A DNA stretch of 64,000 nucleotides from contig JAKVAZ010000003.1 in NCBI GenBank assembly GCA_022447225.1, forward strand, positions 1 through 64,000, given 5' to 3'. Of the stretch, positions 1-64,000 are shown piece after piece; within the stretch, counting starts at the first letter, position 1; every line of letters begins with the position of its first letter. The position numbers and the translations under genes are program-made. The DNA comes from Fuerstiella sp. GTDB taxonomy: Bacteria > Planctomycetota > Planctomycetia > Planctomycetales > Planctomycetaceae. A model generated the notes under the pieces. That model made no database searches and was not told where the DNA came from. It saw only the letters and a list, made by a program, of their open reading frames with translations.

Positions 1-872
1 GCTGCGCCACCGGATCCGTTACGTTCGGTCCATGACCCGCTTTCAATTGAAAAGTCCGGATCGCTGTTGTCCACGATACTGACGGGGACGGAGGTGATGA
101 CGGTGCCGTTAATGTTGAAGTCAAAGGGATTTTCATCACCGTCATCATTGGCGATAGAAAGCAGTCCGTTGAAATTACCATTGGTCGTTGCATCGAGCTG
201 TACGGTGAATGTCGTCTGAGCGCCTGCGGCGACAACCGTATTCGGAGCGATATTACCGATGACGGTGAAACCGGCGGGAACTGTTACGGGTTGCAGTGTG
301 AGATCGGAGGTTCCAACATTTCTGACGGTGAATGTTTTATTGACGGGTGAACCGGTGGTGGTGGTACCAAAGGAGACATTACCTGATCCGTCAGTGATCG
401 ACAGCAGATCATCCAGGACGTTAATTTCAGGTCCAACTGAGGGATTGCTGGTTCTTTCGATGCGAACCGCATCAGCTATGACGTATCCGTCACCGGCATT
501 GGTCAACTGTACGGTCAGTGTTCCGCTGTTGGTCAGGAATGGTCCGGCGAGGTTTTGCCAGGAGACTCCCAGATCGGTGAGATCCGGACTGCCGGATGGT
601 GTCTGTTGCTGATCGACAGGTACGGTGGAGAGGACGTTAGCCCCGTCAAGGATGGTATACGGAGCATTAGTGGCACGGTTGGGATGAGGCGTCCATGTGG
701 TTGATACTCGATACAGAGTTCCGAGTTCCAGATTATTGAATGTCCAGCTGACCACTCCGTTACCGCCGCCGGGGGCTGAGAACCGGTAGGTATCTGCTGC
801 GCCACCGGATCCGTTACGTTCGGTCCATGACCCGCTTTCAATTGAAAAGTCCGGATCGCTGTTGTCCACGAT
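1..872 (-). repeat. Golvesin-like module recurring at 795-bp spacing
   Basis: Bases 1-77 and 796-872 are the same sequence, 795 bp (265 codons) apart and in the same reading frame. Each marks the start of a golvesin-C-like module (protein text IVDNSDPDFSIESGSW). A choice-of-anchor-D-like domain lies between them. The second copy continues beyond the window, so the total number of modules cannot be counted here. Confidence 0.85.
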
Positions 873-3800
873 TTGTGCACCGGAATGTGGCGGAATGACG
901 TTGACGGTGATGGCCACATCGTCAGCGACAGAATTGTTGACACCGTCGGAAACTGTCAGCTGGAAGGTGAGGGTTTCGCCGTTCAGGAGTTCCGGAACAG
1001 TGAAGGTTGGCTGGGCTGCTGCTGCGTCGGAGAGTGTGACCGTGGTACCGGCTGTCTGAATCCATGCAAAAGTGAGTGGTTGAGACTCAGGATCGGTGGA
1101 GGCGGAACCGTCGAGGGTGACGACGTCTCCTTCGTTGACATTCTGATTCGGACCCGCATTGGCAGTGGGGGCATCGTTATCGGCTGAGACGGTGATGGCC
1201 ACATCATCAGCGACAGAATTGTTGACACCGTCGGAAACCGCCAGCTGGAAGGTGAGGGTTTCGCCGTTCAGGAGGTCCGGAACAGTGAAGGTTGGCTGGG
1301 CTGCTGCTGCGTCGGAGAGTGTGACCGCGGTACCGGCTGTCTGAGTCCATGCAAAAGTGAGTGGTTGAGACTCAGGATCGGTGGAGGCGGAACCGTCGAG
1401 GGTGACGACGTCTCCTTCGTTGACATTCTGATCCGGACCCGCATTGGCAGTGGGGGCATCGTTGTGATTACCGAAATCAATTCCACTGATAATCTGTCCG
1501 GTGATGAGGGTGACCGATTGAGTTCCGGGAGTACCGCCACCCGAAGGGATGACCGTCACCACGAAGCTTTGGCTTACAGTGGCGTTGTCAGCGGTGGTTG
1601 CCAGATCACCGTCCGGACCGCCGTCGGTCACCGTGACCGTGATGTTGGAGGTTCCGGTCTGTCCGGAGACAGGAGAAAAAGTGAGAGTGCCTGATGTGTC
1701 GGGAGTTGTGTAATTTACAGTCGGCGTTGGCACGACGGTTGTGTTGCTGCTGATGACCGACACGGCCAATGGCTGGGTTTCACCGGTTCCCGCAGTGACG
1801 CCGGTGAACAAGACGGTCTGCAGACCAGCGTTGTCCTGAATTGTGACTGCGGTGATGGCGTCCAGTGTGGGGGGTTGGTTGGATGGAGGAGTTCCATCAG
1901 TGCCGGTGGCCCGAATTCGCAGATTGTCGATGTTAATCCCTGGTTGCGTCACAGTACCATCGCTGCCAAACTGCAGTCTGAGATTCACAGTTTGACCATC
2001 AAAAGCTGATAGGTCGAATACTGCGGTACCGGTGTTCACGGACCCTCCGCTGTCATAGGCCGTGGTGCCCAGTTGAGCAACCGCTCCGGAATTCAGTGTG
2101 CCATAGGGCAGCCCTGATACAGGGCTAATTAAATTTCCAGGCGGAGAGATGGTCGCTGTGCTGGCCTGGACATTGAAGCCATCCCAGCTGGCTTCTATGT
2201 GTCCGGCATAGTCAAATTCCAGCTGGTTGCCTGTGAATCCGGCGAGATTCACCGTCAGTTCATAAAAAGAATATTCGTTGTTGCCGTAGGCCGGACCGGG
2301 GTGACCCATCATTTGGGTCCCGTTATTTAGTGTGGTATTCGTATTGTTGATCACGAAAGTACCGGAAATAGACTCGTTTCCGCCTAATCCGGACTCAAAG
2401 TCCTGCACGAAGACGTTAACAAATGACACCACACTGGCGGTGTCGGTCACAACGGCGGCTGTGCCGCTGCCGTTGTCTGCGTCATTATAGGTCGCTGTGA
2501 TTGTGTTTCCGGCGAGTACATTGAGTGTACCATCTTCCGTAGATCCGCTGGCGCTGGTGCCCACAGTTGCGGTAAAGACGCCCATACCCGCGGATGTGAG
2601 AGTTACGGTTTCTGTGTCACCTCCAGAGCTGATTAACGTAATCGTGTTGGATGCTGAAACTGACAGATCGATGTCCCGTACCGTTATTCCGACACTGGTC
2701 CCGACCTCGTAGGAAGTAGCGTTGAGCTCGATGGTTCCGGTGCTGGTCGCCGGCAGGTCAAACGCTTCAGTGACGGCCAGAGTGTTGGCACTGCCGCCGT
2801 CATTGGCACTGAATCCCATTCCGCGACGTGCGAAGACTCTCCAGATTGTGTCCTGATTGGCTCCGCCGTTGGCCGCCTGATCGGCAGCCAGTATCGCGTC
2901 CCGAGCGTCAAGAAATGTGGGGTTCGACGGCTGCAGCTTCATGCCGTCCATGACCAGCTGCATCGCGAGGTTGTTGCCGCCGGTGCCGTTGATGAAATCG
3001 GGATCGAAACCCAGACCAACGTTAGGGAGATTCAGATCCAGAGAACTGCCGCCGATCAGTGCCCAGTTTAAATCCCAAAGTGTGGTGGCCCAGACTTCCC
3101 CGACGCCATGCGGCACTGAAAGTCCGCTGGAAATGGATCCGTAGGTGTGTGTGTTGACCGTCGTGTCATACGAATAACGTTGGGTTCGGATCCCGGTGCC
3201 GGTGGTAGGCTGATTAAGCGCGTAGGTGCCTATCCCGCGGCCGTCATTAGCTGTGTCGGTGGCAATCTGTGTGAGCATCAGACCGTGCCAGTCAGACCAG
3301 CCTTCTCCCATGCCACTGCTTTGTTGGGCATTCAGGGCTCCGGCATTTGATGGTCCACCGGTCAGGCGATTGGAGACACCATGACCGTACTCATGGATAA
3401 TGATCCCGTTGTCAAAATCTCCGTCCCGATCGGGAGTTGGTGCGGTCCAGGTATACATCTGCATTCGTGGCGCAGAACCATCGGGCGGGGTGGCAAAATT
3501 GGCATTGTTGGCGTTGCCCACATCGGCGCCGTCCTGGGCCTCTGCCTGAACGGCGTCACCCCCTGTGCCTCCGTTGCCATAGTTGTTGGTCTGGAAATTT
3601 CCCGCTGCTTCATTGAAGCCATAAGCATAGTGTACGTCGTGCAGAATGTTGTTCCAGTAAAACAGATTGGTGACGGCAGCGTCCTGATAAGTCGACGGTG
3701 CCAGGCCCAGATCTACCGGGAAATTGAATGCTAGTGAAGACGTCCCGTCCGGCTGGGAGCCGGAGTCAGGTACGTTGTCGTCATCTCTGTCTGCGTACGC

Positions 3801-6800
3801 AGTAACATTGTTGCCTCGGGTGATTGTGAACTCAGCTCCACTGATACCATCGGTGTCATGCCAGCCAAACGGAGACGCCGTGGTGTCGGCGGGATCGACT
3901 TCCAGAGAGCGTCCGCCGTCACTTGGGCTTTCCTTAGGGACTGCATAGACGTTGTACGTAGCATGCTTGACCCAGTCTGTCAGCCCCGCCATTTCGCCGG
4001 TGTCAGCGGTCACGCTGCCGTCGAACCAGTGGTCGCCGGTTACGGTTTCTAAATTTAATTTCCACGCCAGACGCACTCCACCTGCTGAGTTTGGCACGTA
4101 GGCAAGTTCAGCTGAAACCGGGGAGCGGGCGATCTCGTTGGCCAGCAGAGTCGATGATCGAGCGGTGTCGGAAGCTGAATCCAGCATTATTGGGATGACG
4201 TCTGTTGACAGCCCCAGTTCGCCGGCCATCGCCTGTAGTGCCTGCTCTGCGGACAATGCCGGTGAGGGCGTATCTGCGGTACCCAGTCCACCGATGAATG
4301 CACTGTAGGCGTTCAGTACCTGGCCGGAATCACTCACGTTAATGTTGATATCTGCACCGATCACGGGCAGGCCGCCGTGTAGTTGTCGGAGATAAATGTG
4401 CGTAACCCCCAGACTCTCCGTGCGGTACTGATCTGTGACCACGTACTGATTCAGTTCTGACGCTGTTAGTCCTAACTGACCTGCCTGCGACTGCAGGTAC
4501 GTCATGGCAGTCTCGAGCGGTGCGCCTGCAGTCGTATCAGAGAGCCATTCGTCAGGGTTTATCAGAGCTTGACGTGGTGGCACGTAGTAGGGCGCTGCAA
4601 GGTAGTGGTCGTGATCGTGTCCGTGAGGATCCGCCGCAGCTTGTTTCGCAGTTTCGTGCGAGTGTTCGTGTGATGTTGTTTCTTCGGGATGGGAGTGAGT
4701 TGTTCCGTCGGTGTGCTCGTGTTCGGTTTCGTGCGAGTGTTCGTGTGATGTTGTTTCTTCGGGATGGGAGTGAGTTGTTCCGTCGGCGTGCTCGTGTTCG
4801 GTTTCGTGTGAATGTTCGTGTGGCGTACCGCCTTCGGTATGGGAATGGACAGTTCCGTCCCCGTGTGTGTGACCCGTTTCGCTGCCGAACTCGTGCACAA
4901 CGGTACTGGAGGCCAGTGGGGTGCCTGTTGTGGCCTGTGTTACATCCAGCACAAACAAACCGGAGTTGAAATCAGAGACCAGCACAACCCCACTGGGCAG
5001 GTCTGTATAGACCCCCCATGCGCCGTTAAATTCTGTGGCATCACTTGCGGGAAAGGTGTCGTAGTAACCGGTTTCCTGGACATTGTTCACATCAGAAACA
5101 TCAAACACACGCAGGCCACTTGTGTAATTTGCTTCGAACAGAAAGTTGCCACGAGTTTCGAGGTTATGATCGATGGCTGTGTTGCCGTTTGTGAACGAGC
5201 TTAAAAAGGCCGGTGTGGCGGGAGTGGAAATGTCAAACACGTAAGTCGTGGTTGTGGAAACATTGGTGTTGTTTTGTTCGTCCAGTTCATCATTGATAAA
5301 CAGGTGCTGTTGGTCGGTGCTGAGCGTGCCGTAATGGGAGTAAGTCACATTGGGATAAGGAACAGTGGCCAGTGTGACCATGGCGGCCTTGTTCGTGACA
5401 TCAATTACTTTGAGTCCTTCGGTTTCTGCAAATCCGTAAACGATTTCGCGTCCGGCCGACGGGCCCGTGGTGTAACTGACGATTTCCGCGTCGTGCAGAT
5501 AACGTTCACTCCAGGTGCCAACAATGGTGGGTGCAGCCGGGTTCGTAGCCACATCCACCACCACCAGGCCACCTGCGGCAATGTTGGCTCCCAGCAGATA
5601 AGCAAATCCGCTGTCGGGGTTAATTGCGATGTTGTGGGCTGTCTGCAGTCCGCTGTCGGTGAGTGTGCCCACACTGGTGACGATTCCGGTGTCGATTTGT
5701 GTGAGGTCGACAATCTGCAGCCCACCCGATGTTTCGTTGGTAATATACGCATGTTGAGCGAATGTCTTAATGTCACGCCACGTTGAAGCACCTTTGTTCA
5801 GGTGCACATGGCTTTCAGCTGTTTCGTGGTGCGTGGTCGCCGGCAGTCCTTCATCCGGTCCGGGAACAAAAGCCACAATGGAGGGACTGGCAGGATTTGT
5901 AACCTCAACATAACCTGTGCCGTGCGACAGACCGATAATCGCGTATTCACGACCGGACGGAGAGACGTATCCGGTGATGTCATTTCCTGAGGTATTACCG
6001 CCGGAAAAAGCAGACAGGTCAAACTGACTCAATTTGGTGACATTGAATCCGTTAGGGTCGCTTGACCCGCCTCCGGAGGGAGAAGTTTGTGTCCAGCCTG
6101 GCTGCTGAACTTCACTGACTGTATATGTGCCGCCGGCCAGTCCGCTGAAGGTGTATAAACCTCGTTCTGTTTCCGGGTCAATCGTGCCGTTGTTGTCTAA
6201 ATCTGAATCGGCCGTGACTTGTGTGGTGAGGAGTGTGCCACCGTTATCAAACAGTTGAATCACCCAGCCGTTCAGGCCTGGTTCCCCGGGATCCCGCACA
6301 CCGTCAGCATCCAGGTCGTTCCATTTTTGTCCACGAATTTCACCGGTGTTCTGATTTGCCTGATGATTTCCGAAGTCCCGGCCTGTTACCACCTGTCCGG
6401 CAGTCAGGACCACTGTATGGTTGGCAGATACAGCGACAATCGTAGCGGTGTCAGTTACAGCGGCGGGTGTTCCGCCGCCGCTGTCGGCGTCCTGGTAGGT
6501 GACCGTGATGATATCTCCAACTGCCAGGTTGAGTGTCCCGTCCCCCGCCGTGCCGGTGGATGATGTGTTGATGCTGCCGCTGTAGACACCCGCACTTTGC
6601 TGGGTCAGCGTAATGAATTCGCTGTCAAAGCCGCTCGAGGAAATGTCGACATTCAGTGTGGGGTCGGTGACGTCGGAGTCAGTCACGGTTGCGGTTACGG
6701 AACTGCCGACTGTATATGACTCGGCATTCAGTGTGACAGTTCCTGGAACGGCAGAAGCTGAAAGAATACCTCGATCCACAAACGCACTGCGGATAGCGGC

Positions 6801-9800
6801 CGCATTAGCTCCTGAATTGATATTCACATCGGCCTGCAGAACGGCCTGTGCTCCATCCGGCATCGTAGAATTGGCGGGGAGTCCGAAGTGAGATTCAAGA
6901 ATGACCTTGTCGGCGGTGGTGGCACCGATGGCCGCTCGGATATCCCAAAGGGCACGTGACCAGATTTCCCCGTCAGCGTGGACCTGACCAACGAGATCTG
7001 TTGGGTAGATTTTTGTTCCGTCTACGCGTCTTAAGTTTGGTGGGTTGTCTGAGCTGTAGGATGTGGCATCCCACTCTCCGACAGCAGCGGCGTGGCTGTT
7101 CTGAAACACCGGGTCCCCGACGGAGGCATAGAAACTGGCGGCGAGATAATCGCTGAAGCCTTCTCCCATGGCACCCATCTCGCCACCACCCCAGTTGGCA
7201 TTCTGGTCATGCTGAACAGCATGCCCGTACTCGTGGAGGACAATATCAGTATCTTCTCCATCGTCGACACCACCGTCACCAAAATGAATCGCATCGTTAC
7301 CGGTGGAATAGAAACTATTATCGTTTGTGTCCCAGTGTGCATTGGCCAGAGTTGGGAAATCACGAATCCCGTTGGCAACACCCGTGTCATCGTCGAAACC
7401 CAGCGAATGAAAATATCGCTGGACCGAATCCACTGCATGGTAGATCACTACCTGCTCAAAGCGGTCATCATCTCGAGTGTAATTATAGACTCTGGACATT
7501 TCATTAGCGTCGATGTCCGGCAGAAAGGGGCTGTTCAGTGTGGCCAGGTCGACAAATTCACCTACCAACAGGCCCGTACCCGGGCCTGTCACCGGGTTGA
7601 GCCCCTGCAGCGTCACGGTGACTCGCTGAGCTTCCAGTGTGGGATTATTCGCGTCATTGTTGTCAACGAGATTTGTGCCATTGCCCTGGGATTGCCATGG
7701 ATTTGCTTCGTACACATGACCGGTTCCATCCACATGCGCCATCCTGTCTTCCCGCAGCAGAACTTCGCCGGTCTGCGCATCAACAAGGGTCAGGAAATCG
7801 GCCAGTGGTGCAGCCGAATAAGTCATGGTTCGCCATGCCTGACGAATGCTGCCATCCTGATGTCGAAACCAGACCGGTTCCGAAGTGGTGGAGAGATAGG
7901 TCTCGGTGACACCGGCCGTATCGGCCGCCACATCCTCCGCAGCCACTGCAGTGAGAGCTGTGTTAGCCCGAACAGGAAGTTTTCCTGAAGCATAGCTGGT
8001 GTGTACCGTTTGCACTGTGCCATCGGATCCCTGATTAACGGTCACGTGCGCGCCGTAGACAGGAAGTCCCTGATGGATTTGCTGAAATCGGGTGTAGGTG
8101 CCGGCGAGTCCGTGTTTGACTTCCACCAACTGCAGACTGTCCGGGGCAGCCTGCACATTTAGCTGGGCGCTGTGGTTGGCCAGAAATTCACGGGCTGCGG
8201 CTTCGGGAGTTGTTGCTGTTGGCTGGTATCGCAGTCCGCGATAGGTGGTCCGGGCGCCGACGTTGTCCTGAACAGCTGTGTGCAGATCGAGGGTCGCCGA
8301 ACCGGAGGCGTATGAGGTCAGCGGGGCGGGGATGGGAGAAGTCTGAGTCCATCCTGTCTGTTGAACTTCGTCAACCGTGTAGCTCCCCGCCGCAAGTCCG
8401 GTAAACGCATACAGACCGCTTTCCGTAACGGGATCAATGGTTCCACTACTGTCCAGATCAACGTCAACAGTGGTCTGTGTCGCCAGAAGTGTGCCGCCGT
8501 TGTCAAACAACTGGATTACCCAGCCGTTAAGTCCCGGTTCGGCTGCGTCACGCACTCCATCGTTGTCCAGATCGTTCCATTTTTGTCCGCGTATTTCGCC
8601 GTTGTTCTGTCCCTGTTGTTGATTTCCAAAGTCCAGACCGGTGGCCTGCTGGCCCGCTGTGAGTGTCACGGCATGTGTTCCGGACGCGACGTTTTCAAAC
8701 ACCCGAATGTCATCCAGGTTGATCCCGGGATTGCTGACGCTGCTGTCACTTCCAAACTGTAGACGTACGTTCACTGTTTGCCCATCGAAAGCGGAAAGAT
8801 CAAACACGGCCTGACCTGTATCGAGGGCTTCGTTGCTGTCATAACCGGAGGTTCCAATTTGCGGTACGAGACCGAAATTAGCACTCAATGTGTCGTAAGT
8901 CATTCCCGCCAATGGACTGAGCAGATCGCCCGGAGGATTGATGGCTCCAGAACTTGCCTGGACGTTGAAACCGTCGAACGTGTTTTCGATATGGGCGACA
9001 TAGTCGAACTGCAGTCGAACATCGTTTTGCCCTGTTAAATCTAAAGAGATTTCATAGAACGAATAGTCGGTTGCCCCGTAGTTGGCGGAGTGTCCCATCA
9101 TCTGAGTGCCGTTATTCAGCGGGGCATTCGAGGCATTGATGGAAAAGCTTCCCGCAACGGTTTCATTCGCACCGAGTCCTGTTTCAAAATCCTGAACGAA
9201 GACGTCAGTACTGATCGGTGCCGTCTGAGTCCACCCGGGCTGCTGCACTTCGTTAACGGAGTAAGATCCCGCGGCAAGTTCTGTGAATACATAGATTCCA
9301 CTTTCTGTCTGGGCGTCGATGGTCCCGCTGCTGTCCAGGTCCACATCGGCTGTCACCTGAGTTGCCACCAGTGCGCCGCCGCTGTTAAACAACTGAATTG
9401 TCCAGCCATTCAGGGGAGGTTCATTGGCATCGCGGACGCCGTCACCGTCCAGATCGTTCCATTTTTGTCCCCGAATTTCAGCGGTGTTTACCGCTCCGGT
9501 GGAATGCAGGCCGACAGAGCCCACAAGCTGCGGGATATGAAAAACGGCGGCTCCGGCGTTTTGACTGTCTGTCCCCGACAGCGAAAATTCGCGGTCACCG
9601 ATACGGTCGTTGTTGGGAAGATCGATGGCCCCGGTGCCCATGATCGGGGAGGCACCGCCGGTCGGCTGGACAGACCCGGCTTTGTCGATATGTGAAAGGG
9701 AAACAGTGTGTCCAATTTCGTGAGACAACGTTCCGGAAATGGCATTAGTGGTGAAGCCCAGGTTTCCGGAAGTCAGGGCATTAGATGGTGTGAGTCCTCC

Positions 9801-10688
9801 CAGAGTTACAATGGCATCGGTAAACACGGACGACACGACATCACCGATTTGAATACCGTTGTTGGGACCGGTGCCTCCGGTATTACGAACCACACTTCCC
9901 CCGGCCACACCCAGTGTTCCCCCGGAGTGCGGTCCGGATGTTCCGGTGCCCACCTGAACGTAGTAGTACTCCGTGATTCCGACGGGTGCCGTACCGATAT
10001 CACCAATAACGAAGTCAACGGCAAGATCCTGTCCGGCGGGGCCGGCCACCGTTCCTGCCAGTTCTGTGAAGTAGTCTTCATCGACTTCTGCCATGATCGA
10101 GTTGGCGACAGTGTTAAAATCCTCGGCGGCAAATCCATAGGCCGTCACGTCGAATGTGGTCACCACATTGCCAAAAATGTCGGTCGTGTTGCCCTGTCCT
10201 GATTCTTTGAAATCGACCACAAACGTCAGGGGGTCGGTCGCATGGCTTCCGTCCTGGGCAACGACAGCTGAGTTTGAGGCGGGCACGGGAAACTTAGTGC
10301 AAAGCGCGCTGTCAGGGATCACGCTCTCGAAGAACGCGATCTCTTCCGGAGTGAACATGCCCAGAGGAACGTCGGCTCTCGTTTGGACATGCAGGTCATC
10401 CCCGCATGCGGCAGACAGCAGGACACGCTGTTCCAGTGATTCGATCGCGTTAATGTGGTTTGGGACGGACCGTTGCTGTTGAGTCCGTGGTCGCTGAAAT
10501 TGTCGGTAGACTGCAGGGAAATGACGACGCAGAAAACCACCTGTGTCACTGAATAAGGCACCGAAGGACGTTGCAGTCTGTTCACCGAGTATGGATGAAC
10601 GTTCTTGCCGTGATTTGCTGCGACCTGAGAAAAGATTGCACTTGAGTCGTTCGAAACGTGTGCGCGAGTCCCTGAAGTGCCGTGCCAT
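1..10688 (-). CDS. Giant exported multi-domain metallopeptidase (partial, 3' end outside window)
   Basis: One uninterrupted frame of 3562 codons read from ATG at 10688 and still open at the left edge. An in-frame TGA at 10734-10736 bounds it upstream. Residues 85-92 (LEQRVLLS) match the LEPR-xLL motif found near the N terminus of giant exported planctomycete proteins, which supports the ATG at 10688 over the one at 10358. Domains in order: metzincin-like site HEIGHTVSLSH at 323-333; SdrD-B-like modules near 403-488, 695-782 and 1449-1534; MAM/LamG-like modules near 495-667 and 2757-2928; FTP-like propeptide plus M36 module A (HEYGH at 1152, third ligand E1176 in GEGFSD); LVIVD/choice-of-anchor-B propeller about 1543-1920; His-rich repeat 1932-2028; second propeptide plus M36 module B (HEYGH at 2432, E2462 in GEGWSD); two PKD-like repeats; golvesin-like and choice-of-anchor-D modules. 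It probably acts as a cell-surface or secreted protease/adhesin. Substrate and secretion route are unknown. Confidence 0.9.
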   Translation of the reverse strand, partial: MARHFRDSRTRFERLKCNLFSGRSKSRQERSSILGEQTATSFGALFSDTGGFLRRHFPAVYRQFQRPRTQQQRSVPNHINAIESLEQRVLLSAACGDDLHVQTRADVPLGMFTPEEIAFFESVIPDSALCTKFPVPASNSAVVAQDGSHATDPLTFVVDFKESGQGNTTDIFGNVVTTFDVTAYGFAAEDFNTVANSIMAEVDEDYFTELAGTVAGPAGQDLAVDFVIGDIGTAPVGITEYYYVQVGTGTSGPHSGGTLGVAGGSVVRNTGGTGPNNGIQIGDVVSSVFTDAIVTLGGLTPSNALTSGNLGFTTNAISGTLSHEIGHTVSLSHIDKAGSVQPTGGASPIMGTGAIDLPNNDRIGDREFSLSGTDSQNAGAAVFHIPQLVGSVGLHSTGAVNTAEIRGQKWNDLDGDGVRDANEPPLNGWTIQLFNSGGALVATQVTADVDLDSSGTIDAQTESGIYVFTELAAGSYSVNEVQQPGWTQTAPISTDVFVQDFETGLGANETVAGSFSINASNAPLNNGTQMMGHSANYGATDYSFYEISLDLTGQNDVRLQFDYVAHIENTFDGFNVQASSGAINPPGDLLSPLAGMTYDTLSANFGLVPQIGTSGYDSNEALDTGQAVFDLSAFDGQTVNVRLQFGSDSSVSNPGINLDDIRVFENVASGTHAVTLTAGQQATGLDFGNQQQGQNNGEIRGQKWNDLDNDGVRDAAEPGLNGWVIQLFDNGGTLLATQTTVDVDLDSSGTIDPVTESGLYAFTGLAAGSYTVDEVQQTGWTQTSPIPAPLTSYASGSATLDLHTAVQDNVGARTTYRGLRYQPTATTPEAAAREFLANHSAQLNVQAAPDSLQLVEVKHGLAGTYTRFQQIHQGLPVYGAHVTVNQGSDGTVQTVHTSYASGKLPVRANTALTAVAAEDVAADTAGVTETYLSTTSEPVWFRHQDGSIRQAWRTMTYSAAPLADFLTLVDAQTGEVLLREDRMAHVDGTGHVYEANPWQSQGNGTNLVDNNDANNPTLEAQRVTVTLQGLNPVTGPGTGLLVGEFVDLATLNSPFLPDIDANEMSRVYNYTRDDDRFEQVVIYHAVDSVQRYFHSLGFDDDTGVANGIRDFPTLANAHWDTNDNSFYSTGNDAIHFGDGGVDDGEDTDIVLHEYGHAVQHDQNANWGGGEMGAMGEGFSDYLAASFYASVGDPVFQNSHAAAVGEWDATSYSSDNPPNLRRVDGTKIYPTDLVGQVHADGEIWSRALWDIRAAIGATTADKVILESHFGLPANSTMPDGAQAVLQADVNINSGANAAAIRSAFVDRGILSASAVPGTVTLNAESYTVGSSVTATVTDSDVTDPTLNVDISSSGFDSEFITLTQQSAGVYSGSINTSSTGTAGDGTLNLAVGDIITVTYQDADSGGGTPAAVTDTATIVAVSANHTVVLTAGQVVTGRDFGNHQANQNTGEIRGQKWNDLDADGVRDPGEPGLNGWVIQLFDNGGTLLTTQVTADSDLDNNGTIDPETERGLYTFSGLAGGTYTVSEVQQPGWTQTSPSGGGSSDPNGFNVTKLSQFDLSAFSGGNTSGNDITGYVSPSGREYAIIGLSHGTGYVEVTNPASPSIVAFVPGPDEGLPATTHHETAESHVHLNKGASTWRDIKTFAQHAYITNETSGGLQIVDLTQIDTGIVTSVGTLTDSGLQTAHNIAINPDSGFAYLLGANIAAGGLVVVDVATNPAAPTIVGTWSERYLHDAEIVSYTTGPSAGREIVYGFAETEGLKVIDVTNKAAMVTLATVPYPNVTYSHYGTLSTDQQHLFINDELDEQNNTNVSTTTTYVFDISTPATPAFLSSFTNGNTAIDHNLETRGNFLFEANYTSGLRVFDVSDVNNVQETGYYDTFPASDATEFNGAWGVYTDLPSGVVLVSDFNSGLFVLDVTQATTGTPLASSTVVHEFGSETGHTHGDGTVHSHTEGGTPHEHSHETEHEHADGTTHSHPEETTSHEHSHETEHEHTDGTTHSHPEETTSHEHSHETAKQAAADPHGHDHDHYLAAPYYVPPRQALINPDEWLSDTTAGAPLETAMTYLQSQAGQLGLTASELNQYVVTDQYRTESLGVTHIYLRQLHGGLPVIGADININVSDSGQVLNAYSAFIGGLGTADTPSPALSAEQALQAMAGELGLSTDVIPIMLDSASDTARSSTLLANEIARSPVSAELAYVPNSAGGVRLAWKLNLETVTGDHWFDGSVTADTGEMAGLTDWVKHATYNVYAVPKESPSDGGRSLEVDPADTTASPFGWHDTDGISGAEFTITRGNNVTAYADRDDDNVPDSGSQPDGTSSLAFNFPVDLGLAPSTYQDAAVTNLFYWNNILHDVHYAYGFNEAAGNFQTNNYGNGGTGGDAVQAEAQDGADVGNANNANFATPPDGSAPRMQMYTWTAPTPDRDGDFDNGIIIHEYGHGVSNRLTGGPSNAGALNAQQSSGMGEGWSDWHGLMLTQIATDTANDGRGIGTYALNQPTTGTGIRTQRYSYDTTVNTHTYGSISSGLSVPHGVGEVWATTLWDLNWALIGGSSLDLNLPNVGLGFDPDFINGTGGNNLAMQLVMDGMKLQPSNPTFLDARDAILAADQAANGGANQDTIWRVFARRGMGFSANDGGSANTLAVTEAFDLPATSTGTIELNATSYEVGTSVGITVRDIDLSVSASNTITLISSGGDTETVTLTSAGMGVFTATVGTSASGSTEDGTLNVLAGNTITATYNDADNGSGTAAVVTDTASVVSFVNVFVQDFESGLGGNESISGTFVINNTNTTLNNGTQMMGHPGPAYGNNEYSFYELTVNLAGFTGNQLEFDYAGHIEASWDGFNVQASTATISPPGNLISPVSGLPYGTLNSGAVAQLGTTAYDSGGSVNTGTAVFDLSAFDGQTVNLRLQFGSDGTVTQPGINIDNLRIRATGTDGTPPSNQPPTLDAITAVTIQDNAGLQTVLFTGVTAGTGETQPLAVSVISSNTTVVPTPTVNYTTPDTSGTLTFSPVSGQTGTSNITVTVTDGGPDGDLATTADNATVSQSFVVTVIPSGGGTPGTQSVTLITGQIISGIDFGNHNDAPTANAGPDQNVNEGDVVTLDGSASTDPESQPLTFAWTQTAGTAVTLSDAAAAQPTFTVPDLLNGETLTFQLAVSDGVNNSVADDVAITVSADNDAPTANAGPNQNVNEGDVVTLDGSASTDPESQPLTFAWIQTAGTTVTLSDAAAAQPTFTVPELLNGETLTFQLTVSDGVNNSVADDVAITVNVIPPHSGAQIVDNSDPDFSIESGSWTERNGSGGAADTYRFSAPGGGNGVVSWTFNNLELGTLYRVSTTWTPHPNRATNAPYTILDGANVLSTVPVDQQQTPSGSPDLTDLGVSWQNLAGPFLTNSGTLTVQLTNAGDGYVIADAVRIERTSNPSVGPEINVLDDLLSITDGSGNVSFGTTTTGSPVNKTFTVRNVGTSDLTLQPVTVPAGFTVIGNIAPNTVVAAGAQTTFTVQLDATTNGNFNGLLSIANDDGDENPFDFNINGTVITSVPVSIVDNSDPDFSIESGSWTERNGSGGA
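908..1477 (-). repeat. Two near-identical 285-bp tandem PKD-like repeats
   Basis: Copies of 285 bp (95 codons) at about 908-1192 and 1193-1477 differ at only a handful of positions. Each encodes a PKD-like/REJ-like beta-sandwich beginning PTANAGP(D/N)QNVNEGD. The unit length is a multiple of three, so unequal recombination would change domain number without breaking the frame. Confidence 0.85.
4605..4895 (-). repeat. Histidine-rich coding repeat inside the giant protease
   Basis: Residues 1932-2028 of the giant protein hold 26 histidines in 97 residues. Two perfect or near-perfect 75-bp (25-codon) units at about 4651-4725 and 4726-4800 encode EHEH(A/T)DGTTHSHPEETT followed by SHEHSHET. A degenerate third unit and a terminal HGHDHDH flank them. 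Clustered His with Asp/Glu is typical of divalent-metal-binding segments; a zinc-binding role is inferred. The repeat sits between the LVIVD-type propeller and the propeptide of M36 module B. Confidence 0.9.
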
Positions 10689-11185
10689 AAAACTCAGTCC
10701 ATTCAAAATAGCTGTGCTGAGCGTAACGATGAATCACAGTCAGGCTGATAACACTGGTTGTAGGGCCCGCACGGGTATACTCGGTTATGGCAATGCTGTA
10801 TGCAATCAGCCGAGCCCCAAAATTTGAAATGTTAGTCTGGTGGCTGAAGCAGCTGCGGTTTCGGTACCTGCTTGAAGTGGGGTAGCCCCTGTGATGACTG
10901 CGCGGTCACTGCTTGTTGTGGCAGCTCCGAAACCGGCCGGGAACATTTCAGTATCTGAGGGTGCTGTTATCTGGCGAGAACAGATAAAGCCATGGAACTT
11001 AAACGCAGCGGCGATCAATGTGGATTGACTGTAAACAGCCGCGCAAAGAACAGTTCAGCTCCAGGCAGGTGAGAGTTCTGTTCTTCAGTATGCCTGCACG
11101 GGCCCCTGAGACCGAGCCGCAGTTGTGTCCCGGATGAATCGGTGGCAGGAGGTTCTGAGGTTCCTCGTTTCAGAATTTGTTCGGA
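10689..11185. other. Intergenic, nothing recognised
   Basis: About 500 bases separate the giant protease start from the end of the glycosyltransferase gene. Short open frames on both strands have no recognisable product and no good ribosome binding site. It should hold the promoter of the giant gene, but I cannot point to convincing -35/-10 boxes. Confidence 0.5.
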
Positions 11186-12223
11186 TCATGCCACAAACCA
11201 TACGTCTTCACCGACACAGTAACCCTGTCCGGTCACAAACTCTGTAATCAACGGACGAGCACCGGCAGCTCCGACACAAACCACCAGGGGAGTGCCGTCC
11301 GGCGGACCGATGGATTCAGGAGGAACAACCCGCACGTTGTGAATCAACTGTCCCTGTTTGCGTGTACTGACCTCGATCAAATTACGAACTTTGATGTTTT
11401 CCGAATGCAGCCAGCGGAGCCACGGCTTACCTGTGCGGCCGGCTCCCCAGAGATCGACGGTTGAAATATTCAGTAAAGGACCGTTCTTCAGGTGATATTG
11501 ACGACAGTCCATAAAGGCCTGCCGGCTGTATCGAACATCCGTGCGGGTCAGGCGATTGGGTGAGTCGTTCCACTGCAAAAGAGACTCCGGTGTTTTTCCG
11601 AAACGCATTCCAGATCTGGCAGCCCGCAGCATGAGGTCATAATCTTCCGGAAAACTGTTGTCGCTGAATTGTTGAAGGTAATAACTCCGTCTGGCCATGA
11701 TGGAAGGGTTGACCAGCGGGAACTCAACAAAACGCAGAGCCAGAATCATTTCCGATGAAATTGTTTCTTTGTTAATCCACTGCTCGTAGCGAGCCATTCC
11801 TTTAGTCAGCCGCCCGTTCTTCGGCTGAATCTGTACACGTGATCCAACGACATCAAGTCCGTGTTGCTGAAGATGGGCCAGCTGGCAGGCCAGACGTTGG
11901 GGATCAGCCGTATCATCCGCGTCCATTCGTGCAATGATTGCAGCCTTGGCCAGGCGGTTACCCAGATTCGCCGCTCCAGCCACTCCCTGATGTTCGGTTC
12001 GTACGACCTGCACCCGTTTGTCCTGGACCTGATCAAGGATCTCCGGTGTTCGATCAGTGGAACCATCATCGATAACAAGTAACTCAAAGTTTCTCAGCGT
12101 CTGACTCAGAATCGATTGAACTGCGCATTTGATGGTACATTCCGCATTCCAGACCGGCAGTACGACAGAAATTTCAGGTTTGCTGGGCATTGAAATCGTC
12201 CGGGGGGGGCGCCTGCCCGACAT
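11186..12223 (-). CDS. Family 2 glycosyltransferase
   Basis: The 345-residue product starts like a GT2 (GT-A fold) inverting glycosyltransferase: ISVVLPVWNAE near residue 20, the nucleotide-binding text VIDDGSTDRT, and the metal-binding ARMDADD motif. These are the hallmarks of enzymes that transfer a sugar from a nucleotide donor to a surface polysaccharide or protein. The segment FPEDYDLMLR matches the catalytic (E)DxD/ED region. About 100 C-terminal residues after the GT-A core contain DLWGAGRTGKPWLRWL and GTPLVVCVGAAGARP, which resemble a small nucleotide-binding (Rossmann-like) extension seen in some planctomycete and cyanobacterial GT2 proteins. There are no membrane segments, so it is probably cytoplasmic. 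An alternative ATG at 12190 (MPSKPEI) starts closer to the conserved domain; neither start has a clear Shine-Dalgarno sequence. Acceptor and product are unknown. Confidence 0.85.
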   Translation of the reverse strand: MSGRRPPRTISMPSKPEISVVLPVWNAECTIKCAVQSILSQTLRNFELLVIDDGSTDRTPEILDQVQDKRVQVVRTEHQGVAGAANLGNRLAKAAIIARMDADDTADPQRLACQLAHLQQHGLDVVGSRVQIQPKNGRLTKGMARYEQWINKETISSEMILALRFVEFPLVNPSIMARRSYYLQQFSDNSFPEDYDLMLRAARSGMRFGKTPESLLQWNDSPNRLTRTDVRYSRQAFMDCRQYHLKNGPLLNISTVDLWGAGRTGKPWLRWLHSENIKVRNLIEVSTRKQGQLIHNVRVVPPESIGPPDGTPLVVCVGAAGARPLITEFVTGQGYCVGEDVWFVA

Positions 12224-12322
12224 GTATCTGAGTTGCAGAACACCGAAACTGCGGAATCCTGTGACAGAATGGACGGTAACGGACTCAGTTCTGAAACCGG
12301 CAGCGCTGGATGAGGCTGTTTT

Positions 12323-15300
12323 CTATTTTACGGCCTCCGTGACCTGCAGTTTGAACTCGTTACTGTTACCGACAAGTTCCGGGGCGTACATTCCTTTAAT
12401 GCGAGCCGGGAGGGCGGACATGCGGCCGGGTGTTTCTGCACGCAGACGGTAGTTGATGCTGTGGTTGCCTCGAGCGAGCCTGGAAATAAAGAAGGACACT
12501 CGGTCGTCCCGCAGTTCGCGATAGGCTCGCAGTCCGCTGTTGACGTAACCACTGCGTCGATCGTCCGGTTCGAAGCCACTTGGCTTATGGTCTTCCAGGA
12601 GGAGATACTCGTAGTCGTTTTTACTATCGATGAGCAGCTCAACTTCGACCAGCTCACCACTTTTGACCTGGTCGAAGTTCGCCAGCGGGATCCGCTTCCA
12701 TCGTGTCGTTCGCTGCCTCACCGATTGGCCCCTGTCACCTCGAACGCTCACCTGGTCGTCGTTCCGTTCGAGTCGATAAAATTGTCGTCGCACTTTTACT
12801 TCCAGACCGGCGGCCGTCACAGGATCTTCCTGAGTGAAAAACGTCAGGTACGCGTTGAAATAAACCGGTCCGGTTCCCGTTCGACGAATTTCGATGTTGC
12901 GGGCTCCCGTGTGTACCGTGTCTCCTTCCAGCAGCATCATATTGTCAAAGCTGAAGAAGTTCTCAGCGTTGATCCTGACGCGTTTGTGCAGTTGACCATC
13001 AATCGAGACCTCCACGGTCATGTCAGGACGATCTTCACCAGTTGCGTCGATGTATTCGGCCATCGATTCAATCACGACAGCTGTGTCACGTGTGCTGCCC
13101 CAGTGTCCGTCGGTTCTTCGATTATTCAGCAGATACTTGACCACACGTGGTGCCGTTATGTCTTTTGGACGCACTTTCAGCAGGAGGCGAAGGTACATTG
13201 CGTGTGTTTCGTTCTCATTGCCATACCAGTACCACCGGCGACTGCCAGGCAGCCTGAGCCAGGCCGTTTGATTCTCATCGTCCCGTTGCAGGTATTGCTC
13301 AACGTTCCGCAGAATTATGTCCCGCCGATCATTTGATGATTGACTGTGCAGCACCAAACCCGTCAGACACATTCCGTAGACACTGAGTTGCAGACGGTCG
13401 CGATCAAGATAATCAGTCATGGCCGGGTTGTTGCCATTGTGTTCAGACAACACCCAGGCGACCAGGGCATCCATGTTCCCCGCCTGCATTCGAAATGACC
13501 GACGACTACCGTTGGGGGATTCTCTGAATTCACGACGCCTGTCCCCTTCCTGAAGTTTGACCAGTTCGGCAGCCTGGTATGACTTCAGCCAGAGGACGCC
13601 TCGGTTGATCACATCCGGAAGGACGGGAACATCATTTACCTGGGCCACAGACAATCCATGGACAACCAGGGCGGTGAGATGCGGTGATGAGTGTTCTCCA
13701 TAGCCGGAGAACCAGCCCCATCCCCCGTCAGAGAGTTGCATGTCCGTGAGTGCCTGTACCCCATTGCGAACGATTCGGTTCATTTCGTCTGTGTCGAAGA
13801 CCGGGTTTGGATTTCGAGTGTTCCATCGCTGTTTGCTTTTTGCGGAATTAATGATTTCCTGAGCGTTCAGGTTTGTACGTTTTATTCGAATTGCTTCCAG
13901 ATCAAGACCCATGTTCACGAGTGTGCGCTGTGTGAGCACTGCCGGCAGGAACCGGTTTAAGGTTTGTTCCGTACAGCCGTAGGGGTATTCGATGAGATAG
14001 GGCAGCGCATCAACCATGGTTCCCGCGAGTGAAGGACTGTAACGAATCTCCAATCGAGACTGCTGTTCGATGCGTCGGGCCGGAACGTGAAGCTGCAATT
14101 GTGCTGAATCCTGGCCAGGGCGAATGGCGCCGGCAAAGCTTTCGGTCTTGAGAATGCCATGGATCTGAGCCGGTACGGTCAGTTCCACGGCATCAGATTC
14201 TTCGTTGGTGAGTGCCTTCATGCGCACCACAGCATTCCCTGAAGCAACGACCTGCACCGGCCAGTCAACTCGGGCTTCGCCGCCTGGTTCGATCTTCACC
14301 GTTTGTGTCGACGTTGTGAGGTGTCGCAGTTGTCCACCTTCGGTTTCCAGCACCACATCTACGTCTTTGGCCGTGTTTAGGTCGTTGTGTACGATGGCTG
14401 ACAGAGTGATTTGATCCTTTTGAGTGAAGAATCGCGGCGACTGTGGTCGAATGATGAGCTTCCTGCTGCAGATGATGTCTGTGGTCCCGGACCCGACACG
14501 GGTTCCCCTTCCGAGTGTCCAGACCTTAATCTTCCACGTTGTCAGATTGTCGGGCAGATCGAATTGTGCTGTGATTAAACCATCGGCATTGGAATCGACC
14601 GAGGCCAGCCACAGTGCCGTGTCGGTGAAAACAGAACGCACGGTCGGTTCCACAGAGGCGGTACTGTCAGCAGATAAACCGTCATCCGCCATCGCCATTG
14701 GGGAACCAGGCGACTCTTTTTCTTCCATCCGACTCGACCTCAACACACGGCCGCCGGTGTTACCGAGGGGCATGATCGGTGTGGGAGAACCGCCTGACAG
14801 AGGCTGCATCGGTCGGTCCCCCTTTCGGAACAGGGGAACCGAGATCCGCTGCAGTGTGGAGGTAACCCGCGATTGATGCTGTCTGCGGATGTTCCAGAAA
14901 AACTTGCGGATCTCCTGACTTGTACTCGCTGCGATGTACTCAAGACTCGCATCGTATGCTGTCAGGATGGCATTGCCCACAAATGGTCTGCCGGACTCAT
15001 CACGGAGTTTCACCGTGACTTCGGCAGATTCGCCAGGTCGGTATTCCTTCTGAGAGGCCACCACTTCAACCTCCGCTACTTTTTGTACCGGCGGGACAAA
15101 TATTTGTTTCATTGCGGAATGCAGGCGACCATTGGCAATGGTCAGGGCCTCAACGTATATATTGGGCATGTCCTCCGGTCGAATCTTCAGGTTGTATGTC
15201 GTACTCTTGCCTTTCAGACGAATGACTTCCGGTTGAGGACAGACCCCGTTCACGGGGCGTACGAACAACAGGACTGTGCTGTCGGGAAGATTCGTGTTGA

Positions 15301-18300
15301 TCTGAATTACGGCCGTTTCACCTGGTTGATAGTCACGTTTTTCGACAATCAGTTCCAGATCGTTAAAACGATACCCGCGTTGGGCGTCACCGGGGCCGCG
15401 GACGTAAAGCAACTGACCGCCTTCCAGGGTTGTTCCCTCAACATCAGTTACACTGCAGGACACTCGATACTGACCCGCCTGCGGAATGACGGCTTTAAAT
15501 GACGTCGAGCCGTCTTCACCGGTCGCAATATCAAATGTCTCGACCTCTCGCTCCTCGGCGTCATTGCCATTCCAGGTAACCTGCAGCAGTCTTCCGGTGA
15601 CAGGTCCTTCGACTCTTCTTCCGTCGGATGTTCGGGCCTGCAGGTTAACAGTGACCGTGTCTCCGGTCTGGTAGTGGCCTCGATCCGTCCAGACGAATAC
15701 CTTAAATGGCTTTCGTGCCACCAGAACGTCACCTTCCGCAAATATTGTACGACGAGACTGATCCATCACTTCGGCAGTGATACGGTACAGGTGATCGCTG
15801 TCGGAGTGGTGCTGTCGTGCTGATTCTGTATCGATCTTCACTGCAAGCGTCCCGTCGGCCCCGATAGCTGCATCTCCTTCTGCAACAACCTCCGGCGGAT
15901 CAAAACTCCAGCCCGACCACCGCGGAGTCGGACCGAAACAGCCCCACTGATGCCAGCCTGGATACCAGGCTGAATCGGGGGGGAACCACCAGTAGCCGGG
16001 ACTAAACAGCCAGTCCCACTGCGTTTTCGGGAACCACCGATTGTCTTGCGTCGTGCGTTCGATCCTATAGCGAACTCTACCATTGCTGACGGGGGCACCG
16101 AAGTAATAGCGTGCATTGATGACTGCTGAAATGGTCTCGCCCGGTTTCACTGGTTCATCGGGGGCGTCGATACTGACTTCGAACTCAGGCTTGCGGTATT
16201 CTTCCACCTGGAAATCTCCGCTGCCAATGGCCGGCTTGTTGCTGCGATTGTCGTTTCGACAGATTGCCAGCGTATAGCTGCCCGGAACGGCGTCGGCCGG
16301 AACGGGCCAGGTTCCGTCGATCCCCCCCCATCGATCGGTGGTTACGCTGCGTTCTTCAGTAACGTCCCCTCGAGGGTTGTACACCTGCAGCACAAAAGAT
16401 GTATGAGCATACCTGGCTTCCTTTTCATGAAAGCGAGGCTGACGTATCCACATGCGAAATTTCACTTCGTGTTCCGGTCTGTACACCGGACGATCGGTCA
16501 CTACATAGACTTTGACAGGACTGTCGTGTAGTTCGTGTAGTGGCTGTGCTTTCCAGAAACGACTGAAGCCATCGAACGCCAGACCTCCCGCGTCGGTTCT
16601 GGCAACAGTCACCCACCGCATCCGACTGTGCTGTTCAGGAGCAACCACACACAATCCATTTCCGTCGGTTCGATCGGTAAACCGGCGAGTGATAACGTGG
16701 TGGTTGCGAGTGCGACCAATCCGTTTCTGACGGAAGCCAAAAAACTCCATGCCGGCTCGATCCGCCGGAGCACCGGTTGCAGCGTCTGCCACGAAGTAAA
16801 GCGTACCGTCTTCAATATGTTTTTTCGTGATCGATGTGTCTGCAATCCACAGTACGATCCGTGATGTATTGCCGTCTCTGATTGTTGCTTCGACCCAGTA
16901 GGCACCTGCCTTTTTAAGAGGAGTCGTGACCGATTCCTGGACGTCAAAGTGCCCTTCCTTTGGTGTCAGATCCAGTTCCCAGCTGGCGACAGGTTTTCCC
17001 AGATATTTACTTCGGTTGTCATTGATCAGACGATAGCCCACGTTCTGGATTTGTATTCTGTTGTGATCAAGCTGCGCGGGGCGGTCTTCAAGGTACTCAC
17101 GTGTGTCTGACAGGAGTTGTTCGATGTCGATGGGACGGGCGGTGAAACTTGCCTGGCTGCCATTTCGAAAACGGATATCAAGAACTGCTCCCTGACCGGC
17201 GGACTGAGTCCTCGCCGTCTCAAACTGAATCTGGTTGTCTTCGATTTGCCTGATGCGTTTACGCAGCTGACTGCGAACCTTGGGCTGTCGAGTCAGTTCG
17301 AGTGCATTTCGGAGCAGGGCAGCCGCCTGTGGATACTGATGACGATTCATACGCACCTGAATCATCATGTCAATCGCCTGTTTCTGTTGGCTGTCTTTTC
17401 GATCAATCACTCGTTGAATGACGGCAATGTGATTGAATTCTTCCGGAAGACTGAGTCTTCGTTCACCAATTGCCAGTCGTGCCAGTGTTTCTGTATCGTC
17501 CAGTTGATGCAGAGTGAACCCGGCAACAGATCGATCTCCTGTAGTTCGCGTGACCGGAGCCAGTTGATGCGTCGTGGAGCGGACGCCGAACTGCCTGACC
17601 AGGAACCGGGCCCATTCCAGGTCCACAGCACTCTGACGGTTCGGAGCAAGCAGTACCTGCTGTGCCATTGCCCACCGCCACCGCTCTCCGTCGGAGCTGC
17701 CCGTTTCCCAGGAATTCGGAACATGAAACAGCACCGGGTCGCCCTCTTCATCGACTGGTGCGTCTGGCGGGGAATGACCGTAACTTTCAAAGTGATGGTT
17801 GCCGGACAGGTTTTGATAGCCCGGAAGCACGGTCAGGTCAGTGAGATCCTGCAATTTCCATGGTTGTGATAATCGCTCCTGACCGGTGATATTTGCGAGT
17901 AGGCCCCACACATTTGCTTTTGCTTCCGGCGTCGCGTCTTCTGCCTGTTCGAGTGCTGCCAGCGTTTTTAGCAAAAGCTGGATCGACCGGACCCGGTCTC
18001 GCGCCTCCGATGAAGCATACTGGCCGTTACCACGATGCTCTCCACGTTCAAACTGTCCGCCGATAACAAATCCGTGGTGATCAATTGCTTCACCGAATAA
18101 CTGACCCGCCGTGAGCAGCAACTGCCAGTCATTGTTGTGAATCTCGATTGCCGTCTCGACCAGCTGGTCGAATTCATTGACTCGATTGAGGTGTTGCAGA
18201 CAGTTTACGGCGTTGCTGAGATCATCTGCAGTGAACTGTCCGCCATTGTCGGAATCTTCAATCAGCTTCCGAAACACCTCCAGTGCCTCCGCATAATTGC

Positions 18301-18436
18301 CGTTCTTAAGCAACTTAACGGCTCGGTGTCGCGACTCCCCGGATACCTGTGGTGATATCGTCCCCAGCAATTGCTGAAGCAGTAAGACAAACAACAGGAC
18401 GGCGCACACACCCGTACAGAAGATGGACTTTGGCAT
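12323..18436 (-). CDS. Bacterial alpha-2-macroglobulin with thioester motif
   Basis: The 2037-residue protein begins with a hydrophobic signal sequence (about residues 1-33) and a helical TPR-like region to about residue 200. Macroglobulin-type beta domains follow (YRPEHEVKF near 650), then the alpha-2-macroglobulin core (TALWLASVD near 1270), and the thioester site GCTEQ with Cys1488 and Gln1491. Bacterial A2Ms trap attacking proteases: bait cleavage exposes the Cys-Gln thioester, which then bonds covalently to the protease. The alpha-alpha barrel (thioester domain) continues with NRFLPAVLTQ and the GGWGWFSGYGEHSSP repeat text, and a receptor-like C-terminal domain ends the protein. The start is supported by AAGGA nine bases upstream. 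The usual partner pbpC (PBP1C) is not adjacent. I see no lipobox, so it is more likely periplasmic or secreted than a lipoprotein. Confidence 0.92.
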   Translation of the reverse strand: MPKSIFCTGVCAVLLFVLLLQQLLGTISPQVSGESRHRAVKLLKNGNYAEALEVFRKLIEDSDNGGQFTADDLSNAVNCLQHLNRVNEFDQLVETAIEIHNNDWQLLLTAGQLFGEAIDHHGFVIGGQFERGEHRGNGQYASSEARDRVRSIQLLLKTLAALEQAEDATPEAKANVWGLLANITGQERLSQPWKLQDLTDLTVLPGYQNLSGNHHFESYGHSPPDAPVDEEGDPVLFHVPNSWETGSSDGERWRWAMAQQVLLAPNRQSAVDLEWARFLVRQFGVRSTTHQLAPVTRTTGDRSVAGFTLHQLDDTETLARLAIGERRLSLPEEFNHIAVIQRVIDRKDSQQKQAIDMMIQVRMNRHQYPQAAALLRNALELTRQPKVRSQLRKRIRQIEDNQIQFETARTQSAGQGAVLDIRFRNGSQASFTARPIDIEQLLSDTREYLEDRPAQLDHNRIQIQNVGYRLINDNRSKYLGKPVASWELDLTPKEGHFDVQESVTTPLKKAGAYWVEATIRDGNTSRIVLWIADTSITKKHIEDGTLYFVADAATGAPADRAGMEFFGFRQKRIGRTRNHHVITRRFTDRTDGNGLCVVAPEQHSRMRWVTVARTDAGGLAFDGFSRFWKAQPLHELHDSPVKVYVVTDRPVYRPEHEVKFRMWIRQPRFHEKEARYAHTSFVLQVYNPRGDVTEERSVTTDRWGGIDGTWPVPADAVPGSYTLAICRNDNRSNKPAIGSGDFQVEEYRKPEFEVSIDAPDEPVKPGETISAVINARYYFGAPVSNGRVRYRIERTTQDNRWFPKTQWDWLFSPGYWWFPPDSAWYPGWHQWGCFGPTPRWSGWSFDPPEVVAEGDAAIGADGTLAVKIDTESARQHHSDSDHLYRITAEVMDQSRRTIFAEGDVLVARKPFKVFVWTDRGHYQTGDTVTVNLQARTSDGRRVEGPVTGRLLQVTWNGNDAEEREVETFDIATGEDGSTSFKAVIPQAGQYRVSCSVTDVEGTTLEGGQLLYVRGPGDAQRGYRFNDLELIVEKRDYQPGETAVIQINTNLPDSTVLLFVRPVNGVCPQPEVIRLKGKSTTYNLKIRPEDMPNIYVEALTIANGRLHSAMKQIFVPPVQKVAEVEVVASQKEYRPGESAEVTVKLRDESGRPFVGNAILTAYDASLEYIAASTSQEIRKFFWNIRRQHQSRVTSTLQRISVPLFRKGDRPMQPLSGGSPTPIMPLGNTGGRVLRSSRMEEKESPGSPMAMADDGLSADSTASVEPTVRSVFTDTALWLASVDSNADGLITAQFDLPDNLTTWKIKVWTLGRGTRVGSGTTDIICSRKLIIRPQSPRFFTQKDQITLSAIVHNDLNTAKDVDVVLETEGGQLRHLTTSTQTVKIEPGGEARVDWPVQVVASGNAVVRMKALTNEESDAVELTVPAQIHGILKTESFAGAIRPGQDSAQLQLHVPARRIEQQSRLEIRYSPSLAGTMVDALPYLIEYPYGCTEQTLNRFLPAVLTQRTLVNMGLDLEAIRIKRTNLNAQEIINSAKSKQRWNTRNPNPVFDTDEMNRIVRNGVQALTDMQLSDGGWGWFSGYGEHSSPHLTALVVHGLSVAQVNDVPVLPDVINRGVLWLKSYQAAELVKLQEGDRRREFRESPNGSRRSFRMQAGNMDALVAWVLSEHNGNNPAMTDYLDRDRLQLSVYGMCLTGLVLHSQSSNDRRDIILRNVEQYLQRDDENQTAWLRLPGSRRWYWYGNENETHAMYLRLLLKVRPKDITAPRVVKYLLNNRRTDGHWGSTRDTAVVIESMAEYIDATGEDRPDMTVEVSIDGQLHKRVRINAENFFSFDNMMLLEGDTVHTGARNIEIRRTGTGPVYFNAYLTFFTQEDPVTAAGLEVKVRRQFYRLERNDDQVSVRGDRGQSVRQRTTRWKRIPLANFDQVKSGELVEVELLIDSKNDYEYLLLEDHKPSGFEPDDRRSGYVNSGLRAYRELRDDRVSFFISRLARGNHSINYRLRAETPGRMSALPARIKGMYAPELVGNSNEFKLQVTEAVK

Positions 18437-18857
18437 TCAGGCGATCCTTCGGAGGAATCCGATGATACAATATCACTGACAGTCATTTGGAGTGATGAAC
18501 GGTTCGTATCAGTTCAGACTAATTGTCAAAATTGATCGTGTTTTCGAAAATTGATCTGACGGGCTGTTGGTTGGAGCGTTGACGTCTCGTTACTCGTGAA
18601 GCATTATTCGGTGGAAGCCGTTGGTGTGCGGATTCCGTGGTTTCGTCGGTTATGCCGGAAAGCGACTTGTCGTGTGATTTCGGGTGTCGGGAAGGAAGCT
18701 GACATAAGGAATCAGCGAAATCCTAATGGCCGTCCAGTTGGTCACTGGTGACTCGATTGTTTACAGAATCGGTATGGTTGGATTCGGATGGGCACTGACG
18801 AGTGCACAGCCGGCAGCGGCGGAACTCACGACGGCCTTTTGAGAGGACATTCAGACA
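18437..18857. other. Divergent intergenic region
   Basis: About 420 bases lie between the divergently transcribed alpha-2-macroglobulin and isochorismatase-like genes, so both promoters should be here. I see an AT-rich stretch around 18510-18560 but no consensus boxes or operator that I would defend. Confidence 0.5.
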
Positions 18858-19541
18858 GTGTCTGACTCGCCGGCAAACTGGAAAACTGCGTTTCGCAGCT
18901 TTTATTACGCAAATGCCGACGCGCCGGATGATCCTGTATTGGATCCATCGTCCACCGCGCTGCTGGTTATCGACATTCAGAACACTTATCTGGAGGTTCC
19001 GGAAGACAGGATTGAGGCAACGCGCTGGAGGCCCTTCTTCGACCGCATGAATCAAACCGTTATCCCCAACACAGGGCGCCTGCTTGATTGGGCTCGCAAT
19101 GCGGGGATCGAGGTGATCTTTGCCCGGATCGCCTGTCAGACTGCTGATGGTCGTGATCGGTCGCTGAGTCAAAAAAAACCGGGATTCAATTATCTGCTGC
19201 TACCGAAAGAACGTGATGACAGTCAGATTGTGCCGTCACTGTCGCCGCTGGGTGATGAAATCGTGTTGACCAAGACGACAGACAGTGCACTCACTGGTAC
19301 AAACCTGCGGCTGATTTTGCACAATATCGGGATCACCGATGTTATCGTGACCGGCATATTTACTGATCAGTGTGTCAGTTCAACAGTCCGATCTCTGGCG
19401 GACGAAAGCTTTCGTGTTCTGGTGGTTCACGATGCCTGTGCAGCAGCGACCGATCAGCTTCATGAACGTGAGTTAGAAATTATCAACATGATTTATTGTC
19501 ATGTTGTGTCTCATGCTGACCTGGACGGGTTTCTAAAGTGA
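18858..19541 (+). CDS. Isochorismatase-like cysteine hydrolase
   Basis: The 227-residue protein has the full catalytic triad of the isochorismatase-like family: Asp39 in LVIDIQN, Lys139 in VLTKTTDSAL, and Cys172 in VTGIFTDQCVSST, the last preceded by the family's cis-peptide strand. Members hydrolyse isochorismate, nicotinamide, N-carbamoyl amines or ureas through a thioester intermediate, and the residues alone do not tell which. The protein is cytoplasmic, without signal peptide or membrane segment. Translation begins at GTG (18858), with GAGAGG about 11 bases upstream. It is monocistronic: its 5' side faces the divergent alpha-2-macroglobulin gene and the next gene is almost 400 bases downstream, so context does not suggest a substrate. 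Confidence 0.88.
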   Translation: MSDSPANWKTAFRSFYYANADAPDDPVLDPSSTALLVIDIQNTYLEVPEDRIEATRWRPFFDRMNQTVIPNTGRLLDWARNAGIEVIFARIACQTADGRDRSLSQKKPGFNYLLLPKERDDSQIVPSLSPLGDEIVLTKTTDSALTGTNLRLILHNIGITDVIVTGIFTDQCVSSTVRSLADESFRVLVVHDACAAATDQLHERELEIINMIYCHVVSHADLDGFLK

Positions 19542-19928
19542 GTGCACGGATGGAGTGATCGGTCACAGAAGGAGTCCGCATTGATACACGAAAAGTCCGA
19601 TGGGTGTCAGAATTCAGCAACGAAGTGTGGTTAATTCCGTGGCGAACAGATCAGGCTGTGACTGACAGCAGGCTGCCGTCCTGCGAAATAATTGAGCTTG
19701 AGGGGGCAGAGCGTGGAAGTCGGATACCAGACCGACGGGGCGTCTGTCTGCCCCTCCCCACCCAACAAATACGGCACACGCGGTAGAATACGCGGAATTG
19801 ACGATTTGCAGCAGTTTCGTAATCAGATCAAATTTGGGGGGGATCTGAGTCAGTGGCAGTATTTCAGCTGACTTGCCGCCTGGTTTCGGTAGAATCACTT
19901 TGATGATTCGGTCTCACTCATGTGAGAC
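19542..19928. other. Intergenic, nothing recognised
   Basis: About 390 bases without a supported gene. Short open frames on either strand have no recognisable similarity and no convincing ribosome binding site. Confidence 0.5.
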
Positions 19929-20594
19929 ATGTGTTTTCTCTCGCTGGATCCCGCTTATCCGGAATCGGACTGTATGAGTGCAACAGCAAAGCACTACAAG
20001 CGGCTGAGAATGCAGATTGATCTCCAACAAACACTGGAAGCGCCCGCGCTTCCTGACGGTTACCGGTTTGTTCCCTGGCAGCCGTTGGTTCAGGAACGTC
20101 ATGCTCAGGTTCAGTGGCGCGCGTTTCGGAATGATGTTGACGGCCGATTATTTAACTGTTTGAGCAATCTGGCCGGCTGTCGGCGACTGCTTGGTGAGAC
20201 TGTCAATCATGCTCAGTTCTTCGTCAGCGGGACATGGCTGGTTAAATTTCAGCCGGAACCGGTCTGGCCTGCAGATGACTGTGCGATGATTCAGGGATTG
20301 GTTCGGACCAGCAGAACCGGAGCAATTCAAAATCTGGGAGTGGTTCCCGAGCATCGTGGATTTGGTATCGGCCGTGCTCTGTTGCTTAAAACGCTCCACG
20401 CGTACCAAAGCACAGGTGTTCGGACGGCAACTCTTGAAGTGACAGCCAACAATCAGCCGGCCGTACGTCTGTACCTGAAACTTGGTTTTCAGGTTGTTCG
20501 TGTGCTGTATCGAACGGCAAAGGCGGGTTCGGTGGTTCGAGGTTCGGAACGACGCCCCTATGAACTGGAGCGTCGAGTTCCGGTTGTTGGCTGA
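19929..20594 (+). CDS. GNAT-family N-acetyltransferase
   Basis: The 221-residue protein carries the GNAT acetyl-CoA-binding motif A: strand QNLGVVPEHRGFGIGRALL, with the R-x-x-G-x-G pyrophosphate loop, about residues 137-156. Motif B (TLEVTANNQPAVRLYLKLGF) follows, with the Asn and Tyr that commonly contact CoA. These enzymes move an acetyl group from acetyl-CoA to an amine; the acceptor here cannot be predicted. The first ~45 residues are poorly conserved in character. ATG at 19974 (MSATAKHYKRL) would give 206 residues, closer to typical GNAT length, so the start is uncertain. No membrane segments. The downstream gene is convergent, 194 bases away. Confidence 0.8.
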   Translation: MCFLSLDPAYPESDCMSATAKHYKRLRMQIDLQQTLEAPALPDGYRFVPWQPLVQERHAQVQWRAFRNDVDGRLFNCLSNLAGCRRLLGETVNHAQFFVSGTWLVKFQPEPVWPADDCAMIQGLVRTSRTGAIQNLGVVPEHRGFGIGRALLLKTLHAYQSTGVRTATLEVTANNQPAVRLYLKLGFQVVRVLYRTAKAGSVVRGSERRPYELERRVPVVG

Positions 20595-20788
20595 ACCCGG
20601 GTTTCCGTTAAGTTTGTTCCGGTAAACAGAAATTTGTTTATGCATATGCACTGGTACTGATGGCCGGCCTGTTACTTTTCGCGTCCGATCGACACGTCCC
20701 GAGGGTCTTCTGAAAAACTCAGTCGTTCCCGGCGTGCTGCCTCCCTCCATCGCTCATGCCGGACCGGATGCAGTGCAGTTCCTTGGTG

Positions 20789-22240
20789 CTACCCTCCGAG
20801 TCCCTTCCGGAACGCTTCGAGCGGCAACGATTTTCCGGTGAGATACCGGAACTGTTTTTGCATCTGACATGCAAAAATCATTGCGGGATTCACGTAGTGA
20901 CAACCGCGTTCCTGTGCTTCCTGCGCTATCGCGGACTCAGCCGGATAACTCAACAGATCGACGACAGTAAGTCGTTCGCGCAACAGCGACGGGTTCAGTT
21001 CACCTCGACCGGTACCACATTTGATGCTGGCATCGGTCAGTATGACTCCCTCTACCATCAGGCTGTGAATGGCATTCCAGGGAACATGGCGTACACCAGC
21101 CTGTTTTGCGGCCCTGGCAGCCGAATTATCGGACGGTGATGCCAGACTAACCGCTGAGTTCATCTCCTGAAACCGACTGGCCATACTCATCGAGAGTGCA
21201 TCAGCACCGATGATCAGAATCACTCGTCCCTGAGCCCAGTTTTTGCTGTTACGAATACCGGAGGTGGCTGTTTCGATCGAATCGAACAATGTTGCACGCG
21301 CCTTCCACCGTCCCTGTTTTTCGGACATGATGTCCATGTAACCATCTTCACCCACGGTCCGATGCTGTTCGTCGACCAGCTGATGCATCTGTTCAGCGAA
21401 TTCACTGTGGATAATCAGGGCGTGGATTTTTAATATTTCCAGCATCTTGCGCAGTCGATCCGGGCGGCCGGGAATGACGGGCAGACACCGGATCGGCACC
21501 TGGAATTCCTTAAAAGCTGCGTTCAGTATACGGGACGTTGTATTCTCCACAATTCCTCGTCCGACGATCCCCACGAATCTGGTCTGACGGGTCACATCCG
21601 AACAGCAGTATTCTTCGTTCAGTTGAGCAACGGTGGCTTCTCCGTCACTGGTTGCCATCCCTTGTTCGAGTGCGGCATAGATCCAGGGGGAACCATAGCG
21701 ACGTGCCAGCAGTGAAAAGGCAAGTCCGCCGGGACCGATGCCTTTGCCGACCACCGGAACATCACGGTTCTGCGTGGCCACCGACAGCAGAGGCCACATG
21801 TCGTCAAGTGTTTCAGTCAGCCATGTGAATTTGACAACGTCAGCGTTCGCTTTGAGGCATCGTTGAATCACACTGTTGACGGACGTTCGGTTAAGTGGGC
21901 CGTGGAGGTTGGTGTAGTTGATCACTCTTTTTGTCGTGCCGAATCTTGGTATCTGCTCGGCCAGTTCCACGTTCATTTCCACGTATTCCGGTCCTGCAGC
22001 GATCGCATTGCGAATCAGGCTGATTCTGTCTTCTTCAGGCCCGACCCAGTGCCCGCCATCCCGTGGTTGCCGACACGACACCAGAATCGGTTTATCGACA
22101 ATGTCCAGAAGTGCTCCGACGTCTGGTTTTCGTTCAAACTGGTCCAGGCACAATTCGATCAGGTCGCACTGTTTGGAAGCATTGAACAGATCAGCAGCAG
22201 CCAGTCGACGTGAAGACGGAGCGACGGAGATACATATCAT
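20789..22240 (-). CDS. Divergent AroD-AroE fusion-like protein (key catalytic residues changed)
   Basis: The 483-residue protein has the architecture of planctomycete bifunctional shikimate-pathway enzymes: a type I 3-dehydroquinate dehydratase-like half (about 1-212) and a shikimate dehydrogenase-like half (about 222-483). The Schiff-base lysine is retained (K137 in VVKFTW). The general-base histidine position reads INYTNLH, with Thr110 where SYH/SNH is expected, and the phosphate/substrate arginine near 175 is not evident. In the second half, the substrate SxS region reads VENTTSRILNAAF, the VTIPHK motif with the catalytic lysine is replaced by ALIIHSEFAEQM (274-285), and the NADP loop reads IIGADALSMSMA rather than GAGG. 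The fold looks kept but normal AroD or AroE activity is doubtful. It may be a divergent paralog with a new role. It lies downstream of argG on the same strand. Confidence 0.75.
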   Translation of the reverse strand: MICISVAPSSRRLAAADLFNASKQCDLIELCLDQFERKPDVGALLDIVDKPILVSCRQPRDGGHWVGPEEDRISLIRNAIAAGPEYVEMNVELAEQIPRFGTTKRVINYTNLHGPLNRTSVNSVIQRCLKANADVVKFTWLTETLDDMWPLLSVATQNRDVPVVGKGIGPGGLAFSLLARRYGSPWIYAALEQGMATSDGEATVAQLNEEYCCSDVTRQTRFVGIVGRGIVENTTSRILNAAFKEFQVPIRCLPVIPGRPDRLRKMLEILKIHALIIHSEFAEQMHQLVDEQHRTVGEDGYMDIMSEKQGRWKARATLFDSIETATSGIRNSKNWAQGRVILIIGADALSMSMASRFQEMNSAVSLASPSDNSAARAAKQAGVRHVPWNAIHSLMVEGVILTDASIKCGTGRGELNPSLLRERLTVVDLLSYPAESAIAQEAQERGCHYVNPAMIFACQMQKQFRYLTGKSLPLEAFRKGLGG

Positions 22241-22382
22241 GTGCAGCGACTCCTGCGGCCGGTTCGACTGTGCTGCAGGTTCCGGTTACGACTGTAGATC
22301 GTGTGTGGTTCTGCAGGCGACGTTTTCTTCGGCCTCAAATCTGCCCTGGTGAACAGTATCGGAATGGTCTCTTACGGGACAA

Positions 22383-22413
22383 TGTCCGTCGGACAGAAAC
22401 CGCCCGACGGACA
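22383..22413 (-). terminator. Strong hairpin downstream of argG
   Basis: A perfect 10-bp stem (TGTCCGTCGG paired with CCGACGGACA, 22383-22392 and 22404-22413) has an 11-base loop. It lies between argG and the AroD-AroE-like gene. No T-run follows on the minus strand, so it is either a weak or factor-dependent terminator or an RNA-stability element. Confidence 0.45.
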
Positions 22414-22493
22414 AACGTTTGCTGTGGGCAGAGGTGGCTGATCCGGCTCGCGCTGCAGGTTTGTGTCTGCACGGGAAAATCGACGGATTCAGG

Positions 22494-23714
22494 CTAATAG
22501 GATCGTGGCCGAACGGTTCCCTGAACCCTGCCCGGCAGACCCATGATTCGCAGGAAACCTTCTGCGTCCGTCTGATCGTAGTCTCCTCCACTTTGTTCCA
22601 TACTTGCAATGTCTGCATCATACAGGCTGTTGGAAGATGTTCGGCTGCTTGTGCGAATGTTACCTTTGTAAAGTGTGAGTTTCACTTCTCCTGTGACCAC
22701 TTGCTGTGCTTCCCGGATGAAGGCCATCAGTGCATCCATCTTCGCACCGTACCAAAATCCGTAGTAGACCATTTCCGCCACAACAGGACTCAGCTGATCA
22801 CGCAGATGTGTCAGGTCGCGGTCCAGAGTGAGTTGTTCGAGTGTCTGGTGTGCGGCATACAAAATTGTCATTCCGGGCGCTTCATACACTCCCCTGCTCT
22901 TCATTCCCACGAATCGATTCTCAACCATATCGATTCGTCCAATGCCGTTACGTCCACCGATCGTGTTGAGTTCACTCACCAGTTCAGCGGCGGAAAGTCT
23001 GTTTCCGTTGACAGAAATCGGGACCCCGGATTCAAAACCGATGGTCACCGGTTCTTCGTGGTCAGGCGCCTGTTGAGGAGACACTGTCATCCCAAAGTCT
23101 ACGACTGTTTCACCATCCACAGTCAGGTCTTCCAGGTCTCCTGCTTCATAGCTGATGTGCAGGCAGTTTTCGTCGCTGGAGTACGGCTTGCTTGCTGTCG
23201 CTTTAACCGGAATGTTTTTCTCATCGCAGTACTCAAGCATTTCTTTTCGTCCGGGAAACTGGCTGCGAAACTTCTCGTTCCGCCATGGTGCGATCATTTG
23301 CACCCTCGGATCCAGCGCTTCTGCGGCCAGCTGGAATCGGCACTGGTCATTGCCCTTTCCGGTGGCGCCGTGGGCGAACGCGGCAGCGTTAACTTCACGG
23401 GCTCGCTGAAGACAGGCTTTGGAAATCAACGGACGAGCGATTGACGTGCCCAGCAGATAAATGCTTTCGTATTTTGCCTGCCACTGCAGTACCGGAAACG
23501 CGAAGTCGCGACATAACTCTTCGCGGACATCAACAATTTCCGATGTTTTTGCCCCAATATTGAGGGCCTTACTCAGAATCGCGTCGCGATCTTCGCAGGG
23601 CTGACCCAGATCGACGTACAGGCAGTGGACTTCATATCCTTCATCCTGAAGCCAGCCGACCAGTACTGATGTGTCCAGACCACCGCTATAGGCGAGAACA
23701 ACCGAATCTGCCAC
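22494..23714 (-). CDS. argG: Argininosuccinate synthase
   Basis: The 406-residue protein matches argininosuccinate synthase along its whole length, the usual size for the family. It joins citrulline and aspartate with ATP to make argininosuccinate in arginine biosynthesis, as a cytoplasmic tetramer. Visible signatures are the ATP-pyrophosphatase P-loop AYSGGLDTSV near residue 9, the HGATGKGNDQCRFQL block near 115 that contacts citrulline and aspartate, and GRNGIGRIDMVENRFVGMKSRGVYE, typical of the synthetase domain. The start MADSVVLAYSGG is unambiguous. No other arginine genes are adjacent. The hairpin at 22383-22413 may mark the end of its transcript. Confidence 0.97.
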   Translation of the reverse strand: MADSVVLAYSGGLDTSVLVGWLQDEGYEVHCLYVDLGQPCEDRDAILSKALNIGAKTSEIVDVREELCRDFAFPVLQWQAKYESIYLLGTSIARPLISKACLQRAREVNAAAFAHGATGKGNDQCRFQLAAEALDPRVQMIAPWRNEKFRSQFPGRKEMLEYCDEKNIPVKATASKPYSSDENCLHISYEAGDLEDLTVDGETVVDFGMTVSPQQAPDHEEPVTIGFESGVPISVNGNRLSAAELVSELNTIGGRNGIGRIDMVENRFVGMKSRGVYEAPGMTILYAAHQTLEQLTLDRDLTHLRDQLSPVVAEMVYYGFWYGAKMDALMAFIREAQQVVTGEVKLTLYKGNIRTSSRTSSNSLYDADIASMEQSGGDYDQTDAEGFLRIMGLPGRVQGTVRPRSY

Positions 23715-23916
23715 TGTAAATTCTCCGGTGTTTTGATGTTATCCAGTTGAGTTGAACCGGCAGTGTAACGTTATCCCGGTCCACGCAGACCACCCTGTCG
23801 GCTGATAAAGTGAAATCACTCGACCGACACAGCCTAACGGGGGGCGGGTATGCTTCCAGCGTCCGGCGGTGTGAATTCCTGGCATGAAGAATCCCTGTCC
23901 GCAGCAGGCAGCGACA

Positions 23917-25074
23917 TCAGCCGGGTTGCAGACCCAGATCATGCCGGCTCAATCGTTCGCATCCGGAATCCGTAATGACATAGTTGTGTTCAAAACGCAT
24001 TCCCCCCACGCCTTTGATATACAGACCCGGTTCCAGGGTAACGACATCGCCTGGCAGCAGATTATCCGTACTGTGTGGAACGAGGATTGGTGCTTCCGGA
24101 TGTTCCAGTCCCAAACCATGTCCCGCATGATGCGACAAACCCGGAAAGCCTCGCTGCACCAGTTGAGCGTCCACGGTTTCGAAGACGGATGCGCAGCCGG
24201 TTCCTGCGACCAATTTTGATTCGCCTGCGGTCAGCGCCGCGATACACGCCTCAGCCTGAGAGGCCTGTTCCGAAGTCGGAATTCCTACAGCCACGGTGTT
24301 CGTAAAATCACTGCGATAGCCGGCGATAACCACACTGAAATCCAGAATCATCATGTCGCCGGTCTTCAGTCGATGTTCGGTTGGGAGTCCGCCTGCCCTG
24401 AAAACATCGGCATTAGTGGCACGAAAATCTCCATAAACGATACACGGACAGCCGGCGGTCTGTTGAGCGGCCGCCTGAACGGAGATGTAAACGTCCAGTT
24501 CCGTTGCACCGGGCACTACGGCATTAAATGCGGCGGCCTGTCCCGCGGCCCCGGCATTCATGCAATTCTGTATCAATGACAGTTCATCCGGCTGCTTTGT
24601 CCGACGTAGCCGACGAATGACAGTCCCAAGTGAAGAAGATGTACTACCGACAGAGATGCTTGTTAGGGAGTTCGGGATTACTGAAGTCAGTTCAACTGAC
24701 AGGCCGTCACGTTCGACCAGCAAAGCTGAGGGATCGATGGTTCGGGGATATGTGCTCAGCGCTGAAGACAGGGACAGGTGACGATTCGTCACAGAATGCT
24801 GATGGTCATACCAAGGCTGAATGATTTCCTCAGAAACGAAAACCTCACCGACAGCGGACCGACGCGTGAAGTTGTCGCAGAACAGCACTGCATGCCCGTC
24901 ACGCGATAACAGGAGCATCGCGGCCTGATCCGCAGAGAAACTAATCGGATTTGTCCGGAAACCGCAGAAGTACTGCACATGTCGCGAATCACCGATCAAA
25001 GCCTGTTCAACGGTATCGGGTAATACTGACCATAAATTCTGTCGTCTTTGGCGACAGCCTTGTTCCGTAAGCAT
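23917..25074 (-). CDS. M24-family Xaa-Pro aminopeptidase-like metallopeptidase
   Basis: The 385-residue protein has an N-terminal creatinase-like domain (about 1-155) and a C-terminal pita-bread M24 domain. All five dinuclear-metal ligands are present: Asp245 (ILDFSV), Asp256 (SDFTNT), His319 (HHAGHGLG), Glu348 (TLEPGLY) and Glu362 (MRFEHNY). This fits an aminopeptidase P or prolidase type enzyme that removes residues next to proline; creatinase-like or other hydrolase activity cannot be excluded. It is cytoplasmic, without a signal peptide. Its start is only about 14-60 bases from the divergent rdgB gene, so the two probably share a compact divergent promoter region. Confidence 0.9.
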   Translation of the reverse strand: MLTEQGCRQRRQNLWSVLPDTVEQALIGDSRHVQYFCGFRTNPISFSADQAAMLLLSRDGHAVLFCDNFTRRSAVGEVFVSEEIIQPWYDHQHSVTNRHLSLSSALSTYPRTIDPSALLVERDGLSVELTSVIPNSLTSISVGSTSSSLGTVIRRLRRTKQPDELSLIQNCMNAGAAGQAAAFNAVVPGATELDVYISVQAAAQQTAGCPCIVYGDFRATNADVFRAGGLPTEHRLKTGDMMILDFSVVIAGYRSDFTNTVAVGIPTSEQASQAEACIAALTAGESKLVAGTGCASVFETVDAQLVQRGFPGLSHHAGHGLGLEHPEAPILVPHSTDNLLPGDVVTLEPGLYIKGVGGMRFEHNYVITDSGCERLSRHDLGLQPG

Positions 25075-25136
25075 GATCGATCACAAAGTTGAGTGAAATG
25101 GTGGCGGTTGAAGTCGCTTCCGACTACAAGGTCACA

Positions 25137-25751
25137 ATGAAGTATCGCATTGTTCTTGCCAGCCGCAATCGTAAGAAGTCTGCGGAAATTTCAGATCTTC
25201 TTGCGCCTCAGGGTTTTGAAGTGGTTCCGGTCACCGAATTTCCGCAGGTGGCTGAAGTGGTGGAAGATGGAGATTCCTTTGCAGCCAATGCTGCTAAGAA
25301 AGCCACACAGGTGGCAGTTGCGGTCGGGGAGTGGGCGATCGGAGAAGACAGCGGGTTGTGTGTCGACGCACTGAACGGCGCTCCGGGAATTTACTCTGCG
25401 CGGTTCAGCGGTGAAAACGCCACCGACGAGCGTAACAATGACAAGTTGCTGCAGGAGCTGACAGGCGTGCCTGCTGATAAACGCGATGCTGAATACGTCT
25501 GCAGCATTGTGCTTTCTGATCCGTCAGGCAGGCCGCGAGTATCGGCGGAGGGTACCTGTCGGGGGCGTATTGTCGATGAGCGACGCGGGACAGGCGGGTT
25601 TGGCTACGATCCTTTGTTTCTGATCCCGGAATTCCACAGGACTTTCGGAGAACTAAGCCCTTTGGTGAAACAGTGTCTGAGCCATCGGGCACGCGCGTTC
25701 AAAAAGTTCGTGGCCGGCATGTATGATGTTGCTTCAGATTTTCAGCTTTGA
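25137..25751 (+). CDS. rdgB: XTP/dITP pyrophosphatase (RdgB/HAM1 family)
   Basis: This enzyme hydrolyses non-canonical purine triphosphates (XTP, dITP, ITP) to monophosphates, keeping them out of DNA and RNA. The family signatures are present: SRNRKKSAEI at the N terminus (nucleotide-binding loop), EDSGLCVDALNGAPGIYSAR in the middle (catalytic Asp/Glu), and GTGGFGYDPLF near the C terminus. I chose ATG at 25137 (MKYRIVLASRN), which gives 204 residues, the normal family length, with AAGG five bases upstream. TTG at 25089 or ATG at 25098 would add 13-16 residues of uncharacteristic leader. A clear intrinsic terminator follows at 25762-25794. Confidence 0.93.
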   Translation: MKYRIVLASRNRKKSAEISDLLAPQGFEVVPVTEFPQVAEVVEDGDSFAANAAKKATQVAVAVGEWAIGEDSGLCVDALNGAPGIYSARFSGENATDERNNDKLLQELTGVPADKRDAEYVCSIVLSDPSGRPRVSAEGTCRGRIVDERRGTGGFGYDPLFLIPEFHRTFGELSPLVKQCLSHRARAFKKFVAGMYDVASDFQL

Positions 25752-25761
25752 GTATCAGCAA

Positions 25762-25794
25762 TGCGACAGCACAATACAGCACTGTCGCAGTTTT
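25762..25794 (+). terminator. Intrinsic terminator after rdgB
   Basis: A perfect 8-bp inverted repeat (TGCGACAG at 25762-25769 with CTGTCGCA at 25782-25789) has a 12-base loop and is followed by G and TTTT. It starts 10 bases after the rdgB stop codon. Confidence 0.7.
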
Positions 25795-26075
25795 CTGCTG
25801 TTGATGCGGGATGTACGCAGCCGGTTGCAGATCGGAATGACTCCCGCACCCGCAGCAGGATTCAGTCATGAAGCATACGGCAGCTGACAGATCCTGAGTC
25901 TGCAGGCCGACGGGTGTGCGTTTGTGTCCACAGTCGACCACGGCTGCGGAAATAAAGAAATTAGCTGTAGCGTCAGCGATTGACGCCCGATCACCTGGAA
26001 GACACAGTACGCACCATATTGTTGGATTGTCACCTGTTTCGTGCATATTTGTGATCAAAGATCAGGAACGTAGTT

Positions 26076-27182
26076 ATGGATTCGATCCGTCATGGCATGT
26101 TCATCATGCCGTTTCATGACCCGACCAAACCGTTGACTCAATGCTGTGACGAAGACCTGGAACTGATCGTCAGAGCAGATGAACTGGGATTCAGCGAATT
26201 CTGGATCGGTGAGCACCACACGATGAAGTATGAGAATATCGTGACGCCGGAGTTTCTCATTGCTCGTGCGCTGGGTGAAACGCAGCAGATCCGCATGGGA
26301 CCGGCCCCGGTCTGTCTTAATCAGCACCATCCGGGAAATGTGGCCTGCCGTCTGGCGTATCTGGATCATCTGTCTAAAGGCAGACTTAACCTTTGTTTCG
26401 GTCCTGGAGCCGTCCCGACAGACCTGGAAATGTATGGCCACGAGCCAAAAGATGCCGGTGCCATGTCCATGGAAGCCGCCGACATGATTGTCCAGTTGTG
26501 GACGTCTGATCCTCCGTACCAATTGTCCGGCAGGTTCTGGGATTTCAAAATTGACGAACAACTGGACGAAGAGCACGGCATTGGGTACATACCGAAACCG
26601 CTGCAAAAGCCGTATCCCCCCATTGCAATTCCGGGGCAGTTTCGAGGTTCCTCGGCGATGAAGTTCGCCGGCAGCAGGGGCTACCAGCCATTCAATCACG
26701 GGCTGCCGGCCGCCAACGTCCTGGCTGAAATGTGGCAGATCTACGAAGACGCTGCGTTGGAGGCGGGTCATCAGCCGAAACGCTCTGACTGGCGAGTAGC
26801 ACGCGCCATCTTTTTGGCAGATACGACCAAAGAAGCTCAGCAACGTGTACGTTCAAACTCAATGGGTGCCGGCTTTGAATATATTGGCGAATTGCTGGAT
26901 CAAAGTCCTTTTGGACGCGCGATGTTCAAGCGGGACCTGAACATGAGCAATGCCGACTGCAATATCGATTACCTGATGGAAGAACAGATTATCGCAGGGG
27001 ATGTGGACGAAGTGCTCCGTCGTCTGTTGCTTCTGATTGAAGAAATTGGTCCGTTTGGCACGCTGATTTCAATGGGGTATGACTGGGACGACAAGCAAAG
27101 CTGGGTGCACAGTATGGAGTTGTTTGCCAACGAATTGATGCCTGCCTTAAACAAAGCCATGGGGCTGGCACCGGTGAAGTAA
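26076..27182 (+). CDS. Luciferase-like flavin-dependent monooxygenase
   Basis: The 368-residue protein has the bacterial luciferase-like TIM-barrel pattern: MFIMPFHDP at the start, ELGFSEFWIGEHHTM near residue 42 (the EHH block of the family), IRMGPAPVCLNQHHPGNVACRLAYLDHLSKGRLNL around 75-108, and PYPPIAIPGQFRGSSAMKFAGSRG around 180. Such enzymes use reduced FMN from a partner reductase to oxygenate an organic substrate. The text is closest in my memory to the limonene monooxygenase/alkanal-type group, but the substrate cannot be assigned. Cytoplasmic. No flavin reductase gene is adjacent. It stands alone between the rdgB terminator and a convergent gene. Confidence 0.88.
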   Translation: MDSIRHGMFIMPFHDPTKPLTQCCDEDLELIVRADELGFSEFWIGEHHTMKYENIVTPEFLIARALGETQQIRMGPAPVCLNQHHPGNVACRLAYLDHLSKGRLNLCFGPGAVPTDLEMYGHEPKDAGAMSMEAADMIVQLWTSDPPYQLSGRFWDFKIDEQLDEEHGIGYIPKPLQKPYPPIAIPGQFRGSSAMKFAGSRGYQPFNHGLPAANVLAEMWQIYEDAALEAGHQPKRSDWRVARAIFLADTTKEAQQRVRSNSMGAGFEYIGELLDQSPFGRAMFKRDLNMSNADCNIDYLMEEQIIAGDVDEVLRRLLLLIEEIGPFGTLISMGYDWDDKQSWVHSMELFANELMPALNKAMGLAPVK

Positions 27183-27312
27183 AACGATTTTGCGTTCCAT
27201 GCTCAATCTGTGACTCCGGCGATGGACCTTGCCACGGAAGAAATTAGGAAACATCTCGTATGCACACTTCTCTGCCGTATGCCGGTGCAGACTGGACACG
27301 GGATGGTCCGGG

Positions 27313-29199
27313 TTATGGATCCATCGGAGGAAATGCATAGGTTGGCGAGTTCACAAATCTGTCGAGATCGATCATTAGTTGTCCAACCGCACCGGGAATC
27401 AGTCGTATACGAAAGGCCGGGCCGTCTACTGTGTAAAATTGATAGGGGTAATGATCGATCTGCCGTACGTGGGTGAAGTCATGCTCGCCGAACATCCCTG
27501 CCTGCAAAACCACATCGCGAGATTCAGTCGGGTGTAGATTGACAAGCCGAATACGAAACCCCTCGGGCGTGAGGCGATCGACGAGCGCAGCAACATCCGG
27601 CGGCAGCCCGGATCGTTGACGGCCGGGATCAAAATATCGCACGCTCGTATGCAGCAGGCCCCCATGATAAATATGGTTCGGCGCACCGAGCAGCAGCTGC
27701 ACAAGTCCCTCGAGTACGACCGGGTTCAGACTTTGCCAGTGATGGACGCCCTGCTGATCGGGTGTCGTTCGGTCCCTGGCAATCCGGTTTAGTCGATTCC
27801 GTGTTTCCTGAAAGCAGGCTTTGAGGACTTCCACCGGATAGTCGTCATTCTGTCCACGTACAAATGCGAGCCATTGTTCTGGATTTTCGGAGTCCCCTTT
27901 GGCTTTTGAGTAGTTCAGCTCTTTCCAGGTGGCGGGACGACTGAGTCGTTCGATCCGTTGCCAGTCTTCTTCTGCTCGCGACACAAACCAGAGTTGCACA
28001 AGGTACTTCGAATTGAACGGCTGATAATCGTGCCAGCCGTTATCGCCGTGTCGCTGCGGGACAAGCAATGTGCCGTTTTCTGACCTGGCGTGTTTGCTCA
28101 CCAGGTCGATTACAGAACGCGGCAGTTCCAGATATTTCGGGTCACCGCTGACAACATAGGCATTGGTCGCGCTGATGATGGTTGATTCGAGTTGGTTGAA
28201 CAGTCCGCCCGGCCATTGCCAGCCGTAATAGCCGCCCCACCATTTGCCATCCATATATTCGCCGACTTCACCCGATAGTCCGACATTGTCCGGCAGAATG
28301 CCGTTGTTCTCATGCACACGGGCAATCCACGTTTCCACATAGTCCAGAATCCACTGTTTGTATTTGGCCTCACTGGTGGCCATGTAGGCATTGAGCATCA
28401 GGCTTGTGCAGGTCAGATTGAGAGGAACATCGCCCCGCATCATCCGCTCGTTCATAGTGTTAAGGATGAACGGGAAGAGTTCGTCGTCATTCCAGGCTTC
28501 GCTTGACGTAACGTGTGGGATATCGGGGAAGGGCAGTGGGTAAGGGGTGAATCCGGGACGATGAGTGATCCAGTCTTCTGGCGTTGTGACAAAACGCGGT
28601 CCGCGACTGCCGTTGATTGGCGAACGGATCAGCTTTTTTTCCTGGTCGAAATTGGGTGCGTCCTGATTCTCTCCGGTGTAAAGGGCTGCAAACCTGACGG
28701 AACGTTGGCGAAATGTACTGTCGTCCGGATCCATCAGGCCGAACATGTAGAAGTTGGTGTATGATTCGCCGTGGTGCATCCAGTCGTAGTGGGCGTCAAA
28801 TTCATTATGGACCTGACCATAGCCGGTGAACTGTCGCGTGACCCCGTTCCAAAGCCTGCGGGCCAGCGGATCGATCGATGCCGGACCACCCAGAGCGTAG
28901 TAAAGCGGGAAATTATAGAAGCTTTCGTATCCGTCATCGGACCCGTCGATTCCCGGCCATTCATCGCGCCAAATGAGTGTGCCGTCCTCCCGTGTGTACT
29001 TGTTGACGAACGTGAGCAGGGCCGGATGGAGTTGCTCCAGAATGTGTCGCTCCCAGATCGCCCAGTCCGGCGGCATCGCAGTGGTACCGATCGGGACGAC
29101 CGGTATCGTCGGCTCCAGAGCGTGTGCGGCTTTGGGGACAACAACTGTGCCGATCGTCAGAACACAGATCTGCAACACCCAGACTCTCAATAGATCCAT
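27313..29199 (-). CDS. Secreted protein of unknown function, possible alpha/alpha-barrel
   Basis: The start at 29199 (MDLLRVWVLQ) is supported by AAAGGA seven bases upstream and gives a 628-residue protein with a typical signal peptide ending in PKAAHAL. An upstream in-frame ATG at 29265 would add 22 polar residues and hide the signal. The mature protein is rich in Trp, Tyr and Asp/Glu, with repeated helical segments such as FYNFPLYYALGG, DAHYDWMHHGESYTNFYMFG and WWGGYYGWQWPGGLFNQ. These are reminiscent of six-hairpin (alpha/alpha) glycosidase or lyase barrels, followed by a beta-rich C-terminal region (about 520-628). I do not recognise a named family and assign no reaction. A polysaccharide or glycoside substrate is only a guess. 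Confidence 0.75.
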   Translation of the reverse strand: MDLLRVWVLQICVLTIGTVVVPKAAHALEPTIPVVPIGTTAMPPDWAIWERHILEQLHPALLTFVNKYTREDGTLIWRDEWPGIDGSDDGYESFYNFPLYYALGGPASIDPLARRLWNGVTRQFTGYGQVHNEFDAHYDWMHHGESYTNFYMFGLMDPDDSTFRQRSVRFAALYTGENQDAPNFDQEKKLIRSPINGSRGPRFVTTPEDWITHRPGFTPYPLPFPDIPHVTSSEAWNDDELFPFILNTMNERMMRGDVPLNLTCTSLMLNAYMATSEAKYKQWILDYVETWIARVHENNGILPDNVGLSGEVGEYMDGKWWGGYYGWQWPGGLFNQLESTIISATNAYVVSGDPKYLELPRSVIDLVSKHARSENGTLLVPQRHGDNGWHDYQPFNSKYLVQLWFVSRAEEDWQRIERLSRPATWKELNYSKAKGDSENPEQWLAFVRGQNDDYPVEVLKACFQETRNRLNRIARDRTTPDQQGVHHWQSLNPVVLEGLVQLLLGAPNHIYHGGLLHTSVRYFDPGRQRSGLPPDVAALVDRLTPEGFRIRLVNLHPTESRDVVLQAGMFGEHDFTHVRQIDHYPYQFYTVDGPAFRIRLIPGAVGQLMIDLDRFVNSPTYAFPPMDP

Positions 29200-29562
29200 T
29201 TCCGTTTCCTTTCTGATGATGCAGCAACGAAGCCCCTGTCGGGATTCTAACCACGCACTGCGCACGCCATGCGAGCTGCCACGTCCAGTTGCGTCAGGAC
29301 TGCATAGATCGCCCTGAAACTCAGACTCTATGTGAACAAGTTTACTAAACTCAGAAGTCTAATGCCGCTACGCATCGAAGGCTTGCAGCCCTCATGATTC
29401 CAATATCAAGCTGCAGCGCAATGGGATATCGATCAACACAAACTGCTTACTGATGATTCGTGAAATCCGATATGACGTACGTGTGTCCGTCCGGTTGTTA
29501 TCAATAAATAGTTCTGCAATCATCTTTTCAAATCAACGTTCCAGTACCCTAGGGAATAAATC
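29200..29562. other. Divergent intergenic region
   Basis: About 360 bases separate the divergent secreted-protein and beta-propeller genes. Both promoters should be here. AT-rich stretches near 29330-29360 and 29500-29530 are visible but I cannot assign boxes. Confidence 0.45.
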
Positions 29563-30534
29563 GTGAGAAAAGTTGGATCCGGTGAATTCGTTTATGAAGA
29601 AGTGAAATCGTGGGCCGGATTCCCGAAAGACTGGAAGACCGAAGATGCGCCCGCAGTGGCTGTGGATTCACTCGACCGCGTTTTCGTGCTCATTAGAAAT
29701 GAAAAGGATAAGGATGGCCTGCTCATCTTTGATCGCGAAGGAAACTTCCTGAATTCATGGGGAGAAAACCTGTTTGTGAGGCCTCACGGTCTTTTTATTG
29801 GCCCGGATGATTCTGTTTACGTCGTCGACGACTGGGGCCATCGGGTTTCCAGATTCACACCAGACGGCGATGTGACGATGATGATCGATACCAGAGATCA
29901 ACCGGCTGATACCGGATATGTGCGCGGTCGCCACGAAGTGGCTCGGGCCGGTCCTCCATTCAATGAACCCACTGGTTGCGCGCTCGCGCCCGGAGGTGGC
30001 CTCTATGTGTCGGACGGATATGGCAACGCTCGGATGCACAAGTTCACGTCCGATGGCAGACTGTTGCTGACGTGGGGCGAACCGGGAGACGGTCCTGGAC
30101 AGTTCCGGACTCCTCACGGTGTGTTCGTTGACGGAAATGGTCTGGTGCACGTTTCCGACCGTATGAACCGTCGCGTGCAGGTATTCAGTCCACAGGGAGA
30201 GTACCTGAACGAGTGGAATGCAAATTATCCGAACAATGTGTGTATCGACGCCAGGGGATACATCTATGTCGCAGAGATGGGTGGCTTTCTTCTCTATGGG
30301 CGTCAACCTCGACTGGACAAATTACCGGCAAGGGTCACGGTGCGCGATTCGGCTGGTGCGATCCTGTCGGAATGGAGCGAAGTTGATCCGATCGGAACCG
30401 GCCAGTATTTTTGCCCGCATTCGACTGCGGTCGATTCACGAGGTGACCTCTACGTCAGTGAGGTTGCGACCTCGTATAATTTTGGTACGGCGCCGGCGGA
30501 CTGGGGAGTGCTGCGCAAGTACGTGAAGGTTTGA
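29563..30534 (+). CDS. NHL-type beta-propeller with PAL-like histidine triad
   Basis: The 323-residue protein is built of NHL-like blades (for example PHGLFIGPDDSVYVVDDWGH, PTGCALAPGGGLYVSDGYGN and PHGVFVDGNGLVHVSDRMNR), making a six-bladed propeller. His75, His185 and His286 recur at the same place in three blades as PHG, PHG and PHS. In peptidyl-alpha-hydroxyglycine alpha-amidating lyase the zinc is held by three histidines in equivalent blade positions, so a metal-dependent lyase or hydrolase is plausible. Planctomycetes carry many such proteins of unproven function. There is no signal peptide, so it is probably cytoplasmic. Start is GTG with AGGGA seven bases upstream. It lies upstream of the BKACE and TIM-barrel genes on the same strand, separated by a decayed gene. 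Confidence 0.85.
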   Translation: MRKVGSGEFVYEEVKSWAGFPKDWKTEDAPAVAVDSLDRVFVLIRNEKDKDGLLIFDREGNFLNSWGENLFVRPHGLFIGPDDSVYVVDDWGHRVSRFTPDGDVTMMIDTRDQPADTGYVRGRHEVARAGPPFNEPTGCALAPGGGLYVSDGYGNARMHKFTSDGRLLLTWGEPGDGPGQFRTPHGVFVDGNGLVHVSDRMNRRVQVFSPQGEYLNEWNANYPNNVCIDARGYIYVAEMGGFLLYGRQPRLDKLPARVTVRDSAGAILSEWSEVDPIGTGQYFCPHSTAVDSRGDLYVSEVATSYNFGTAPADWGVLRKYVKV

Positions 30535-30540
30535 GCAGCG

Positions 30541-30837
30541 AGTAACAAGGCACCTCCGTATCCTGTCAACTTAAAAATCGGTCCGGGCAGTCGATTAATC
30601 GCCCACAGAGTCGTGTAACGCCCATTTGGCAGTCCTGGACTGCGATTTTGAAAAACCAAAACAGCGATGACCAGCCACAGGGTCTGAAATCCGGATTGAG
30701 CCCCGTATGTCGTGGTCAGGAACAGTTCACCGGAACCGACAAGCGTTGCTGTGAAGATGATTGAGGGCCCGTGGAAACGAAAGCGTCTCCGGCGGTTCGC
30801 GCACTTCCGAATTCGGATTGGTGACAGGTTCTGTCAT
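30541..30837 (-). pseudogene. Nramp-like transporter remnant (N-terminal fragment, frameshifted)
   Basis: The minus strand between two plus-strand genes encodes a plausible start, MTEPVTNPNSEVREPP from ATG at 30837. Then, in a different frame, it encodes GPSIIFTATLVGSGELFLTT, YGAQSGFQTLWLVIAVLVF and NGRYTTLWAINRLPGPIFK. The second part follows the first transmembrane helices of planctomycete Nramp-family (divalent metal or related) transporters, which normally read GPG-I-VGSGEL-TT-GA-GF-LWL, then FGRYT and a VPGP segment. The reading frame must shift once near 30775, and the homologous text stops after about 100 codons, where the frame runs into the antisense of the propeller gene. I read this as a truncated, dead gene copy. 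Confidence 0.55.
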
Positions 30838-30977
30838 GCAACTTTCCCAACATGCGGGCAGCCGTTAGGATAGTCGAGTGTATTTGTCCCGCAACTGTGA
30901 TGGAAAAACGACCTGCCAGAGGTTGCAGTGGTTCCTTCCACTCCCGCAGGCAATGGCATTCAGGAAGACAAAATTTG

Positions 30978-31916
30978 ATGAAATGGAAACCGCTCATTAT
31001 CACCGTCACCTGTGATCCACAGCTGCAGGACCCACTCAACCCGCGTACGGATGAATTACAAACAGTTGAGGCGATTGCCAGGGAATACAACGATGCCAAC
31101 GCCGCCGGCGCCGTGATGGACCACGTGCACGGACTTTACTCACGAGATCCGGTTGTGCAGACTGATGGCAGACAGCTACAGGTTCCTGACATTGAGGGCA
31201 CGGCTGCCATCGTTAGAAACATTCGCGAGAAATTTCCTCAGGTTGGAATCCAGCAGGGACTGGCGAGCATGCGTCCCGAACAGAAATTGGAGTTATGGGA
31301 GGCGATCAAGCCTGAAATGAGTTCATTGAATGTGAATTCGCACGACGAATACTTCGACCCTTATCCCGATCAGGTAAAACCAGTTTGCTGCTATTCTGTG
31401 CACCCGATCAATGAACTGCGACAGTATTTTCAATGGGCCAGTCAGCATGGCGTCAAGCCGGAACTGGAGTGCTTTGATACAGGGGCTTTCGATGCCATCC
31501 GGATTATTCGTGACGGTATCTTCTGGACGGACGATGGCCACCGTGAAGAGGAAACAGGACTGTTGGAAGATCCGTTGTGGTGTACCTTTTTCTTTGGGTG
31601 GCCGGGTCAGAGCTGCCAGCCGATGACAGACCTCGCCCTGTTTAATCAGATCTACCACCAGCCCGAGCGGATCAACTGGTCGATGTCGTGTATGTCGCGA
31701 TGTCCCCGGGAATACTGGGCTCAGATCAATCGTGGCGTGCTGCAGAACGGGCACATCCGCGTTGGGTATGAAGACTGTGGACGACATCCCGATGGATCGT
31801 ATGCGTCAACAAATGCTGATCTGGTGGACCGAGCGGTGCAAATGGCCAGGCTCGTGGGCCGCCCGATTGCGACGCCGGCCGAAGCGCGTGAAATGATTGG
31901 CCTGCGGTCCGCGTGA
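30978..31916 (+). CDS. BKACE-family enzyme (DUF849, beta-keto acid cleavage)
   Basis: The start at 30978 (MKWKPLIITVTCD) has AGGAAG upstream and gives 312 residues, the usual size for DUF849; an ATG at 30852 would add an unconserved 42-residue leader. The HVHG zinc motif (His49 and His51) sits in AVMDHVHGLYSRD. The C-terminal VGYEDCG matches the position of the third zinc ligand Glu in the VGLEDN block of the family. BKACE enzymes condense a beta-keto acid with acetyl-CoA and release acetoacetate plus a CoA ester; the founding example acts on 3-keto-5-aminohexanoate in lysine fermentation. Which keto acid is used here is unknown. The substrate-binding loop CCYSVHPINEL differs from the lysine-pathway enzyme. 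Cytoplasmic. Confidence 0.88.
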   Translation: MKWKPLIITVTCDPQLQDPLNPRTDELQTVEAIAREYNDANAAGAVMDHVHGLYSRDPVVQTDGRQLQVPDIEGTAAIVRNIREKFPQVGIQQGLASMRPEQKLELWEAIKPEMSSLNVNSHDEYFDPYPDQVKPVCCYSVHPINELRQYFQWASQHGVKPELECFDTGAFDAIRIIRDGIFWTDDGHREEETGLLEDPLWCTFFFGWPGQSCQPMTDLALFNQIYHQPERINWSMSCMSRCPREYWAQINRGVLQNGHIRVGYEDCGRHPDGSYASTNADLVDRAVQMARLVGRPIATPAEAREMIGLRSA

Positions 31917-32152
31917 CGGAGGGGGGCAGCCGTGCTGCGTCGAGACACATGCCAGGAGTGTGTTTCCTGAACTGGGAGACGTACGGCCGGTGATCAACGG
32001 GCAGGATGACCTTCGCTAGAGATCTCTCTTGTAAAACGCAGAGCATCGTTTCCAACCCTGGTTCCTTTTGAAGTGACCGGTTCACGATCAGGAGTTCGGC
32101 CGATCGACGTCGACGCTCCCTTGTCTGTACGACGAAACCCCCTGGAATCACT

Positions 32153-33007
32153 ATGAAAGGCCTTAGCTGCAATTCCAATATTCTGAGCGAATTTCCTGTT
32201 GAACAGGCGATCGACCTGTTGGCCGGGCAGGGTTATGACGCAATCGACATCTGTATGGAGATTGCGCCGCCCTTTGTTCCTGTTCCCGTCCCCCATATGA
32301 GTCCCGACGATGATACAACCAAAAGGGACCGAGTCAGCAAACGATTGCAACAGGCCGGGATTGCGATTGCCGCCTTGAATGCCCATACGAATCTGTGTGC
32401 TCGAGATCCCCAGGAGCGGCAGATCAACACAAAATTCGTTACGGGCTGTCTCCAGCTGGCAGCTGACCTGGGTGCACCGACCGTGGTCACGGGGGCCGGA
32501 GGGAAAAACGCCTATGGCTATGAACAGTGGTATTTTGATTGGGCCGTCGAATCCCTTGAGCAGCTATTGCCGGTCGCCGATCGGCTGGGAATCAATCTTG
32601 CTATCGAGTCGGGGAGTCCACCTGGTTGTTTAACCTACAATATTGAGACAACCAGGCGACTGTTGTCCGTAACAGGAATGGAATCTTTGCGCGTATTGTT
32701 TGATCCGGCGCACTATCACATTCGAGGTGACAATGCCGTGGAGGCGTTTCAATCGCTACAGGACCGCATCGTGCATGTGCACGCCAAAGATGCGACCGGC
32801 AATCCGGAAAACATTATTTTTCCGCCACTGGGACAGGGCGAAATCGATTTCGACAGGTTGTTCGGTGCAATGGGGAGTGCCGGGTACGGCGGGTATATTG
32901 CGATGGAGTATGAGGCTTTCGCGTGGGACTTTCCCAAAGAGCCTCAACAGGTGCTTCCTCAGGAAAAGGCGTTTCTTGACGAACTTGTCACCGCACACTG
33001 GCGCTGA
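32153..33007 (+). CDS. Sugar phosphate isomerase/epimerase-like TIM barrel
   Basis: The 284-residue protein fits the xylose-isomerase-like TIM-barrel family (AP endonuclease 2 fold). Likely metal ligands are Glu152 (LAIESGS), Asp184 (VLFDPAHYHI), His210 (IVHVHAKDA) and Glu252/254 (AMEYEA). These positions recur in hydroxypyruvate isomerases, tagatose/psicose epimerases and inosose dehydratases, so the exact reaction cannot be named. Cytoplasmic, without a signal. It follows the BKACE gene by 236 bases in the same direction and precedes a convergent MDR dehydrogenase gene 47 bases away. Together they suggest a small-molecule catabolic locus, by inference only. Confidence 0.85.
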   Translation: MKGLSCNSNILSEFPVEQAIDLLAGQGYDAIDICMEIAPPFVPVPVPHMSPDDDTTKRDRVSKRLQQAGIAIAALNAHTNLCARDPQERQINTKFVTGCLQLAADLGAPTVVTGAGGKNAYGYEQWYFDWAVESLEQLLPVADRLGINLAIESGSPPGCLTYNIETTRRLLSVTGMESLRVLFDPAHYHIRGDNAVEAFQSLQDRIVHVHAKDATGNPENIIFPPLGQGEIDFDRLFGAMGSAGYGGYIAMEYEAFAWDFPKEPQQVLPQEKAFLDELVTAHWR

Positions 33008-33054
33008 TTCGGCTGTGTTCCCCGGATGCTCCGGTATTCGGGGCGGCTTGGCTC

Positions 33055-34098
33055 CTACGTTGCATTGAATGCAGACTCGGGCATCTGCAGGACGAGTCGT
33101 CCCAGAACCTCCCCGGCTCGCAGTTTCGACAGTGCTTCATTTATCTGTTCGAAGGGAAGCTGATCGGTGACGATCGACTGAGTTTTACCTTCTGCAACCA
33201 GTCGTACCGTGTTCATCAGGTCCTGCTTACGACCGCAGCGAGTTCCGATGATCTGCAATTCGTTTTGGGCGATCCGTTTCCCGCTGAGAGCGTAGTCTTC
33301 GGGGGTGTAGCCGACAATTACGATTCGTCCGCCGTTGCGTAACGATTCGACGCCGCCGGCGATGGTTAACTCTTTGCCGACAACATCGATCACGCAGTCG
33401 ACACCGCCTCCATCTGTCATCCGCCGAATCTCATGGACGACATCCTGTCGAGAGGAATTGATGGCTGCACCGGCTCCCAGTTCGAGAGCTCGTTCTGTTT
33501 TGGTGTCAGTCACATCGACCGCAATGACCTGGGCGCCGGCGAGCTTTGCGAACTGAATCGCGTATGATCCGACACCGCCGACTCCGATGATGGCGACCGT
33601 CTCCCCGGATTTCAGTTCTGACCGCTCCACTGCATGCAGAGCCGTGATACCGGCATCGCACAGCACGGCCGCGTCGGAAAAGGAAATTGATTCGGGGAAC
33701 GAGACAACCTGTCGGGCCGGTAATTTTAGAAATTCCGCGTGACCGCCAGGGATGCCGCGGACCCCTACGATCCCTGTCATGTTGGGACACAATTGCTCAC
33801 GGTTCGACCGGCAAAGAAAACAGTCACCACATGTAGCGAAATTGTATGTGATCACCCGGTCACCCGGGCTGAAGTCCGTCACGTCTTGACCGACTTCGTG
33901 GACGATGCCTGCTGACTCGTGCCCGGTCGTAAAAGGAAGATCCGGTCGGTAACCGAATCCTTCGATCAGTTTCAAATCGGTTCCGTCGATACCGGCCGCT
34001 CTGACTCGGATGAGAACTTCGTCCGCATCGGGTTGAGGTGTTTCGACCTCTTCGATTGAGAGAGACTGTCCGAATTTGCGTAAGATGGCTGCCTTCAT
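33055..34098 (-). CDS. Zinc-dependent medium-chain dehydrogenase (MDR family)
   Basis: The 347-residue protein has a GroES-like zinc domain and a Rossmann domain. The structural zinc site CGDCFLCRSNREQLC is complete (Cys90, 93, 96, 104). The catalytic site has His60-Glu61 (TTGHESAG), but the first ligand, usually Cys in GICGTD, is Asp38 (GIDGTDL). The same Cys-to-Asp change occurs in the haloarchaeal glucose dehydrogenase, where zinc binding and catalysis are kept, so activity is likely. Cofactor binding is shown by IIGVGGVGSYAIQFAK, and the acidic strand end AVDVTD favours NAD over NADP. The substrate is an alcohol or polyol, not specified by sequence. Cytoplasmic. Confidence 0.92.
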   Translation of the reverse strand: MKAAILRKFGQSLSIEEVETPQPDADEVLIRVRAAGIDGTDLKLIEGFGYRPDLPFTTGHESAGIVHEVGQDVTDFSPGDRVITYNFATCGDCFLCRSNREQLCPNMTGIVGVRGIPGGHAEFLKLPARQVVSFPESISFSDAAVLCDAGITALHAVERSELKSGETVAIIGVGGVGSYAIQFAKLAGAQVIAVDVTDTKTERALELGAGAAINSSRQDVVHEIRRMTDGGGVDCVIDVVGKELTIAGGVESLRNGGRIVIVGYTPEDYALSGKRIAQNELQIIGTRCGRKQDLMNTVRLVAEGKTQSIVTDQLPFEQINEALSKLRAGEVLGRLVLQMPESAFNAT

Positions 34099-34693
34099 GT
34101 GGTGATGGTCGATCTGCGGGAAACGAAAGTCGGAGATGCATGCCGGACAGCGACGATGCTGAGACTCTGGCAGTTGCAGGCCACCGACAGTGTACTGATT
34201 TTAGAATTTTATCATGCTGCTGAGGTCCTGACTATTCCCATAGTTTGTCTGTGACTCCCCGCATTAGTTTCCGATAAGGGGATGGTTGATGTGTTGGAGT
34301 ACGTAACGGGATTCACCGGTAGTCTGACCATGTCATCTGGTGTCTGTTCCGGATTGAGAAGAATGCATTGAGGATGTGCAGAGTCTACCGTGTCGGCCGG
34401 ATACCGATGATGTAATTCCGGTCGGACGCCTGTGCCTGCCACGATTTACGAAGATCGATCGGACACCGTCTGATGTGAGTGAAGGAGAGAGATGAATCGA
34501 TACCCGCTGAATTATCTGCAGGAGGTGACGGCGAGGGTTTTTAACGCCTGCGGAACACTGGCCACCTTCATACGTGACTCTCGCTGATCACAACAGACGC
34601 GTCACTCTGAGAGTAAACCCCGACAAGGGCTCACGCCATCGTGAACCGCCCGCTGCTTCGTCAGGCGTTCAGACGGACCGGCACCGTGGATGT
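34099..34693. other. Intergenic with one small open frame
   Basis: About 600 bases between a divergent MDR gene and the cyclophilin-like gene. Apart from the 31-codon frame at 34492-34587, I see no gene, RNA or repeat. Confidence 0.5.
34492..34587 (+). pseudogene. 31-codon open frame with good RBS, possible Ldh2-like N-terminal relic
   Basis: GGAGAGAG lies directly before ATG (34492). The peptide MNRYPLNYLQEVTARVFNAC continues for 11 more residues to a stop at 34585-34587. LQEVTARVFNACGT resembles the first helix of Ldh2-type malate/lactate dehydrogenases, which usually continues into an ADLVG-HDSHG block that is absent here. Either a truncated relic or a chance frame. Confidence 0.3.
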
Positions 34694-36574
34694 TTAGGAC
34701 TGCTCTTCATCGGCTGCCAGTTCGTCACTGTTACCATCTGAGTCCGCTCCGGCCAATAAAACGCTGATGCTCTCGACGATGACAAAGTTGTCTCGCGCGG
34801 CGGGAACCTCGGTATCCGCATAATCCCGCAGCGGAACGTCCGTAAGAGCCGGCTCACCAAAATCAGAGACCAAATTGAAGCCCGGCAGGCTGTTGATTGT
34901 ATCAACCACAATCATGCCGGTTCCAATCACATTGCCAAAGACCGTGTGGGGTACGTTGTCAAGAAACAGATTGTCAACCGTATTGATGAAATACTGTCCG
35001 GTGAAACTGTTGATGTTTCCGCCGACCTGAGCCGTGGACAGTGTTCCGCGCACATTCGAATTTTCCGCCAAAGCAAATTCATTTGGCGGAGCCTCAAACG
35101 GTGCGATGCGAGAGACCACAGGTGGAATTGTGTCACTGCCCGATACTGCAAACCCGCCGCCCTGTATGACGAAATCACTTACACTGCGATGTATGATTGA
35201 ATTGTCATTGCGTGAAAGATCAGCCAGGAACGCGCTGACAGTTTGTGGAGCATCCTCGTCCAGAAGTTCTGTGTCAAATGTTCCCAGAGACGAAGAGAAT
35301 CTCAGGACCGTACCTTCCGCCAGATGGACGTTCAGTGATTCGACGGTTTCCTCACCATCCAGCGAAGACTTGATCTGGATGGCGTTGGCGCCTTTATTGG
35401 CAGGCGTGTTCGTGAGTCTCAGCTCACTGCTGAACTGTCCGGTTTCGTCCGCAGTTGTGGTTTCATCATCGAATTCACCGTCTGCATCACTGTCAATGGT
35501 GATAACCGCTCCTGCTGTCGTGGTTCCCGCGATCACAAAATCAGCATTTCCGGTGAGCAACGTTTCACTGGATTGTGTCGTCGTATTGGCCGACAGATCA
35601 AGATTCAGCAGGAGAGGAAGAACTTCCTCACGCTGAATAGCGGCAATACGTGTCAGTACATCAGAGACTGTAACTTCAGTTTCCGAGGACGGGATCGAGT
35701 CACTCGAAAAATTGAAACGCTGTGGATCGGTGGCAAATTGATTATCGGATTCAATATCTGTGCGATTGGTTCCGGAACCACCGTTTAGAACTGTTCTGTT
35801 GCCAAATGCGTTTGGTCCGCTGAACACAATGTCGTCATCTCCATCTTCGGTACGTATCCGGACCTCATCCTCGATTACTGTAGGTCCATCGACCAGCTCT
35901 GAAGGACCCACGAACACAAAATCGCTGCCGGCACCGCTGGTCACCAAAAGATCATCAGAAAAATTACTGGCGTTGAAAATCAGAGAATCCGCCTGACCTC
36001 CTGCCTGAAACAGGGTGTCACCACTCACCTGAACCTGTTCGGTCAACAGGATGTTTTCTCCCCCGGACGGGTTCACGACAAAATGACGACCGACAGTGCT
36101 GCCGATTACCCGGATAATGTCATCACCGGCGCCCTGCTCAATCCAGAGATTTGCCCCGGTTGTAAAGGATTGGATGGTGACGGTGTTGTTTCCTGAGTCA
36201 TCTTCAATTCGCAGGCTGTCTGCGACCCGAATTCCGTCGATCACCAGAGCGTCGTCACCATCGGCCAAAAGAACCTGCAGATCGCCAAAAATCTCCGGGA
36301 TCCCGTCACCTGGAACAAATTCTGTGTTCCCGTTAACTGAGGTTCCGTCCAGTCCTCGTAATACGATCGTTCCTGTTTCATCGCTGAGCAGCTCAACAAC
36401 ATTGTCAGCTTCATCCCCCTGGACAATCAGATTGCCGGCGATGAGATTCGCCGTCACATTGCCGGCCAAAAGTGTCCGCTGTTCCAGCACCTCAGAGCCG
36501 ACTGCAACGGCACTCCGGCGCAGACGCTGTTTGGTACGAACTTTCGCCGGCCACCACACAGCAACAGCGTTCAT
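34694..36574 (-). CDS. LEPR-xLL exported protein with C-terminal cyclophilin-type PPIase
   Basis: Read from ATG at 36574, the protein has 626 residues. A basic leader ends in SEVLEQRTLLAGNV, the LEPR-xLL-type motif of large exported planctomycete proteins. The middle is acidic and repetitive (GDGDDA, GAGDDII, GDDDIVFSGP), like calcium-type beta-roll or parallel beta-helix surface proteins. An Ig-like segment follows. The C-terminal ~170 residues are a cyclophilin-type peptidyl-prolyl isomerase: VLRFSSSLGTFDTELLDEDA, FVIQGGGF and PHTVFGNVIGTGMIVVDTI. The catalytic Arg position reads IIHRSVSDFVIQGG, where FHR is usual. It probably assists folding of exported proteins outside the cytoplasm. In-frame ATGs at 36649 and 36790 are alternatives; none has a clear Shine-Dalgarno. 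It is encoded just after the inverse-autotransporter gene on the same strand, 266 bases away. Confidence 0.82.
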   Translation of the reverse strand: MNAVAVWWPAKVRTKQRLRRSAVAVGSEVLEQRTLLAGNVTANLIAGNLIVQGDEADNVVELLSDETGTIVLRGLDGTSVNGNTEFVPGDGIPEIFGDLQVLLADGDDALVIDGIRVADSLRIEDDSGNNTVTIQSFTTGANLWIEQGAGDDIIRVIGSTVGRHFVVNPSGGENILLTEQVQVSGDTLFQAGGQADSLIFNASNFSDDLLVTSGAGSDFVFVGPSELVDGPTVIEDEVRIRTEDGDDDIVFSGPNAFGNRTVLNGGSGTNRTDIESDNQFATDPQRFNFSSDSIPSSETEVTVSDVLTRIAAIQREEVLPLLLNLDLSANTTTQSSETLLTGNADFVIAGTTTAGAVITIDSDADGEFDDETTTADETGQFSSELRLTNTPANKGANAIQIKSSLDGEETVESLNVHLAEGTVLRFSSSLGTFDTELLDEDAPQTVSAFLADLSRNDNSIIHRSVSDFVIQGGGFAVSGSDTIPPVVSRIAPFEAPPNEFALAENSNVRGTLSTAQVGGNINSFTGQYFINTVDNLFLDNVPHTVFGNVIGTGMIVVDTINSLPGFNLVSDFGEPALTDVPLRDYADTEVPAARDNFVIVESISVLLAGADSDGNSDELAADEEQS

Positions 36575-36840
36575 AGACAAACGCCGCAGTGGTGAAAATA
36601 CGGTGGCGAGGATCCTGGTGAAATCGAAGGAAAACACAGTCAGTTCCATGGTCGGATGGAGAGACAAATTTGTCTCATCTGAACATAGAGACCGGCCACG
36701 AGCAAGTACCAATTTTGAAGCGGCTGCTAATGAAGGCCGTTCCATGCTCATTCTGTGGAACAGACGTTCATAAATAGGTGCTGGCTGCATCGGCTTTGCA
36801 CCGGACCGTCCACTCTGCCGGAGTTGGACCCAAAAACAGC

Positions 36841-38859
36841 TCAGGGGACCTCGTTGCCCGATACATTTGATGAAGCGGTGTTGCCGCCGGCGGAGGCGGG
36901 ACTGTTCCCGTTCAGATTGAATCCGGCTCCGCCATTGGATGTGGACCGATTATCACTGATTGCACTCGTCAGATTGTCCTGAAACTCGAAGCTGAAACCG
37001 TCGCCGGAATTTTGGTATGCACGGTTACCGATAAACTCGGCATTGTTATTTGTGATGAAAAATCCGTCGCCGTTGTTGCGGTTAGCTGTATTCCCGGAGA
37101 TTGTTCCACCATTGATGGTCAAAAGAAACCCGCCAAGTCCGTTGTTCAATGCGCGATTGTCGCTGACGGTTCCACCATTATTGTCCTCGATCACAAAACC
37201 TGCGCCTGCATTATTAGTGGCAGAGTTTCTGCTGACAGTGCTACTCTCAAGAAAATCGAAGCTCAGTCCCGCCGCAGCAGCGCCACTGATTTGATTATCA
37301 AGAATACTGATATTGCTGAGAGTGCCGTTGCCTTGAATTCCATTCCGGCCTCCCGTAATCGTCAGGCCTCGAATCGAAGAATTATTCGCAGCAACGAAGA
37401 CAGGCAGATTTTCTCTGGTTCCGTTAATCGTTGGTCGTTGTCCAAAGAAAGCCGGTAATCCGGTAACCGCACCCACCACATGAACTCCACCACCCAAAAT
37501 ACTCTGGCCGTCACGTAACTCGACTGTGTCTTCCAGTCGAAATTCACCTGCCGACCCGTTAATCAGCACGACGTTTGTTCCGGTATCGGCAATTGCATTC
37601 TGAATGCTGTTGTCGGTTTCCGCAGTGACGACCGCCGTATTGGCACCCAGAGAGATTCGGGTTGTCGCATCCGGTATCGCGACGGTTGCTTCCTGCGGTC
37701 CCGCGGCGGCGGCATGAGTGACAATGTCATCATCCCGCACAATGCGGTCCAGCATCCGCCGTGCGAGTGGATGACTGTTTACGTTCTGATGCATGGCAGG
37801 ATTCCCCAGAGGAAGAACGAGTCGAACCAGGGCGTTGAACTGGTGGTCTCTGATCTGATCCCACTGATATTCCGCGCCGATGGTCAGACGTGAACCACGT
37901 CCCAGTCCGGGAACGTCGAACGACCGCGATTCCATTCGAACTTTTGGCCCGGCGATGTCGGGATATCCTGCGGCGTCTGCACCGAAGTAGTAACCACCCA
38001 GAAAAGCACGTGATTCACTGAATCCATAATCAGCAAGCAGCCAGCCGTATTCACAGTCCACGCCCCCGTAGGCCCGTTCCTGACCGGCACGCATCAGGAC
38101 AGAACTGCCCGTGAAATTAAACGCAGTTGCACCGGCAGCTGCCTTCGCTCCGGTCAGCGGGATATAACCATTGACGCGGGCCTCAAACGGGATGGCCAGG
38201 TATTCCATGCCCACGGTGATCTGCTGGAAGTTATTGTTGTAGGCCGTTTGCCGGATGTCATAAAACACATAACTCCCGAAAATTCCATACGGAGACGATA
38301 TGACCCGCTGAGCCAGTCCGATGTTGGCTTCAACTGAGTGTTGATCATCCAAGGTGGTTCGCAGATCAGCGAAAACGAGTTCTTCGGGCGTCTGAAACAA
38401 AGGGATCATTCGCTGGGCCTGGCCCAGCACCCGTTCCGTGCCCCCCTTAAATATTCCTGACAAATATGGCTGCCACAGACCGGGATGTACATGAACCTTC
38501 CATGCAGAATCTGCTGAACTGCCGGGGCAGGGCAGTGAACCACTTACAAAGGGTTCCTGTGGGCCTGTTGAAACATGAACGGGAGGAATCTGAGGCGACC
38601 ACGCTGGCGTCAGCCAGGGCTGCGTGTTTGATGCTCCGACTATAGGCGCTGGTGTGTAAAACGGGTCTTGTACCGACGGCTGGAAATATGGAGTGGTGGA
38701 AGACGGACTGGCGATGTTGAACGCCGGACCCGGCTGAGAACCCGCTCGAACGGTTGGAACTTGAATGTAGAAGCCGCTGAGTATCGGAACGGCGACCAGC
38801 ATCAAACCAGCCAGTCGGGCACGATATTCGGACGTACTGCTCCATCTGTCCAAACTCAT
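36841..38859 (-). CDS. Inverse-autotransporter-like beta-barrel with beta-helix passenger
   Basis: The 672-residue protein starts with a signal sequence (hydrophobic core LAGLMLVAVPILSGFYI). A Pro/Ser/Thr-rich linker follows to about residue 115. Residues about 115-355 have alternating amphipathic strands like the intimin/invasin inverse autotransporter barrel (for example GIFGSYVFYDIRQ, ITVGMEYLAIPFEARVNGYI, YGGVDCEYGWLLADYGF, LTIGAEYQWDQIRDHQF and NALVRLVLPLG). Residues about 430-672 form an Asn/Gly-rich right-handed parallel beta-helix of the NosD/pectate-lyase type (repeats around N-x-(I/V)-S-x-N-x-A). Barrel first and passenger second is the order of type Ve secretion. No Ig-like or C-type lectin domains are seen, so the passenger differs from classical invasins. 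It probably acts as an outer-membrane adhesin or polysaccharide-binding protein. There is no clear Shine-Dalgarno. Confidence 0.78.
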   Translation of the reverse strand: MSLDRWSSTSEYRARLAGLMLVAVPILSGFYIQVPTVRAGSQPGPAFNIASPSSTTPYFQPSVQDPFYTPAPIVGASNTQPWLTPAWSPQIPPVHVSTGPQEPFVSGSLPCPGSSADSAWKVHVHPGLWQPYLSGIFKGGTERVLGQAQRMIPLFQTPEELVFADLRTTLDDQHSVEANIGLAQRVISSPYGIFGSYVFYDIRQTAYNNNFQQITVGMEYLAIPFEARVNGYIPLTGAKAAAGATAFNFTGSSVLMRAGQERAYGGVDCEYGWLLADYGFSESRAFLGGYYFGADAAGYPDIAGPKVRMESRSFDVPGLGRGSRLTIGAEYQWDQIRDHQFNALVRLVLPLGNPAMHQNVNSHPLARRMLDRIVRDDDIVTHAAAAGPQEATVAIPDATTRISLGANTAVVTAETDNSIQNAIADTGTNVVLINGSAGEFRLEDTVELRDGQSILGGGVHVVGAVTGLPAFFGQRPTINGTRENLPVFVAANNSSIRGLTITGGRNGIQGNGTLSNISILDNQISGAAAAGLSFDFLESSTVSRNSATNNAGAGFVIEDNNGGTVSDNRALNNGLGGFLLTINGGTISGNTANRNNGDGFFITNNNAEFIGNRAYQNSGDGFSFEFQDNLTSAISDNRSTSNGGAGFNLNGNSPASAGGNTASSNVSGNEVP

Positions 38860-39238
38860 ATTGACACGTTTCTAAGAAAAGAAGCGAAGGGTCGGTGGAC
38901 CACGACCCACGAATCGAGACACGACACAGTTTGACATTCGGACGAAAAATCAGTGTCACCGGCAAACTAGAATCTGTACTTGAATCCAATCAAGACAAAA
39001 TGCATGTCAGGGCATCAGGCCACGGGCAGTATGACCCTTGGTGCGGCAGATGTTGCCGGTTGAGTGGCGGCCTGCGGCGGGTTAAGTGCGTTGAACCGGT
39101 CGAAAATGCGTGTTTGGCCGAAGGTTCTGTTGAGCTGCCGTCCAGTGAGTCGCATGTTTTTCGCTCAGACCCGACGAGAAACATGGTGCTTTTGATTGCG
39201 CCCATGTTCATTGACAGGTTGATGATCGTGCATCGATA
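38860..39238. other. Intergenic, nothing recognised
   Basis: About 380 bases between the end of the first sulfatase gene and the start of the inverse-autotransporter gene (same strand). The latter's promoter should be here; no clear boxes, hairpin or small gene seen. Confidence 0.45.
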
Positions 39239-41635
39239 TTATTTCAGTTGCACATGCACTTGTTCAATCGTGCCGTTGAACCGAAACGGAGCTGAGTCCA
39301 TGTAGTCTCGTGATACAACGCTGCCCAGATCAACACCCACGTCAAAGGACTCGCTGGCAGAAAAAACGCCGGGAACAGTCATATCAGTTTCCAGACTTGC
39401 GGATTCAGTACCGTCGATTGTCATTACGATGTTCGCAGGTGCTCCAGGATTTCGAATAGTGGTGTCGATCTGGATTTGATGAGATCCGGCTGAAAGTCTC
39501 GTAACTGATTTCATGCGGAAGCGTTTGATGATCATTAGATTGTATTCAAAGTAAACATAGCCATCTTTGACATAGCAGGTAAGTCCACCGCCGGCACCAC
39601 CCAGGGCGTAGAGGACACCGGACGAATCGTCAGTAAATTCGGCGTCAATCAACACACTGTTGCTTTTCTTTCCGAGGCCCGGTGCTGCAAACTCGGGCAT
39701 GCGGAATGTTGTCTGGTCAAACACCCAACTGCGGTAAGGTGACGTCAGCACGTCTTCGGGATGAATTCGAAGCCAGATTCCGGCCCCGACGGGAAAGACC
39801 TGGTTGGCTTGGGCTTCCTGCAAAAACAGAGTCTGCAGCTGTTGCAGTTTTTCCGGGTATGTGTCGGCCACATTTCGGGCCTGCGAGAAATCCTGATGCA
39901 GATTATAAAGTTCCCAGTGATCCTTGCGGGAATCCCACTGTCCCAGTCCCTGTTGAGCGTTTTTCCATGGAATGAGGGGGCCAAAGGCACAGGCATACCA
40001 GCCGTCCTGATAGATTCCGCGACTACCATTGTTTTCAAAATACTGAACGTGTTTGTTTTCCGGTGCGTCTGAGGAAAACAGCGACTTTGCCATACTCACA
40101 CCATCGATCGGATCCTGGTGAAATCCGTCGACTTGTTCAGGGTGTGGAATGTTGAGCAGGTCGTAGATCGTGGGGACAATATCATTAACATGGTAGAACT
40201 GATCACGCGGCTGACGATTTGGCCTGATCTTTTTCGGCCACGAAACTACCAGCGGATTGCGGGTTCCGCCAAAGTGTGATGCCACGAGTTTGGTATGGTG
40301 AAACGGGGTTGATCCCGCCCATGCCCATCCGGCGTGGTACATGTTGTCAACTTCAGCGGTTCCCAGCTTTTCAATCCCGCCAATTTCTTTGAGGGCTTTG
40401 ATCTGCTGCTCAACAGTATTGGGAATCTGATTCTGGGCAAGCAGTTCACTGATCGATCCTCTCTGTCCTTCCGCACTGCTTCCGTTATCGCCCCAGATAT
40501 AGAAGATCAGCGTGTTGTCACGTTGGCCGGTGGCGTCGATATGATCAATCAGTTTTCCGACTTGAGCATCCACATGTTCGACATAGCCGGCAAACACCTC
40601 CATCAAACGCGTTTGGAAAGATCGCTGTGCCGCCGGGATGTCATTCCAGGCGTCCATCGTGCCGGCTCGTTCGGTGAGTTGCGTGTCTTCCGGGATCCAG
40701 CCGAGTGCTTTTTGTCGAGAAAAAATTTCCTGGCGCAACTCGTCCCAGCCCTGATCAAAACGGCCGGAATACCTGTCGGCCCATTCATGAAATATCTGAT
40801 GAGGCCCGTGTGCTGCGCCTGGGGCCCAGTACATCAGAAAGGGTTGATCCGGAGAGTAAGACTGGTGCTGTTTCATCCACGTGATGGCGCGTTCGGCAAG
40901 GTCCTCGGACAAATGATATTTTTCGTCATGTGGTGGTTCAACAACATTACGGTTCTCCACAAGTCGAGGTTCGTACTGAGATGTTTCTCCGGCCAGAAAA
41001 CCGTAAAAATAATCGAAGCCGTAAGCGTTGGGCCAGTAAGTAAACGGTCCCATGGCCGTGGTCTGGTCGGCAGGGGAATTGTGCCACTTGCCGAATGCCG
41101 AAGTCTTGTAGCCGTAGTTTCTCAGGACTGTTGCCAGTGTGGCCGAGGTTTGAGGAATGATGCCGGTGTAACCATCCCAATCGACGGCCCGCTCGGCGAT
41201 GGTCCCGCTGCCGACACGATGATGATTGCGTCCGGTCAGCAAAGAGGCGCGAGTGGGCGAACAAATCGATGTGGTATGAAACCGGTTGTAGCTGATGCCC
41301 TGAGACGCCACGCGACTCAGTGTTGGTGTCTCGGCAAATCCGCCAAATGTTGACGGCACACCAAACCCTACGTCATCGATCAGCACGATCAGAATGTTGG
41401 GGGCGTCAGCGGCAAGTTGCTGAGGATGTTGGCGTCGTTGCATTGTGGAACTCTGCAGTGTTTGTCCGGCGACACTGGTTGAAGGTGGCGGGCGAAACGG
41501 CAATACGTCACCTTCAGTGACGCCGTTCTTCGTCGCGTCCACAAGACCCGTCTGAGCGCCGGCCGGATTTGACAGAACTCCGTTCAACAAACAGCTGCAC
41601 AGTAACAGGAGTACGAACGATCGCAGTGGCATCAT
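39239..41635 (-). CDS. Secreted Cys-type sulfatase with C-terminal beta-sandwich
   Basis: The 798-residue protein has a clear signal peptide (LRSFVLLLLCSCLL, cut near PAGA). The sulfatase core starts at ILIVLIDDVGFG with metal-binding Asp87-Asp88. The active-site motif CSPTRASLLTGR places the formylglycine-forming cysteine at Cys125. Later blocks such as KTSAFGKWHN, WAPGAAHGPHQ and FYIWGDNGSSAEG carry the expected His/Lys/Asp-Asn ligands. Sulfatases remove sulfate esters from polysaccharides or small molecules, and planctomycetes use many of them on algal sulfated glycans. The last ~180 residues form a LamG/concanavalin-like sandwich that may bind carbohydrate. Maturation needs a formylglycine-generating system encoded elsewhere. 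It is followed on the same strand-cluster by a second sulfatase gene upstream. Confidence 0.93.
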   Translation of the reverse strand: MMPLRSFVLLLLCSCLLNGVLSNPAGAQTGLVDATKNGVTEGDVLPFRPPPSTSVAGQTLQSSTMQRRQHPQQLAADAPNILIVLIDDVGFGVPSTFGGFAETPTLSRVASQGISYNRFHTTSICSPTRASLLTGRNHHRVGSGTIAERAVDWDGYTGIIPQTSATLATVLRNYGYKTSAFGKWHNSPADQTTAMGPFTYWPNAYGFDYFYGFLAGETSQYEPRLVENRNVVEPPHDEKYHLSEDLAERAITWMKQHQSYSPDQPFLMYWAPGAAHGPHQIFHEWADRYSGRFDQGWDELRQEIFSRQKALGWIPEDTQLTERAGTMDAWNDIPAAQRSFQTRLMEVFAGYVEHVDAQVGKLIDHIDATGQRDNTLIFYIWGDNGSSAEGQRGSISELLAQNQIPNTVEQQIKALKEIGGIEKLGTAEVDNMYHAGWAWAGSTPFHHTKLVASHFGGTRNPLVVSWPKKIRPNRQPRDQFYHVNDIVPTIYDLLNIPHPEQVDGFHQDPIDGVSMAKSLFSSDAPENKHVQYFENNGSRGIYQDGWYACAFGPLIPWKNAQQGLGQWDSRKDHWELYNLHQDFSQARNVADTYPEKLQQLQTLFLQEAQANQVFPVGAGIWLRIHPEDVLTSPYRSWVFDQTTFRMPEFAAPGLGKKSNSVLIDAEFTDDSSGVLYALGGAGGGLTCYVKDGYVYFEYNLMIIKRFRMKSVTRLSAGSHQIQIDTTIRNPGAPANIVMTIDGTESASLETDMTVPGVFSASESFDVGVDLGSVVSRDYMDSAPFRFNGTIEQVHVQLK

Positions 41636-41732
41636 CGGACTTCGCTTAATCTGGAAAAGAGCTGGATGAATAAGGGTAGTTTTGATAGCAGAGTCAGGTC
41701 GTCGACGGACGTTTGAGTCTGATCCTGGCCGT

Positions 41733-43331
41733 TTAGTTCAGGCCGATTTCTTTGGGGGGATAAATTCTGTACGTGGCGGCGTGAGCCTTCAGTTTTGCAG
41801 CCACAGATGCCAGCCAGGCATTTCGTCGGTGGCCAACTGTGGTTTGTTCTTTTGGATCGATGTACAGATTGAACAACCAGGGAGCCAGTCCCGTGGTGTG
41901 CAGTGTGGCCATGTCGATTTGCAGGTTGGGCGTCTGGGGCAGCAGAACTTTGACGTGCAGTTTGTATTCTCTCATCCGACAGGCGGTGAGTTCGGCACCC
42001 CACCAGAAATACACAGCTTCGCGATTAGATTCTCCCTGGTCGTGCAGCAGGAATGATGTTTGATCGACAAAATCATAATATTTTTTTGACGGTAGACTGT
42101 CCTTTGATACACCTGCCAGTGTCAGGGCGGTTCCGAACAGATCCATCAGATCGAAGAGTCCATCGCTTTGGCGTCCTGCCTGAATCATATTTTTCCAATA
42201 GGCAATTCCCGGAACCCGAACCCCACCTTCAAAGGTGGTGCCTTTGGCGCCGCGAAATGGTGTGTATCCCGAGTCCGGCCACGAATCCATCTGCGGGCCG
42301 TTGTCAGACGTGACAAAGATGAACGTGTTTTCGAGAACTCCGGCATCCGTCAGCGCGCGGACAATGCTGCCGATGTGCAGGTCAACTTCCGCGACACCTT
42401 CTTTATAGTAATATTTGGCAGCACTGCTGCCTTTCAGTCGAGAGTTGGGAAAGTTGTCGGCATGCACTTTCATAAAACAGTGTTCTATGAAAAAAGGTTT
42501 TTCCTGAGCTGCCAGTTCCCGGATTCTTTTGACTGAAAAATCAGCCAGCACCTGATCGGCATTTCCCATGTCGGTCGTGGATCCGATCGAGCTGACTGTT
42601 TCTGTCTTGCCGCCGGCAAAACCATGCACCAGATCTACGCCAGGCCCAATCAGTTCAAAGGCCGCCATCAGATCCTGATTCAGTAACAGATCGGGATAGC
42701 GTCGTTCGTCGAATCGCTGTGATATTTCTTTTTGCGCCGGGTAGTAACCATAAAATTCGTCGAATCCCACATCGTGGGGGCGCAGACCTTCGCCTTCCCC
42801 GATGTGCCATTTTCCGGTCAGCACAGAATGATAACCGCAATCACTCAGCCGTTTTGCCAGACTCACTTCGTCCGCCCACGGGTTACGCGTGATTTTGTCG
42901 CCCGCCAGAATGGGGCGAATCAGACCCGTACGAACAGGAAGTCGTCCGGTCAGAATTGCAGACCGTGTTGGAGTGCATGTCTGTTGAGAATAGCAACTCG
43001 TCAGACGCAGCCCGTTACGGGCCAGGGTATCCATATTCGGAGTGTCGGCTCCAACAGCGATGCCTCCTCCGTAACAGCCAGGATCGCCGTATCCCATGTC
43101 ATCGACCACGATCCACACGATGTTGGGACGCTGACCGGTTTTTGCATAAAGTTGGGCTAGTTTTTCTGCAGCGTGTTTCTGCTGAACAGGATGCGGAATT
43201 GCGGCTTCAAAGTTGGCTGCCGTTTTCACAGAGCGGTCCAGTGTCTGTGCCCGCAGCACACATTCAGATGTGAACAGGACACCGCAAAGGACCAGACAAC
43301 GGATCTGTGTTTGTTTAACGACCGTGTTCAT
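41733..43331 (-). CDS. Secreted Cys-type sulfatase
   Basis: The start at 43331 (MNTVVKQTQ) is supported by GAGGTG five bases upstream and a signal-like segment (IRCLVLCGVLFTSECVLRAQ); an ATG at 43649 would add 106 residues of non-protein-like sequence. The 532-residue product has metal ligands Asp77-Asp78 (IVWIVVDDMGYGD), the formylglycine site CTPTRSAILTGR with Cys119, GKWHIGEGEGLRPHDVGFDEFYGY, and FVTSDNGPQMD. This layout is that of arylsulfatase-A-like (S1) enzymes acting on sulfate esters. It sits about 100 bases from the other sulfatase gene and points the same way, so the two may be co-transcribed with this one first. Substrate unknown. Confidence 0.92.
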   Translation of the reverse strand: MNTVVKQTQIRCLVLCGVLFTSECVLRAQTLDRSVKTAANFEAAIPHPVQQKHAAEKLAQLYAKTGQRPNIVWIVVDDMGYGDPGCYGGGIAVGADTPNMDTLARNGLRLTSCYSQQTCTPTRSAILTGRLPVRTGLIRPILAGDKITRNPWADEVSLAKRLSDCGYHSVLTGKWHIGEGEGLRPHDVGFDEFYGYYPAQKEISQRFDERRYPDLLLNQDLMAAFELIGPGVDLVHGFAGGKTETVSSIGSTTDMGNADQVLADFSVKRIRELAAQEKPFFIEHCFMKVHADNFPNSRLKGSSAAKYYYKEGVAEVDLHIGSIVRALTDAGVLENTFIFVTSDNGPQMDSWPDSGYTPFRGAKGTTFEGGVRVPGIAYWKNMIQAGRQSDGLFDLMDLFGTALTLAGVSKDSLPSKKYYDFVDQTSFLLHDQGESNREAVYFWWGAELTACRMREYKLHVKVLLPQTPNLQIDMATLHTTGLAPWLFNLYIDPKEQTTVGHRRNAWLASVAAKLKAHAATYRIYPPKEIGLN

Positions 43332-43754
43332 CACAGCACCTCGACAATTGGCTGGTAGGCATTGAGAGCAGTCTCTTGCCAGTGAATTATGCTTCGGTCG
43401 CACGCTTCGGTTCACTCGCACGCTGATTTTAGTCAGAGGAAAGCTGCCATGCCTGTTCGGTAGCCCGTGGCGATCGGAATTCACGATAATTAAATGTGAG
43501 CTGAAATAATCCGATTGAGGCCTGGTCAGGCGATCATTGAAATTTGCAGGGAATGAAGTTGGGTTTTGACGGGGACCCGTTTTGCCCATATTGAACAATG
43601 TTTGCTTTGTATGTACTTTCGGATGCAATGCAGCTATCGATGTTATCACCGTCGCTCAGAAGCCGTGTTCCGTATGGATTGATCAGAAACGGGTCACCGT
43701 CAACGCTGTGCAGCCGTTGAGAAGAGCACAATGCCATACATCGCGGGGTGGATT
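43332..43754. other. Intergenic, one weak small frame
   Basis: About 420 bases between the heme operon end and the second sulfatase start. A 67-codon minus frame (43534-43737) has no ribosome binding site or recognised similarity and I do not call it. Confidence 0.45.
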
Positions 43755-44570
43755 TCAGTTTAAGAGATGCTCGAGCGTCCGTCTGGATGCACGTCGTTCG
43801 AATTCCGTCATAAATGTGTCTGCATCCGGTAAAGCGAAACCCTGTTCAGGCCAGCGTTTACCGATCTCCGGTTTTCGATCGAAGGATTTCACTTTGGTCA
43901 GATATTTTTTATAGGCCGTACGAAATCCAGTTCGTACAGCACTGATGATGTTCATGTACTCAGCAACAGTCACTGTCGCTTTCGGATAATTCCATGTTGT
44001 GGCTCCCATGATATCGCCGAGTTTCCAGTCATGTTTTGGTGAGTCGGGATGGCCATTATGGCAGTTGATACACGCATCGACTGTGGCAAAGTCGGGAAAC
44101 ATTGCTGTCCAGCGTTCAGTGCTTTCGTCAAAAAAAAACTCGGCGGCGCGGCTTTTCAGTATGTTCTCGAAATGCAGTTTCTGAGTACCTGAAAAGTGGT
44201 TTGATGCAGTGATTGGCCGATGAGATCCCAGGAACAGTCCCAGAGGAACAGGGCTGTGGTTGAGACTCTCTGCGGCCGTGCGAAGGTACACAGCCGGCAA
44301 TGGACCGGCCTCAACGTCGGGATGTTTCCAGTCTTCGCTGAACTTAAGGCCCGTTGTTTTACCGGCGCCTACAATCGACTGGGTATATAATGATCGTACA
44401 ACATCATTCTCGGCGGCGATTGTTTGCAGGACTTTTTGTATTGGTACAGATGCTGTCGATGGCCCCTGTGCTTTATGCGAATCCGGCAGTGGCGGCGGAG
44501 CTGAAACAAAAGTCCAGACGAGTATCACAAGCAGTGCCAGTGCTGTGAGTTGTCTGCCGGTTATCGTCAT
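43755..44570 (-). CDS. Tll0287-like (DUF3365) monoheme protein
   Basis: The 271-residue protein has an N-terminal anchor or signal segment (LTALALLVILVWTFVSA). A DUF3365/Tll0287-like domain follows, with one covalent heme site CINCHNGH (Cys167, Cys170, His171) and the family's following text SPKHDWKLGDIMGA. The domain is a PAS-like periplasmic heme-binding or sensor fold. Ending soon after the domain without a kinase or cyclase output makes a redox or electron-transfer role more likely than signalling. Its start ATGA overlaps the stop of the pentaheme cytochrome gene by four bases, indicating translational coupling. It is the last gene of the three-gene heme operon. Confidence 0.87.
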   Translation of the reverse strand: MTITGRQLTALALLVILVWTFVSAPPPLPDSHKAQGPSTASVPIQKVLQTIAAENDVVRSLYTQSIVGAGKTTGLKFSEDWKHPDVEAGPLPAVYLRTAAESLNHSPVPLGLFLGSHRPITASNHFSGTQKLHFENILKSRAAEFFFDESTERWTAMFPDFATVDACINCHNGHPDSPKHDWKLGDIMGATTWNYPKATVTVAEYMNIISAVRTGFRTAYKKYLTKVKSFDRKPEIGKRWPEQGFALPDADTFMTEFERRASRRTLEHLLN

Positions 44571-45259
44571 CGGATGGGTGTCCGTTCGTCTGCATAGAGG
44601 CGAATGAGGTCTCCGTACGGACTTTCTTTTTCGCTTCCATTGAGATAGTCCTGAATGAGTTCCACGTTGACGGCCTGAGTCAGATCGCGAGGCGTGTTCC
44701 AGTGATGATTGTCATGGTAATCATGGCACATCAGACATGTGTCCCAGCGGGCGTCCGCAGTGAGGAGTTCGTGCGACGGACTTGTGATGTCATTTTCAAG
44801 CTTAAGGTCCTGATGGCAATGCTGACAAAAGTTTCCTCCTCGAACGGAAATTTCCCCGCGGTGTTCTGTATGGCAGCTCAAACAGTCGTGCGGCGAGATC
44901 TTCGTTCGGACTTCAGCGAATTTGGGTTCCAGAAAACGATATGTGGAGTGTGGATCGGTTTCAGATGAATGGCAGTCCAGGCAGTCATCGGTTTTGATTT
45001 GTTTGTGTACGAAGTCAGCACCGTACTTTCGAAAACCCAGCCAGTGTTTTACGTTTGCCTGAACCTGCTGGCGAAGAGTGCCGTCGGCAGGGCGGTGACA
45101 TTGAGTACAGGCAAGACCGGCGTGAATATCACGCGAACCGCCGGGACTACTCAGTCTTTCCATGCCGGTAACCTGCAGGGCGATCATGACTGCGGTACAG
45201 GCGAGGATTGCGGCTGTCACTGGTGCGCGTCGGATGGAACGACTGCCGGGGATCGCCAT
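44567..45259 (-). CDS. Pentaheme c-type cytochrome
   Basis: The 230-residue protein has an N-terminal hydrophobic segment (VTAAILACTAVMIALQV) for export or anchoring and five CxxCH heme sites: CTQCH (51), CLDCH (93), CLSCH (126), CQHCH (145) and CLMCH (175). Additional histidines (for example H46, H72, H85, H104, H124, H133, H163) can supply distal ligands. The spacing is like small multiheme NrfB/NapC-type or doubled-CxxCH electron carriers, but I do not see a specific named family. It should move electrons in the periplasm between the diheme membrane cytochrome encoded just upstream and the Tll0287-like protein encoded downstream. One base separates it from the upstream gene, and it overlaps the downstream gene by four bases. 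Confidence 0.9.
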   Translation of the reverse strand: MAIPGSRSIRRAPVTAAILACTAVMIALQVTGMERLSSPGGSRDIHAGLACTQCHRPADGTLRQQVQANVKHWLGFRKYGADFVHKQIKTDDCLDCHSSETDPHSTYRFLEPKFAEVRTKISPHDCLSCHTEHRGEISVRGGNFCQHCHQDLKLENDITSPSHELLTADARWDTCLMCHDYHDNHHWNTPRDLTQAVNVELIQDYLNGSEKESPYGDLIRLYADERTPIR

Positions 45260-45260
45260 G

Positions 45261-46349
45261 TTATGGACCTCCGTGACTCAGAATGTTCCACACATGATGT
45301 ACAGATAAGACGGTGATGAGACTGGAAAAGATTATGTGAGGAAAGAGCCACCAGCGAAAATATCGCATCTGTCGCTCACGAGAAGGCAAAGTGAATCGAT
45401 CGCAGATTCCAACAATCGTATTGAGGATGAAGAGTAACCACAGAATCTGCACGGTTCCGGTCCCTCCGGAACTGCCATGCAGAAGTAACAGCAGCGGCGA
45501 CCACGCTCCCAGATCCCTGTGCCATTCACGCAGACGGGGACTGACATGTCCGGACCCGCTCCACTGTTTTGCCGGAAGCCACCATTGGAACCCGAGAAAC
45601 ATCAGCAGGGCACTGCCTGATAACCAGTGTCCGACGGGAGTGGATTGCCAATGGCTGACTGCTTCGGGCACGAGGTCGAGCAAAACAAATAAAGTCACGC
45701 TCAGGCTGGTCGAAATTCCGATCATAAACCGGCGGGCATGGTCTGTCGGTTTATGATCGATGTTGACCGTTTGTGTCGGACATCGTTCGATGAGTATACG
45801 GCCCGGATCGATTTTGAGTTCGTCGAGCGCCGTCGTGACACTCTTTGCGTACCGATCCGGGCCACAAACCATCCAGTGGGCGTCCGGGTATTGCTGGTTT
45901 AGTCTGCGGATTTCGTCGAATGTGACTCGTTCGCCATCGGCGGCGCATCGACACCGATAATTGATGCCATCGTAGTTGGCTGCCGCTGTTTCAAATTCTG
46001 TCTTGCCAGTCAGTTGATCGGCTGTGTGAGCGGTATGGTCAATCATCACATGAGCACCGGACCTCAATTGGCTTCGCGATCGAACGATCGCCAAAGCCGG
46101 AGTTGCTCCAGTGCCTGCCACCATAATCAGCAGTGACACAGGTCTGGAAAGGTCCGGCACAAAAGGGCTGACTTCCTGGATTCGTTCTGCGTTGTTTGGT
46201 TCTCGCTGTACCGGAACTACCTCAGATACCCGTTCCTGTGCTTCATTCATGGTGGTTACTGCATCTTCAGGATCATTCGTTCGAAACCCTGAGAACGGAT
46301 GATCCTGAACATCGATGGCGGTGGAATTCAGTTCGAACAAGCCATGCAC
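45261..46349 (-). CDS. NAD-binding reductase domain fused to four-helix diheme cytochrome b
   Basis: The 362-residue protein starts with GTG (46347-46349). An FNR-like NAD(P)-binding domain shows MVAGTGATP (76-84) and MVCGPDRY (160-167). The C-terminal half has four hydrophobic helices with paired histidines (His277/His291 and His338/His351-352) spaced as in two-heme b-type ferric-reductase-like membrane cytochromes. The flavin subdomain that should precede GTGATP (with an RxYS motif) is missing: only about 75 residues precede it, and the upstream frame closes at a TAA (46419-46421) after some 23 further codons without a start. It may be truncated, or may take electrons from a separate flavoprotein. 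The domain order (reductase before membrane part) is the reverse of typical NOX/FRE proteins. First gene of the heme operon. Confidence 0.8.
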   Translation of the reverse strand: MHGLFELNSTAIDVQDHPFSGFRTNDPEDAVTTMNEAQERVSEVVPVQREPNNAERIQEVSPFVPDLSRPVSLLIMVAGTGATPALAIVRSRSQLRSGAHVMIDHTAHTADQLTGKTEFETAAANYDGINYRCRCAADGERVTFDEIRRLNQQYPDAHWMVCGPDRYAKSVTTALDELKIDPGRILIERCPTQTVNIDHKPTDHARRFMIGISTSLSVTLFVLLDLVPEAVSHWQSTPVGHWLSGSALLMFLGFQWWLPAKQWSGSGHVSPRLREWHRDLGAWSPLLLLLHGSSGGTGTVQILWLLFILNTIVGICDRFTLPSRERQMRYFRWWLFPHIIFSSLITVLSVHHVWNILSHGGP

Positions 46350-47131
46350 ACAACCATCCTGATTCCGATGAGCATAACATTTGATATCGATTATGGGGAC
46401 ACAGAGTGTGGGATGGAATTACGTTGACCGGAACCGCCACCACATGCTGATGTCAGATTGTTTACATCAGCCGTTTATCTTCTGCAAGCTGTCCCGGTCA
46501 GTCCCTGACGATCCGAGTCGGGCCACCCGGTTCCGGATCATCGTCACAATCACGTGGTCTGACTTTTACACCGGAAAACTGCCATTTGAACTGCACGCGT
46601 GCTGAAAACCATGTCGACCACTCACCACTCAGATAAACCGACCGCGGAAAACGCATCTGCCGGCAGGAGAGACCACGACGGCGTCAACAGGCAATGTCGG
46701 CCACAACAGGACTCGTTCCCTGTTTACTCTGGTTGGTACGTTCGTTTTTCCTTTGACCAAGTCTTTCTGTGTCAATTCGTGGCGCGGTTCCACGCATCAG
46801 GAAATTCGTCTTGGCCGGCCTCGGTACCGTGTGTGCCGACAGCGGACGTGTTTCCATTCCGGTCTGATATCCGGTGATGTCTTTTACCGCATCTGTCCCT
46901 TCCGGATTTTGTCATTCAGAATGTTCTTCTCTGGACGGATCGTCCGGCCGATAGAACCGTCATAATCGTTAAAGTTGGACGTTGCAGTCCGCCGATGCTC
47001 TGTGAACGGGCCAGTCCGCAGCAGGGGGCATGCGTGTCTGGATTCAGCTGGCTGTTTTGCTGTCTGCATGGTGAACGTCAGGCAGAACACTGACCGTATT
47101 CTGTCCCGCATCCCTAACGGCAGTGATTTCT
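46350..47131. other. Divergent intergenic region, no gene seen
   Basis: About 780 bases between the divergent heme operon and the porin-like gene. Short frames on both strands (for example from 46611 on plus) have no recognised similarity. No terminator or RNA fold stands out. It is unusually long for this window and may contain degraded sequence. Confidence 0.45.
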
Positions 47132-48631
47132 ATGCGACAACGCAGCGGATTGCCGGTGTTGACTATTGTGTTCCTGTGCGCCGCCGCAGAAATGTTGAGC
47201 ATTGGTGCTCAGGAAATTCTGCCTGTTTCGGAACCTGTCGGTCTTGGTGTTCCGGGGCCTTTCGGTGGTCAGATTCAGGTAACGCAGCAACATGTTCGAG
47301 CTGATTTGAATGTCGTTTCGGGTGAGCAAGTTTTAGATGCACTGCCGCGGAAAGGGATATCGACTTCATCGCCTCTGACCACAGGTCACATTGGTTCCTC
47401 AAAATCGGGTTCGGGTTGCGGCGACGGGTGTGGCGTTGAGTGTGGTGAGAGCTGTTGTTACACGCAAACATCGGCGGCCTGTATTGAATGTCCTCACGTG
47501 ACCACATTGAGTCCGTATTTCAATCTGAGAATATTCGGGTCACTGAATGCTGAGATGTTGTTTGCTGAATCTCGCCCGCTGTTGCCCTCAGGGGTTGTGC
47601 TGATCTCACCAAACCTCGGTAAAGACACACGGACGTTCGAAGCTCATGCCAAGTCCACCAATTTTGGTGTCGCATTCCAGGGACCAAAGATCGGTCAGTT
47701 TCAATCCAGTGGTACGTTTCTCAGTTACCTGTACGGCGAACAGTTTCAGGCTGACCGCTACGGGCCTTACATCGTGCGGGCCTTCGGGCAGCTGAAAAGT
47801 AAACATCTCAGTTTTGCGGCCGGCCTTCAGGGAGACCTGATCAATCCGTTGTCACCGACCACCCTGAATTTCAATGCCGGCAATCTGGCTGGTAACCTTG
47901 GGTTTCTTCGCGGACAGCTTCGGGCTGAGTATCGGAAACAGATTGCGCGGGACACTCAACTGACGACGCAGGTTGCTCTCAGCGATCCGACCCCCACATC
48001 GTTTGCGGACTTCGACAGACCGCCGCTGAACTTGCTGGAAGACAACGGGTGGCCGAATCTGGAAGCACGTGTGGCACTGGGGATCGGTCCGCAGCAGGGT
48101 CGCCCAGACGCTCCAAATCGGCCGCTGGAGCTTGGTGTCTCCGGACTTGTGGGTGAACTTCGAAGGACAGATGTACCAACTGTTCCCAATCACATTATTG
48201 ATGTCTGGGCCTTCGGGTTTGACGGCAGTATCGCGATTTCAGATACGATGGGGGTGAAAGGCGAATTGTTCACCGGTCAGGGAATTGGCAACTACAATGC
48301 CGGCATACTGCAGGTGGACAATGATGTTTTTAATCCGGTTCGGTCGACTGGCGGCTGGGCCGAACTTTATTATCACTGGAGTCCGTGTCTGCATTCTCAT
48401 GTGGGGTATTGTGTCGACGATCCACTGGATCGAACGGTTGTGGAAGGAATGACAGCCGCACGACCGATCAGAAACCAGCTGATATTTGCCAATCTGATCT
48501 GGGACGTCAGTGCCAGTCTGGAGATTGGTTTTGAAGTCAGCCACTGGGAAACAGACTATGCCAACATTACTCCTGTTGACATCAGTAATGATTCCATGGT
48601 TTATCATACGCGAGTTCGTCTGAAATTCTGA
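47132..48631 (+). CDS. Outer-membrane beta-barrel (porin-like) protein
   Basis: Starting at ATG 47132 (MRQRSGLPVLTIVFLCAAAE), the protein has 499 residues and a signal peptide. A short Cys-rich patch follows (GSGCGDGCGVECGESCC, about residues 93-110, then CIECPH), probably disulfide-bonded or metal-binding. From LSPYFNLRIFGSLNAEMLFA on, alternating amphipathic strands run to the final VYHTRVRLKF, which ends in an aromatic residue as outer-membrane barrels do. Text such as FLSYLYGEQFQADRYGPYIVRAFGQL and GFEVSHWETDYANI resembles DcaP-like or planctomycete porin-type barrels. It probably allows passage of small solutes across the outer membrane; substrate unknown. A GTG at 47123 is an alternative start, adding three residues. 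Confidence 0.82.
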   Translation: MRQRSGLPVLTIVFLCAAAEMLSIGAQEILPVSEPVGLGVPGPFGGQIQVTQQHVRADLNVVSGEQVLDALPRKGISTSSPLTTGHIGSSKSGSGCGDGCGVECGESCCYTQTSAACIECPHVTTLSPYFNLRIFGSLNAEMLFAESRPLLPSGVVLISPNLGKDTRTFEAHAKSTNFGVAFQGPKIGQFQSSGTFLSYLYGEQFQADRYGPYIVRAFGQLKSKHLSFAAGLQGDLINPLSPTTLNFNAGNLAGNLGFLRGQLRAEYRKQIARDTQLTTQVALSDPTPTSFADFDRPPLNLLEDNGWPNLEARVALGIGPQQGRPDAPNRPLELGVSGLVGELRRTDVPTVPNHIIDVWAFGFDGSIAISDTMGVKGELFTGQGIGNYNAGILQVDNDVFNPVRSTGGWAELYYHWSPCLHSHVGYCVDDPLDRTVVEGMTAARPIRNQLIFANLIWDVSASLEIGFEVSHWETDYANITPVDISNDSMVYHTRVRLKF

Positions 48632-48727
48632 TTTCGACCGCCAGACAAACGGCATCAGGCAATCCGGATTTGGCTGCGACCGGTTGGGCAGTGGCGAAGC
48701 TGTTGCCGACGTCTTATAGTCGGCATT

Positions 48728-49240
48728 ATGCAAATCCGCAGCGACTACCTCATTGCCTGTCTGATCATCGCTATCGCTGCTCTGGCGGTGTTTTCCGGCG
48801 GCCTGTCACTGGCCCCGCTGTACGGGTTCGATGACGATGTCTAAATTCTCAACAATCAGTCGCGTCTGGTCATCTCAGCGGAGAACATTCGTTTCTGGGT
48901 AACGTCATCGTATTTTAAGACGTACATCCCGGTGACGATGTTGAGTGATACGGTCGACTATGCCGTTGGCGGAGTCGATGTCTTTGTGTACCACCTGCAG
49001 AGTCTATTCTGGCATATTGTGTCAGCCTGTGGCCTGTTGGCTCTGCTGCGATTGCTTGAGGTGCATCCCCGAATCGCCCTGATGACCGCATTAATCTGGA
49101 CGGTGCACCCGCAGCGCGTCGAATCGGTTGTCTGGATATCCGAACGCAAGGACGTCGTCTGCGCCGCTTGGTATCTGTGGGGCCTGGTGCTGTATATCCA
49201 CTATCGTAACGTGCACCGGCCCGGTGGCGGTGGGGAATAA
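48728..49240 (+). pseudogene. TMTC/PMT-like membrane glycosyltransferase pseudogene
   Basis: A good start (MQIRSDYLIACLIIAIAALA) leads to FGFDDDV-type text, then a TAA stop at 48842-48844, after which the same frame continues as ILNNQSRLVISAENIRFWVT and on to VYHLQSLFWHIVSACGLLAL, LMTALIWTVHPQRVESVVWI and SERKDVVCAAWYLWGLVLYI before a second stop at 49238-49240. FDDDxxILNN, the HLxxxLxH region and ALHPxRVESVxWxSxRKDV are hallmarks of the N-terminal part of TMTC/TPR-type membrane glycosyltransferases, which are normally 500-800 residues. So there is an in-frame nonsense codon between two conserved residues, and the 3' two thirds is missing. Dead gene or, less likely, a stop-codon sequencing error in an already truncated gene. 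Confidence 0.78.
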
Positions 49241-49388
49241 TGATGTGTTCACCGAAGTGACTTGTCACGCCGGACGACCTGACAAATACCTCTTGCGCTA
49301 CAGGATTGTTTCTGCAGGATACAACGTGGTGGCAAATGTCGCTGAATTTGAAAAGAACTTTTTCGGACGGAATCCGGTCCTGCGGTGA

Positions 49389-49718
49389 TTAACGGGTAAA
49401 GCCGTCCAGCCGTCCAGCCGTCCAGCCGTCCAGCCGTCCAGCCGTCCAGCCGTTCGGGAGTCCGTTCTCACCGCAGGGACGCTGATCAACGATGACGGCT
49501 GGAGCCGCTGATGCGGCCGGTGCGATCATAGAAAGTTGTTCGTCCGTTGTTGGTCCGGCTGGATCCAACACTTCGCCCACTTCGTTCAAAATAGCTGCCT
49601 CGCTGCGATCGTGAACCGACCGAACTGCGCAACTGGGCGAAGTTAAATCTGCCATCAGGGAATCAGCGGAGACTGTGAACGTGGCCAGTACGATCAACGC
49701 GAAATGATTTCGTTTCAT
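49389..49718 (-). CDS. Small exported protein with repeat-encoded C terminus
   Basis: ATG at 49718 has GGGGGAAG four bases upstream, one of the better ribosome binding sites here. The 109-residue product has a signal peptide (MKRNHFALIVLATFTVSADS) and a low-complexity Ala/Pro/Asp/Glu body with two later cysteines. It then ends in three copies of GWTAGRLD encoded by an 8-bp tandem repeat (49401-49453), finishing GFTR. I do not recognise a family. An in-frame ATG at 49748 would add ten residues before the signal. Changing the number of 8-bp units would shift the frame of the tail. Confidence 0.6.
   Translation of the reverse strand: MKRNHFALIVLATFTVSADSLMADLTSPSCAVRSVHDRSEAAILNEVGEVLDPAGPTTDEQLSMIAPAASAAPAVIVDQRPCGENGLPNGWTAGRLDGWTAGRLDGFTR
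49401..49453. repeat. 8-bp tandem repeat, 6.6 copies of GCCGTCCA
   Basis: Six perfect GCCGTCCA units (49401-49448) plus GCCGT. On the minus strand the unit is TGGACGGC, and three units (24 bp) make one turn of the coded 8-residue repeat GWTAGRLD. Confidence 0.95.
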
Positions 49719-50511
49719 GATTCTTCCCCCGGGAAAAAAAGAATCCATACGTCAGCCAGAGTGTGGAGCAGATCCCGTGCCGAGGATTAGTGATCGCGGT
49801 TTAAGACTGTGATTTTATGGCAATGTATCGGCTTGTCTGCCTGGCGTCCGCATTTGTGTGTCGCTGAACTGCGATAGCTTGTTCTCACAACGACGATCCT
49901 TCGGCCAGCGTAACTACGGGTCGCCTCATTCGTACTCATGGGGGCGCATCGAGACGTTGCTGCCTCCTGGTCGAATTTTAAGGCGCCTGTTTGACGCAGA
50001 TTCTTTACGTTCTGGCCTTTCGTGTGTCGTTTCGGTGTGATCAGAAACAGTTTTTTTCGAGGTTGCATCTGACTGGATCCTCTCGCTTCCACTCATACAA
50101 CAACTGGAACGCAACAGGACCCACGATGCACTTTCCCGGCAATGCATCGATGTTGTGAAACAGCTGCTTCAACGGATATATTTGGATGGTGTTTACGGGA
50201 GGGGCCGACTGGCAGGCGGCGTCAAATAATGCCCGGGCATCCGGCGATTTCTCCATCACGTTCCGTTAAGATGAACCGCAGCAGGGACAAGCTCAAAACG
50301 GGGTATGGTCCCAGGGGACAGGTCGACAACATAAGCCGGTGCAACCAGATCAGTCGATCGAGTGAAATTGATCGACGGCGAATTGGTTTGGCAAAACACG
50401 GGACAAATCGGCCTCTGCACGTATCGCCGCATCTGCACTGCACGCGATGCAACGTGACAAATTCGCGCCGAAGGAAGCCGCTCGCTGTCAATGAAGTGGA
50501 AAGGCAGACGA
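49719..50511. other. Intergenic, only weak small frames
   Basis: About 790 bases. Two overlapping minus-strand frames (50041-50259, 72 codons, and 49787-50092, 101 codons) have plausible codon composition but no recognised family, so I do not call them as genes. The last ~20 bases carry the leader GGAAAGGCAGACG shared with the two following paralogs. Confidence 0.4.
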
Positions 50512-51615
50512 ATGAGGTGGAAAGCCAAACGCAGGAATTTGCAAATGGACGCTCATTACACCGAGCCAGGCCCCGTCGCGCGAGTCTTATGGGTCATCTT
50601 TTTTGGGCTCCTGTTATGTCTCGGATTACCAGTTCCAGTTATGTTCGTGTTCTTCGTTCTGAAGGAACTCTCTAACTTCAGATACGAATTGGAAGGCTTC
50701 TTAATCGGGCTGCCATTTCTCATTATGTCGGTGATGTGGTCGGGTTACTGGGGCTATAGGATTGCCGACACTCTGAAATCCAGGCATTTCAATCCAGGAG
50801 AACTGGACAGATTGCAGTCGTTGGCGGAGGCTGATCGACCCGAGATGTCCAGCGACTCGCTGGTTTATCGTTTTAATAAAAAAATCGGACTGGGTAAGAC
50901 CGGAGCGGTCTACGTTGACCAGGCCGGCCGGATGCTTCACTTCTTTAATTGTCACCTGGCCCGGGGATTCTGGACACTGACCGCATCCCGGTGGTTCAGT
51001 TGCGCATTCGATGAACTTCGAGCAGTCACTGCGTTTAAGGCACCTTATGTACAACGAGGGGCCGGCAGTTCATACCGTGTGAATCGAGGTTCTGAGTCTC
51101 TGACCGTAGTGACCGTCGGCGGGAAAGCCAAAATTCCGGGAACGTCAACCGGCTACGAGGAAATGCGGGACATCATCAAAAAACTTAAGCCCGTGGCAGA
51201 CGAGGACGCTTCGACCGAGCATCCGGCGACGTTTTTTGCTTTACTATGGGGGAGTATCGTCGGAGGAATCGGTGGATTGATTGTGGCACAACCGACGGTG
51301 TCCACCAGTGATGGTGATCTCTTCTGGGGGAGTCTCTGGATCGGCGCTGCAGTGGGGATTGCCAGCAGTTTGCTGCTGATCTGGTTCGCTGGTCGCTTCC
51401 TGAAAATTAATCTTGCCGTGCCCATGATGTTGAGTCTTATCGCAGGCGGCAGCGTACTGATGCTGGGAGTCTCGTTCGATCCTCTCGTTGCTGTCATTTT
51501 GGCGTTCCTTGCCACAATTACGGGCGGCGTGCTTGGACTTTATGGCCAATTCACCAAAAAAAAGGATGTCGAGTCGAAGCAGGACAAACGGAAGTCGGAC
51601 CACCGTACTTTATGA
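50512..51615 (+). CDS. Tandem membrane paralog 1 (unknown function)
   Basis: I start at 50512 (MRWKAKRRN) because the leader GGAAAGGCAGACGA-ATGAG is conserved before all three paralogs; the in-frame ATG at 50491 lies before that leader. The 367-residue product has two N-terminal membrane helices (about 25-47 and 60-82). A cytoplasmic central domain follows (about 95-230; conserved text MSSDSLVYRFNKKIGLGKTG, YVDQAGRMLHFFNCH, FDELRAVTAFKAPY and SLTVVT-GGKAKIPGT). Then come about four C-terminal helices (about 238-350) and a charged tail. The central beta-rich domain may be PH-like, but this is a guess. No known family or catalytic motif is seen. It is followed by a 15-bp repeat and paralog 2. 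Confidence 0.8.
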   Translation: MRWKAKRRNLQMDAHYTEPGPVARVLWVIFFGLLLCLGLPVPVMFVFFVLKELSNFRYELEGFLIGLPFLIMSVMWSGYWGYRIADTLKSRHFNPGELDRLQSLAEADRPEMSSDSLVYRFNKKIGLGKTGAVYVDQAGRMLHFFNCHLARGFWTLTASRWFSCAFDELRAVTAFKAPYVQRGAGSSYRVNRGSESLTVVTVGGKAKIPGTSTGYEEMRDIIKKLKPVADEDASTEHPATFFALLWGSIVGGIGGLIVAQPTVSTSDGDLFWGSLWIGAAVGIASSLLLIWFAGRFLKINLAVPMMLSLIAGGSVLMLGVSFDPLVAVILAFLATITGGVLGLYGQFTKKKDVESKQDKRKSDHRTL

Positions 51616-51660
51616 GATGACACTGTCTCAGATGACACTGTCTCAGATGACACTGTCCAT
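51616..51660. repeat. Three 15-bp direct repeats
   Basis: Unit GATGACACTGTCTCA at 51616-51630 and 51631-51645, with a third copy ending CCAT instead of CTCA at 51646-51660. It starts one base after the paralog 1 stop codon. Confidence 0.9.
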
Positions 51661-51758
51661 GAGGATCAATGGCTGAACATGGCAGTGGATCAGGACACGA
51701 CTGCAGAGGCGCTCTCGGTCAGGAATGATGGGAAGAGTATCTGAAGAAAGGCAGACGA

Positions 51759-52757
51759 ATGAGTTCGAAAGACGGACGCAGGAAGACGAAACACTCCCCC
51801 TTTGTTGTGTTCATCTCCAAAGCCGTGACACTGATCTTTGGGGTGGGATTTGGATTCGGGCTTCCCGTCTTTGTTCTCACTCAGGATGCGTTTAGCCGGG
51901 ACAATATGGTTAAAGACCCCATTGGGGTGATTTTGGTGATGATTTTATTGTTGATGGTTGTGGCGATGGGATGTGGAGCGATCTGGTTCAGTCTGTTTTT
52001 GAAAAATCGAACTCCCGCGGAACAGGAACAGGTCAGACAGAAGTTACTCCAGTCTGCAGATGCTCCCGAGATGTCCGGAGATACGCTGTTTTATAGTTTT
52101 GAAAAACTGAATAAGTCTGGAGTGGGAGCGGTCTACGTTGACCCGGCCAGTCGCATGCTTCACTTCTGTAATTGCCACACACACCGGGGATTCTGGAATG
52201 TGTTTGCATCCCGATGGTTCAGTTGCGCCGTCGACGAACTTCGAGCAGCCTACGCTTTTAAGCCGCCCCGGACACGGCGATCTGGTGAGTCTCATGAGTC
52301 TCTGACCGTGGTGACCACCGGTGGAAAAGCAACGATTCCTGGAACGGCAATCGGCTACAGGAGAATGCGGGCCATCATCAAGGAGTTTAAACCCGTGGCA
52401 GACCCGGAAACCGCGACCGAGCATCCGGGGATGCTGTTTGCCTTAATAGGCGGAGCCTTCATTGGATTTATGTTCGTTTACGGTACCTTCGATCTTCGTA
52501 CGACATCCGATCTGTATTACGTGGTCGGTGCTGTTCTGGGTGCCGTCATCGCCTGGCTACTGGTCCGGTTTGGAGGTCATTTCCTGAAAATCAACGTTTC
52601 AGAGAAAAAGAAACAGAAATCAGGCCACCGCAAAACACCAGATTACACGTTCCATGCCGACCACCAGTTGAACATGGGAATTTATCAGGACACGACCGCA
52701 GGCGACGACTCGGGCAGGAATGATGTGAAGAGTGATCGTGGAAAGGCAGACGCATGA
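51759..52757 (+). CDS. Tandem membrane paralog 2 (shorter, read-through tail)
   Basis: The 332-residue product begins MSSKDGRRKTK after the shared leader. Two N-terminal helices, then the conserved central domain (MSGDTLFYSFEKLNKSGVGA, YVDPASRMLHFCNCH, VDELRAAYAFKPP and SLTVVTTGGKATIPGTA), then only two C-terminal helices where paralogs 1 and 3 have about four. Its last ~30 residues (from about HADHQLNMGIY) align at DNA level with the untranslated spacer after paralog 1: they share GGACACGAC, CAGGAATGATG and GAAAGGCAGACG. So this copy lost its original stop and reads through the duplicated spacer to TGA at 52755-52757. That stop overlaps the ATG of paralog 3 (ATGA), making the two genes translationally coupled. 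Function unknown. Confidence 0.78.
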   Translation: MSSKDGRRKTKHSPFVVFISKAVTLIFGVGFGFGLPVFVLTQDAFSRDNMVKDPIGVILVMILLLMVVAMGCGAIWFSLFLKNRTPAEQEQVRQKLLQSADAPEMSGDTLFYSFEKLNKSGVGAVYVDPASRMLHFCNCHTHRGFWNVFASRWFSCAVDELRAAYAFKPPRTRRSGESHESLTVVTTGGKATIPGTAIGYRRMRAIIKEFKPVADPETATEHPGMLFALIGGAFIGFMFVYGTFDLRTTSDLYYVVGAVLGAVIAWLLVRFGGHFLKINVSEKKKQKSGHRKTPDYTFHADHQLNMGIYQDTTAGDDSGRNDVKSDRGKADA

Positions 52758-53857
52758 GTTCGAAAGATGGACGCAGGAAGACGAAACCGTCCGATCCCGA
52801 GGTAGGCGGGCGGATCCTCCTGGTCATCTTTTATGGGTTCATATTTTGTCTCATATTACTTTTTCCAGTGGTAATTCTCTTTCACACCCTGAATGACCCT
52901 TCAGGATTCAGTTTTGAATGGGCAGACCTCTTTGTGGGGATTCCAGTAATCATTGCTGTGTTGGCCATGTTGGGTGCCAGCGGCTATGTCGTTGTCAACA
53001 ATCTGAAATTCAGGCGTTTCAATCCAGGCGAACTGGCCAGATTGCAGTCATTAGCGGAGGCTGATCGACCCGAGATGTCCAGCGACTCACTGGTTTATCG
53101 TTTTAATAAAAAAATCGGACTGGGTAAGACCGGAGCGGTCTACGTTGATCAGGCCGGCCGGATGCTTCACTTCTTTAATTGCCATGTGCCCCGGGGATTC
53201 TGGAATTCGCAACCTTCGAAGTGGTTCAGTTGCGCATTCGATGAACTTCGAGCAGTCACTGCGTTTAAGGCACCTTATGTAAAACGAGGGGCCGGCAGTT
53301 CATACCGTGTGAATCGAGGTCCAGAGTCTCTGACCGTGGTGACCGTCGTCGGCAAAGCCAAAATTCCGGGAAGGGCAACCGGCTACGAGGAAGTGCGAGA
53401 CATCATCAAAAAGCTTAAGCCCGTGGCAGAAGCGGAAGCTTCGACCGAGCACCCGGCGACGAGGTCTGCCTTATTATGGGGGAGCGGAGTCGGATTGTTT
53501 TCCGGATTGTGGTACGCGAGTTTGTTTCCCAACACAGCCAACAATGACATCATACTCTATCTGTGTGTGTTAGTGGGCCCTGTTGTGGGGATTGCCGGCA
53601 GTTGTCTGCTGATCTGGTTTGCGGGGCGGTTCCTGAAAATTAACCTTGCTGAGCCGATGGTGTCCAGTCTGGTGACAGGCGTCGTGGGACTGATGTTGGC
53701 AAGTCCCTTGAAAGATCAGTCGGTTGTCCACATGGTGGGAATCCTTGCCGCAGTCGCGGGCGGCGTGATTGGACTCCTTGGCCAATTCACTAAAAAAAAT
53801 GATGTCGAGTCGAAGCAGGATAAACGGGAGTCCGTTGGTGACGACTTATCAGGCTGA
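52754..53857 (+). CDS. Tandem membrane paralog 3 (unknown function)
   Basis: The 367-residue product starts MSSKDGRRKTKPSD, overlapping the previous stop by four bases. The topology is as in paralog 1: two N-terminal helices, central domain, about four C-terminal helices, and tail ending QDKRESVGDDLSG. From the end of helix 2 (FNPGEL) to YEEVRDIIKKLKPV it is almost identical to paralog 1, at DNA level too, whereas the N-terminal helices and the first C-terminal helices differ widely. This mosaic pattern points to recent conversion or strong constraint on the central domain. No known family recognised. Present in the membrane, central domain probably cytoplasmic. Confidence 0.8.
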   Translation: MSSKDGRRKTKPSDPEVGGRILLVIFYGFIFCLILLFPVVILFHTLNDPSGFSFEWADLFVGIPVIIAVLAMLGASGYVVVNNLKFRRFNPGELARLQSLAEADRPEMSSDSLVYRFNKKIGLGKTGAVYVDQAGRMLHFFNCHVPRGFWNSQPSKWFSCAFDELRAVTAFKAPYVKRGAGSSYRVNRGPESLTVVTVVGKAKIPGRATGYEEVRDIIKKLKPVAEAEASTEHPATRSALLWGSGVGLFSGLWYASLFPNTANNDIILYLCVLVGPVVGIAGSCLLIWFAGRFLKINLAEPMVSSLVTGVVGLMLASPLKDQSVVHMVGILAAVAGGVIGLLGQFTKKNDVESKQDKRESVGDDLSG

Positions 53858-53862
53858 AGACC

Positions 53863-54115
53863 AGATCGCCCCAATTAGCGGAACGAAATAGAGCCAAACG
53901 CGCTTGTACTTATGATGTTTGAAAAACCGCGCCGGTGTCATCGGGACGGCAATAAACTTCACGTGCCAAAAGACGCTCGGAAGTGACTGGACGCCAGCGA
54001 ATACAGGCCCGCCTCAACTCAGCATTGGGTTTCTCGATTTGCCAGTCGAAAAGCGGTTTGTGGGATGAGAAGCTGCCGTCAGCCCGCAGGTTCGGCGATC
54101 GAAAATATCACGGCT
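53863..54115 (-). pseudogene. Decayed coding relic of unknown family
   Basis: Minus-strand text reads protein-like in one frame: YFRSPNLRADGSFSSHKPLF, DWQIEKPNAELRRACIRWRP and VTSERLLAREVYCRPDDTGA, ending FQTS and TAA near 53915. A TGA codon sits just before it (NTVKP-stop-YFRSP), where the upstream frame also looks coding. A second frame downstream reads FFKHHKYKRVWLYFVPLIGA, like a membrane-protein end. Both together suggest a gene broken by stop and frameshift. No family recognised. Confidence 0.35.
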
Positions 54116-54142
54116 TGACCGTATTCCCGTCGTCTCCTGAAC

Positions 54143-54754
54143 TTACTTCTTCAAATAGTTATCGCGTATCGTGTGCAGCTGTTTCCAGATCGCCGTATCC
54201 TGCATCTGAGGTGATACGCAGGCAAAAACGTAGTTGCGATCGTTTTTTGTCCATGTCCGAATCTCCAGGTGCAGCTTCTGTGGCTTCTTCGTGGCGAACG
54301 GTTCGACCCAATCAAGAGTGCCTGTGTACAACATGGGCTTCTCCGCAGCCTTTTCGTCCGAGGAAGTCTTTGCGGCGGATTGAACTCGCCGCAGTTCCAG
54401 TGTGAACTCAGACGGATCGACGTCCGGATTCTTTCCGTTCAGGACTGCCTGGCAGAGACCTCGGTAGTATTTCAGGAACTCCTCTCTGATGACGGTTTCT
54501 GTCAGAACGGGCGTCAGTTCAAGCTCAAACGCAAAGGCATAGGAGAAAAATGAATCCGACTCAGGTTTCATCATCCCGGGCGAAAAGCGAATATGTTCCA
54601 AACCTTTCAGCTTCATGTTGGGAGCAAACCCCGGCGGAAGCTTAATGGTTTCGCCACCCCACCCGGCCGGTGCGGCAAGCTTTAAAGATCCTGGTTCATT
54701 GGCGACCAAAAGCGATCCCGACATCAGCAGACTGGCAGCAAACAGGCGTAGCAT
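54143..54754 (-). CDS. Small exported protein of unknown function
   Basis: The 203-residue protein has a signal peptide (MLRLFAASLLMSGSLLVANE). The mature part contains LAAPAGWGGETIKLPPGFAP near the N terminus and a mixed alpha/beta body (FELELTPVLTETVIREEFLKYYRGL, YTGTLDWVEPFATKKPQKLHL, RNYVFACVSPQMQDTAIWKQL). This pattern is like small periplasmic proteins of planctomycetes with no assigned role. No cysteine pairs, heme sites or catalytic motifs are visible. It is monocistronic: a decayed relic lies downstream and a divergent SIS-like gene upstream. Confidence 0.7.
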   Translation of the reverse strand: MLRLFAASLLMSGSLLVANEPGSLKLAAPAGWGGETIKLPPGFAPNMKLKGLEHIRFSPGMMKPESDSFFSYAFAFELELTPVLTETVIREEFLKYYRGLCQAVLNGKNPDVDPSEFTLELRRVQSAAKTSSDEKAAEKPMLYTGTLDWVEPFATKKPQKLHLEIRTWTKNDRNYVFACVSPQMQDTAIWKQLHTIRDNYLKK

Positions 54755-55172
54755 TGGAATTTCCCTGCGGCGGGGATTGAACGAACGACGTCAACCGCAC
54801 CTTAGACAAAGGCTACGTCTGTGTCGCCTGAACCTTGTGGATGCGGAGCCGGTGGAGATAAATACCGGAAGCCGCGAGAGCAGGTGAACGAAGCGAATGC
54901 CGAATCGCGAACGTCAGCACTGGTTGAAACGCCTCTCTGGACGCGGGATACTGCAGGGCTCATGAAATGAGCTGCGTTTCCCGGGTTACGCAGGTCGAGC
55001 GAGAGCATGGACAACGATCACGACAAACGTCTGCGCGATCACTCCAGCATCGCAGGAGTCGGCGGGGTTTTCGTAAGACACAAAGAGTAATTGCGACCAC
55101 ACAGTGCGTGTGCAGATCCAGTTCTCCAGGGCGGTCTCGTTGCATTCGACAAACCCAAGGATAGGAATTTCT
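54755..55172. other. Divergent intergenic region
   Basis: About 420 bases between the divergent small exported protein and the SIS-like protein. Short frames only; no RNA or repeat recognised. It should contain both promoters. Confidence 0.45.
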
Positions 55173-56432
55173 ATGATCAATAGCGTCGTTCGTGTTCGTT
55201 TGTTGACGGTATCACTCTGTCTGATTGGGCTGCCGGTTTTGGGACAGGCATCGACTGAGCCTGGTCCTTTCTCACGGCTTTACTTCGACGCTCTTCTGGT
55301 GGATTCGTTACAGGCGCAGAAGGCTCTTCCTGAGATCACCCGCGCCGGCGAGGGAGCCGCGACCCGCCTCGCGGGCGGGGGACGGCTTTACGTTGCGAGC
55401 ACCCGGCACGACTTTGTCTCGGAGGCCAGGGTGCGCGCCGGAGGTTTGATGTGCATCAACGAGTACCGACGAGGACAATCACTTTCATCAGAAGACGCCG
55501 TCGTCGTCGGCTGGTCGAATATCACACCGGAACAGGACCTGGCGTTGGTGAGGGAGCTGGGTGCGTCGGGCGCCTTTGTTGTCGGGATCGGACCGAAGTC
55601 CGGTGGCTCGGCCACGGCAGCGCTTTTATCCGAAGTTGATGTGTACCTGGACAGCTCTACCTCTGCCGATAATGACGCCAGGCGTCCGTTCGATGGCGAA
55701 GCGTATCCCTTCATCTCCCTCAATAATCTGGCTCTTCTCTGGGCGTTCACCGGTGAAATGACGGCCGCCCTCACGCGACACGACATGATGCCGGCGTTCT
55801 ATCAGAGCGTGCTCGTGCCAGGCGCTCGAGAACGTAACCGTCGACACGAGGGCAAACAGCTCGTTCACAGCCCGACCATTCCTCCGGTGCGACCAGGACA
55901 GCTCGGCCGCAACTACCTCGCTGGGCTGGGTTGTTCTTTTCGTTCGCTCCGAGATAAGGAGGCCGGAACGATCGACCGCGTCGCCCGCACCTGTCTGGAG
56001 GTCAGGGCCAGCGGAAACCGGATTCACGCCTGGCTCATTGCGCACTTCCCCTACCACCAGCCAGGTATGCCGGGCGACCCGGGCTTCTTCGAGCAGTTGG
56101 AGAAGGTGTCCGGCGAGGTCCCGACGACGACGAAGCTTGAGAAGACTCTGCAGTCCGGTGATCTGTTCTTCTTCCTTGGCTACTACCGCCGGCCGGCGGG
56201 AGCCTATCGGGTCGCGCGGCGTGCCGGGGCGTCGATCGTGGAAGTGATTGCCGGGCTCGATAATGCGCCGCTGAAGGAACCCGCTCCGGATCACATCATC
56301 CGACCGTGGTGGTCCTATGGCGACGCGCTGGTGTCGGTGCCGAACTACGATATTCGCATTCTGCCGAGCTCGGGGATCGTCCAGGCGTCGATCTATTGGG
56401 CGGTTGTCGGATCGATGGTGGCGGAGCGATAG
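55173..56432 (+). CDS. Exported SIS-like (phosphosugar-isomerase fold) protein
   Basis: The start at 55173 (MINSVVRVRLL) has AGGAA upstream and exposes a signal peptide ending GLPVLGQA; an earlier ATG at 55104 would bury it. The 419-residue product has text typical of SIS-fold proteins: YFDALLVDSLQAQKALPEIT, GGGRLYVAST, RAGGLM, EDAVVVGWSN and GAFVVGIGP, then a second half with a related layout (IDRVARTCLEVRASGNRIHAW, TLQSGDLFFFLGYY, AGASIVEVIAG). So it is probably a tandem SIS protein. SIS domains bind phosphosugars, but an exported one is odd and may instead recognise another ligand. Base composition looks richer in G+C than its neighbours, and codons such as CGC/GCG/CTC are frequent, a possible sign of transfer. 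Confidence 0.68.
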   Translation: MINSVVRVRLLTVSLCLIGLPVLGQASTEPGPFSRLYFDALLVDSLQAQKALPEITRAGEGAATRLAGGGRLYVASTRHDFVSEARVRAGGLMCINEYRRGQSLSSEDAVVVGWSNITPEQDLALVRELGASGAFVVGIGPKSGGSATAALLSEVDVYLDSSTSADNDARRPFDGEAYPFISLNNLALLWAFTGEMTAALTRHDMMPAFYQSVLVPGARERNRRHEGKQLVHSPTIPPVRPGQLGRNYLAGLGCSFRSLRDKEAGTIDRVARTCLEVRASGNRIHAWLIAHFPYHQPGMPGDPGFFEQLEKVSGEVPTTTKLEKTLQSGDLFFFLGYYRRPAGAYRVARRAGASIVEVIAGLDNAPLKEPAPDHIIRPWWSYGDALVSVPNYDIRILPSSGIVQASIYWAVVGSMVAER

Positions 56433-56481
56433 ATTTCGGCGGGCAACACGGCGACCATGGAACGGACTGCCGTTAACGACG

Positions 56482-56503
56482 AAAACCCCTGCGGTAACAG
56501 GGG
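56482..56503 (-). terminator. Intrinsic terminator of ssrA
   Basis: On the minus strand a CCCCTG/CAGGGG stem (plus strand 56486-56491 and 56498-56503) with a 6-base loop is followed by TTTT. It lies about 50 bases past the tmRNA 3' end. It could also slow transcription of the convergent SIS-like gene. Confidence 0.65.
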
Positions 56504-56517
56504 GTTAGACGCCGTTT

Positions 56518-56546
56518 GTCCGTGCCCGACAATCGATGGCACGGAC
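56518..56546. other. 9-bp inverted repeat between ssrA and its terminator
   Basis: GTCCGTGCC (56518-56526) pairs with GGCACGGAC (56538-56546) around an 11-base loop. It lies just downstream of the mature tmRNA end and may be a processing or terminator element. Confidence 0.5.
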
Positions 56547-56555
56547 GGTGAAAAG

Positions 56556-56910
56556 TGGAGGCGGCGGGAATCGAACCCGCGTCCTGTGGACTCTTAACCA
56601 GAACTTCTACGTGTGTAGTTCGTTGATTGATCTCGCGACGATGAGGTTCTCCGAACAAGACCTTCCGTCACTAGCTCACCACGAATCTTACACTGGCCGT
56701 AGCGAACATTGAGCCAGTGCCAGTCTGATTTTGCAACCGAACTTCGGACTCCTCAGACGGGGATTCCTTGTTCGGGACAGCCTATTTCTAGGCAGCCAGA
56801 GAGTACTGCGGTGTTGCAGTTATTGTTTGATCAGCTTTTTACGAGGCCGGCTGATCAACCTCGACACGCCGCCCTGATCGACGATGACCCAGTCAAATCC
56901 GATCGCCCCC
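56556..56910 (-). ncRNA. ssrA: Transfer-messenger RNA (tmRNA, one-piece)
   Basis: A 355-base one-piece tmRNA. The 5' end GGGGGCG (56904-56910) pairs over seven bases with CGCCTCC before the discriminator A at 56556. The 3' T-arm GCGGG-TTCGATT-CCCGC is perfect, and the 5' region has the conserved GGATTTGAC block. The tag frame 56788-56835 encodes ADQTITATPQYSLAA and stops at TAG. The YSLAA ending matches the LAA-type degron seen by ClpXP and related proteases. The resume codon is inferred to be GCT (56833-56835). tmRNA with SmpB rescues stalled ribosomes and tags the nascent chain. CCA is not encoded (CTT follows), so it must be added by a nucleotidyltransferase. A terminator lies at 56482-56503. 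Confidence 0.95.
56788..56835 (-). other. tmRNA tag-peptide reading frame
   Basis: Fifteen codons from GCT to GCC, then TAG, encode ADQTITATPQYSLAA. The end resembles the usual (Y/N)ALAA, with Ser in place of Ala. The start codon position is inferred from the end and from the A-rich sequence before it. Confidence 0.8.
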
Positions 56911-57345
56911 GATTTCAGGTGCCACCAGACAAACGAAGCTGCCCGATGACCAAAGGAATTCTACACGTTTGTCGGCTGTCCGGACAGAATTCTTCAGGAT
57001 TTTGTCCGGACAGCATTGTTTGCACTATGATCACCAGTCGCAAATCTTCCTGCATTCGTACTGAGTACGCTGATAATCGATGACCACCAATGAGGTGTTC
57101 TAATAAGCAAATACGCCACCGGTGAAGCTGCGGTGTGATCAAAACGAGTTGAGAATCGACAAGGCTGGATCACTGCAGTAAATTGGAACTCTGGCCAGAC
57201 GCAGTCGGGATGAGCTCAACCGGACAGGCGTTTGGCCGATTGGTTGCTACGAGTGACTGTGCCAAAGGAGTCCCGGATGGTCACCCGATGAAATTGACGG
57301 CCGTTTGAAATGCCGACGTCCAGGCGTTTTCAGTGAAGACCTCCC
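56911..57345. other. Divergent intergenic region between ssrA and DUF1592 gene
   Basis: About 435 bases; holds the ssrA promoter and the two TGTCCGGACA dyads. No gene seen. Confidence 0.5.
56977..57012. promoter_or_regulatory. Two TGTCCGGACA palindromes upstream of ssrA
   Basis: The perfect 10-bp dyad TGTCCGGACA occurs at 56977-56986 and 57003-57012, with centres 26 bp apart. They lie 67-102 bases upstream of the ssrA 5' end and about 335 bases before the DUF1592 gene. Two equal dyads on about the same DNA face suggest a dimeric regulator binding pair. The regulator is unknown. Confidence 0.55.
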
Positions 57346-60297
57346 ATGCAGATTCATCACGTCGTTATTACCGCGATCATCCTGTTCCCGGGATGGATTC
57401 TGCCGCGAACGATGTCCGCGGAACCAGCCGCACCCGATCGGCAGCCAGACTTTGCGGACAGCGTACGTCCCTTTCTGCAGACCTACTGCGTGGAATGCCA
57501 CGGCAGTGAGAAACAGGAGGGCAAGCTGGATCTCAGCCATCACTCGACGTCGGAGACGATTGCCAAAAATTATCGTCTCTGGGATCTCGTCCTTGAGAGG
57601 CTGGAAGCCAAAGAGATGCCGCCGGAAGAGGCAAGTCGACATCCAGCGCCGGAAGTACTCAGGGACGTGATCGACTCGCTTCAGGCACTGCGCCGTCAGG
57701 AAGCGCAGCGGCGGGCCGGTGATCCTGGGCGGGTCCTGCCTCGTCGTCTGAGTAATGCCGAGTATGACTATACCATTCGCGATTTGACGGGCGTTGACAT
57801 CAGACCAACACGGGAGTTCCCGATCGACCCCGCTAATGAGGCGGGATTCGACAATTCAGGTGAATCCCTGGCGATGTCCCCGGCATTGTTCCGGAAGTAC
57901 CTGGCGGCTGCGCGATCCGTGGCGGACCACATCGTGTTGAAACCGAAGGGGTTCGTGTTTGCGCCACATCCTGCTGTCACGGACACCGACCGGGATAAGT
58001 ACTGTGTCCATCGGATCGTTGACTTCTATCGCCGACAGAAAGTCGACTATGCCGACTACTTCCTGGCTGCCTGGCAATACAAACATCGCCATGATGAAGG
58101 TAAGTCGGACGCGTCACTGGTCGATGTTGCTGCTGAGGCAGGTGTCAGCGCCAAATATCTGACCACTCTCTGGTCGTTGCTGACCCGAAAACGGCAGGCC
58201 GGAGGGCCACTTGGGGATCTTCAGGGGATGTGGAGGGAACTCCCGGAACCGAACGCCAAACACTCTGATGCTGTCCGCAGTGCCTGTGAAGAGATGCGCG
58301 ACTTCGTCAATCGTGAGCGACTCAAATTTGTCGTCCCCCCGCGCAGCATTGGTTTGCAGGGGATCTCAAGGGGATCTCAGCCTCTGGTACTCTGGGAGAA
58401 TCGTCAACTGGCTGAGCACCGTATGAAATATCACATACCGGAAACCACCTCTGACGAGGGTGATCAGCTGACGTCTGCTCATGAGGAAGACATTGCAAAT
58501 TTCTGTGAGATTTTTCCCGATACGTTTTTCGTGTCGCAACGCGACGCTTCCGTCAATCCGGCAAATCGCAAAGAGGGACGGTTGCTGAGCGCTGGTTTCC
58601 ATCTGATGGTTGGTTACTTCCGCGACGATCAACCACTGTACCGGCTGATTCTGGATGAACAACGGCAGCAGGAACTGGACGCTCTCTGGCAGGAACTCGA
58701 TTTCATTACGTTTGCCCCTGTACGGCAATACAGGGATTTCATCTTCTTCGAACGCGCGGAACCTCGCTGGTTCATGCGGGATTCCATCTTTGATTTTGCA
58801 CGGGCGGAGGACAAGAACGTCAGCTCTGAAGCAATGATCCGGCGACTTGCCGAGGTCTATCTGACGAAGGCCCGTCTACCACCTGAGTCACAGACCGACG
58901 ACGAGGAGTATGGACTGGATTCCGAAAAACACGGCGGCCGGGATGAGGCTCTGCAGGCGATCGAGGAATATTTTACGAGTATGTCTGCCCGAATCCGCAG
59001 GGTGGAACGTTCGCGTCTGGACGCCCACAGCAGTCATGTTGAGGCTCTCCAGGATTTTTCAGAGAAAGCCTTCCGACGTCCCTTGACTGAGTCAGAACGC
59101 AGTGGGATTCCTGCATTCTATCAGTCTCTGCGAGAGGAAGGCCTGAACCACGAAGATGCTGTCCGCGATGTGGTGGTGAGCACACTGATGTCACCCTGGT
59201 TCTGTTATCGCGCCGATCTTCCCCAGGCCGGCAGGGTTACCAGTCCGTTGTCTGACTACGATCTGGCCAGTCGGCTGAGCTACTTTCTTTGGGCCAGCCT
59301 GCCTGATGACGAGTTGTTGAGCCATGCCGCGGCCGGAGACCTGCACAGGCGTGAGGTTCTTCTTGCTCAGACACGACGCATGCTGCGGGACCAACGCGTC
59401 CGGGGTATGGCTACGGAATTTGGCGGTCACTGGCTGGACTTTCGCCGGTTCGAGCAGCACAACAGCGTCGACCGCAGGCGTTTCAAAAGCTTTACAAACA
59501 AACTTCGAAAGTCGATGTACGAAGAGCCTCTGCGTTTCTTTGTTGACCTCGTGCAGCGAAATGGCTCGATACTCGATTTTATCTATGGCGACTACACAAT
59601 TGTGGATGCCGTTCTGGCCGAACACTACGGAATGCCGTCACCAAATGTGGAGCGAGACGACTGGGTCCGGATTGAAGACGCGCGGCGTTACGGACGTGGG
59701 GGGCTGCTGCCGATGTCTGTATTCCTGACCAGCAATTCACCGGGACTGCGGACCAGTCCGGTGAAACGTGGCTATTGGGTTGTCCGTCGCGTGCTTGGCC
59801 AGCACATTCCGCCACCCCCGCCGAATGTCCCCGAGTTGCCGGAGGACGAGGCACAACTGGGGGACCTTTCACTGCGACAAATCATGGCCCGACACCGTAA
59901 TGATCCTGGTTGCGCCGGCTGTCACGATCATTTCGATTCGATTGGTCTGGTCTTCGAAGATTACGGTCCGATTGGTGAGCGGCGTGAAGAGGATCTCGGC
60001 GGTCGGCCCGTCGATACTCGTGCAACGTTTCCGGGTGGTGACGAGGGGACCGGACTGGACGGTCTGCGCCTCTATTTGTCTGAACACCGCCAGGACGATT
60101 TTGTCGATAACCTCTGCCGCAGGTTACTGGCCTATGCCCTCGGACGCAGCCTGCTGCTTTCGGATGAGGCTGCGATTCAAAATATGCGAGATAATCTGGC
60201 GGACCAGGGTTTCTGCTTTAGCAGTTTGGTGGAAACCATCGTTACCAGCCCCCAGTTCCTCAATAAACGCGGTCGAGATTACGAAACTGAGCATTGA
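57346..60297 (+). CDS. Planctomycete cytochrome c / DUF1592-type (PSD) protein
   Basis: The 983-residue protein has a signal peptide, then a cytochrome-c-like site CVECH (Cys48, Cys51, His52) in the PSCyt1-type block FLQTYCVECHGSEKQEGKLDL. The standard planctomycete series follows: DUF1587 (YDYTIRDLTGVDIRPTREFP), DUF1595, DUF1592 (DLASRLSYFLWASLPDDEL), DUF1588 with a second heme-type site GCAGCHDHFDSIGL (Cys856, Cys859, His860), and DUF1585 (LCRRLLAYALGRSLLL). These proteins are exported and abundant in Planctomycetota. Their biochemical role is unproven; a redox or polysaccharide-related role is often suggested. It is followed 87 bases later by its usual partner, a DUF1552 protein, and probably forms an operon with it. 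Confidence 0.93.
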   Translation: MQIHHVVITAIILFPGWILPRTMSAEPAAPDRQPDFADSVRPFLQTYCVECHGSEKQEGKLDLSHHSTSETIAKNYRLWDLVLERLEAKEMPPEEASRHPAPEVLRDVIDSLQALRRQEAQRRAGDPGRVLPRRLSNAEYDYTIRDLTGVDIRPTREFPIDPANEAGFDNSGESLAMSPALFRKYLAAARSVADHIVLKPKGFVFAPHPAVTDTDRDKYCVHRIVDFYRRQKVDYADYFLAAWQYKHRHDEGKSDASLVDVAAEAGVSAKYLTTLWSLLTRKRQAGGPLGDLQGMWRELPEPNAKHSDAVRSACEEMRDFVNRERLKFVVPPRSIGLQGISRGSQPLVLWENRQLAEHRMKYHIPETTSDEGDQLTSAHEEDIANFCEIFPDTFFVSQRDASVNPANRKEGRLLSAGFHLMVGYFRDDQPLYRLILDEQRQQELDALWQELDFITFAPVRQYRDFIFFERAEPRWFMRDSIFDFARAEDKNVSSEAMIRRLAEVYLTKARLPPESQTDDEEYGLDSEKHGGRDEALQAIEEYFTSMSARIRRVERSRLDAHSSHVEALQDFSEKAFRRPLTESERSGIPAFYQSLREEGLNHEDAVRDVVVSTLMSPWFCYRADLPQAGRVTSPLSDYDLASRLSYFLWASLPDDELLSHAAAGDLHRREVLLAQTRRMLRDQRVRGMATEFGGHWLDFRRFEQHNSVDRRRFKSFTNKLRKSMYEEPLRFFVDLVQRNGSILDFIYGDYTIVDAVLAEHYGMPSPNVERDDWVRIEDARRYGRGGLLPMSVFLTSNSPGLRTSPVKRGYWVVRRVLGQHIPPPPPNVPELPEDEAQLGDLSLRQIMARHRNDPGCAGCHDHFDSIGLVFEDYGPIGERREEDLGGRPVDTRATFPGGDEGTGLDGLRLYLSEHRQDDFVDNLCRRLLAYALGRSLLLSDEAAIQNMRDNLADQGFCFSSLVETIVTSPQFLNKRGRDYETEH

Positions 60298-60384
60298 TAT
60301 CGAATAAAACAAATGCCGACGGTAGGATGTTGATCATCAGTTTGCGGTGGCATCAGTGTTTAATGGGTACTCAGAGACAGAACA

Positions 60385-61731
60385 ATGAATACCAGCAACT
60401 CAAAATCAGGCCGACGAACATTTCTCCACGGTGTGGGCGTCACGATGGCTCTCCCGTGGCTTGAGTCGATTCCGGTTTGGGGTGACAGTGCTGTGACCGA
60501 CAACGCTGCCACCGACAGTGAGTCCGCTGATTATCCCCGGCGATTCGCGGCGATGTTTATGGGCAACGGCATTAACCCCGGTAACTGGTGGGCCAAAGGA
60601 ACGGGTGCCGAGATGCAGCTCGGCAGGTGCCTTGAGCCCATGGAACCGCTGAAGACCAGGCTGAATTTCATAACGGGTCTGTTCAACAAAAATGCGACAG
60701 ATGTCCACATTCACCCTGGGCAGACCGGAAATATTCTTTCCGGGGCTTCGCTGCAGCGAGGGGCTGTGCTCAAGGGGGATATCAGTATGGACCAGATGCT
60801 CGCCAGACACCTGGGCGATCAGACTGTCCAGCCCAGTCTGGTGCTTGGCTGCGAACATCCACTGACGGGTTACCACGAATCCAATTTTTCGATGGCTTAC
60901 AGTTCACACATCTCCTGGCAGAACCCAACGGCGCCCGTCCCGATGGAAGTCTATCCCTCACTGGCCTTCGACAGTCTTTTCGATAATCAGGGCAGCAGAC
61001 GGACTCAAAGCGTTCTGGATCGTGTGAAAGAACATGCCGCGCACCTCAGTCGCCTTGTCAGCCAGTCAGATCGAGGCAGACTTGACGAATATCTGACCAG
61101 TGTGCGAGAGGTGGAGAAACGTGTTGAGCGGATGCGAGCTATGAAAGACCGGGCAGGTGAACACGCCCGAAATCAGGGCCGGACAACCATCACCATGGAT
61201 CGTCCGGACAACGGGCTGCCGGAAGACATCCGCGAGCATATGCGGCTGATGTGCGACATGATCGCGATCGCTTTTCAGACGGACAAGACACGTGTCGCGA
61301 CTTTGTTACTCTGCCGAGACCTTTCCGGCCTGTTTTACCCGTTTCTGGATGTGCGCACCGCACACCATCCGGCCTCACACGATGACGAGTCCGAGGCCTA
61401 TGAGCGTGTGACTCGCTACTACTGCAGTCAATTTGCCTGGCTTGCGGAACGACTCAACGCCATGCCGGAAGGCAACGGTACTGTTCTGGACAATTCCTGC
61501 CTGCTGTTCATCTCAAGCATGTGGTCCGGAAGTCAACACGACTCCAGTAAAGTTCCGGTGCTGCTTGCCGGAAATCTGGGAGGTACACTGGAAACAGGTC
61601 GAGTGTTGGATTACAGCGAGGCCGGTGACGAGAATCGCAAGCTGTGCAGCCTGTACCTGTCGATCATGGATCGTATGGGTGTTGAACTGGATCACTTCGG
61701 TGATGCCGATACGCGACTTGCGTGTCTGTAA
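60385..61731 (+). CDS. DUF1552 family protein, Tat-exported
   Basis: The 448-residue protein starts with a twin-arginine signal (SGRRTFLHGVGVTMALPWLE, Arg10-Arg11), so it is likely exported folded, perhaps with a cofactor. The DUF1552 core follows: FAAMFMGNGINPGNWW, LNFITGLFNKNA, HPGQTGNILSGA, MCDMIAIAFQTDKTRVATLL and MPEGNGTVLDNSCLLFISSM. These resemble the sulfatase/alkaline-phosphatase-like DUF1501 relatives. It nearly always sits downstream of a DUF1592 protein in planctomycetes, as here, 87 bases on. Its substrate and reaction are not known. The histidines in THxxS-like segments (YHESNFS, HHPASHD) may bind metal. Confidence 0.92.
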   Translation: MNTSNSKSGRRTFLHGVGVTMALPWLESIPVWGDSAVTDNAATDSESADYPRRFAAMFMGNGINPGNWWAKGTGAEMQLGRCLEPMEPLKTRLNFITGLFNKNATDVHIHPGQTGNILSGASLQRGAVLKGDISMDQMLARHLGDQTVQPSLVLGCEHPLTGYHESNFSMAYSSHISWQNPTAPVPMEVYPSLAFDSLFDNQGSRRTQSVLDRVKEHAAHLSRLVSQSDRGRLDEYLTSVREVEKRVERMRAMKDRAGEHARNQGRTTITMDRPDNGLPEDIREHMRLMCDMIAIAFQTDKTRVATLLLCRDLSGLFYPFLDVRTAHHPASHDDESEAYERVTRYYCSQFAWLAERLNAMPEGNGTVLDNSCLLFISSMWSGSQHDSSKVPVLLAGNLGGTLETGRVLDYSEAGDENRKLCSLYLSIMDRMGVELDHFGDADTRLACL

Positions 61732-61766
61732 GCATTCGACCGCTGTACATCTCTGCACCATCGCCT

Positions 61767-62537
61767 TCAACGGTCAGACGGTATCAGGTGAATCTGACGA
61801 ACATCCATCACGGCAGCGTTGGCTTTGGTAACCGGCTCGACTTTCAGTGACTGGCTTCCCTTTCTGCTGATCGTCAAATTACCGATCTTTCGTTCTTTGA
61901 AGTTCTGAAAGTGTCCGGTGTCTTCGACGAGAAAAGTCAGTTCACTGTTTCCGACGCTGATCTTTACCTCAGATCCGCCATGCCCTTTGCCGCAGCCCTG
62001 CAGAATGTGGACTTCGTATGTCCCTGGTTGTGTGATATTCAGTTGCCACTGGCACCAGTCTTCTTCGTCTGCCCAGTAGCCAACCGTATTCTTGTGCGGC
62101 TGAGGTTCATAGCGCAGTAGTCGGCCGTGCACCACCGCATGATGAGCGGGCAGAACGAAATCACCGTCGGCTGAGGGTTGCACGAGGAACGGCTGAGTCA
62201 ACAACTGAGGGCTTCCCACTGTTTCAATCACGACGGTGGCGGGTGCTGTTACTGCTTCAGGAAGTGTGATCAACCACTCTGACACTTCGGGCACGAACTG
62301 TAGTTGAGTTTTCTTCTCGTCAGATTTAAGAAAGATCCGCTGATACGGATTGTTAATGCGCGGAATCCTGACCACTCGATCGTCCGGGACAGACAGAATT
62401 CGAAGTTCGACCGTCTTTACCGTTGTGACAATCTCACCCCACTCCAGCTTCGTGGGAAAGCAAGTCTCATTCCCGGCGACAACGAAGGTCGAAACAGTTG
62501 TGGCCAGCAATGACAGGAGATGGAAAGGTGAAAACAT
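61767..62537 (-). CDS. Exported carbohydrate-binding-like protein
   Basis: The 256-residue protein has a signal peptide (FHLLSLLATTVSTFVVAG). A short N-terminal Ig-like part is followed by a beta-sandwich whose text GYWADEEDWCQWQLNITQPG and TYEVHILQGCGKGHGGSEVK matches the C-terminal CBM/discoidin-like module found on planctomycete and Bacteroidetes alpha-L-fucosidases and sulfatases. No catalytic domain is present, so it is a stand-alone ligand-binding protein or the orphan end of a larger enzyme. It is convergent with the DUF1552 gene, 35 bases apart. Confidence 0.75.
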   Translation of the reverse strand: MFSPFHLLSLLATTVSTFVVAGNETCFPTKLEWGEIVTTVKTVELRILSVPDDRVVRIPRINNPYQRIFLKSDEKKTQLQFVPEVSEWLITLPEAVTAPATVVIETVGSPQLLTQPFLVQPSADGDFVLPAHHAVVHGRLLRYEPQPHKNTVGYWADEEDWCQWQLNITQPGTYEVHILQGCGKGHGGSEVKISVGNSELTFLVEDTGHFQNFKERKIGNLTISRKGSQSLKVEPVTKANAAVMDVRQIHLIPSDR

Positions 62538-62879
62538 CTGTTGCCCGGAGTCTTGAAGGTGTTGTGAGACAGTGGAAGAATAATCACCAAGGGTAACTGG
62601 ATGGTGGTACTCGGCGCAGCCTCATTTTGCTGCAATTCTGCAAATTTTTCCGCGGAATTGTTAGGGCCGTGACGTGGACGGTCAATCCAGTGCCTGAGCC
62701 TGATCTGCACGCACCATTAGTGTACGTCCTCGAGGGCGATCACGAATGTTGGATGTGTCGTGTTTCCGGGTGTGATTTTCACTTGACCGAAGGCTGTGGT
62801 CAGGTAGTGCACGAACTGTTTGCCTGAACAGTCACGGATGAGCGGCGGGAAAGTACGGCGACGACGAACAACTTGCCTG
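62538..62879. other. Intergenic, nothing recognised
   Basis: About 340 bases between two minus-strand genes. A minus frame from within the neighbouring gene runs through part of it (ending ITPGNTTHPTFVIALEDVH near 62717), but I see no start or family to support it. Confidence 0.45.
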
Positions 62880-64000
62880 TTACCACGCAGGTTTCCGACT
62901 CCAGGTCGTCTTGCGGGTATCAATGAGTTGGGCCAGAATTCGATCATTCAGGCGAATTTCCACCAGGGGCTGATTGTCCGCTGGAGGATTGCGCAATACG
63001 GGAGGCAGGTCGGCAAGACGATGGATCAGCAGAATCAATCCCCGTTGTTCGTTGGGATCATAGAAGAACGGTTCCAGCTGAATTCCTCGCTGCCGTACCA
63101 ACGGGATCATTGCCATCATGTGTTGCAGCAGAGGCGAATGAAGGACGGGCGCAACTGCCACGGAGCTTCCCTCCGGAACCTGTTCCCAGAATTGTGTGTT
63201 CAGTGCGTCACCCCAGTAACTGCATTCGAACATTTCATCATCGGGATCAAACGCACGTACGATGACGTTGTAGGCATCTCCTGCAAACGGACCGAGTTGG
63301 GTGGCCGTCATTACAGCATCTGCAAGCAGCAGTACACACAGAATTCCCGTCAATAGTTTTGGCAGATCGGGCTGTTTCCGGGGAGAGGGAGATGTCGATG
63401 CAGACGTTGAGTTCCATGCTGTGTCGAACATCAGCGCCAGGCCTCGCGCGGCAAGGATTGCCACTGCCGGCATGATAAACAGAAACAGTCGCGTTCCGTC
63501 GTATACTGGAATTCCTGGAATGGCAAATACCGACAACGGCAGTATTGCAGATAACAGCAGCAGACCTTCTTCGGGCTGGAGACGACGTTGAAACAGTCTG
63601 GTCAACACACAGACTATTGTGTGCAGAGGGATCGTGACTGCAGCAATTACTAATGGGTAATGAAATGGAGTCAGCTTGTCGACAAAGCGATGACCCAGGT
63701 ACCAGTTGTTGACAGGTGATCGAACAGCTGTCGACCTCAGGTATGACAGTGTATTTTGAAGTGGATCCAGCCAAAGCCATGGCCAGCCGCAGAAGAAGAC
63801 GACGAGTCCCGTAACGGCCATGATACTCAACGGAATCAAAGACTTCAGTCGATACCTTGAAATTGCGAAGACGACAAGAGTCGGTGGCAGAAAAATGGCC
63901 TGGATCTTGACCAGCATCAGGACACCCCACAGGCATCCGCTGACGGTGGCCTGCAGAGCTGTCGGCGGACGTGCGCGAGTCCACCAGCTGAGCAGTGGCA
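62880..64000 (-). CDS. Membrane glycosyltransferase-like protein (partial, 5' end outside window)
   Basis: The open frame enters from the right edge and ends at 62880, with at least 372 residues visible. Hydrophobic helices alternate with short loops (ATVSGCLWGVLMLVKIQAIF, SLIPLSIMAVTGLVVFFCGW, LLLLSAILPLSVFAI, LFLFIMPAVAILAARGLALM, LLTGILCVLLLADAV). The segment GWPWLWLDPLQNTLSYLRST resembles the loop of GT39/PMT-like and ArnT-like lipid-linked sugar transferases. The periplasmic C-terminal domain follows (about 150 residues, containing WGDALNTQFWEQVPEGSSVAV). It probably moves a sugar from a polyprenyl phosphate donor to a protein or glycan. The catalytic N-terminal Asp-Glu motif lies outside the window. 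Methionine at 63917 is internal, not the start. Confidence 0.75.
   Translation of the reverse strand, partial: PLLSWWTRARPPTALQATVSGCLWGVLMLVKIQAIFLPPTLVVFAISRYRLKSLIPLSIMAVTGLVVFFCGWPWLWLDPLQNTLSYLRSTAVRSPVNNWYLGHRFVDKLTPFHYPLVIAAVTIPLHTIVCVLTRLFQRRLQPEEGLLLLSAILPLSVFAIPGIPVYDGTRLFLFIMPAVAILAARGLALMFDTAWNSTSASTSPSPRKQPDLPKLLTGILCVLLLADAVMTATQLGPFAGDAYNVIVRAFDPDDEMFECSYWGDALNTQFWEQVPEGSSVAVAPVLHSPLLQHMMAMIPLVRQRGIQLEPFFYDPNEQRGLILLIHRLADLPPVLRNPPADNQPLVEIRLNDRILAQLIDTRKTTWSRKPAW

Follow-up and report, generated by a model that had tools for sequence, protein, structure and literature searches.

A giant planctomycete gene joining three unlike zinc-protease-type domains, with two putative zymogens set within split SdrD_B domains

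The window analyzed here, the first 64,000 nucleotides of a Fuerstiella sp. contig (JAKVAZ010000003.1, our contig C3), opens with a single minus-strand reading frame that runs from an ATG at 10688 down to position 3, a distance of 3,562 codons with zero stops. An open frame of this length is not a chance occurrence, and its codon-position GC is similar along residues 7-3306. Because the frame runs off the start of contig C3, the C-terminus of the encoded protein is missing and its length can only be given as at least 3,562 residues. Positions 1-77 of the window, which encode the beginning of another Golvesin_C domain, are an exact copy of 796-872, and the contig end therefore falls within an internal repeat; no continuation of the gene was found on the other contigs, a DNA search having given only a 42-base partial match on contig C6, away from the contig-end repeat. 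Residue numbers in what follows are those of the translation P0001, which starts at a TTG upstream, six residues before the ATG at 10688, such that residue n of an earlier sequence-only reading of this DNA is residue n+6 here. That reading had proposed one unbroken polypeptide with three zinc-protease sites, the second and third each provided with its own propeptide-like domain. The frame bears this out, with HEIGHTVSLSH (323-333 in the earlier numbering) at residues 329-339, HEYGH at 1158 and 2438, and the glutamates of the GEG(F/W)SD motifs at 1182 and 2468 (formerly 1152/1176 and 2432/2462), while Pfam gives two FTP stretches and two M36 stretches. Three more HExxH strings (1963, 1988 and 2013) are part of a tandem repeat rich in His and were left out of the count of protease sites.

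All features of the chain lie on the minus strand. Near the N-terminus one finds a LEPR-XLL-like motif, LEQRVLLSA (10407-10445), which scores 15.4 bits against NCBIfam NF012209, under the cut-off of 17; as no clearly hydrophobic segment is present in the first 200 residues either (best 19-residue mean 1.02), export can only be presumed. The metzincin-like domain that follows (9489-10256, residues 151-406) is delineated by a 27-row alignment and by weak profile matches, and contains HEIGHTVSLSH at 9690-9722 and a candidate Met-turn, Met356, at 9639-9641. The three histidines, the glutamate and the methionine are invariant in all 27 rows. These rows comprise the window itself, the paralogue that its genome carries on contig C16, and 25 further genomes represented by one locus each; in the window, the methionine lies 17 residues past the third histidine. 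This is the His/Glu/His/His pattern and following Met of the metzincins, such as reprolysin, matrixin and the DUF4953 Met-zincins. Unlike these, in which the consensus HExxHxxGxxH has Gly, the window family has Ser in its place, or Ala in one of the 27 rows, and no Pfam family is matched above its cut-off: Reprolysin_3 gives 13.4 bits for the window domain (cut-off 22.4) and DUF4953 gives 20.8 bits for the C16 paralogue (cut-off 24.2). Among the 36 PDB profile matches listed, 34 carry metzincin names, the remaining pair being a coat protein of a phage and a minor capsid protein; with a best E value of 0.067, none of them is significant. Judged from these sequence features, the N-terminal site appears to be a member of an unnamed metzincin-like family. 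A cysteine switch involving Cys101 or Cys136 was considered and rejected, both residues being absent at the equivalent places in the three nearest relatives read.

Members of this family are found elsewhere, often in very long frames. The second one in the Fuerstiella genome, on contig C16 (L089:2825-9322, plus strand), has HELGHTLSLRH in a frame of 2,166 aa. In genome G050, contig C21 (L036/L082), the open frame around one relative reaches 18,985 aa; for three further relatives the frames measure between 5,398 and 6,808 aa. Each site-bearing frame in the nine metzincin regions read has one HExxH, several of these frames ending at the region edge. No relatives were found on plasmids; in viral contigs, relatives were found on one contig, twice, and in another scan on none. 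A viral-collection contig, IMGVR_UViG_3300032261_002202, encodes a 331-aa metzincin-like protein, 38% identical to the window domain (L173:886-1881, plus strand), in a neighborhood with a frame that is terminase-like by eye.

The second protease-type domain, module 1 (6744-8312, residues 799-1321), consists of an FTP domain (7995-8099) and a catalytic domain with HEYGH at 7221-7235, a downstream glutamate (Glu1182) and a GxVH histidine (His1243). The sequence-only reading had taken it for one of two complete M36 modules, a description that does not hold. Its match to Pfam M36, although above the cut-off at 45.3 bits, spans positions 178-364 of 368 only; against Peptidase_M4_C it scores 15.3 bits, below the cut-off of 24.4 that its relatives L106 and L129 pass; and its profile matches thermolysin, fungalysin-type and elastase structures alike. 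The glutamate ligand is found 24 residues past the first histidine, a thermolysin-like spacing as opposed to the 30 of module 2, and a spacing of 24 or 25 is seen in 62 of the 70 relatives (of 75) in which the script located the site. When the window is aligned with 43 relatives, the HExxH residues and the glutamate are conserved in 90% or more of the rows. With its nearest relatives, L098, L099 and L121 (55-60% identity, a single HExxH each), module 1 groups at support 100/99 in a tree that places it outside the M36 clade and far from module 2, with the caveat that the long-branch row L218 may be misplaced. Module 1 is thus best classed as an M4/M36 intermediate, and not as a plain M36 enzyme. 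Its relatives are M4/M36-type proteases of Actinoplanes, Kribbella, Streptomyces, Chloroflexi and Methanoperedens, which have the HEYGH-type site in common with it, and an FTP domain as well in all three relatives scanned over that region (L121, L099 and L106). No second HExxH is present in the 21 of the 75 loci whose frames were read. Unlike these relatives, module 1 is embedded within an SdrD_B domain of the giant protein.

Module 2 (2805-4448), on the other hand, fits the M36 description well. It comprises an FTP domain at 4302-4448 (residues 2087-2135) and a catalytic domain at 2805-3959 (residues 2250-2634) that keeps HExxH (HEYGH, 3381-3395), the downstream glutamate (Glu2468) and the GxVH-type histidine (His2533). 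The Pfam M36 model (PF02128) is matched over its full length (480.3 bits, positions 1-368 of 368, cut-off 23.3), and a solved extracellular metalloproteinase is matched at E 3.1e-93. Its spacing from HExxH to the glutamate is 30; of 39 M36 loci requested, the script located the site in 26, and 23 of these share that spacing. In the tree the module falls among M36 enzymes of its own planctomycete family. Module 2 has the complete catalytic domain, the FTP propeptide and the ligand spacing of the MEROPS M36 fungalysins and is by sequence a true, plain member of that family. Tandem duplication of one protease was considered as the origin of the two modules and rejected because of their low identity (27% and 25%, over two alignable stretches of about 210 residues) and their separate, well supported clades. 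What stands of the original proposal, then, is that there are three separate zinc-protease-type domains, two of them with an FTP propeptide; that both of these are M36 enzymes of one kind has to be given up, as does the counting of the N-terminal site as a third clan, since metzincins, M36 and M4 all belong to MEROPS clan MA.

The suggestion that this architecture is unusual is supported by our surveys, the combination having been found in no other genome examined. M36 matches (E 0.001) occur in 25 of 170 genomes of the family and in 59 of 392 sampled genomes of the phylum, which, with the window genome counted in both samples, gives 83 planctomycete genomes with a match. Within this family and phylum sample, two M36 matches in one frame are found in a single genome of the 83, the window's own, and in none of the 82 others. 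A metzincin and an M36 domain joined in one frame were not found among 20 regions around M36 or metzincin relatives. Of two same-genus genomes, one (loci L087 and L176) shows the metzincin, the SdrD_B domain and the beginning of the MAM insert arranged as in the window for as far as its contig reaches; in the second, neither metzincin nor M36 is present. A small and narrow search of the open-access literature turned up no bacterial protein in which three unlike zinc proteases share a chain. Several peptidase domains per chain are also a property of the polyserases, carboxypeptidase D and somatic ACE, the last of which has two domains. These, however, are animal proteins in which one family is repeated, whereas the giant protein is bacterial and draws on three different families.

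The zymogen modules are embedded in a framework of SdrD_B domains, of which Pfam finds three stretches (102 bits in total, cut-off 29.7). These split hosts had escaped the sequence-only reading. The body of host 1 (9216-9482; Lys415, Glu486) matches Pfam positions 8-77 of 112 and that of host 2 (8337-8600; Lys709, Glu780) positions 8-74, the body of host 3 (6081-6344; Lys1461, Glu1532) being the third stretch. The early stop of the Pfam match, at 77 and 74, says little on its own, because one contiguous relative stops at 79 and others stop at 98 or 112. The last strand of each host, however, comes later in the chain, as VTLTAGQQATGLDFGN for host 1 (8622-8669, residues 680-695), as VVLTAGQVVTGRDFGN for host 2 (6366-6413, residues 1432-1447) and as VTLITGQIISGIDFGN for host 3 (1467-1514, residues 3065-3080), and each host is therefore split before its last strand. 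A strict form of the closing-strand motif occurs zero times in 2,000 shuffles of the giant protein, and a looser form 0.18 times per shuffle.

Into all three hosts the inserts enter at one same spot. Host 1 contains an InhA-like MAM domain (8697-9200), of which Pfam PF20773 covers residues 631-669 only and whose start was set by eye from its resemblance to the second MAM copy. Host 2 contains module 1, followed by sequence that is Ig-like by eye. The insert of host 3, about 1,520 residues in length, is made up of a choice-of-anchor B domain (4947-6044; NCBIfam TIGR04312, 301.7 bits, cut-off 100), a His-rich region, module 2 and the second InhA-like MAM domain (1899-2258; PF20773). The closing strand of host 3 is the least sure of the three, given the length of this insert and given that no SdrD_B domain comes after it. 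The His-rich region, a run of 75-nt tandem repeats at 4602-4874, stands shortly before the propeptide of module 2, and could conceivably buffer zinc. Beyond the last closing strand the chain continues with two PKD-type domains (903-1463; DNA 97% identical over 276 nt), a Golvesin_C domain (453-872) and a choice-of-anchor D domain (135-419), the latter two by Pfam/NCBIfam.

Split hosts of this kind are not confined to the window. Of 29 split Lys-type domains that have another SdrD_B domain after them, 25 allowed a closing strand to be placed when the last residue was left free; 22 of these 25 strands end in Asn, two of the 22 being the window's own. In the contiguous Lys-type domains the strand was placed in 20 of 22 and ends in Asn in 16, in Gly in 3 and in Asp in 1. 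In the contiguous non-Lys domains it was placed in 74 of 94, with Asn in 9, and in the split non-Lys domains in 5 of 8, with Asn in 2, all of these rows being related sequences and not independent events. As the Lys-type loci were chosen by likeness to the window host and the others mostly by Pfam score, the split shares of Lys and non-Lys domains are not comparable. In control frames, the closing-strand pattern occurs about 2 times per 1,000 residues when a final Asp is allowed and 0.86 times per 1,000 residues in its stricter form. The cargo of the relatives is varied. Four of 10 inserts scanned score above a Pfam cut-off, as carbonic anhydrase (149.8 bits), a lysyl-oxidase-like domain (33.9), PPC (37.7) and FG-GAP repeats (85.8), while three match LTD or PQQ below cut-off and three match nothing; in L178, a P-domain is found between host body and closing strand. 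The carbonic anhydrase lies inside a split SdrD_B domain at L185:670-1542 (minus strand), and the next host in that frame begins with a very similar insert, cut by the locus end. An insert of ~85 residues bearing the motif ELDQ...NWGG recurs in many split SdrD_B hosts (L177, L180, L181, L187, L188 and others), with no Pfam match in the two examined (L187 and L177).

Each of the three window hosts has a Lys/Glu/Asn triad, at 415/486/695, 709/780/1447 and 1461/1532/3080, in positions which correspond in contiguous relatives to a Lys on the first strand, a Glu before Gly-Trp and an Asn on the last strand. The Lys is present in 22 of 101 non-redundant contiguous SdrD_B domains; these have the Glu in 22 of 22 cases and the Asn in 21, the remaining one having Asp. 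The 79 domains without the Lys have the Glu in 12 cases and the Asn in 10, and in those 10 the Glu is present too. Ranked by mutual information among 4,186 column pairs, Glu-Asn comes 2nd, Lys-Asn 528th and Lys-Glu 852nd. A first regular-expression test on 19 contiguous rows gave no significant Lys-Asn link (Fisher p 0.47), its last-strand pattern being too loose, and a profile was used in its place. A 2025 survey predicts an isopeptide bond for SdrD_B domains, with the example Lys159/Glu218/Asn248 (PMC12617251). The window triads are this published triad, in which the bond itself is a prediction.

Domain insertion as such is already known. According to the same survey, CnaA and CnaB folds accept insertions in loops, usually of isopeptide or adhesion domains, and in RrgA and Spy0125 inserts occur even between the bonding residues (PMC12617251). 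The pilus proteins RrgA, GBS104 and Spy0125 resemble the window protein in that large domains interrupt an isopeptide-forming domain of Ig-like type, between the residues that bond; the inserts named for them there are vWFA, thioester and CnaB domains, whereas in the window protease zymogens are inserted as well, and the host is an SdrD_B domain (PMC12617251). Protease zymogens are not mentioned as cargo in the part of the survey available (PMC12617251).

Taken together, the domain order, the conserved catalytic residues, the split hosts and the Lys-Glu-Asn triads fit best, with a probability that we put at roughly 0.55, with an exported planctomycete multi-protease scaffold, in which zymogens held in SdrD_B hosts remain tethered after self-activation. 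One chain would bring together a protease of metzincin-like type and two zymogens that represent different subfamilies of the gluzincins. Both zymogens, like the MAM domain, lie between host body and last strand, and for this reason each host would close round its cargo. Thermolysins and fungalysins with an FTP domain remove their own propeptide, and self-processing of both zymogens is by this analogy plausible. Once exported, each zymogen would thus remove its FTP propeptide and, in so doing, nick the chain within the insert; strand pairing between the host halves, probably reinforced by a Lys-Asn isopeptide bond, would then prevent the pieces from separating, and the end product would be an extracellular protease array fixed on a stalk. 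We infer in this scheme the export, the activity, the self-cleavage, the bond and the substrate.

A simpler account is one of domain shuffling, whereby the protein is again exported and carries several proteases, the SdrD_B domains are split and form no bond, and self-cleavage frees or trims the proteases. In its favor, the B domains of staphylococcal SdrD are not known to form such an isopeptide bond. Ten of the contiguous domains have Glu and Asn with no Lys, a pattern in keeping with this account, as is the tolerance of CnaA/CnaB loops for insertions noted in the survey (PMC12617251). Against it, the triad is complete in all three window hosts and in most split Lys-type hosts with a placed strand, and coincides with the residues predicted for SdrD_B in the survey (PMC12617251). 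We consider a scaffold of this bond-free kind unlikely, while taking it seriously. The protein might instead be an adhesin in which one or more of the three protease sites is degenerate and binds without activity. Most giant genes are reported to code for surface proteins or synthetases (PMC5177795), and the metzincin-like family, with its Ser or Ala for Gly and its lack of a Pfam match over cut-off, could be seen as such a case; however, the zinc ligands, the catalytic Glu and the Met of that family are invariant in 27 rows, and modules 1 and 2 retain HExxH, the downstream Glu and the GxVH-type histidine. We consider such an adhesin improbable.

An assembly artefact, in which two or three protease genes had been fused into a chimera, might be suspected from a contig end that falls in an internal repeat and from a combination unique to this genome among those searched. 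It is hard to reconcile with a stop-free frame of similar codon-position GC over residues 7-3306, with the same metzincin-SdrD_B-MAM start order in a second genome of the genus (L087, L176) up to its contig end, and with inserts that join their hosts at the same spot three times; we regard a chimera as very improbable.

Returning to the tethered multi-protease scaffold, its split hosts matter more than the presence of three proteases on one chain. They raise the tentative idea, against which we would wager if not heavily, that planctomycete SdrD_B domains serve as covalent clasps round whole enzymes. With the body placed before the enzyme and the bond-forming strand after it, the bond would link both ends of the insert; in the window the cargo would be a protease zymogen that cuts its own chain yet remains tethered, and in relatives the same clasp would hold various modules, carbonic anhydrase and a lysyl-oxidase-like domain among them. 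A similar layout is found in SpyRing-cyclized enzymes (SpyTag/SpyCatcher), in which an enzyme is placed between two halves of a bond-forming CnaB domain. The SpyRing is engineered, however, and uses another CnaB domain, while the window arrangement is natural and its bond a predicted one. To our knowledge, tying the ends of an enzyme together by an isopeptide bond is known so far only as an engineering trick. If the bond does form across the insert, there would be a natural way of doing so, and with it new split pairs that accommodate large inserts. Were the clasp proposal true, it would also provide one purpose for some of the giant genes of planctomycetes, the function of which is discussed as open in the literature (PMC5177795).

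The second gene upstream of the giant gene, on the same strand (12323-18436, minus), encodes a bacterial alpha-2-macroglobulin of 2,037 aa, with a bait region, a thioester domain (TED) and CTEQ at residue 1488. Bacterial alpha-2-macroglobulins trap proteases, and a link to the protease gene is therefore a lead only, with a role as a guard against the cell's own protease being possible.
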